Part shown: piece after piece, positions 1 to 25,019 of the stretch
Position numbering within the stretch: position 1 is the first letter of the stretch
Layout of the letters: each line of letters begins with the position of its first letter
Virus record (IMG/VR): IMGVR_UViG_3300046809_000089
Span: 1 to 25,019 of that record
DNA length: 25,019 bases
Reading direction: 5' to 3' (one strand)
From: a virus
Notes under the pieces: model-generated
What the model was told of the DNA's origin: nothing
The model's input: only the letters and a program-made list of their open reading frames with translations
Database searches by the model: none
Program-made: the position numbers and the translations under genes

Positions 1-448
1 TGGCTTCATCAAGAAGATGTTTCTTCTCTTTCTGAACCCATTCAATAGTAAGTGGCACATCCGGCTCACCATGCTTATCATGCTTACAACCAGGAACAAA
101 GAACAATCCAGGCATGTTCTCGCCCATGTCGCATCCGTAAATGCCGTTAGCCCAATCTTTTACAATTGACTCAGCAATCTGTACAGATGATGCAGGGATT
201 TCCAAAAGCGGCTGATTTTCATCCAGCTCTTTCCACCACGAGCTAGGACCAACGACCAGCACTCCAGGCTTCTCATAAGTACCGTATGGAATCTGAAATA
301 CACCAGGTGTAAGAGTCGGTTTAATCTCAGGTGGAATATGCTTTGGATAAATAGAAACAACAGAGCATACATCCAGAGGATTCACAGGAGCGCGAATAGT
401 TCTGCGCTTCAAATCCGACATCAATGGAAACTGTCCAACAACACCCAT
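1..448 (-). CDS. Phage structural-operon protein, 3' end cut off by window edge
   Basis: This is an open frame of 149 codons that runs off the left edge, so the C-terminus is missing. It starts at ATG 448-446, which overlaps the stop of the upstream gene by one base (TAATG), the same junction used by most neighbours; AGGTGAAATA precedes it. The protein begins MGVVGQFPLMSDLKRRTIRA and continues with a proline-rich stretch (PVNPLD, SIYPKHIPPEIKPTLTPG), then VVGPSSWWKELDE. I see no catalytic motif, signal peptide or membrane segment. Its place downstream of the capsid genes suggests a virion or head-tail role, but that is inference from position only. The layout of short conserved segments resembles an unassigned family common in uncultured tailed phages. 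Confidence 0.8.
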   Translation of the reverse strand, partial: MGVVGQFPLMSDLKRRTIRAPVNPLDVCSVVSIYPKHIPPEIKPTLTPGVFQIPYGTYEKPGVLVVGPSSWWKELDENQPLLEIPASSVQIAESIVKDWANGIYGCDMGENMPGLFFVPGCKHDKHGEPDVPLTIEWVQKEKKHLLDEA

Positions 449-1032
449 TATTTCACCTGTTTTTCAAAGTTACGTGGAACGATAACAGCTTGTTTGTGAG
501 CCAGAGCATCACCAACATATGATTCATTGCCGAACAGTTCTTTTTGAAGAGTATCGATTTCCTCAATTTTCTTCTCAAATTGCTGTTCTGTATCTAGACC
601 TGCATCTGGGTCTTTATACTTAGCTACTGAACTCTTACCTTGAGCAGCATAAATCAAATCGATGGCAAACTTAGCCGCTGCAAATTTCGGCGGCAATGGA
701 ATACCAGAGGTAGTTCTGAATGCATAAATCGGTTCATAAGACAGTTTCGTTGCCGGCAATTCTGGAATGTTATTATCTGGAACAACAACGAGCCGTTCAA
801 GAACATAAACATTTGGCAACCACTGACTGTACTTAGGAACGTATCTAACTTCAGTAACTGTTCTCAGGTATATCTCAGTGTTAGGAACAAAGTCGTCATA
901 AGTACCGAGACGATGCTCAAATTGGTCTTCACTCCACACAACACGCCAAATCGGCTGGTTGGTAGAAGTATCTAAACCAAAGTGGTCAACTAATCTTCGG
1001 TTAATTGATTCTATTTCTTCCGGAATTTCCAT
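448..1032 (-). CDS. Unassigned phage protein (194 aa), possible head-completion or connector role
   Basis: The product starts MEIPEEIESINRRLVDHFGL and is soluble, with mixed alpha/beta character. The middle is beta-like (IWRVVWSEDQFEHRLGTYDDF, then LPNVYVLERLVVVPDNN). The C-terminal part is helical and charged, with EQQFEKKIEEIDTLQKELFG as a short predicted coiled coil. No enzyme motif is visible. The start overlaps the upstream stop by one base (TAATG at 1034-1030), and the stop overlaps the next start the same way, so translation is probably coupled through the operon. A connector or neck protein would fit a soluble protein of this size after the capsid genes, but nothing in the sequence proves it. 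Confidence 0.75.
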   Translation of the reverse strand: MEIPEEIESINRRLVDHFGLDTSTNQPIWRVVWSEDQFEHRLGTYDDFVPNTEIYLRTVTEVRYVPKYSQWLPNVYVLERLVVVPDNNIPELPATKLSYEPIYAFRTTSGIPLPPKFAAAKFAIDLIYAAQGKSSVAKYKDPDAGLDTEQQFEKKIEEIDTLQKELFGNESYVGDALAHKQAVIVPRNFEKQVK

Positions 1033-1382
1033 TACATGCTCCGAAGACGATTCTGCATATCCCAGTATGGATGTCCAATACCGATATTGGATTCGATACC
1101 ACCGTGGTCTTTAAGAATCTCTTGGATGTCCGCTAGCAATGCATCCTTGAGTTCCTTAAGCTTGTGCTGCTTAGGAGTAAGCAATACTTCCTTATGAACA
1201 ACAGGTGCAGCCGGTGGTGCAGCAAGTCGTTCAGCAGCAGCTTTAGCCTCAGTAACATGCAAAGGTTCAATCTCTCCACTCTTGAGTTCGGGTTCCTTTG
1301 CTGGTTCTGCAAAAGGTGGAACATACGGAGGATTGGAAACCTTCTTCTCGTCGTCCAATGGATTGTGAGTGTAATCAGTCAT
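1032..1382 (-). CDS. Small proline- and alanine-rich phage protein (116 aa)
   Basis: The frame is open back to 1472, but the likely start is the internal ATG at 1382. There GGTGGAAAGAAA precedes ATGACTGA, so the start overlaps the glycosyltransferase stop by 8 bases; the upstream extension would overlap that gene by about 100 bases. The protein starts MTDYTHNPLDDEKK. Its first half is low-complexity and rich in Pro, Glu and Ala (VPPFAEPAKEPELKSGE). Its second half is helical (TPKQHKLKELKDALLADIQE). No known domain is recognisable. It is probably a small structural or assembly protein because of its position in the virion operon. Confidence 0.7.
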   Translation of the reverse strand: MTDYTHNPLDDEKKVSNPPYVPPFAEPAKEPELKSGEIEPLHVTEAKAAAERLAAPPAAPVVHKEVLLTPKQHKLKELKDALLADIQEILKDHGGIESNIGIGHPYWDMQNRLRSM

Positions 1383-2571
1383 TTTCTTTCCACCAAATTG
1401 TGTCAACGTGGTTAACTTCGCCGAATCTTTCATCCACAGCCTTAACAACACCAGGCCACACCTTTGAATCATAGTCGTGACCCGCTATGATTTTAGGGTT
1501 CATTGACATTGATTTCTCAATATCAAGTTTTACTGACTCATAATCATGTGCTGCATCAATAAAAATAAAATCGGGCTGGAAACCGTTAGGCACATACTTC
1601 TGATAATCCATTCTATATGGAATTACTTTACCACTATCAATATGCTCTTTTAGATTCTTCTCAAAATCGGCGTAGGTGTCATCACTAGTCTTGTAAATTA
1701 CCCTACCATCATTAGAGTGAACAATTGAATTCCAGGTATCAATGCAGATAAGTTTACCTTTAGTATTGTCAGCCATAACTCTAGCTGACTTACCTTTATA
1801 AGAACCAACCTCAAATAGGTACTCGTGATTCTTAGCTACAATGCCAAGAAACTCCAATTCCTTATCTGACATCCATCCTTCAATCCGCTTCGCCATATCA
1901 ACGTCAGCGGCTGGATAGGAGATAGGAAATTGACAATTACCTTTACCTCTAACATCGTAATTGATAGCCCAAACACCATCAACTTTACGATATCCAACAT
2001 TGACCGTCATCATATGGTCAACAAGTACGTTGGTATCGCAGTACATCTTGATGCCTGCATCTCCAACCTTATTGAAGAATGCAATGTCATCACACCAACC
2101 ATCAGATTCCAGTTCGCCAAGTGTAATCCAAGGCTTAGGAACCTTATTGAATACGTCCATCTTAATGAGAACGCATCCCAATCCACAGTTAGTAATTTCT
2201 ACCAGACCGTCAACATCTCCGTTAAGATGGACATGCCTGTTAAATCCGTTGGGAAACCTCTTATCAAATGCTACTGGAAAATGAGGAAAGTCCCGCATAG
2301 CATAAAGACCAGTTACTACGTCTTTATCATGCGCTAGCAATCGGTTAATGATATCCGGCTGAGGAATGACATCATCATCTAGAAAGAAGATGTGAGTACA
2401 GTCATTATCAATTGCAGCCTGGATAATCATATTCCTGCCACGAGCCGGTGATTGGCCTCGTGCAAACATATGTAGAGTGCCTTCTGGTCTATCTAAGGCA
2501 TTATAATAGTCATAGAAATTAGCGTGTCTTGCACCTTCGGCTGTAGGAACACCAACTAAAACTTTTGCCAT
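1375..2571 (-). CDS. Glycosyltransferase-methyltransferase fusion protein
   Basis: This is a 398-residue two-domain enzyme. The N-terminal half (about 1-215) looks like a GT-A-fold, family 2-like glycosyltransferase: it has KVLVGVPT at the start, the acidic metal-binding run FFLDDDVIP at residues 62-70 (DDD 65-67), the strand SPARGRNMII before it, and a late histidine in LVDHMMTV (H186). The C-terminal half (about 235-398) looks like a class I SAM-dependent methyltransferase of the Methyltransf_24 type: FEVGSYKGKSARVM (253-266) is the glycine-rich SAM loop, LICIDTW (274-280) ends in the acidic strand, and DFIFIDAAHDYESVKLDI (334-351) follows. The gene starts after a 68-base gap downstream of a decoration-like gene. 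A role in decorating a virion surface protein or sugar is plausible. The acceptor is unknown. Confidence 0.85.
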   Translation of the reverse strand: MAKVLVGVPTAEGARHANFYDYYNALDRPEGTLHMFARGQSPARGRNMIIQAAIDNDCTHIFFLDDDVIPQPDIINRLLAHDKDVVTGLYAMRDFPHFPVAFDKRFPNGFNRHVHLNGDVDGLVEITNCGLGCVLIKMDVFNKVPKPWITLGELESDGWCDDIAFFNKVGDAGIKMYCDTNVLVDHMMTVNVGYRKVDGVWAINYDVRGKGNCQFPISYPAADVDMAKRIEGWMSDKELEFLGIVAKNHEYLFEVGSYKGKSARVMADNTKGKLICIDTWNSIVHSNDGRVIYKTSDDTYADFEKNLKEHIDSGKVIPYRMDYQKYVPNGFQPDFIFIDAAHDYESVKLDIEKSMSMNPKIIAGHDYDSKVWPGVVKAVDERFGEVNHVDTIWWKEND

Positions 2572-2581
2572 ATAATTAAAT

Positions 2582-2633
2582 CTGCGTGATTAGAGTCATG
2601 CGCAGCCCGACTACCTGTTACTGGGCAAGTAAC
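2582..2633. other. Two intergenic hairpins between decoration-like genes and glycosyltransferase
   Basis: The 68-base gap holds two inverted repeats. GTTACT (2617-2622) pairs with AGTAAC (2628-2633) over a 5-base loop, and CCT/AGG outside it extends the stem with one bulge. CTGCG (2582-2586) pairs with CGCAG (2601-2605) over a 14-base loop. Neither is followed by a clear T-run on the minus strand, so a Rho-independent terminator is not supported. They could slow polymerase or mark an RNA processing point that lowers expression of the enzyme relative to capsid genes. That role is inference. Confidence 0.4.
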
Positions 2634-2639
2634 TAGGAT

Positions 2640-2954
2640 TTAACCAGTGGCTCCAGTAACCACAGTGTAGGCAGCAGTAAGTGGGTTAAATACAAGCAAG
2701 CACGCTCGGCTTGCAACAGTAGTAGTTCCACCAACAACGTTTCCACCAGTTGTGAATCCAGTAGTAGTACCTGGAACGATGCACAACATATGCGTTCCGG
2801 TAACAGGAGGTGTAATGGTGCTCACCGCTGTGTTACCAGAAAGAATAGTGAGAAACGTACTAGGTGCAATAGTAGCCGCAGCCGTAAATGTTACCGGCTT
2901 TGGCTGACCAAGACCCTGAACAGTCGAAATGTCTTGAAAATTTAGGTCCGGCAT
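2640..2954 (-). CDS. Small beta-rich virion protein, decoration candidate (104 aa)
   Basis: The protein starts MPDLNFQDISTVQGLGQPKP and is rich in Thr, Val, Ala and Gly with almost no charge, which suggests an all-beta fold. AAGGAG lies 6 bases before the ATG at 2954. Its C-terminal half (GGNVVGGTTTVASRACLLVF) resembles the C-terminal half of the next upstream gene (TTGNVVGSGTFTVLNNRMAVLVF), so the two look like paralogues. It lies three genes after the major capsid protein in a row of three such proteins. Head decoration or head-fibre function is the most likely reading. A role as minor tail protein cannot be excluded. Confidence 0.75.
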   Translation of the reverse strand: MPDLNFQDISTVQGLGQPKPVTFTAAATIAPSTFLTILSGNTAVSTITPPVTGTHMLCIVPGTTTGFTTGGNVVGGTTTVASRACLLVFNPLTAAYTVVTGATG

Positions 2955-2968
2955 TTCTTCTCCTTAGA

Positions 2969-3274
2969 CTACGTATCCTGACAAACTGACCACTTCTGTT
3001 CGAGCTTGCTGAACACAAGTACAGCCATTCTATTGTTAAGAACTGTAAATGTGCCAGAGCCAACCACATTTCCAGTGGTAACAATAGTGATAGAAGCGCC
3101 GCTCTTATTCTGCAAGAAGCAGACCTGACTAAAACCAGCAGCACCCGGTACAATAGTAGTTAGTACCGTAGTGCTAGTAGTGTCAGTCACGCGAACGATA
3201 TCTGATTTTGCAAAGATAGAAGCAGCCGCTGCTACGTTAGTCTCCGATAGCTTTGTTGTAAGACCTGGAATCAT
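2969..3274 (-). CDS. Small beta-rich virion protein, decoration candidate (101 aa)
   Basis: The protein starts MIPGLTTKLSETNVAAAASI and then has short beta-strand-like segments such as DIVRVTDTTSTTVLTTIVPG and ASITIVTTGNVVGSG. It has no enzyme motif and no signal peptide. A strong ribosome site (AGGAGG) precedes ATG 3274. The segment around NVVGSGTFTVLNNRMAVLVF matches the neighbouring 104-residue protein, so tandem duplication of a decoration-type gene is likely. Position directly downstream of the capsid gene cluster supports a virion surface role, which remains inference. Confidence 0.75.
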   Translation of the reverse strand: MIPGLTTKLSETNVAAAASIFAKSDIVRVTDTTSTTVLTTIVPGAAGFSQVCFLQNKSGASITIVTTGNVVGSGTFTVLNNRMAVLVFSKLEQKWSVCQDT

Positions 3275-3299
3275 TCCTCCACCCTCCTAGATTCCAATG

Positions 3300-3515
3300 T
3301 TAGCTAATTGTCAGAGTCCAAACAGCAGCAGCCTTAGTGGCAGTCACTGTGGTAGCAGCGTTAATACTGATAGCTGGCAGTGCAGTACCACCCTGAAACA
3401 TAGTGATGAGGTTATTCACCGCATCAATAGTAAAAGAGGTGATATTGTTGAATACCGCAGAGGTCACAGTAAGACCAGCTCCGGCAGTTCCAGTAACCGT
3501 AATTGTAGCTGCCAT
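3300..3515 (-). CDS. Small beta-rich virion protein downstream of capsid (71 aa)
   Basis: The protein starts MAATITVTGTAGAGLTVTSA and ends with AATTVTATKAAAVWTLTIS. It is nearly uncharged and rich in Thr, Ala and Val, the composition of a small beta-sandwich. The ATG lies one base after the capsid stop (TAACATG), so it is almost certainly translated from the same message and possibly by re-initiation. It looks like the smallest member of the group of three decoration candidates, though its similarity to the other two is weak. It may stabilise the shell or form a surface knob. Confidence 0.65.
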   Translation of the reverse strand: MAATITVTGTAGAGLTVTSAVFNNITSFTIDAVNNLITMFQGGTALPAISINAATTVTATKAAAVWTLTIS

Positions 3516-3516
3516 G

Positions 3517-4764
3517 TTAGTACCCCGATGGAACGGCTAGCGTGTCAATGAATGAACAGCCAGCAGGGTTGTTAACAAACGTCTGAGTGCCAATAACCAT
3601 GTAGAAGATTTCGGCAGTAGCGACACCACCGGAAGCTCCACGGATTTCAAAGATGTTACGGCCATCAGTAGTATAGAATCCAAGTGGGAGAATTTCACCA
3701 CGACCCCACACAGAATCAGTAACGAAATCAATACGGGTTTTATCCCAATTGAATGAGCACTTAACAGGAGCACCAGCCATCTGCATCCCATCAAAGTAAA
3801 CATTCAAGCTCTCATCAGACGGCTTCTTGAAGATAGTGGACATAAGCTGTCCAATTTCCTCATAAGCTGCCTTTTGAGCAGGATGCATCCATGCAGCAGG
3901 AGCGAAGTCATTGTCAATACCAATACGATTGCCAATCTTGTTAATGGCAAGGCGTGGCAGAGGCAATGTCAATGCAGCAGAAGCCGCGTTCACTCGATTT
4001 GCACGAATTTCAGGAGTGATAGCACGGCTAAAGCCAAGCCAAGTGCCAGTGGAAGCATTGCTGTGGTGATATGGAACACCAAACAGAGCGGGCAATGCAG
4101 TAGGAGCACTGATACCGTTGGTAACAATAAAGTCACCACCAGTCACACCAGCAATCTGGGGAGTGATGTTGATAGTCTTGTTTTCAACGTCCCAGAAGGT
4201 AATAACTCCGCTGCCCCTGTTAGTAGCAAGAGTGGAATTGAATACCTGTACAGTCTGACCAAAACGCATCAGACGAGCACCAAATCCATCAGTGGTCATA
4301 ACAACAACGTTGCTACCACCGGCAGGAGTATCAGTAGTAACAGTGCCAATGACACCGTTACCAGCTTGCATCATCTGAGCATCAAGCTGACGGCGAAGCT
4401 CATCCAATGCTGTAGCAGTAAGACGACGAACACCGTTGACAATAGACTTCCTATCATCATCGGTAGCCCACTGTGCCAGCTTGGTGTATTCGATGTTCTC
4501 GGAAACGAATACGCAGCTAAGAACCGCCTTATCAAACGACGGCCCACCGCCACGACCCAAATCTCCGCCATCAGGATTGAAATACTGAAAAGAACCACCG
4601 GGACGCAGTTCAAGAGGAACTCGCATCTGACGGTTGGAAATCTTCTCAACATCCCGCTTCTGAATGTTAGCGAAGAACTTGTCATCTCGCTCAAAGAGTG
4701 TCCGAATCTTCGGAATTACTCTTTCAAGCTCAAGTGCAGTAACCTGAGATTCAACTAGTGCCAT
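3517..4764 (-). CDS. Major capsid protein
   Basis: The product has 415 residues, a usual length for an HK97-fold shell protein without a protease-cleaved delta domain of its own. The N-terminal part is helical and charged (ALELERVIPKIRTLFERDDK). Then comes a basic/acidic loop region (LRPGGSFQYFNPDGGDLGRG), a long helix (VRRLTATALDELRRQLDAQM), and beta-rich segments, including AWMHPAQKAAYEEIGQLM and a C-terminal part ending in PSGY. The order portal, acidic scaffold candidate, this gene, small beta-rich genes is the standard capsid-cassette layout and is the main support for the call. GAGGACATTAAC precedes ATG 4764. A large non-capsid structural protein is the only real alternative. Confidence 0.85.
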   Translation of the reverse strand: MALVESQVTALELERVIPKIRTLFERDDKFFANIQKRDVEKISNRQMRVPLELRPGGSFQYFNPDGGDLGRGGGPSFDKAVLSCVFVSENIEYTKLAQWATDDDRKSIVNGVRRLTATALDELRRQLDAQMMQAGNGVIGTVTTDTPAGGSNVVVMTTDGFGARLMRFGQTVQVFNSTLATNRGSGVITFWDVENKTINITPQIAGVTGGDFIVTNGISAPTALPALFGVPYHHSNASTGTWLGFSRAITPEIRANRVNAASAALTLPLPRLAINKIGNRIGIDNDFAPAAWMHPAQKAAYEEIGQLMSTIFKKPSDESLNVYFDGMQMAGAPVKCSFNWDKTRIDFVTDSVWGRGEILPLGFYTTDGRNIFEIRGASGGVATAEIFYMVIGTQTFVNNPAGCSFIDTLAVPSGY

Positions 4765-4774
4765 GTTAATGTCC

Positions 4775-6067
4775 TCAATCTCGCATCAAATAGTCTAAAG
4801 TGCTAGTCCCTTTTGGGATAGACCTAGCTTGGTCCTTTACCGTCTTTCCACTTTGAGGGGAGGTGGATTGACTCCGTGCTTTTCCAACAGGTAAAGGTCC
4901 ACGTTTATCTTTCTTATCAGTATCTTCATCATCATCTCGAACTCTCTTACCGAGTCCTTTCAATGCTTCGTTACGTGCTTTCTTGATAATAGCTGGCAGT
5001 AGAGTCTTTGCCTTGGACGTGTAGGCAGATTTAATTCTGTCCATTGACTCTGTGCTAAAATCATCACTAAATGCTTTTTCCCAAAGCTTATCTAAAACAG
5101 CTCTAAATCGGCTATCAGCGGCGATAGCGTTCTCAAGATTATCGAATGCTTCACGAGTAGCATTCTTCTTAACATAATCAGTCATCGACCCATTGGGGTC
5201 AATATTCTTATCGATAGTAGCTTTCAGAACATTCTCTGTCTTACTAGTAACAGTGTCCTTAGCCGTGTCAAACTGACGTTGCTGAAATGCACGTTCACGT
5301 TCAGCTACTTCATCAGTTGCAGGATTCTTCGTGTCAGTAGAAAGCTTTTGCGGTGGAGTGAATGTTTTGGTGCCAAAGATATACTGATTAAGTACATCAG
5401 CGGCTCCAAGCAAATCCTCTACACCATTATCTCTTCCATCCTTAACCATAGTCATAATGGTATGCTTAATGACATTACCGATAGTGTGATAATAAGCAGC
5501 TTCATTAACCTTGTAAAGTGTTGGAAGATAATTATCAATTACCTTGTCAAACGAATTCTTATCTGTGTTGAGAACAGCATTCAACAGGCTCTCAGTTGAG
5601 CCTTCCATGATTTCATTCTCATAAGTATCCAGCCGTTCAGATTTCTCGACAGCGGCTTTAGCATCTGCAATCGTAGGAAGCAACTCAGTAAATGCCTTCT
5701 CACGATAGATAGATGATTCAAGTCCTGGAAAATCCTTAAAGATTTCAGGATACTTAGCTAGAATTTCCTTACGGCGGAGAGGAACAACCAGTTCCAGCCT
5801 ATCTTCATCTGGCTCTGCAAGTTCTTCCTCAATCTCATCTTCTAAAGAGAGTTCTTTCTCTTCTTTAGTTTCTTCTTCGTCTTCTTTATCAGTTTCTTTA
5901 GAAGCCTTTTTCGCAGGCTTTTCCAGTTCAATAGTTTCTTGTTCTGGCTCGTCTTCACCAAGTAATTCAATGACATCTTCTCTGCTCAGAGATTTATCTT
6001 CAATTGGACCAGTAGCCGTATCAACAGGAGCAAAGAACGGAATCAGATTAAGCTTGTGCAGAAACAT
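4775..6067 (-). CDS. Putative capsid scaffolding protein (430 aa)
   Basis: The start at 6067 is preferred over the ATG at 6073, because GGAG lies 7 bases before 6067 but only 2 before 6073. The gene overlaps the portal stop by 20 bases. After a short hydrophobic head (MFLHKLNLIPFFAPVD), residues about 30-90 are extremely acidic and charged (KETDKEDEEETKEEKELSLE). A long alpha-helical body follows. The basic C-terminal end (KKDKRGPLPVGKARSQSTSP, then KDQARSIPKGTSTLDYLMRD) would suit coat-protein binding. Charged, helical proteins between portal and capsid genes are typically scaffolds that are lost or cleaved during head maturation. There is no visible protease domain. The assignment comes from composition and position. 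Confidence 0.7.
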   Translation of the reverse strand: MFLHKLNLIPFFAPVDTATGPIEDKSLSREDVIELLGEDEPEQETIELEKPAKKASKETDKEDEEETKEEKELSLEDEIEEELAEPDEDRLELVVPLRRKEILAKYPEIFKDFPGLESSIYREKAFTELLPTIADAKAAVEKSERLDTYENEIMEGSTESLLNAVLNTDKNSFDKVIDNYLPTLYKVNEAAYYHTIGNVIKHTIMTMVKDGRDNGVEDLLGAADVLNQYIFGTKTFTPPQKLSTDTKNPATDEVAERERAFQQRQFDTAKDTVTSKTENVLKATIDKNIDPNGSMTDYVKKNATREAFDNLENAIAADSRFRAVLDKLWEKAFSDDFSTESMDRIKSAYTSKAKTLLPAIIKKARNEALKGLGKRVRDDDEDTDKKDKRGPLPVGKARSQSTSPQSGKTVKDQARSIPKGTSTLDYLMRD

Positions 6068-8405
6068 TGTCATTCTCCGCCAAAGGCATATTAGTACCTG
6101 TTGGCTGTGGTGGTGTGGGTCCGCCGCCTGCTGGTGGCATTGGTGCTTGTGGAGCAGTACCCATACTCATTTGAATTTGCTTCATATGTTCTTTCATGTG
6201 AAGCAGTACGTTCTTATACCCAAGAGGATTTTCAATCTTAAGCAGCCTACCAGCATCAGATACTAGATATGTTCTGCAAACTTCAGCTTCAATATCGTGA
6301 TTATCTAGGTCAGGGTCAATTCCAACAGATGGTTCTTCAGTATCAGGTGGTGGCGGCTGACCAGACATTACAGCTTGCGCTGCTATCATCGGGTCAACAG
6401 GAATCTCAATAGGCTCAGAGTTAATTAGAAGTCTAATCTCCTCATATTGCTTCTGTCTATCATCCTCACCCGGTACAGTAAAGTCATCAAGTCCGATAGC
6501 TTCGACGAGGGACTTAACATTCTCTGGGTCTGCAAGTGCTTTAAGGATTTCTGGATTCTGGAGCTTGAGTAGCTCCATGTAGGTATCCTTGCGCTGTGAC
6601 CAGGTAATTGGGAGATTCTCATTAGCTTCTAGCTCAACTCTACCAATACGCCCTTCAAGTTCTGCCTTACGAATGAACACGTTAATGAAGTTACCCTGTT
6701 CATTCCGTTCAGTAGATTTCTCATCTTCCTGAACTTCCTGAATATACATTGGAATTACTTTGGCAAAGATTTGCTTCCACCAAAGAGTATAAGTCTTCCA
6801 AGTATTCTGTAGGCGCTGAAGTGCTTGCGCTCTACTCATTGAATACTCAGATGCAGTACGTGAGCCAGAAAGCTGACCACCAAACAACGACGGTTGAGCG
6901 CCAGATACAGACTGGCCGAGGGTCTGTATCATGTTGAAGAATGGCAATACTTCCTGGCTTAGGGTAGCCGTTCTAGTTTCAAAGAATCCATCTCCAACAG
7001 ATTTACCAGTCTTCGGAACAGCAGGATAAATACCGCCGGGCATTGTTTCAGCCTCACGGTATTTCTCAAAGTTCAAAACTCCTGGGTCTGCAAACGTCTG
7101 TTGAATACCATGTTCAATGGTTTGCAGAACCAAAGAAATCAAATCAGAAGTAATGTCCTGAACGCTAACCAACAGAGAGCCAGTTGGATAGTAATGAATG
7201 TAATCTGACAGAGGATTCTTAATGATAGTCCAGCAATCGTCAAGGCTTTCATTCTCATCAGCGGCCCATTCATCATTGACCAGAACTAACTTAGCTCCAT
7301 CAGGGTAATGCTTCTTGAGTAGTTTAGTATCTTCTTCATTCAGAACGTTGAACGCTGAAGGACGAAGCCAACAATTTCTAACAGTAACATTATTAAGAGG
7401 ATACTCACCACGATACTGAGGTGACAACCTTGCCCACTGTTCATATGGGTCATACATTCCTCCACCAGCAGGACCAATCTTCTTGCCGTTGGAATCAAAT
7501 TTATCTCTTAGATGGTCATATCTATCAAGGGCATTAGTGTAGTGAGTTTCATAACTAAAGATAAGATATGGGCAATCAGCTTGCTTCATTGCATAGTTAG
7601 GCACCTTTACGTATAGACCACCGTATACTTCCATGCAAATTCTAGACTTTGGCACTTCTTTCTGGTCAACAAATCTAGTAACAACAAGCGGAGATTTCTG
7701 CAAACTTGGGTCTAACTGCGCTGCGCACTGAGGACAAACAACCTGATTTTCATTAATAATCAGATTGTGCAGTTCAATATCATCGTCATCAGGTTGAAAT
7801 TCGTCAATCTCCTGCTTAGTGAATAAGTCATCATCCAACTGATTCTTGCATATCGGACAGATGTAAGCTTCAATATTCTCTTTCTTGTATACATTCTCTT
7901 TATACGTTCCATATTCTTTATCGGACTTTGGGTATGAATACATTGCTGTCATACCTTCGGTCATGTTAATGTATAGAGCGTGCAGCCAAAGAATCGGTGC
8001 ATCGTTATGTCTATAAATCAGTTCAGCAATCTTATCACCAGCCTTAGCCGTTGACAAGTCAATAGGATTCTCTGCATCATCAGGAAAACATTTTATTGCA
8101 GGAATTGTAATAGAGAGAGCAGCAATAAGGGACTCCAAATAAGCACGGAATACATTAATAGGCTTATCATAAAATGCTTGGTCGTTGTCGGCATTAGAAA
8201 TTTCTTCATCCCAGATACGCCAGTCATGAGCTACTTCAGAATACCAAACTCGCTGAAATCCTTCCCAAAGAAGTTTGAGCCGCCGCCAATTACGGAGTTG
8301 GCGTTCACGAGCGGCTCTATCCTCTTGGTCGAAATTAGTCGCAACAGTCTTGAGAAGATTCTTAATCCTCTCTTGTGTTGGCTTATCGAGCTTGGTATTA
8401 GGCAT
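6048..8405 (-). CDS. Portal protein with an internal zinc-ribbon
   Basis: The 785-residue product forms the dodecameric DNA gate at one vertex of the head and docks the terminase. The family call rests on length, on gene order (TerL, small genes, this gene, scaffold, capsid), and on the long helical segment with RTASEYSMSRAQALQRLQNT, which resembles the portal core. Two CxxC pairs, CPIC (183-186) and CPQC (224-227), are separated by an acidic linker and look like one zinc-binding module. The C-terminus is low-complexity and proline-rich (QAPMPPAGGGPTPPQPTGTN). The start codon directly follows the stop of the 50-residue gene. Portals of this size exist in podovirus-like and other lineages, so tail type is not settled. 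Confidence 0.85.
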   Translation of the reverse strand: MPNTKLDKPTQERIKNLLKTVATNFDQEDRAARERQLRNWRRLKLLWEGFQRVWYSEVAHDWRIWDEEISNADNDQAFYDKPINVFRAYLESLIAALSITIPAIKCFPDDAENPIDLSTAKAGDKIAELIYRHNDAPILWLHALYINMTEGMTAMYSYPKSDKEYGTYKENVYKKENIEAYICPICKNQLDDDLFTKQEIDEFQPDDDDIELHNLIINENQVVCPQCAAQLDPSLQKSPLVVTRFVDQKEVPKSRICMEVYGGLYVKVPNYAMKQADCPYLIFSYETHYTNALDRYDHLRDKFDSNGKKIGPAGGGMYDPYEQWARLSPQYRGEYPLNNVTVRNCWLRPSAFNVLNEEDTKLLKKHYPDGAKLVLVNDEWAADENESLDDCWTIIKNPLSDYIHYYPTGSLLVSVQDITSDLISLVLQTIEHGIQQTFADPGVLNFEKYREAETMPGGIYPAVPKTGKSVGDGFFETRTATLSQEVLPFFNMIQTLGQSVSGAQPSLFGGQLSGSRTASEYSMSRAQALQRLQNTWKTYTLWWKQIFAKVIPMYIQEVQEDEKSTERNEQGNFINVFIRKAELEGRIGRVELEANENLPITWSQRKDTYMELLKLQNPEILKALADPENVKSLVEAIGLDDFTVPGEDDRQKQYEEIRLLINSEPIEIPVDPMIAAQAVMSGQPPPPDTEEPSVGIDPDLDNHDIEAEVCRTYLVSDAGRLLKIENPLGYKNVLLHMKEHMKQIQMSMGTAPQAPMPPAGGGPTPPQPTGTNMPLAENDNVSAQA

Positions 8406-8558
8406 CTACTTCTTTGCAAACTGCTTACGCTTAGCAGCCGGTGTCTTCTTAACGAATTCTTCAGCTACTTGTGGTGATGGTCCCGGCCCTTTAGTTGGCT
8501 TCATACCATGTGCGATACCAGCCATAAATTTGTATTGCTTAGCTGATGTAGCAGGCAT
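8406..8558 (-). CDS. Small basic phage protein, DUF3008-like (50 aa)
   Basis: This short gene encodes MPATSAKQYKFMAGIAHGMK and ends VAEEFVKKTPAAKRKQFAKK. The start ATG (8558-8556) overlaps the previous stop by one base (TGATG), and its stop abuts the portal start, so it is part of the operon. The pattern S-A-K-Q-x-x-F-M near the N-terminus followed by a Pro-Ser-x-x-V-A-E-E-F helix resembles the small DUF3008-type proteins found in many phages. That match is from memory of the family and was not searched. The protein is strongly basic, so nucleic-acid or capsid interaction is possible. No function is established. Confidence 0.75.
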   Translation of the reverse strand: MPATSAKQYKFMAGIAHGMKPTKGPGPSPQVAEEFVKKTPAAKRKQFAKK

Positions 8559-8764
8559 CAATCACCTTGTGTTGCGTCAGCACGCATTAGCTTCATCTTC
8601 TTATTACCGCCTTCACCCTTCTGCTTACGGACAGCAGCCATCTCCGGCCGTTTAATATTGTTGCCACCGCTTTCAGCATAACCACGCGATGACTTTACTT
8701 TCTTTTTCATAACAGCCGGGTCGAATACTTTCTTAAGCATTCCCGCCGATGGTCCAACAGGCAT
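8558..8764 (-). CDS. Small basic unassigned phage protein (68 aa)
   Basis: The start is taken at ATG 8764-8762, which overlaps the upstream stop by one base (TGATG) and has a strong GAGGAGG site 7 bases away; a GTG three bases earlier is less likely. The protein starts MPVGPSAGMLKKVFDPAVMK and is rich in Lys and Gly, with a disordered, basic tail (GEGGNKKMKLMRADATQGD). I recognise no domain. It sits between TerL and portal, where phages often carry small connector, packaging or internal proteins. Confidence 0.6.
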   Translation of the reverse strand: MPVGPSAGMLKKVFDPAVMKKKVKSSRGYAESGGNNIKRPEMAAVRKQKGEGGNKKMKLMRADATQGD

Positions 8765-9213
8765 CACTTAGCCTCCTCAATACCGAGTTCTTCTTCCAGT
8801 GCTTTAATACTATCTTCTGTAGATACATCAGGAATAACTACTGATAGACCACCACTCTCACCTCGTGGAACAGCTTTAGCAACAGCGGCTTTAGCAAGAG
8901 CCTCATCATTCCTTCTCTGCTCTTCAATGACTTGAAACTTCTTTCTATCCTCAGCCTCAAGCATCTGCTTACGAACAGCCCAAGGAATAGAATGAGGTCT
9001 AATACTTTGTGGTGGCTGCTGTACAACTGGTTCAGCAGGCTGAGATGGTTTAATTAGAGCATCAAGCATTTGCTTGCGCTCATAATTAGCAATCTCAAGC
9101 TGCATCTTAAGTGTTTCACAGGACTTGCAAATTAATGCATTCTCCTGCATTTCAAGCTTTTGGCGCTTGAACTGATATCTAATTGATAGATATTCTTGTA
9201 ACCAGTTAAACAT
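8764..9213 (-). CDS. Coiled-coil phage protein with CxxC motif (149 aa)
   Basis: The protein starts MFNWLQEYLSIRYQFKRQKL and is mostly helical. A CKSC pair (residues 29-32) lies inside the first long charged helix, and a second helix runs through VRKQMLEAEDRKKFQVIEEQ. Between them is a Pro/Gln-rich linker (SQPAEPVVQQPPQSIRPHS). The C-terminus is acidic (STEDSIKALEEELGIEEAK). One CxxC pair could join with a partner pair on another chain, as in a zinc-linked dimer, but this is speculative. The start overlaps the terminase stop by one base (TAATG). Function is unknown; location suggests an assembly or packaging accessory. Confidence 0.65.
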   Translation of the reverse strand: MFNWLQEYLSIRYQFKRQKLEMQENALICKSCETLKMQLEIANYERKQMLDALIKPSQPAEPVVQQPPQSIRPHSIPWAVRKQMLEAEDRKKFQVIEEQRRNDEALAKAAVAKAVPRGESGGLSVVIPDVSTEDSIKALEEELGIEEAK

Positions 9214-10829
9214 TAGTGTCTCGCATGATGAAATTTACGAATTGGTTTGTATGGGTCGCCAGATTCAGCCGTTCGCATTTGACGATAGAATCCAGTCCAG
9301 TCACCATCAGCACTTAACTTGTGAATTAAATCTTCCTGCTTTTGGATTCTCTTAAACTCATCACCAGCAATTTCAAAATAGTTCTCTGCCCCATCGACCA
9401 AATAGCGTAGGCCGTCAATAGGGTCGTCACCTGAAAATGCCGCAATGTCTTCAATTTTCTTCTTATCGTAAGAGCAAGCTTTGATTGCGTCAATCAACAT
9501 CTTGCATGAACTGAAAATTTGTAGCTTAGGGATATTGGTTTCTGGTTCAGGTTCAACCAGTGAATTCATATACGATTTATATTCGTCCATACTTCTGTTA
9601 CGAAGAAGCCACATTGAATGCTCTTCGTTATAGACAGGACGTTCTTTAAGTACAGTAGGTCTAGGCTTCCATCTCATATACTCATGAATAAGCTGTTTGC
9701 CTGAGATGCGGCTTCCAGGTGAATTAGTAGTCAGTTCAATCTGTATTCCAAGAGCCTCACTGATTTGCTCTTGGATTGTATGCTCCTGTCCAACTTCGTT
9801 ACCGGCTGATTTACAGAACTTAACCAGTCTAGGCTTATCAATTTCAATCAGCTCTTTAACAACTGGCGACCATTCTGAAATCTTAGTCTTTACCCACCAT
9901 TGTTCACGATAGATATAAAGACGTTTAGATGGACTAATTGCTCCCCATCCAATCCATGTCATAGCCGCAAATCCCCAGTCACCAATTACTATTCTAGGCC
10001 ACCAAGCGGGGATTTCAAATTCATCAATTACATGTAGAGCATTCTCTGGTTCATCAGGATAAGCTCTGTCTCTGAATTCATCAAATACTTGACCAGAATA
10101 AGAATCCCAATCTCCGTAGAGTTTGGCTCGTTTCTCTGCTTCTGGTAATGCTTCAAGAGACTGTCTATATCCTGGGTCAATGTGTGGGTTATCTGCTAAC
10201 GTAGCATGAATATAAATTCTCTTGACTCCACCTCGACCAACAATAATAGTTCCTGGCGGAGCCGGTAATACAAATCGTTTGTTAACAAATGTATGCCCAA
10301 CTCCACCAGGCATACCAGCCGCACGAATTATGGCCGGTAGTTCCTTGATAGAAGTACGTACACGAGTGAACCCAACATACAAATAAATAAACTCAAGAAA
10401 AGAAGTAAGCTCATCGGGAGTAAAGAGATTGATTTCCATTGAATCATATTTGTGAACATCGTTTTCATCTTCACATTGACCAAGGAAAATCATTGCACCA
10501 GCATTGGTCATTCCTCTCCCGCCAAATTGGTCAGGAGCCGGAAACGTCCATGCCATATCTGATTTATTTAATGTAGCACCAAATTTAGGATATAACTGTC
10601 TAGAGCGAGGAATAACTTCGTTCCTCAACTCAGGAAATGTTCTACGCATGAATACTTGTTTGAATCCAGGATGCTTATGCCATCCATGAACTAAAGCGTA
10701 AATTAATAGAACGTCTGTCTTTGCGCTACCTGCACCACCACCGTATAAGGCTTCTTTAATTGAGAGTGGTAAGGATAGAAACCTCTCTTGCTTCTTTGTA
10801 GGTTTCCATTCCTTACCAGTGAAAGCCAC
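9213..10829 (-). CDS. terL: Terminase large subunit
   Basis: The 538-residue protein is the ATP-driven motor that packages DNA through the portal and cuts it. The N-terminal ATPase domain has the Walker A loop GGGAGSAKT (residues 30-38). The probable Walker B is around MEINLFTPDE (131-140), where acidic residues follow a hydrophobic strand. The C-terminal RNase H-like nuclease has an acidic strand VIGDWGF (281-287, D284), and FSGDDPIDGLRYLVDG near the end supplies a further acidic pair. The start is GTG at 10829-10827, not ATG. It overlaps the previous stop as TAGTG, with AAGG 4 bases upstream. The portal and capsid genes follow in order. No small subunit is recognised with confidence. Confidence 0.93.
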   Translation of the reverse strand: MAFTGKEWKPTKKQERFLSLPLSIKEALYGGGAGSAKTDVLLIYALVHGWHKHPGFKQVFMRRTFPELRNEVIPRSRQLYPKFGATLNKSDMAWTFPAPDQFGGRGMTNAGAMIFLGQCEDENDVHKYDSMEINLFTPDELTSFLEFIYLYVGFTRVRTSIKELPAIIRAAGMPGGVGHTFVNKRFVLPAPPGTIIVGRGGVKRIYIHATLADNPHIDPGYRQSLEALPEAEKRAKLYGDWDSYSGQVFDEFRDRAYPDEPENALHVIDEFEIPAWWPRIVIGDWGFAAMTWIGWGAISPSKRLYIYREQWWVKTKISEWSPVVKELIEIDKPRLVKFCKSAGNEVGQEHTIQEQISEALGIQIELTTNSPGSRISGKQLIHEYMRWKPRPTVLKERPVYNEEHSMWLLRNRSMDEYKSYMNSLVEPEPETNIPKLQIFSSCKMLIDAIKACSYDKKKIEDIAAFSGDDPIDGLRYLVDGAENYFEIAGDEFKRIQKQEDLIHKLSADGDWTGFYRQMRTAESGDPYKPIRKFHHARH

Positions 10830-11053
10830 TAAACCTTACAAGCAAGCAGTGCATTAGTCGTGGTGCAACGTACAAATACAGCGGTGCAATCAGCACCAGT
10901 AGTTGAGTTTGCTAGCGTTGCCCACGTAGAACCGTCAAGAGAGATTTCAATAGCCGCTGATGCCATTACCCTTACTTGCCTAGCCGGTAATGCAAACGCA
11001 ACGTTCTGCGTTAGCGTCTCAATTGGACCAATCTTAACCTGAGTAGTTGCCAT
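10829..11053 (-). CDS. Small beta-module protein related to the C-terminus of its upstream neighbour (74 aa)
   Basis: The protein starts MATTQVKIGPIETLTQNVAF. Residues about 20-70 (FALPARQVRVMASAAIEISL, then TTGADCTAVFVRCTT) line up with the last 70 residues of the upstream 290-residue protein, which has FAMPARAINIEYSTTGAAIL followed by DNGDNFVTIDTAP. Conserved points are F-A-x-P-A-R, an I-E/L-x-S-L-D strand and a late V-x-R/C. The two genes therefore share a small beta-sandwich-like module, once free and once fused. The overlap with the upstream gene is TAATG. Function is not known. Attachment, decoration or carbohydrate binding would suit such a module. Confidence 0.65.
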   Translation of the reverse strand: MATTQVKIGPIETLTQNVAFALPARQVRVMASAAIEISLDGSTWATLANSTTGADCTAVFVRCTTTNALLACKV

Positions 11054-11925
11054 TAGAACCTCGATTTAGTCTTCCTGAAAACGACTGTAATATCGGCAGA
11101 TGGCCTAATGCAAGATGCAACGACACCAGCTACTGTTCTTAAGCCTGCACCTGGAGCTGTATCTATTGTAACAAAGTTATCTCCGTTATCAAGAGAAGCT
11201 TCTAGAATAGCTGCACCTGTAGTGGAGTATTCAATGTTGATAGCTCTAGCAGGCATAGCAAAGATAGTATTGCCCGGTATCACGAATGCTGAGCCAATGG
11301 GACCAACTACCTTATTACCTGGGTTGGGTCCAATCAACTGCATTATGTGATAAATTGCAGCTCCTGAACCGCCTGTATTTGTAGTTCCACTAAACAATCC
11401 AGCCGGGCTAATTACTGTGTTACTATCGAAAATGGAGGGGACGTTGACTGAGGTTGAATAGCTACCACGATAGGTTAGGTTGGCACCGGCTGTTGGCGCC
11501 CCGCCAAAAGCATAGGCAGCTTGTGCAAATACAGCAAGACATTTATTAACACTTGAAGTTATAGAACTTGTAAAGGTTGTAGCAGCATTTGCAGATTGTG
11601 CAGTAGCTAATTCAAATAATCCAATTGGTTGATTGGGATGTTTGTACGAAGCTGAAATACAAACAACTGAACCAAGAGGAAATGTAACAGCGTTTGCACC
11701 AAGTAGGGGATTCTGAACTACATATAAATTAATAAAACCAAATGAGCTAATCGATGGGTCAGCAGCAAACGACATCGATTTGAGAAGAGCCGCCCGAACT
11801 CCATTAACGAATGGAACCGTATCTCCACGAGTAACAAGAAAAAGAATTCGATTGTTACCCGCACACGTATGGGTATAGAATGAACCACCACCGTCAACGA
11901 ATGCATCAAGAGTAATATCAGCCAT
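11053..11925 (-). CDS. Beta-rich structural or surface protein (290 aa)
   Basis: The protein starts MADITLDAFVDGGGSFYTHT. The N-terminal 200 residues show repeating short strands rich in Ser, Thr, Ala and Gly (TFTSSITSSVNKCLAVFAQA; GTTNTGGSGAAIYHIMQLIG). They resemble a jelly-roll-type extracellular module seen in phage and bacterial surface proteins, where a pattern like SYKHPNQPIG recurs. This resemblance is from memory and not searched. The C-terminal 75 residues repeat the module of the following 74-residue gene. There is no signal peptide. It sits just upstream of TerL, an odd position for a tail fibre, so a head-surface or adsorption-related role is open. Confidence 0.65.
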   Translation of the reverse strand: MADITLDAFVDGGGSFYTHTCAGNNRILFLVTRGDTVPFVNGVRAALLKSMSFAADPSISSFGFINLYVVQNPLLGANAVTFPLGSVVCISASYKHPNQPIGLFELATAQSANAATTFTSSITSSVNKCLAVFAQAAYAFGGAPTAGANLTYRGSYSTSVNVPSIFDSNTVISPAGLFSGTTNTGGSGAAIYHIMQLIGPNPGNKVVGPIGSAFVIPGNTIFAMPARAINIEYSTTGAAILEASLDNGDNFVTIDTAPGAGLRTVAGVVASCIRPSADITVVFRKTKSRF

Positions 11926-11931
11926 TGGAGA

Positions 11932-12348
11932 CTAATCAGTCATCTCAACAATGTTGAATGTATCTTCCGATACAATCTGTGGTGCATAAATAATAATCTG
12001 AGCCGCTTGCACAGCCGGCATGTTTCTGTTCTCTACTGAGTCATATACCTTGCTCATATCAGCAATGACTTTAGAAAGCTTATCCGGCTTACCAATCTCA
12101 GGAAGTTTCTCTTTGAGTTCGTCAAGTGCTGAACTCATAATGCCTAAAGCTTTACCTTTGATGGAACCAATGGTAATCTTCTTCTCTATATCTTCAATAA
12201 CTTCATCAGCAGATGGAGGCAAAGCCGGAATGTTAATAACCGGCAATGAAGATGTCCTATCACGAGACGTAGTGATGGTCTTGAGTCTATTCAGAAGATT
12301 AGAAGGAGACTCAATTCTCCTTTTCAGTTCCTCATCTTCTATTAGCAT
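11932..12348 (-). CDS. First confident gene of the minus operon; possible small terminase candidate (138 aa)
   Basis: The protein starts MLIEDEELKRRIESPSNLLN and is charged and mostly helical. It contains IEDIEKKITIGSIKGKALGI followed by MSSALDELKEKLPEIGKPDK and a final strand-like end, IIIYAPQIVSEDTFNIVEM. GAAGGA lies 6 bases before ATG 12348. Position at the head of the packaging operon, two genes before TerL, and size (138 aa) fit a small terminase subunit, which would bind DNA and form a ring. There is no convincing helix-turn-helix, so this remains a guess. An unassigned packaging or regulatory protein is equally possible. Confidence 0.65.
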   Translation of the reverse strand: MLIEDEELKRRIESPSNLLNRLKTITTSRDRTSSLPVINIPALPPSADEVIEDIEKKITIGSIKGKALGIMSSALDELKEKLPEIGKPDKLSKVIADMSKVYDSVENRNMPAVQAAQIIIYAPQIVSEDTFNIVEMTD

Positions 12349-12545
12349 TTCAAATCCTTCAGTAAATCTATTAGAGATTGCCCGTAGGCGCGTAGTATAC
12401 CGGGCTTCGCCCGAAAAGTCAAGAAGAAAATCGGCTGTTTTTGTTGAGAATTTGCTTGGAAGGTGATGAAAATTTCACTATTTGAATGATTCACGATTTC
12501 GATATGATGGAACCATTCAGGAATGAGTTGGTATTGGACTGACAA
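12342..12545 (-). CDS. Weak candidate small ORF overlapping start of the minus operon
   Basis: The frame (67 codons) has protein-like content, with HIEIVNHSNSEIFITFQANS followed by FFLTFRAKPGILRAYGQSLI, and ends in TAA 12344-12342 inside the next start (ATGCTAA). Against it, the only available start is TTG at 12545-12543, a TAG lies two codons upstream of that, and no ribosome site precedes it. It also covers the TTC-loop hairpin at 12401-12413. It may be a degraded or leader-type gene. It is listed for completeness and not as a confident gene. Confidence 0.25.
   Translation of the reverse strand: MSVQYQLIPEWFHHIEIVNHSNSEIFITFQANSQQKQPIFFLTFRAKPGILRAYGQSLIDLLKDLKC
12401..12413. other. GC-rich TTC-loop hairpin
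   Basis: CGGGC-TTC-GCCCG forms a 5-bp stem with a 3-base loop just upstream of the minus operon's first confident gene. Four A's follow on the plus strand and AAGTC after that, so it is not a clear terminator in either direction. Similar mini-hairpins occur at 13953-13965 and 17502-17514. Confidence 0.45.
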
Positions 12546-13025
12546 ACACTAGATTAATATCCGGCAAGGGTGTGCAGATATGGAACCTTACGTGCAGGTA
12601 TATGCACCCCTGTAAAGGTACTCTAAGGTACTCTATGATATGACTTAGTGGTATTCTTTGGTGATGTATTGACGATTGACGTACTTTAACTACCCTTTGT
12701 CCCATAAAGCGAAACCCATCCACAACCTATTGGGGTTACACAAACTGTGATACACCAGTAATAGATAGTCAGCCAATCTGAGGCGAAAGTTTACATTAGT
12801 CTGCCTCACAGATACCACGACCACAAGATGTAGTGATACACAGTTTTGCAATACTAGGTATTGTGGTGTTTTGCTGGCATTCCTGATGCAGTTCTACTGT
12901 TCGACGGTCGCGGCTAGCAGGTAGCACGAATGCTACCATGCCGGACCTCTGAACGGAGTGCTATGCTGTAGGTTTGACTACTCACCATTGGCTTACTGTT
13001 GCCAATTGTGTCTATCCTTTGATTA

Positions 13026-13105
13026 GGCCGTGCCGTATTCGATGCTATGCTGAGGTATAGCAGAGCCATGCTAGGCTTGCACGCGTGACACGTAAAAACA
13101 CGGCC
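13026..13105 (+). other. 80-base element closed by a 7-bp stem with internal hairpins
   Basis: GGCCGTG (13026-13032) is an exact reverse complement of CACGGCC (13099-13105). Inside are TGCTAT/ATAGCA (13043-13048 with 13057-13062, 8-base loop) and AGCC/GGCT (13064-13067 with 13074-13077, 6-base loop). The overall shape is that of a multi-branched RNA. It is not a tRNA, because the T-arm motif and a plausible anticodon arm are missing. Its strand and status as an RNA are unproven. Confidence 0.35.
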
Positions 13106-13190
13106 CGATAAGCGCGGGTTGATAATGCCTACATAGTTGGGCGCACGCTGTTGGCTACCTTATGGGAGTCTGCATCCTTGAGCAGAGTTA

Positions 13191-13239
13191 CCTAGCATGG
13201 GTAGTAGAATATAGGGTTTAGTAGGCTTGCCTAGCATGG
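13191..13239 (+). repeat. Repeated 10-bp motif CCTAGCATGG, two direct copies
   Basis: CCTAGCATGG is at 13191-13200 and 13230-13239. The reverse complement is at 13066-13075 and 15936-15945. All four copies are in the non-coding control region, and three are followed or preceded by a further G (CCTAGCATGGG). They may be a binding site for a regulator or part of a shared RNA leader, since the second copy lies 10 bases before a GGAG-led start. Confidence 0.5.
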
Positions 13240-13247
13240 GAGTTACC

Positions 13248-13496
13248 ATGAAGCGCCAAATGAGTAAGACGCCAGCAACCTACATGGAATCGCAATGGAC
13301 GTATAGAAAAGGTCCAATTGAGAACGTAAGGTATGACCCGGAATTGAGAACACAGCACGCAAGGGCATACGTGAACGTAGCACGATACAACGGTATTCAG
13401 CTACGGCGGAAGATTCGGCTAGCGAGTCAGCAGCCAATGACTCCGATACTGCGTAAGAAAGCGCCGTCATTCACCAACAATCCTACCACAGTCTAG
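13248..13496 (+). CDS. Small basic unassigned protein (82 aa)
   Basis: Start chosen at ATG 13248 because GGGAG lies 5 bases upstream; earlier in-frame codons (TTG 13227, ATG 13236) have no better site. The protein starts MKRQMSKTPATYMESQWTYR and is strongly basic. The middle, PELRTQHARAYVNVARYNGI, is helical and is followed by QLRRKIRLASQQ, which could contact nucleic acid. It is the first plus-strand gene after the divergent control region, so it may be expressed early. No family is recognised. It could in principle be a chance frame, but start quality and amino-acid content favour a gene. Confidence 0.55.
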   Translation: MKRQMSKTPATYMESQWTYRKGPIENVRYDPELRTQHARAYVNVARYNGIQLRRKIRLASQQPMTPILRKKAPSFTNNPTTV

Positions 13497-13544
13497 CATC
13501 AGCTAGGCAAGCGTATTAAATCCTATATTCGTAATATAAAACAA

Positions 13545-13560
13545 CCAAGTAAATACTTGG
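13545..13560. repeat. Perfect 16-base palindrome overlapping the left inverted repeat
   Basis: CCAAGTA-AA-TACTTGG is a perfect 7-bp inverted repeat with a 2-base centre. Its right half is the start of the 30-bp repeat arm at 13551-13580. A second palindrome, TATATT-CGT-AATATA, sits just upstream at 13524-13538. Both lie before the 93-residue gene and are good candidates for operator sites. Confidence 0.55.
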
Positions 13561-13580
13561 GTTCTGTAGAGCCTATCAAC
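13551..13580 (+). repeat. Left arm of a 30-bp inverted repeat flanking a small gene
   Basis: The arm reads AAATACTTGG at its left end and GCCTATCAAC at its right end. The reverse complement of 13893-13922 is identical at 27 of 30 positions, and all three differences are transitions. In RNA two of these become G-U pairs and one A-C mismatch, so 29 of 30 positions could stay stacked. The arm ends 20 bases before the start codon of the enclosed gene. Confidence 0.75.
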
Positions 13581-13600
13581 ATTCAACTAACGGAGAATGT

Positions 13601-13882
13601 ATGAATAGCAAGCAACTCAATCGTATTCAGTTGTCCCTCTACAAAACGATTGTCGTCATGTTTCAGACTCTGTGCGTTACGCCGTCTGATGCAATCCCTG
13701 TTCTCCGTGCCATTGCTGACGATGCTGAGTTCTTCATCAAAGCAAAGGCGCAGGGAATGACGACCGAGGAAGCTGTTGAAGCTCGCTCAAATGATGAGAT
13801 GAGCATCGGCAAGAGCAAGATGAGCGAATCACAGGAAGTGAAGATGCTCGAAAACATGCTCAATCTCGACTCTATCAATTAA
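13601..13882 (+). CDS. Unassigned 93-residue protein enclosed by an inverted repeat
   Basis: ATG 13601 is preceded by CGGAG with 5 bases between. The protein starts MNSKQLNRIQLSLYKTIVVM, is largely helical, and continues VTPSDAIPVLRAIADDAEFF. It has an acidic and Ser-rich C-terminus (SIGKSKMSESQEVKMLENML). No domain or motif is recognised, and there is no membrane segment. The gene is monocistronic in appearance, with non-coding DNA on both sides. The inverted repeat arms sit outside the ribosome site and beyond the stop, so the whole gene would lie in the loop if they pair. A small host-takeover or regulatory protein would fit the early location, but that is inference. Confidence 0.7.
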   Translation: MNSKQLNRIQLSLYKTIVVMFQTLCVTPSDAIPVLRAIADDAEFFIKAKAQGMTTEEAVEARSNDEMSIGKSKMSESQEVKMLENMLNLDSIN

Positions 13883-13892
13883 ACTCAAATCA

Positions 13893-13922
13893 GTTGATAG
13901 GTTCCACAGAATCCAAGTATTT
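13893..13922 (-). repeat. Right arm of the 30-bp inverted repeat
   Basis: It starts 11 bases after the stop codon of the enclosed 93-residue gene. It contains CCAAGTA (13914-13920), which is also half of the palindrome at 13545-13560, so the left arm may pair either locally or with this arm. Confidence 0.75.
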
Positions 13923-13952
13923 ATAGGATTGGTTGCATGGCTTGGTAGGTTG

Positions 13953-13965
13953 CCAGCTTCGCTGG
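13953..13965 (+). other. TTC-loop hairpin just before a ribosome binding site
   Basis: CCAGC-TTC-GCTGG is a perfect 5-bp stem with a 3-base loop. The last GG of the stem is shared with the GGAG site used by the gene starting at 13973, so folding would partly hide the ribosome site. This is a possible translational control element. Confidence 0.45.
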
Positions 13966-13972
13966 AGATACC

Positions 13973-14158
13973 ATGAAAGCATATGTTACGCTGTCAGGTT
14001 CTATGGTCGCTGTCGCAACTACTGAAGATAAAGCACTTCAGCAAGTAAACTCTATGTTGAATGCTGCATCAGAAACTCTAGTATTCAAGGCTAGAGAGTT
14101 TGGTGAGCACAAAATGAGTGTCGCCATTCGCGTTTGCAACGTCGAAGTAAATCAGTAA
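13973..14158 (+). CDS. Small unassigned protein (61 aa)
   Basis: GGAG lies 5 bases before ATG 13973 in a leader closely resembling the one before the gene at 13248 (GGAG-N-TACC-ATGAA). The protein starts MKAYVTLSGSMVAVATTEDK and reads as an alternating beta/alpha/beta fold: a strand, a helix (KALQQVNSMLNAASETLVFK) and a final strand (HKMSVAIRVCNVEVNQ). No known family is recognised. Possible roles are regulatory or inhibitory small protein expressed early; none is shown by the sequence. Confidence 0.65.
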   Translation: MKAYVTLSGSMVAVATTEDKALQQVNSMLNAASETLVFKAREFGEHKMSVAIRVCNVEVNQ

Positions 14159-14159
14159 A

Positions 14160-14171
14160 CTCGTTAACGAG
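14160..14171. promoter_or_regulatory. Perfect 12-base palindrome after a stop codon
   Basis: CTCGTTAACGAG is fully self-complementary and starts directly after the TAA of the preceding gene. With no loop it is more like a protein-binding operator than an RNA hairpin. No bound protein is known. Confidence 0.4.
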
Positions 14172-14405
14172 CTGGCAACGTATCAAGCTATGCAGCTAAT
14201 CCATTGGTAATGTAAGCACAATCGAGAGCATGAGGTTTTATATACTCAGGCTATCTCAACATTCTCTGTAAGTCTAGCTCTAGTGTCTGCCGCGACACGT
14301 AATCAAAAGCTAGCTTGAGAATCTCCAATTACTGAGTCATTCGTGACCTGATAATCATGACAAGCTAGCTACTATCAAACTGCTAGCTTATAACGGAGAC
14401 GCCGA
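14172..14405 (+). other. Non-coding leader with GCTAGC hairpins
   Basis: About 230 bases without a gene. GTGTC-GACAC hairpin is at 14283-14298 (6-base loop). AAGCTAGCTT at 14307-14316 is a 10-base palindrome. AAGCTAGC (14362-14369) and GCTAGCTT (14382-14389) form a perfect 8-bp stem with a 12-base loop, directly upstream of the GGAG at 14395-14398. The same GCTAGC core recurs in other gaps (12914, 15109, 15871). It likely regulates the downstream mini-ORF or promoter. Confidence 0.45.
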
Positions 14406-14426
14406 ATGGACAGCGGCGCATCTTGA
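14406..14426 (+). CDS. Six-codon mini-ORF (candidate leader peptide)
   Basis: GGAG (14395-14398) is followed after 7 bases by ATG and the codons for MDSGAS, then TGA. The ribosome site and spacing are ideal although the frame is only six codons. It may be a leader peptide or the remnant of a lost gene. It lies 30 bases before a strong promoter, so it would belong to an upstream transcript. Confidence 0.3.
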   Translation: MDSGAS

Positions 14427-14455
14427 CGGTGACTCAGTTTTGGAGTCGTTTCCTC

Positions 14456-14484
14456 TTGACAACGAAACCGTTTTATGAGATAAT
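14456..14484 (+). promoter_or_regulatory. Strong sigma-70-type promoter
   Basis: TTGACA (14456-14461) is separated by exactly 17 bases from GATAAT (14479-14484). Five of six -10 bases and all six -35 bases match the consensus. A start near 14491 would drive the 179-residue gene at 14552. The -10 box overlaps the hairpin at 14483-14520, so a regulator bound there could block the polymerase. Confidence 0.8.
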
Positions 14485-14520
14485 CGGTCTATCGGGAAAC
14501 TGCAATCCCGCAGGACCGAT
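14483..14520 (+). promoter_or_regulatory. Nested hairpin overlapping the -10 box and 5' leader
   Basis: ATCGGTC (14483-14489) pairs with GACCGAT (14514-14520). Inside, CGGGA (14493-14497) pairs with TCCCG (14506-14510) over an 8-base loop. A further CCGAT follows at 14523-14527. As DNA it is an operator candidate on top of the promoter. As RNA only the part after the transcription start would fold. Confidence 0.5.
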
Positions 14521-14551
14521 AACCGATAACTCGATTGTGGAGATTACAAAC

Positions 14552-15091
14552 ATGGCGACAAACGCAACGACCCCGGCGGAAATCACCAAGGCGCGCGATT
14601 TTGAGACTGAGCGTGCTGCTATTCGTGCGAAGCTTGCTGAATCAAAGGATGAGAAGGTTTCTCGTGATTTGAATCAGGAGCTTAAAGAGGTTGATGCTGA
14701 CGAAGAGAATAGCAAGCGCACTGGTGTTGGTGTTCGTGTTCGTGTTGGACAGACTCGCGGTAAATCGCCGCTTGTCATTACGTGGGAAGCATTCGACGAG
14801 AGCAAGCCGGATACGCTGCCCACGAAGATTCCACAGTTCATGGAAGTTACTGGCGTAAAGGATGAACCTACGCTGGTTGCTTATTTGATTGGTGGATACA
14901 ACGACGCCAATTACACCGCTGCATCTGACCCACTTGCTGAGTTCGTTGAACTCACTTGGAAGGATGATGTGCAGACTCAGTTCCGTCTTGTTGTGCGAAA
15001 CTATTCGCGTGGTGCGAATGTTTCTCTTGAAGATGCTGTTGCTCTTATCAAGCCCGGCTTCGTCAAGCAGTTCGGACCTGCTGTTCAGTAA
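14552..15091 (+). CDS. Unassigned early protein, probably highly expressed (179 aa)
   Basis: The open frame extends upstream to 14423, but that part crosses the promoter and hairpin; the real start is ATG 14552, with GGAG 9 bases before it. The protein starts MATNATTPAEITKARDFETE, with a charged helical N-terminus (ERAAIRAKLAESKDEKVSRD). Next come a basic beta-rich segment (GVGVRVRVGQTRGKSPLVIT) and a C-terminal domain with AEFVELTWKDDVQTQFRLVV. T-ending codons such as GTT and CGT are frequent, unlike some neighbours. It has its own strong promoter and a hairpin downstream, so it is a single-gene unit. No family is recognised; a DNA-binding or host-interaction protein is possible. Confidence 0.7.
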   Translation: MATNATTPAEITKARDFETERAAIRAKLAESKDEKVSRDLNQELKEVDADEENSKRTGVGVRVRVGQTRGKSPLVITWEAFDESKPDTLPTKIPQFMEVTGVKDEPTLVAYLIGGYNDANYTAASDPLAEFVELTWKDDVQTQFRLVVRNYSRGANVSLEDAVALIKPGFVKQFGPAVQ

Positions 15092-15132
15092 AAATTAGCT
15101 GGCTAGCAAATAGCTAGTTAGTTAATCAAGCC

Positions 15133-15158
15133 CCGTCTACCTTGGTGGTTATAGACGG
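15133..15158 (+). other. Downstream hairpin, possible terminator or mRNA stabiliser
   Basis: CCGTCTA (15133-15139) pairs exactly with TAGACGG (15152-15158) over a 12-base loop, 42 bases after the stop of the 179-residue gene. No T-run follows, so classical Rho-independent termination is weakly supported. It may protect the 3' end of the short transcript. Confidence 0.45.
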
Positions 15159-15258
15159 TAAGTTGGCTAGGTTAAACCACTATCCTCTCTTTCCTTCCCA
15201 CTTCATGCTTTCAATTGTGCTTACATTACACACTATAACTCTGGCAATAGGAGAAATC

Positions 15259-15420
15259 ATGTGCAGAAATCAAGCTACATGGATTGTCTCTACAGATTAT
15301 GGTAAGTATCATCTCTGTAGCAGATGCAAGAAAGAATCTCATCTCAATCACAGTAAAGCCTATCCTATTAAGACGGATAGAAGCTGTGAATGTGAAAACT
15401 TACGGCACCACCCAAAATAG
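15259..15420 (+). CDS. Small cysteine-rich zinc-finger-like protein (53 aa)
   Basis: The frame is open from 15142, but ATG 15259 has a proper GGAG 5 bases upstream and the part before it is not protein-like. The protein starts MCRNQATWIVSTDYGKYHLC. The pair CSRC (20-23), histidines in HLNHSK, and CEC near the end give a plausible zinc-ribbon arrangement. It ends immediately before the left 10-bp repeat array. No family is recognised. A role in DNA or RNA binding near the origin-like region is possible but not shown. Confidence 0.6.
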   Translation: MCRNQATWIVSTDYGKYHLCSRCKKESHLNHSKAYPIKTDRSCECENLRHHPK

Positions 15421-15430
15421 CTGCTTACGT

Positions 15431-15490
15431 GTCGTAACTCGTCGTAAGGTGTCGTAACGTGTCGAAATTCGTCGTAACCCGTCGTAACGT
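15431..15490 (+). repeat. Left array: six 10-bp repeats with GTCGTAA core
   Basis: Six units of exactly 10 bases start with GTCG: GTCGTAACTC, GTCGTAAGGT, GTCGTAACGT, GTCGAAATTC, GTCGTAACCC, GTCGTAACGT. The core GTCGTAA is intact in five of six. A partial unit (TTACGT) precedes. The 10-base period places each core on the same face of the helix, as expected for cooperative binding of an initiator or regulator. Confidence 0.85.
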
Positions 15491-15491
15491 C

Positions 15492-15514
15492 TCGCCGCCT
15501 GTAAGTTGCGGCGA
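15492..15514 (+). other. GC-rich hairpin next to the left repeat array
   Basis: TCGCCGC (15492-15498) pairs exactly with GCGGCGA (15508-15514) over a 9-base loop, starting one base after the last full repeat unit. It is the most stable simple stem in the control region and could be a structural part of an origin or a terminator for leftward or rightward transcripts. Confidence 0.55.
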
Positions 15515-15691
15515 TTCAAGGGGTTACGGGGTTTCGTCGGTTTGACCTACCTCTGCCGAATCGCTATCCCACTATGTTTTTTCGGGGTTGGGGTTTCCGT
15601 GTTAGGTTCTCTTTTCTCTTTAATATATATTTTTATATATATATAAAAGATACTAAAGACCAAAACGGACCACCCCAAAATAGGATAGGGG
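15515..15691. other. G-tracts and AT-rich tract in the centre of the origin-like region
   Basis: Two pairs of GGGG runs occur: 15520-15523 with 15528-15531, and 15584-15587 with 15590-15593. They are followed by an almost pure A/T stretch at about 15620-15649 (alternating TA). AT-rich tracts next to repeat arrays are typical unwinding sites. A minus-strand frame across this stretch (15547-15750) has low-complexity content and is not believed to be a gene. Confidence 0.5.
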
Positions 15692-15720
15692 TTGACATTT
15701 GGCTCTGACTGTGGTATAAT
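15692..15720 (+). promoter_or_regulatory. Perfect-consensus sigma-70 promoter for the early operon
   Basis: TTGACA (15692-15697), a spacer of exactly 17 bases, and TATAAT (15715-15720) match the consensus at every position. Transcription would start near 15727 and read through the right repeat array into the operon starting at 16060. It could also supply primer RNA for replication if the region is an origin. Confidence 0.9.
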
Positions 15721-15780
15721 GCCCTTACGGTGGAAACCCTTGACGCGCAACGGGTTACGGACGGGCGGACAACCCTACAC

Positions 15781-15830
15781 GTTCCGACACGTTCCGACGC
15801 GAACCGACGACCCGCGACACGAACCGACGA
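15781..15830 (-). repeat. Right array: 10-bp repeats in inverted orientation
   Basis: Five decamers in phase: GTTCCGACAC, GTTCCGACGC, GAACCGACGA, CCCGCGACAC, GAACCGACGA. Read on the minus strand they carry GTCGGAAC or GTCGGTTC, close to GTCGTAAC of the left array. The left and right arrays are therefore inverted copies of the same kind of site, about 290 bases apart. A further GTCGGTTT occurs at 15536-15543. Confidence 0.8.
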
Positions 15831-15840
15831 AGTGTGTCGA

Positions 15841-16028
15841 TTTTCAGTTTATCATTCAATCGAATAAGCTAGCTAATTATTGGATTGATTCTATCTATGG
15901 AGTTAACTGTAGGTATTAACTAGTAGTTGCCAAACCCATGCTAGGGACGCCTAGAGCCGTGAAGCAATGAAACGTTAATATGAGCATTGCTGCTCAACTA
16001 TGTTAATGATGAAGTAGGTAGAATCAAT
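15841..16028 (+). other. Untranslated leader of the early operon
   Basis: About 190 bases after the right array show no gene. Seen here are AAGCTAGCTAATT around 15868, the inverted copy of CCTAGCATGG at 15936-15945, and GAGC/GCTC flanking a short loop near 15980. A plus-strand frame from 15692 to 15919 crosses the promoter and repeats and is judged spurious. Confidence 0.5.
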
Positions 16029-16047
16029 CGAGTAATTAGATTACTCG
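16029..16047. promoter_or_regulatory. Perfect 8-bp inverted repeat before the first early-operon gene
   Basis: CGAGTAAT-TAG-ATTACTCG ends 4 bases before the GGAG at 16052-16055. As RNA it would form a stem-loop against the ribosome site; as DNA it is a symmetrical operator candidate. Either reading makes it a control point for the operon. Confidence 0.55.
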
Positions 16048-16059
16048 GAAAGGAGACAA

Positions 16060-16320
16060 GTGATTCGTAAAGGAATCATCATCGATACAATGAAGTTCAC
16101 AATCGTTCGTGAATGTTCATACGATGACGTATTAGTAGAAGCTATGTTCTACAGAGTGGATGGAGAGGATTTAATTCCAGCCGCTTATGTGTATCCTCTA
16201 GAGAATAAAGAGGAACTAGAGATTCTCTTAGCTGATATGCGAGAAGCTAAGAAATCTTACGACGAGCAAGTTGCTCACTTCTATTACAAAGTATTGCCAC
16301 GGTTAAGGATTACAGTGTGA
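16060..16320 (+). CDS. Unassigned first gene of the early operon (86 aa)
   Basis: Translation is read from GTG 16060, with AAAGGAG 4 bases before; a later ATG at 16090 lacks a site. The protein starts MIRKGIIIDTMKFTIVRECS and has alternating strands (EAMFYRVDGEDLIPAAYVYP) followed by an amphipathic helix (EELEILLADMREAKKSYDEQ). There is no known motif. It overlaps the next gene by 4 bases (GTGA). It is transcribed from the consensus promoter at 15692 and preceded by an operator-like palindrome, so an early regulatory role is possible but unsupported by homology. Confidence 0.7.
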   Translation: MIRKGIIIDTMKFTIVRECSYDDVLVEAMFYRVDGEDLIPAAYVYPLENKEELEILLADMREAKKSYDEQVAHFYYKVLPRLRITV

Positions 16321-16523
16321 ATACGCCGAAAGAGGAATCTGAGAAAGCGATAGTCAATAGGCTTGCTAGGGTATATCAAGACCTAGCTCTCTATTGGATG
16401 GGTAAACGAACTGTTCATGGATATCAAACAGTAGAGTATATCAGTGAACAAGCGGCGCATTGCACTTCAGAAGCGGTGCATTACGCTAGATACGACCGAA
16501 TGCTACAAAACATCTTAGGTTGA
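16317..16523 (+). CDS. Unassigned small helical protein (68 aa)
   Basis: The start is GTG 16317, overlapping the previous stop by 4 bases (GTGA), so translation is coupled. The protein starts MNTPKEESEKAIVNRLARVY and is almost entirely helical, with Tyr, His and Arg in the second half (YISEQAAHCTSEAVHYARYD). No domain is recognised. It belongs to the early operon and is followed by a short hairpin-like linker (GATGC...GCATC, 16522-16542) ending at the start codon of the next gene. Confidence 0.65.
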   Translation: MNTPKEESEKAIVNRLARVYQDLALYWMGKRTVHGYQTVEYISEQAAHCTSEAVHYARYDRMLQNILG

Positions 16524-16542
16524 TGCGAGCGTAGCGAGCATC

Positions 16543-17184
16543 ATGTGGCATTGTAAGGATTGCGAGTTCGATAATGATGATTTAACGATTCACTGTTGCA
16601 TTTGCAAGATTGAATCACCACTAAGTCATCATTATCGAGGTCTAGTAGCAATCAAACGCGGAGTAATTCTAGATTGGGGGTTCATGACACCGCAAGAGGA
16701 GTTATATTCCAAATTCTATAACAGAGGAAAGCTCTTTGTTAAGGATATGGATGCAACTCAGCTAAGGGAACACAGAGATAAACTCTCTGAGATTGTGCTT
16801 GAGGCTAAAGCTACACTAGCTTCTGCTGATGATGAATTAAGGGAAAGAAAAGCCAAAACCACTAAAAAGGAATGGTTACTTACTCCTAATCAGCCGGAAG
16901 CAGTCACTACTGATGCTATCAACGCTGTCAAGGTCCGTAAAGAGAGAATGAGCAAGATTGACAAGATGAAAGCTCAATTGCTCTCAGCCGGTATCGATGA
17001 GGAAACAGTTAAAGAGATGATTAGTAACCTTGAACGTAAGGCTACTGAATCGAACCTGAAAGCTATTTCATTCAAGACGACAGTAGTTGAAGATGCAATT
17101 GTCTTTGTCGATAAAGAAAAGATAGTTGCAGTTGAGGAACCAAAACAGCCATTTGACCCCTCAACTCTCAAATTCGGGAATTAG
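16543..17184 (+). CDS. RanBP2-type zinc finger plus coiled-coil protein (213 aa)
   Basis: The first 21 residues fit the RanBP2-type zinc-finger pattern W-x-C-x2-C-x3-N-x6-C-x2-C exactly, with W2, C4, C7, N11, C18 and C21. In cellular proteins this finger binds single-stranded RNA or ubiquitin. The rest is helical and charged (ATQLREHRDKLSEIVLEAKA; RKERMSKIDKMKAQLLSAGI), with a short conserved-looking tail FDPSTLKFGN. No enzyme motif is visible. The ribosome site is poor, and the start directly follows a short inverted repeat. It may act in RNA or ssDNA handling within the early operon; that function is inference from the finger. Confidence 0.75.
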   Translation: MWHCKDCEFDNDDLTIHCCICKIESPLSHHYRGLVAIKRGVILDWGFMTPQEELYSKFYNRGKLFVKDMDATQLREHRDKLSEIVLEAKATLASADDELRERKAKTTKKEWLLTPNQPEAVTTDAINAVKVRKERMSKIDKMKAQLLSAGIDEETVKEMISNLERKATESNLKAISFKTTVVEDAIVFVDKEKIVAVEEPKQPFDPSTLKFGN

Positions 17185-17201
17185 TATTCGGAGTCCGGTA
17201 A

Positions 17202-17525
17202 ATGAAAATCAAGGTAGAACCTTTCTTGATGAAGAAAGGTAATCGAGTGGCGAAAGCCGCTATTGAATTCGACGAAGGATTCCTTAGCGGCTTTCACTTG
17301 GTAGGATTTACCATCTGTGATGATAAGGAAAAGGGTCTTTTCGTGCTCTTTCCAGCAAGCATTGTAAAGAGGAATGATGAAAGCAAACCATTCTTCTTTC
17401 TTCGCCCTAGTGATGAGTCACAGATTGGAGAGCTTGAATCATTGATTCTAGATACATATGAGTCAATGACAAGATTCAACAAACCTCGTGTTGTTGAAGC
17501 GTCGCCTTCGGCGAAAGTAGTGTAA
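17202..17525 (+). CDS. SpoVG-like protein (107 aa)
   Basis: GGAG lies 8 bases before ATG 17202. The pattern resembles the SpoVG family: K-V-x-P at the start, a strand VAKAAIEFDEGFLSGFHLVG, the GLFVLFPAS strand, and FFFLRP, followed by a final helix (ELESLILDTYESMTRF). In SpoVG these elements form a small beta sheet and helix, and family members have been linked to nucleic-acid binding and gene control. The match is by eye, with low identity expected. The 3' end of the gene contains a TTC-loop hairpin (17502-17514). It is followed after 20 bases by the helicase start region. Confidence 0.5.
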   Translation: MKIKVEPFLMKKGNRVAKAAIEFDEGFLSGFHLVGFTICDDKEKGLFVLFPASIVKRNDESKPFFFLRPSDESQIGELESLILDTYESMTRFNKPRVVEASPSAKVV

Positions 17526-17545
17526 GCGAAACAAAGGAGTAAGAT

Positions 17546-19111
17546 ACGGCTCTCAGTTCGATTATCAAGCAAACTTGTAAAGAATGCGGTAAGCTCGCAG
17601 TAGAGAGCAGCCGCATTCAATTTGCAAGTAGCAAGCTAATCACTCTGGAGTGCGGACACGTTACTTCTGATGAAGTGATGGAAACCAGCGTGGATATAAA
17701 GCATATCCTCAATGGTTGCACGCTAATGGATTATCAAACCGAAGGGGTTGAATTCATGCAGCGTGGTAATGCAAGAGTAATCCTAGCTGATGAACAAGGG
17801 CTAGGAAAGACAATTGAAATACTTGCATTAATCAAGCTTCATCAGAAAGAACTCACTCCGGCAGTAATCGTTGTGCCAGCTAGCGTTAAAGAGCAATGGC
17901 ATACCGAGATTAGAACGAAGTGTGGAGTGCATGGATTCTTAACTCAAGTCATTAACTCTGGTAAGGTTTTAGCCGCACCGGGGTTCGATATTTATATCGT
18001 AACATATGACTTGCTTAAGAATTACGATGAATGCTTTAAGTTCGTCAAGGATGACATTAAGTTTGTTGCACTTGACGAGTGCCAGCGCATTAAGAATCAC
18101 GATACTGGCAGAGCTAAAGCAGTTCAGAAGTTTGTCTCGGCATTGAAGATAGATAAGATTATCCCAATGTCAGGCACTCCGATTGAGAATCATGCAGGCG
18201 AATACTTCACGATTCTCAATTTAGTTGCTCCGCGAATGTTTCCACAGTATGCAAGATTCATTGAAAACGACTGCGATAGTTATAACAATGGGTATTCATA
18301 CAAAATAGGTGGGTTGAAGAATCCAGCCGCATTCAAAGAGAAAACTAAAGACCTCATCATTAGGCGTAGACAGAAAGATGTTCTAAAGGATTTGCCTGAG
18401 TTGTCTAGACGATTCTATCACGTTGAATTGGATAGAAAGCTGAACAAGTCATACGCCAAACTGATGGAAGAACTCGAAGAGGAATACTACAGCGAGAGCA
18501 GCGGATTTGATAAGCAAGGTAAGATGCTAGCAATTATGAACAAATTGCGGCAGATTACAGGCATATCTAAGGTAACAGAATGTGTTGATTTTGTTACTGA
18601 GTTCTTGCTTTCAACAGACAGAAAGATTGTAGTATTTGCTCATCACCATGCCGCTGAAGACAAGCTAGAGATTGAATTAAATAACTGGCTTGTTGATGGT
18701 GGTTATGAAAAGTGCATGAGATTTCGAGCCGGTGATGATTTCGACAAGCGTGGTCAAGAGTTTAAGAATAGTAATTCAAGGGTAATGATTGCTTCTACAC
18801 AAGCTGGCGGAGTTGGTGGGAATCTCCAATTCTGTTCAGATGCAATCATGTTAGAGAGACAGTGGAATCCTAGCAAGGAATCACAAGCGGAAAAGAGGCA
18901 TCATCGATTCGGTCAGAAGAATGCAGTCGTTGTAACATATATGATTGCAACTGATACAATTGATGAATACTTCACAGAGCTAGTCGAGCAGAAGCGTGCA
19001 GTAGTTGGTTCTAGCTTAGACGGTGACGAAGGTAGTTGGGACGAAAAGAGCTTAATGACAGAGTTAGCTCACATACTTATCACAAAGGGGAAGAAGTCAT
19101 GGAAGCTGTAA
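17546..19111 (+). CDS. SNF2-family helicase with N-terminal zinc ribbon; start codon non-standard
   Basis: The core of 478 residues from GTG 17675 has all main SF2/SNF2 motifs: DEQGLGKT (39-46), DECQ (134-137), SGTP (166-169), ASTQAGGVGGN (373-383) and QAEKRHHRFGQ (404-414). It should remodel or translocate on DNA and is typical of phage replication operons. Upstream, in frame and without a stop, lies a zinc-ribbon-like stretch with CKEC (17573-17584) and later CGH, so the true protein starts earlier. An in-frame TAA at 17540-17542 limits it. No ATG, GTG or TTG lies between, but AAAGGAG sits 6 bases before ACG 17546, which is taken as the start. A sequencing error remains possible. DECQ replaces the usual DEAH. 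Confidence 0.8.
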   Translation, partial: TALSSIIKQTCKECGKLAVESSRIQFASSKLITLECGHVTSDEVMETSVDIKHILNGCTLMDYQTEGVEFMQRGNARVILADEQGLGKTIEILALIKLHQKELTPAVIVVPASVKEQWHTEIRTKCGVHGFLTQVINSGKVLAAPGFDIYIVTYDLLKNYDECFKFVKDDIKFVALDECQRIKNHDTGRAKAVQKFVSALKIDKIIPMSGTPIENHAGEYFTILNLVAPRMFPQYARFIENDCDSYNNGYSYKIGGLKNPAAFKEKTKDLIIRRRQKDVLKDLPELSRRFYHVELDRKLNKSYAKLMEELEEEYYSESSGFDKQGKMLAIMNKLRQITGISKVTECVDFVTEFLLSTDRKIVVFAHHHAAEDKLEIELNNWLVDGGYEKCMRFRAGDDFDKRGQEFKNSNSRVMIASTQAGGVGGNLQFCSDAIMLERQWNPSKESQAEKRHHRFGQKNAVVVTYMIATDTIDEYFTELVEQKRAVVGSSLDGDEGSWDEKSLMTELAHILITKGKKSWKL

Positions 19112-19284
19112 CGTTTGACAGCAAAGGGAAGATTTCTTACAACGTAGATACAGGAGAACTTATCATTCCTGTTATCGACGAGAATGGTAAGAAGTTCAAC
19201 CTGAAGTTAGCAAAGCCCGGTGCTGATTTAGTTCTTAGCATTGGAGCTGTGAGGTTTGAAGACGCAGACAAAGACGATGAGTGA
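19099..19284 (+). CDS. Small unassigned protein (61 aa)
   Basis: ATG 19099 has GGGG 8 bases upstream and overlaps the helicase stop by 13 bases; the longer frame from 19036 would lie mainly inside the helicase gene. The protein starts MEAVTFDSKGKISYNVDTGE and reads as beta strands with short turns (LIIPVIDENGKKFNLKLAKP) and an acidic end. No family is recognised. Its tight coupling to the helicase may mean a partner or accessory of that enzyme. Confidence 0.6.
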   Translation: MEAVTFDSKGKISYNVDTGELIIPVIDENGKKFNLKLAKPGADLVLSIGAVRFEDADKDDE

Positions 19285-19603
19285 GGTTAGTAGTGGTAAG
19301 CTCTTAAACATTCCTGATGAACCCAACAAAGATAACATTGATAATGTTTGTTGGAGAACAAGGGAAGGAGAGCTTATCCCAATCCGAATGTTAAAGGACG
19401 GCCATCTCAGGAACATTGCATTGTTCTTAATGGGGATGGGATATAATTATTGCGTAGCTAGTAAAGAGACTCGTATCTTATGGCTAGCCGTTCTCAGTTT
19501 TGAATGGGAACGTAGAATGGATTTGCGTACTAAAGAGAACGTTGCAAGGATAAGAGAACATCTTAATGACAAATCTGAAAACCGTCAACGTAGGATTGAA
19601 TAA
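19277..19603 (+). CDS. Unassigned phage protein (108 aa)
   Basis: The likely start is ATG 19277, which overlaps the previous stop by 8 bases (ATGAGTGA), rather than a TTG 21 bases earlier. The protein starts MSEVSSGKLLNIPDEPNKDN and contains CWRTREGELIPIRMLKDGHL, a pattern of W-T-R-x-G and a later HLxN that I associate with a family of small phage proteins of unknown function. The rest is helical. It overlaps the next gene by 38 bases. It is part of the early replication operon. Confidence 0.65.
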   Translation: MSEVSSGKLLNIPDEPNKDNIDNVCWRTREGELIPIRMLKDGHLRNIALFLMGMGYNYCVASKETRILWLAVLSFEWERRMDLRTKENVARIREHLNDKSENRQRRIE

Positions 19604-20186
19604 GTACTGCGGTCCAGCAGTATTATCAATCCTTACTGGCAAGTCTACAGATGAATGTGCAAGAGTCATTGGTAGTATTAATGGACAGTATAGCATAGCC
19701 GGTGTGCAGTTGAATCATTTGCTTCAAGCTGCAAATCGGTTAGGTTATGATTACTATCCAGTGATTCCAGCTAACAGCTTATATGGAACCATCGTTCGTA
19801 TAGTAATGGCTAACGAAGATGGAATGTATATCATCACAGTTCCAAATCACTTCGTAGTAATCGAAGTGAAAGATAAGCGTGCATTCTTCTGCGACAATCA
19901 TACGAAAGAACCTATTCCGGCATCATCATCGGCTAGGCTTGGACAGAGTGTAGTAGGTGCTCACAGAGTAATTAAGAGAGCAGAGCCTCCGCCAAAGCCT
20001 GAGCCGGTATTGATTCGCAAAGAGTATACTGCTGGCATTAGCAACAACAGATTGTATGTTGATGTTAGCTATCTATACGAGGATGAATACGACAATCGGA
20101 CAGAGCAAGTTGGATTCATTCAAGCACAGAGCGGGGCAGAACTGGAGGAAATCTTGCGCGTAATTAAGGAGAAGATTGATGAGTAA
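19566..20186 (+). CDS. C39-like/papain-like cysteine peptidase homologue (206 aa)
   Basis: The first 115 residues look like a papain-fold domain of the C39 type: KYCGPAVLSILTG contains the candidate nucleophile C15, NHFVVIEV the candidate H95, and FFCDNHTKEPI the candidate acid D110. The order Cys, His, Asp and the spacing match that fold. The C-terminal part (about 140-206) is different: Pro-rich, then beta/alpha (RLYVDVSYLYEDEYDNRTEQ). No signal peptide is visible, so it should act in the cytoplasm. It may process a phage or host protein. Inactivity cannot be ruled out. It starts inside the preceding gene and sits in the replication operon. Confidence 0.6.
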   Translation: MTNLKTVNVGLNKYCGPAVLSILTGKSTDECARVIGSINGQYSIAGVQLNHLLQAANRLGYDYYPVIPANSLYGTIVRIVMANEDGMYIITVPNHFVVIEVKDKRAFFCDNHTKEPIPASSSARLGQSVVGAHRVIKRAEPPPKPEPVLIRKEYTAGISNNRLYVDVSYLYEDEYDNRTEQVGFIQAQSGAELEEILRVIKEKIDE

Positions 20187-20655
20187 GAAAGTGAAGAAGA
20201 AGTACGTGAAGAAAGGTACTATCAAAATGTTTGATGGTATGCCAGTGGTTGATGCTACTGAGGATATTGAAATCAATATCACGGCAGCAGATGTAAGGAA
20301 CTCAAAGAAGAAAGACCCCGGTGGTTGTGCCGCTGCTGTAGCTGGTAAGCGTGAATTGCATACTCCGGTCAAGGTATTCTTGAGCAGAGTGTATGTGAAG
20401 AACCCAAAGAAAGCAGAGTGGGTTCGATTCATCACACCGAGTTCTGTTGCAAGAGAGATTGTCTCATTCGATAGGTCTAGCTTGTTTGAGCCGGGAGAGT
20501 ATAAGTTCAAGGCACCGGGTAAGACAGCACGGTTAGGATATGATACTCGTCGTCGTCCCAACAATGACCATGATAGGAAAAAGAAGAAGCCTCACGTTAC
20601 AGCTAACGTGAGACTGTCTGCTAAGGGTTCCTATCAGAACGAAAGAGCTAAGTGA
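20179..20655 (+). CDS. Conserved-type basic phage protein (158 aa)
   Basis: ATG 20179 has GGAG 7 bases upstream and overlaps the previous stop by 8 bases; a TTG at 20176 is less likely. The protein starts MSKKVKKKYVKKGTIKMFDG. It has a core DPGGCAAAVAGKRELHTPVK, then AEWVRFITPSSVAREIVSFD, a combination I associate with an unassigned family of phage proteins (D-P-x-x-C-A-x-A-x-A). The C-terminus is very basic (RRRPNNDHDRKKKKPHVTAN). Nucleic-acid binding is likely from charge. No enzyme motif is seen. Confidence 0.65.
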   Translation: MSKKVKKKYVKKGTIKMFDGMPVVDATEDIEINITAADVRNSKKKDPGGCAAAVAGKRELHTPVKVFLSRVYVKNPKKAEWVRFITPSSVAREIVSFDRSSLFEPGEYKFKAPGKTARLGYDTRRRPNNDHDRKKKKPHVTANVRLSAKGSYQNERAK

Positions 20656-20876
20656 AGTTTGCGAACGTGATTCACATGGTTATGTTTCAACATACTATGG
20701 CGAATCAGCCGGCTCAGATTGTCCAGTATGTTAACCCATATTGGACAATCCGAGAAGGTGTAAAGATTCAGCCGTTTGAGATAGTAAAGAGAGAACTTAA
20801 TACTAAACCGAAAAAGTTAGAAGATAAGATTAAGATGATGTTATCTGCTAGTGATATTGAAAGGTTGTTTAAGTGA
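20652..20876 (+). CDS. Small unassigned protein (74 aa)
   Basis: The start is GTG 20652, overlapping the previous stop (GTGA), and the stop overlaps the next GTG start in the same way. The protein, read from GTG, begins MKFANVIHMVMFQHTMANQP and ends IKMMLSASDIERLFK. It has a mixed character and no known motif. Tight coupling to the nuclease gene downstream suggests joint expression. Function unknown. Confidence 0.6.
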   Translation: MKFANVIHMVMFQHTMANQPAQIVQYVNPYWTIREGVKIQPFEIVKRELNTKPKKLEDKIKMMLSASDIERLFK

Positions 20877-21787
20877 GCAAAGTTAATATCGTAATGGATG
20901 CAAGTCAATATGATATGTTTCTATTGTGTCCACAAAGGTTCCACAATAGATACAATCTTAACCTACAGGCACCAGTTAAGAAGATGCAATTGGACCGTGG
21001 TACTGTAGTGCATGTAGGTGCTGAGACATACTATGAAGCATTGAAGAATGGTGCTAAGTATCAGGATGCTGTCGTAGCCGCTTTGAGCAAGATGAGAGAA
21101 GCTAGCGTATTCAGTGACCTTGAACCAGAGATGGTTGACCGCTGCTTAGATGTGATGGAAGAATACTTCGATTACTGGCGTGTAGCAGACCAGAGCTTGA
21201 ACATCGTAGGTGTTGAACAGCCATTCATTTACAAGCTGTATGAGGATGATGAAGTACGTATTCATATGGCTGGTAAGATTGACTTGATTACTAGTGACAA
21301 CAAGTATACAAACTTACCGACTGACCACAAGACTTATGACAGAAGCTTTGAACTTACGAGGATGAGTAATCAGTTTAAGAATTATACTCATGCTCTTAAG
21401 AGTAACTACTTAGTAGTAAACCGCATTGGTTTCCAAAAGACATTGAAGCCGCACGAGAAGTTTCTCAGGCCAATGCTTAGCTTTGACCCATTGGTATTTG
21501 AACAGTGGACGCACAATGTAGTGCTGAACATTATGCACTATCTACAGTGTGCAGCTACTAATGAATGGCCAATGAATGAAACGTCTTGTGATAAGTTCCA
21601 TCGTAAGTGTGAGTACCTTGATGCCTGTGATGCTTCGGGTATCGAAGCTAAGATGTATAAGTTAAGCAGAGACTTTGTAACCGTAGAACCTTGGGACGTA
21701 AGCAAAGTGCTACGTAAGGCTACGGAGGTATTAGCAGATGCTCAGAAAGCTCCAGAGATTCAAAGTGAAGACGGTGTTAGTAGCTAG
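20873..21787 (+). CDS. RecB/Cas4-like PD-(D/E)XK nuclease with Fe-S cluster cysteines
   Basis: The 304-residue protein carries the motifs of the PD-(D/E)XK nuclease family: H47 in GTVVHVG, D137 in AGKIDLI, D151-H152-K153 in LPTDHKTYD, and QFKNYTHAL (Q167, Y171). Four cysteines, C19 in LLCPQRF and C239, C246, C252 in CDKFHRKCEYLDAC, are placed like those of the 4Fe-4S cluster of Cas4, AddB and related exonucleases. It most likely degrades one DNA strand from ends to feed recombination. The start is GTG 20873 (GTGA overlap). The Sak4-like ATPase and ssDNA-binding protein are downstream in the same operon, which supports a recombination role. Confidence 0.85.
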   Translation: MSKVNIVMDASQYDMFLLCPQRFHNRYNLNLQAPVKKMQLDRGTVVHVGAETYYEALKNGAKYQDAVVAALSKMREASVFSDLEPEMVDRCLDVMEEYFDYWRVADQSLNIVGVEQPFIYKLYEDDEVRIHMAGKIDLITSDNKYTNLPTDHKTYDRSFELTRMSNQFKNYTHALKSNYLVVNRIGFQKTLKPHEKFLRPMLSFDPLVFEQWTHNVVLNIMHYLQCAATNEWPMNETSCDKFHRKCEYLDACDASGIEAKMYKLSRDFVTVEPWDVSKVLRKATEVLADAQKAPEIQSEDGVSS

Positions 21788-21962
21788 TGTTGATGTATTT
21801 CATGGTGAAATAATTGTTGGTACTGGTCTGTCATTTTGGGATGGCGAGAACTTACTAACAGATATTATAGGTTTGGATGGTAGCATATTGCCAACTGATT
21901 GGTATACCATTCATACTATCGGAGAGCCGCAACTAGCAATCTATTCGGAAACATTGCATTAA
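21738..21962 (+). CDS. Small unassigned protein (74 aa)
   Basis: ATG 21738 lies inside the nuclease gene but has GGAGG 9 bases upstream; GTG 21765 or 21774 would reduce the overlap but have weaker sites. The protein contains KTVLVASVDVFHGEIIVGTG and WDGENLLTDIIGLDGSILPT, giving a compact beta-rich fold. No family is recognised. It is in the same direction and operon as its neighbours. Confidence 0.5.
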   Translation: MLRKLQRFKVKTVLVASVDVFHGEIIVGTGLSFWDGENLLTDIIGLDGSILPTDWYTIHTIGEPQLAIYSETLH

Positions 21963-21975
21963 ACTTTGGTGAACT

Positions 21976-22335
21976 ATGACAGCGAAACACACTCATAAAC
22001 TCAAGAGGCATATCTATCCTAAGACTAAAACGGCAGTATATTTCTGCACACTACCTGACTGTCACTTCAAGATTGAATGTGCAATGGCTCTAGGTAAGAA
22101 AGCTATCTGCAATCTTTGTGGTGATGAATTTATTATGACGGAGTATGATTGCAAACTACTCAGACCTCATTGCCTTAAGTGTGGCAAGATAAAGGTGGCT
22201 AGTTCAGATGGGAAAAACAGATATGTCCGGCGCGGAAGTATGCCTGTCATGGCTGCACTCGCTGAAGATACTACTGCTGATTTGCGGTCACGTCTTAGTA
22301 ACGCCATTTCAAATACTGTGGACGAAGATATTTAG
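21976..22335 (+). CDS. Multi-cysteine zinc-ribbon protein (119 aa)
   Basis: The N-terminal half has several possible zinc ligands: C24 and C29 in FCTLPDCH, C35, then the pair CNLC (45-48), then CLKC (66-69), with histidines at 30 and 65. CNLC and CLKC form a clear zinc ribbon. The wording HKLKRHIYPKTKTAVYFCTL and GKKAICNLCGDEFIMTEYDC resembles an unassigned family that recurs in uncultured tailed phages. The C-terminal half is helical and lacks motifs. It may bind DNA or RNA, or serve as adaptor to a larger complex; no function is established. Confidence 0.7.
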   Translation: MTAKHTHKLKRHIYPKTKTAVYFCTLPDCHFKIECAMALGKKAICNLCGDEFIMTEYDCKLLRPHCLKCGKIKVASSDGKNRYVRRGSMPVMAALAEDTTADLRSRLSNAISNTVDEDI

Positions 22336-22432
22336 ATGTCACCACGAGACAATGATTGTGATTGGTAAGAAAGGTCGTACACACTTAGAGTGTATTAAGT
22401 GTGGATGGGAAAGTGAAGGGTGGTACTGGTGA
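22208..22432 (+). CDS. Small zinc-finger candidate, start uncertain
   Basis: The last third is convincing: CHHETMIVIGKKGRTHLECI followed by KCGWESEGWYW gives C-H-H...C-x2-C, a compact zinc-knuckle pattern. The frame is open from ATG 22208, but most of that overlaps the previous gene in another frame and has poor protein content. The real start is probably near 22320-22345, with no ATG that keeps the first cysteine. It may use a rare start or be read through coupling. The stop overlaps the next GTG start (GTGA). Confidence 0.4.
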   Translation: MGKTDMSGAEVCLSWLHSLKILLLICGHVLVTPFQILWTKIFRCHHETMIVIGKKGRTHLECIKCGWESEGWYW

Positions 22433-22776
22433 TACGTAGAGATTTTCTTAAGATACTGTTAGCTACTACATCAGCGGCTACTATGGACTGGGAGAAGTTC
22501 CTGTGGTTGCCAGGTGAGAAGAAGATATTTATTCCTCCTGTAGAAATATTTGGGGAAGCTAACTATAATATTGCCATTCCATCTCTCTGGACTGTTGGTC
22601 GTAGCTGGTACGAAAGAAATCCAGATTTATGGAATGTTGATGAGAACAGTTTAACATATAGAATTATTGATAGAACTGAGGCAATTAAGAGAGGTATTCT
22701 CAAGAGAGGTCAAGGTCTTGAAGATATTGATACTTATATGAAACGGCAGATTGAACTCTCGAAGGAGAAGAAATGA
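22429..22776 (+). CDS. Phage protein with twin-arginine-like N-terminus (115 aa)
   Basis: Start taken at GTG 22429, which forms the GTGA overlap with the preceding stop and has AAGGGTGG upstream. The N-terminus reads IRRDFLKILLATTSAAT, matching the twin-arginine motif RRxFLK followed by a short, weakly hydrophobic stretch. It continues DWEKFLWLPGEKKIFIPPVE, a segment common in small proteins of uncultured phages. The C-terminal part is helical and charged (RTEAIKRGILKRGQGLEDID). Whether it is exported through the Tat pathway is unproven, since the hydrophobic region is short. It ends with an ATGA overlap. Confidence 0.6.
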   Translation: MIRRDFLKILLATTSAATMDWEKFLWLPGEKKIFIPPVEIFGEANYNIAIPSLWTVGRSWYERNPDLWNVDENSLTYRIIDRTEAIKRGILKRGQGLEDIDTYMKRQIELSKEKK

Positions 22777-23048
22777 ACAAGCCATTGCTGAGTGACCAGG
22801 TACAGGAGTTCATTGATTGGTTAAAAGAAAGAACTGATTTTGGTGATTGGAATCCTAGACTTCAGGTTGAAGTTCACAAGAAGCTAATTGAATGTTTGAT
22901 TAGTGTGCCAGCAGAGCAATGTAATGAGCGTTGGGCTGGTTATAATAGATGTATAAAGCCATTAGGGCATTCAGATGCACATATTACAAGCGGTGGATTT
23001 GATTGGATACCAGTTGAGCCACGAACAGCAGCAGGGAGTTTAGATTGA
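22773..23048 (+). CDS. Small Cys/His protein of phage type (91 aa)
   Basis: ATG 22773 overlaps the previous stop (ATGA). The protein starts MNKPLLSDQVQEFIDWLKER with a helical first half. A segment C-NERWAGYNRCIKPLGHSDAH with two cysteines and two histidines follows, and then GGFDW. That arrangement suggests a small metal-binding fold. I know it only as a recurring phage pattern and not by function. The stop overlaps the TTG start of the Sak4-like ATPase. Confidence 0.6.
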   Translation: MNKPLLSDQVQEFIDWLKERTDFGDWNPRLQVEVHKKLIECLISVPAEQCNERWAGYNRCIKPLGHSDAHITSGGFDWIPVEPRTAAGSLD

Positions 23049-23983
23049 AAGCCAGTAGCATTAGTCTTGCAGGTCCAACGTCATTCTTATTCAAAGCCCC
23101 TTGGGGATTTGGTAAGACCATAGCCGCTGCTTCATTCGCATTAGGTGGACCAACGTATCTAGCTTATTGGGATAAGAAAGCACCGAGAGAACTGATAACC
23201 TTCTATCGTAAGCTAGGCGAGAAAGGTAAGAAGGTTCTCGACAATCTTGAGTTTGACGTATACGGTTCATCGAATGCCAATGACTATCTAAACAAGGTCA
23301 TTGATATGAGAGGCAACTGTAGGTATACAGCATTCATTACTGACTCAGTGACCACGTTAACGGCTGGTGCTGTCAATTGGTCATTAGGTTTCAATGATAA
23401 GGGTAAAAGGGTTGAAAAGAAGACAGACAATCCTCAGCAGATTATTCCACAGTTTGATGAGTATAAAACTGAGACATCCTTTGTATCTCAGGCTCTTGAC
23501 ATTTGCAGAACGTTGCCTTGTCATGTCATTTGGACTGCACATCCATTGCCAGGTATTAAGATTGAAGGCTCTGGCAATTCAATGAAAGTATCTAAAGTAA
23601 ATCCTATCGTTACCTACGGTAGCAAAGTAGCCGGTATCGTACCGGGTGAGTTCTCTGAAATCTACCAATTTACCAAGACAGCAGACTTCAGCTCTGGTTC
23701 TCAGAAGATTAGATACAAAGTATCTACTGAAGCTATTGGTGATGATTATGCCAAGTCAAGTTTAGGCTTGCCAATTGAGCTTGACATTACAGACCGTCTA
23801 TTCTATGAGGTTTGGATTGAAGCTCTTGAGCAAGTCAATCAAGCTTTCACTGACAGCATGAACAAGGAGAAGAATGAAGTAGTAACTACACCAACTCAAC
23901 CCAACGTATTTAATCCACAAACCTTACCAATCACAAACCAACCGACCAAAATCTGGGACAGCGAATTAGGAGCATACAAATGA
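23045..23983 (+). CDS. Sak4-like RecA-fold ATPase (recombination)
   Basis: The 312-residue protein has a Walker A motif APWGFGKT (18-25) and a Walker B-like strand YTAFITDS (94-101), with a later HVIWTAHPLPG strand (160-170). This layout fits the Sak4 group of phage RecA-like single-strand annealing or strand-exchange proteins, usually found next to an SSB and a nuclease, as here. The C-terminal tail is Pro/Asn/Thr-rich (NVFNPQTLPITNQPTKIWDS). The start is TTG 23045 with a TTGA overlap, and the stop overlaps the next gene (ATGA). A different P-loop ATPase is the main alternative. Confidence 0.75.
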   Translation: MKASSISLAGPTSFLFKAPWGFGKTIAAASFALGGPTYLAYWDKKAPRELITFYRKLGEKGKKVLDNLEFDVYGSSNANDYLNKVIDMRGNCRYTAFITDSVTTLTAGAVNWSLGFNDKGKRVEKKTDNPQQIIPQFDEYKTETSFVSQALDICRTLPCHVIWTAHPLPGIKIEGSGNSMKVSKVNPIVTYGSKVAGIVPGEFSEIYQFTKTADFSSGSQKIRYKVSTEAIGDDYAKSSLGLPIELDITDRLFYEVWIEALEQVNQAFTDSMNKEKNEVVTTPTQPNVFNPQTLPITNQPTKIWDSELGAYK

Positions 23984-24369
23984 GAGGCGTACTTACTCCG
24001 GACGACTTGAAGAAGGGCGACCTTGCAGAGAACGGCTGGCATCCAGCGCAAATCAGCGACTACGATGAGAAGGACGCTGATACTGATGGCAGCACCAACT
24101 GTAATTTCTACTTCAAGATTATTGATGGACCCAACAAGGGTGTAGTAGCACGTCGGTTGTTCAATGAGAAAGCCTTGGGATTTGGCAAGGCTCTGTTCGG
24201 TGTTCTCTTTGGACCGCCTGACCCAGTAAAGGGATATACTGCTGACCAGCTCAATACCGAGTCATTCAAGGCTCAGGTCGGTAAGAATCTCATGATTTAT
24301 ATCAAGCGTGGTAAGAGCAACAAGGGCAACGAATTCAACGACGTTGTTGACTTCAGGCCAATGGCGTAA
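23980..24369 (+). CDS. DUF669-like / single-strand DNA-binding candidate (129 aa)
   Basis: The protein starts MRGVLTPDDLKKGDLAENGW. The pattern GW-x-P at the start, ADTDGSTNCNFYFKIIDGPN, a mid-domain FNEKALGFGKALFGVLFG, and a final GNEFNDVVDF strand matches the DUF669-type phage proteins and related ssDNA-binding proteins. Such proteins often accompany Sak4-like ATPases. It overlaps the ATPase stop by 4 bases (ATGA), so both are made together. It likely coats single-stranded DNA during recombination. The fold assignment is by eye. Confidence 0.65.
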   Translation: MRGVLTPDDLKKGDLAENGWHPAQISDYDEKDADTDGSTNCNFYFKIIDGPNKGVVARRLFNEKALGFGKALFGVLFGPPDPVKGYTADQLNTESFKAQVGKNLMIYIKRGKSNKGNEFNDVVDFRPMA

Positions 24370-24375
24370 ATAGTT

Positions 24376-24696
24376 ATGGGAGAATGGGTTGAAACGAGTT
24401 ATCAGAAATGGACTTATTTCAACCCATCTCTATTTAATAGGTTAGAGCTTTACTTCGATATGAAGGAGTTGGTGAGAGTTATGAGTGAGAATGAATGGCC
24501 TGCAATTGCTGGACAAGGTAGCTATGGTGCCGACTCACCAAAGATGATTCATCAGCCAAGTCTAAAGCAGAGACTCGATATGGCTGTTAACGAGGCAGAG
24601 AAGAAACTTGCTGATGTGAAGCGTGCAAGAGAAATCTTTGACAAGAATCCTGACCTAGAGGAACTCTTGAACATCATGCAGCGCGGTAGGTTCTAA
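24376..24696 (+). CDS. Unassigned helical protein of replication operon (106 aa)
   Basis: ATG 24376 lies 6 bases after the previous stop; there is no strong ribosome site, so re-initiation is likely. The protein starts MGEWVETSYQKWTYFNPSLF and contains SLKQRLDMAVNEAEKKLADV, a long charged helix, up to a basic end (NIMQRGRF). No domain is recognised. A later ATG (24460) is a possible alternative start. Confidence 0.6.
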   Translation: MGEWVETSYQKWTYFNPSLFNRLELYFDMKELVRVMSENEWPAIAGQGSYGADSPKMIHQPSLKQRLDMAVNEAEKKLADVKRAREIFDKNPDLEELLNIMQRGRF

Positions 24697-24813
24697 ACGT
24701 TTGCGGCTTCTGAATCCTCAGACACTATGAAAAGATTAGGATAGACTCAACACAGTCCCGTGTGATTGAGGCTGGCTATAGTCCTAGTGGCCGCTCTTTC
24801 AGTGAGGTGAACA

Positions 24814-25019
24814 GTGGAAGATTTCACATATGATAAAGATGTAATTGAAACAAAACGAGAATGGGCATTAGCATTTAGACTGTCAGAAGTCCACAATGAT
24901 AATGCACCTATTGGATGGACTCACTATATTGGATTGGCTACTTGGTTGTTTAAGAATTTCAATATGAATATACTAAGTCCATCTCCAATCCTAGAGGATG
25001 TTCAATGTCCTGAATGTCT
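24814..25019 (+). CDS. Unassigned protein, 3' end cut off by window edge
   Basis: Start taken at GTG 24814, with GAGG 6 bases upstream. The frame is open to the right edge (68 codons). It begins MEDFTYDKDVIETKREWALA and reads PIGWTHYIGLATWLFKNFNM before ending in CPEC at the very edge, which suggests the start of another zinc-binding site. No family can be named from this fragment. It continues the plus-strand operon after a gap of 117 bases. Confidence 0.6.
   Translation, partial: MEDFTYDKDVIETKREWALAFRLSEVHNDNAPIGWTHYIGLATWLFKNFNMNILSPSPILEDVQCPEC

Follow-up and report, generated by a model that had tools for sequence, protein, structure and literature searches.

Why would a phage set two mirror-image arrays of short repeats around a promoter and a tract of pure A/T? 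The question is raised by a locus in a 25,019-base IMG/VR virus record (the window, by which we mean this whole stretch of DNA), where a preliminary description had put forward a candidate replication origin. The carriers of the two-array locus are a group of uncultivated viruses of bacteria, and the lineage is probably one of lytic, circularly mapping phages of 44-50 kb, kin to N4-like podoviruses through the terminase. The large, N4-like terminase of the window matches 646 phage records, all below 60% identity and at about 28-31% among the matches listed, and a nucleotide search of phage and plasmid records returned no match.

About 20 contigs of close relatives were collected by searches with the SNF2-like helicase, with the A1 gene that adjoins the locus and with a promoter-box pattern, and 17 phages among them include the region. 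Five contigs with 10-bp repeats, 44-49 kb long, overlap exactly at their ends and are therefore taken as complete circular maps. IMGVR_UViG_3300015245_000017 is one of the complete circular contigs. For the wider family, a terminase profile gave at least 553 relatives, and 80 loci were kept. Three contigs (L198, L199, L200) are 99.8-100% identical to the window up to position 24801, where matching ends in all three, so that 24802-25019 may be either a variant end or an assembly join. The distant Microcystis phage Mel-JY34, ctMlz233 and a Desulfofustis phage, which have the polymerase in common, carry no such arrays, and in the open-access literature (subscription papers lay outside the search) we found no description of two inverted arrays so arranged.

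Anatomy of the locus

The left array (15427..15486, plus strand) consists of six 10-bp units with the core GTCGTAA, which starts at 15431, 15441, 15451, 15471 and 15481, with the variant GTCGAAA at 15461. The right array (15780..15829, minus strand) consists of five inverted 10-bp units with the core GTCGG(AA/TT)C, and four of these read GTCGGAAC or GTCGGTTC. The five inverted units first described are thus all present on the minus strand, but one of them (15810-15819) is degenerate. Scored by period-10 matches per 50-bp interval, the arrays reach 37 and 32, the top two values of the whole window, against a maximum of 29 in 30 first-order Markov shuffles, and left and right are 73% complementary across 40 nt. 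The two convergent variant arrays of the preliminary description are therefore real, to within a base or two.

At the center of the locus lies a 30-bp near-palindrome of pure A/T (15619..15648), one base from where it had been placed, and no other 30 bp of the window is less stable. The sigma-70 promoter to its right (15692..15720, plus strand) is oriented toward the early genes and is as perfect as had been claimed, with TTGACA at 15692-15697, TATAAT at 15715-15720 and a spacer of exactly 17 bp. The GC hairpin also exists (TCGCCGC/GCGGCGA, at about 15492-15514), but stable hairpins are not conserved among relatives, and the idea of a conserved hairpin in each arm was dropped because stabilities were inconsistent from phage to phage.

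Overlooked in the earlier account was that the locus is largely a single imperfect dyad, with the AT tract at its center. Inverted alignment of one arm with the other, excluding the AT core and most of the arrays, gives z scores of 12 to 22 in five relatives (G001-G004, G010) and 4.9 in the window; in the remaining phages the arm-to-arm repeat is weak or absent. An inner box, CAACGACTTACAG, belongs to this dyad. Its right copy (15748..15760, plus strand) reads CAACGGGTTACGG in the window and CAACGACTTACAG in several relatives, and stands at a fixed distance from the promoter in most phages; the left copy (15499..15508, minus strand) is CTGTAAGTTG, the reverse of CAAC..ACTTACAG, and is less regular in position. 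In some phages the left arm appears, in our reading of the alignment, to hold a segment that resembles a promoter but lacks good hexamers. The window also carries a 25-nt inverted repeat (15873-15897/16015-16039, 88%), its arms 117 nt apart, in the stretch that leads from the right array to the first early gene.

Conservation and co-variation across the family

The left array, AT tract and promoter are present in all 17 close relatives, and the inverted right array wherever the contig extends far enough; the pure-AT tract measures 24-42 bp and the promoter is of the TTGAC type. The 10-bp spacing, whose conservation had been proposed as a mark of protein binding, is thus kept in 17 of 17. A period-10 scan finds one array locus per genome, and the arrays are its two strongest places in 12 of 13 contigs (G010 being counted at its displaced position). 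In G010 the entire locus is inverted relative to A1, and the promoter nonetheless seems, from the gene layout, to be directed to the early genes. G009 (3300047409_000087) has a second 10-bp-periodic stretch (GGGGTGTGCA type) outside the locus, about 2.8 kb left of the promoter and equal in strength to the arrays.

The repeat sequence itself varies from phage to phage (TGTCGTAA, GGAACTCGGA, ATTGCTCGAC, ACGTTGACAG, CGCGGGTGAA and others), and the two arrays vary together. Mean similarity between a left array and the inverted right array is 0.71 for a phage's own pair and 0.44 with other phages, a level of own-partner similarity reached in none of 20,000 permutations, whereas left and right compared in direct orientation score only 0.34. 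A single protein in each phage that reads both arrays would be expected to leave such a pattern, and gene conversion between the arms could add to it. The AT tract, a putative DNA unwinding element, is the least stable 30 bp by nearest-neighbor energies in 11 of 11 genomes or contigs, and ranks first again in all six further array genomes; in G014, an 11-bp contig, it is sixth.

How far does this design extend? A two-array detector, which gave no hits on 395 randomized loci, finds repeats of 11 bp in the same geometry in six contigs of a more distant clade (L116, L121, L135, L137, L138 and L141; for example L138, 6245-6660), with inverted arrays 145-185 bp from the AT center. At the matching place in this clade the arrays and AT tract are kept, and inspection reveals no TTGACA promoter. 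A third group, a sister clade (L100, L111, L124, L130 and others), has an AT tract of the T8AT13 type followed by a TTGAC promoter, and no arrays. The preliminary description had looked ahead to relatives that keep the genes and lose arrays and AT tract together; the sister clade does keep its replication genes without arrays, but it has retained the AT tract and the promoter. Two loci of this array-less group, L099 and L130, contain a large dyad that differs in sequence from the array locus. An 18-bp palindrome, TGTCCNCTNNAGNGGACA, to which a dimer probably binds, occurs near the center at about 35 to 100 times its density elsewhere in all three groups, of which only the 11-bp and array-less groups are independent tests, since the palindrome was first noticed in the 10-bp group. 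It is found at the locus in G001-G004 and G007-G010 and at L099, L102, L116, L121, L135 and L138, and is absent from the window itself.

A candidate reader of the repeats

We propose that the repeats are probably read by HTH91, a previously undescribed DNA-binding protein of about 90 residues with a helix-turn-helix, whose gene adjoins polA some 9.5 kb from the arrays. HTH91 is present in all ten 10-bp genomes that hold that place and occurs as a 148-residue variant in the 11-bp genome G013, and it is missing from all seven near-complete array-less relatives. These seven retain the SNF2 helicase, Cas4-like nuclease, PolA and DUF3987 protein, which in a gene-content comparison are, with an AAA protein, common to all groups. 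The sister clade that has no arrays is also without the HTH protein, and since it lives without either, some members of the family can do without arrays.

Scans led by HTH91 brought in six further contigs that pass a strict array test, four with 10-bp repeats (G028, G030, G033, G043) and two with 11-bp repeats (G037, G044). The strict test failed in four near-complete HTH91-positive contigs (G029, G031, G034, G035); under relaxed settings weaker 10-bp arrays appear in G034 and G035, as they do in G032, and G029 has an AT palindrome at the contig end with a 10-bp signal on one side. The other contigs from these scans were incomplete, and the HTH91 match of G036 is doubtful. G044, at 62,483 bases, carries two copies of HTH91 (16699-16935 and 61106-61360) and, being longer than its relatives, may join two genomes.

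The protein and its repeats also vary together. Helices of the RSxGS type go with a 10-bp period in 14 of 14 cases and those of the CSIGLVSEN type with 11 bp in three of three, and the end of the recognition helix follows the TCG core, which accompanies QD in nine of ten and ED in none of four (Fisher p 0.005, uncorrected for ancestry and for a split noticed in the same data). A PolA tree groups the array-less phages into a single clade next to the 11-bp one and places the ED types together in another, so these correlations represent few independent evolutionary events. For the window, a contig identical to it over 18,254-24,801 (6.5 kb) places HTH91 about 0.2 kb beyond the window end, with the helix NRSIGSVSQD, in keeping with the TCG core of the window.

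Comparison of HTH91 with Pfam families (above cut-off), PDB chains and isolate phages gave no match. Because it is small, has no ATPase domain and has no known relative, it may serve to bind the origin or to regulate, and not act as a complete initiator. Two other genes were weighed as array binders. A1 (14423..15091, plus strand; conserved part 14678-15088) adjoins the locus, occurs only in the 10-bp clade, has no detectable homology to known families and no relative in bacterial genomes, and its model matches no known fold. The first core early gene downstream, g213 (16543..17184, plus strand), encodes a zinc finger and an H-NS-N-like coiled coil and is a possible alternative binder; its structure prediction, of low confidence, has an NZF-like finger. 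Both are weaker candidates than HTH91, since they are absent from the 11-bp clade and their models are uninformative or of low confidence, and both were set aside. Elsewhere among these genes, the early module of G002 encodes a protein with an Acb2/Tad1 hairpin domain (Pfam E 2e-12; one of 29 ORFs, alignment A4), likely a sponge for defense signal molecules, and L046 (3076-5532) encodes a family A DNA polymerase fused to a uracil-DNA-glycosylase domain.

A probable replication origin and competing readings

Weighing the anatomy of the locus, its conservation, the left/right co-variation, the instability of the AT tract and the association of the arrays with HTH91, all read from sequence, we judge it rather probable that phage replication starts here and that the initiator, or a protein that binds the origin, is of an undescribed kind. 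Part of the original case gains support from the comparison: 17 of 17 close relatives conserve the arrays, their helical spacing and the AT tract, no site of the genome is less stable than this tract, and the arrays go together with an HTH protein whose gene neighbors that of the DNA polymerase. The part that falls away is GC skew. The minimum does lie 0-4.3 kb from the promoter in 13 of 13 sequences, but it is explained by gene direction: in leftward genes the skew at third codon positions is of similar height far right of the early module (0.213) and left of the locus (0.160). Because the coding strand sets it on either side of the genome, skew is neutral on replication and was discarded as origin evidence.

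Lambda-type and Rep_3 plasmid iteron origins place tandem binding sites beside an AT-rich unwinding element. In two clades the locus carries regularly spaced units of 10 or 11 bp, and the least stable 30 bp adjoin them in the same 11 of 11, but searches of these genomes with Rep_3, Phage_rep_O and DnaA_C gave no match, and with no known initiator family present we do not file it among the known iteron families. Iterons of lambda O and Rep_3 also lie on one side and are usually longer, whereas here repeats stand on both sides. In lactococcal phage c2 the origin is intergenic and accompanied by a strong early promoter, a likeness by description only, and we know of no inverted arrays there. By analogy, the locus may work like an iteron origin while looking most like the inverted-box origins of herpesviruses. 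In herpes simplex virus oriS and oriL, inverted UL9 boxes flank an AT-rich spacer that is distorted on binding (PMC12543377); those are single boxes hugging a short spacer, whereas the arrays lie 165-180 bp away, and UL9 is a helicase of an unrelated virus, whereas HTH91 is a small HTH protein.

How might such an origin fire? Soon after infection, host RNA polymerase would fire the strong promoter into the early replication genes, and HTH91, made from the early module beside the DNA polymerase, would bind both inverted arrays, loading one unit per helical turn along a single face of the DNA. Standing about 165-180 bp to either side of the center, these two complexes would pair, or wrap the DNA, and so put strain on the AT tract, which would open and admit the DUF3987 primase/helicase-like protein and PolA, with forks departing in both directions. 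On the right array, in the early transcript leader, HTH91 might also damp the promoter, which would tie the onset of replication to the close of early transcription.

The main rival casts HTH91 as a repressor or early-to-late switch: bound to the arrays, it would loop the DNA and shut off the promoter, with replication starting elsewhere. A perfect host-type promoter between the arrays in the 10-bp clade, a right array inside the transcribed leader and an operator-like palindrome (TGTCCNCTNNAGNGGACA) concentrated at the locus in many phages would all suit such an early regulatory region. We nevertheless consider it unlikely: the 11-bp clade keeps arrays and AT tract without a visible TTGACA promoter, a repressor site needs no genome-least-stable DNA at its dyad center, and the HTH91 gene sits beside the DNA polymerase, far from the arrays. 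It is improbable to a greater degree that the locus is a packaging site, where a small-terminase ring would engage both arrays and terminase would cut between them. The locus is about 4-5 kb from terL, circular-map contigs fit headful packaging, small-terminase rings display multiple HTH motifs, and SPP1 pac likewise has repeat boxes flanking a central cut site near the terminase genes (PMC4737164). Those boxes, however, are few, lack helical phasing and overlie the small terminase gene, whereas the arrays are helically phased and the linked HTH gene adjoins polA in the early module (none of the genes in these genomes could be assigned as a small terminase); packaging would give no role to AT tract or promoter, and the arrays are absent from relatives whose TerL is 60-69% identical.

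We give little credence to a plasmid-like partition site, with the phage persisting as an episome, even if repeat blocks in helical register around a promoter recall parC, which binds ParR: R1 parC has ten 11-bp repeats split around its promoter, and pB171 has 10-bp repeats (PMC9426499, PMC5016525). In parC the repeats run in the same direction and there is no AT unwinding tract, whereas the arrays here are inverted; no integrase matched in these genomes, and searches for ParM/StbA and actin-like partners gave no hit in eight genomes, with the StbA control also blank and the ALP_N control only weak. Fainter still is the prospect of an N15-type telomere, a hairpin-end resolution site whose dyad is kept by repair between the arms. 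It would account for a large imperfect palindrome with an AT center, and arm-to-arm conversion would also produce the left/right co-variation, but protelomerase (PF16684) was absent from eight genomes in a search whose control worked, and contigs run continuously across the locus, several closing as circles elsewhere. A replication origin is favored over a promoter switch, a pac site or a centromere because HTH91 lies beside the polymerase, an unwinding tract is present, the symmetry is inverted and there is one locus per genome.

With belief and doubt close to balance, we tentatively suggest that replication origins of this kind form a distinct phage class: each genome would have a single large dyad, in which helically phased, mirror-image arrays stand about 165-180 bp to either side of a central unwinding tract, and an undescribed HTH family whose subtypes match the 10- or 11-bp period and whose recognition helix would set the repeat core, so that every phage would own a private origin code. 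The origins of most phages, uncultivated ones above all, are unmapped. If the proposal is true, sequence would suffice to recognize the origin throughout a large phage lineage that only metagenomes have revealed, and a natural protein-DNA code would be in hand, in which one small HTH family reads many repeat sequences in two periods. Such a code would be a ready test system for the evolution of origin specificity, and would also let mutual exclusion of replication proteins among related phages be tested.
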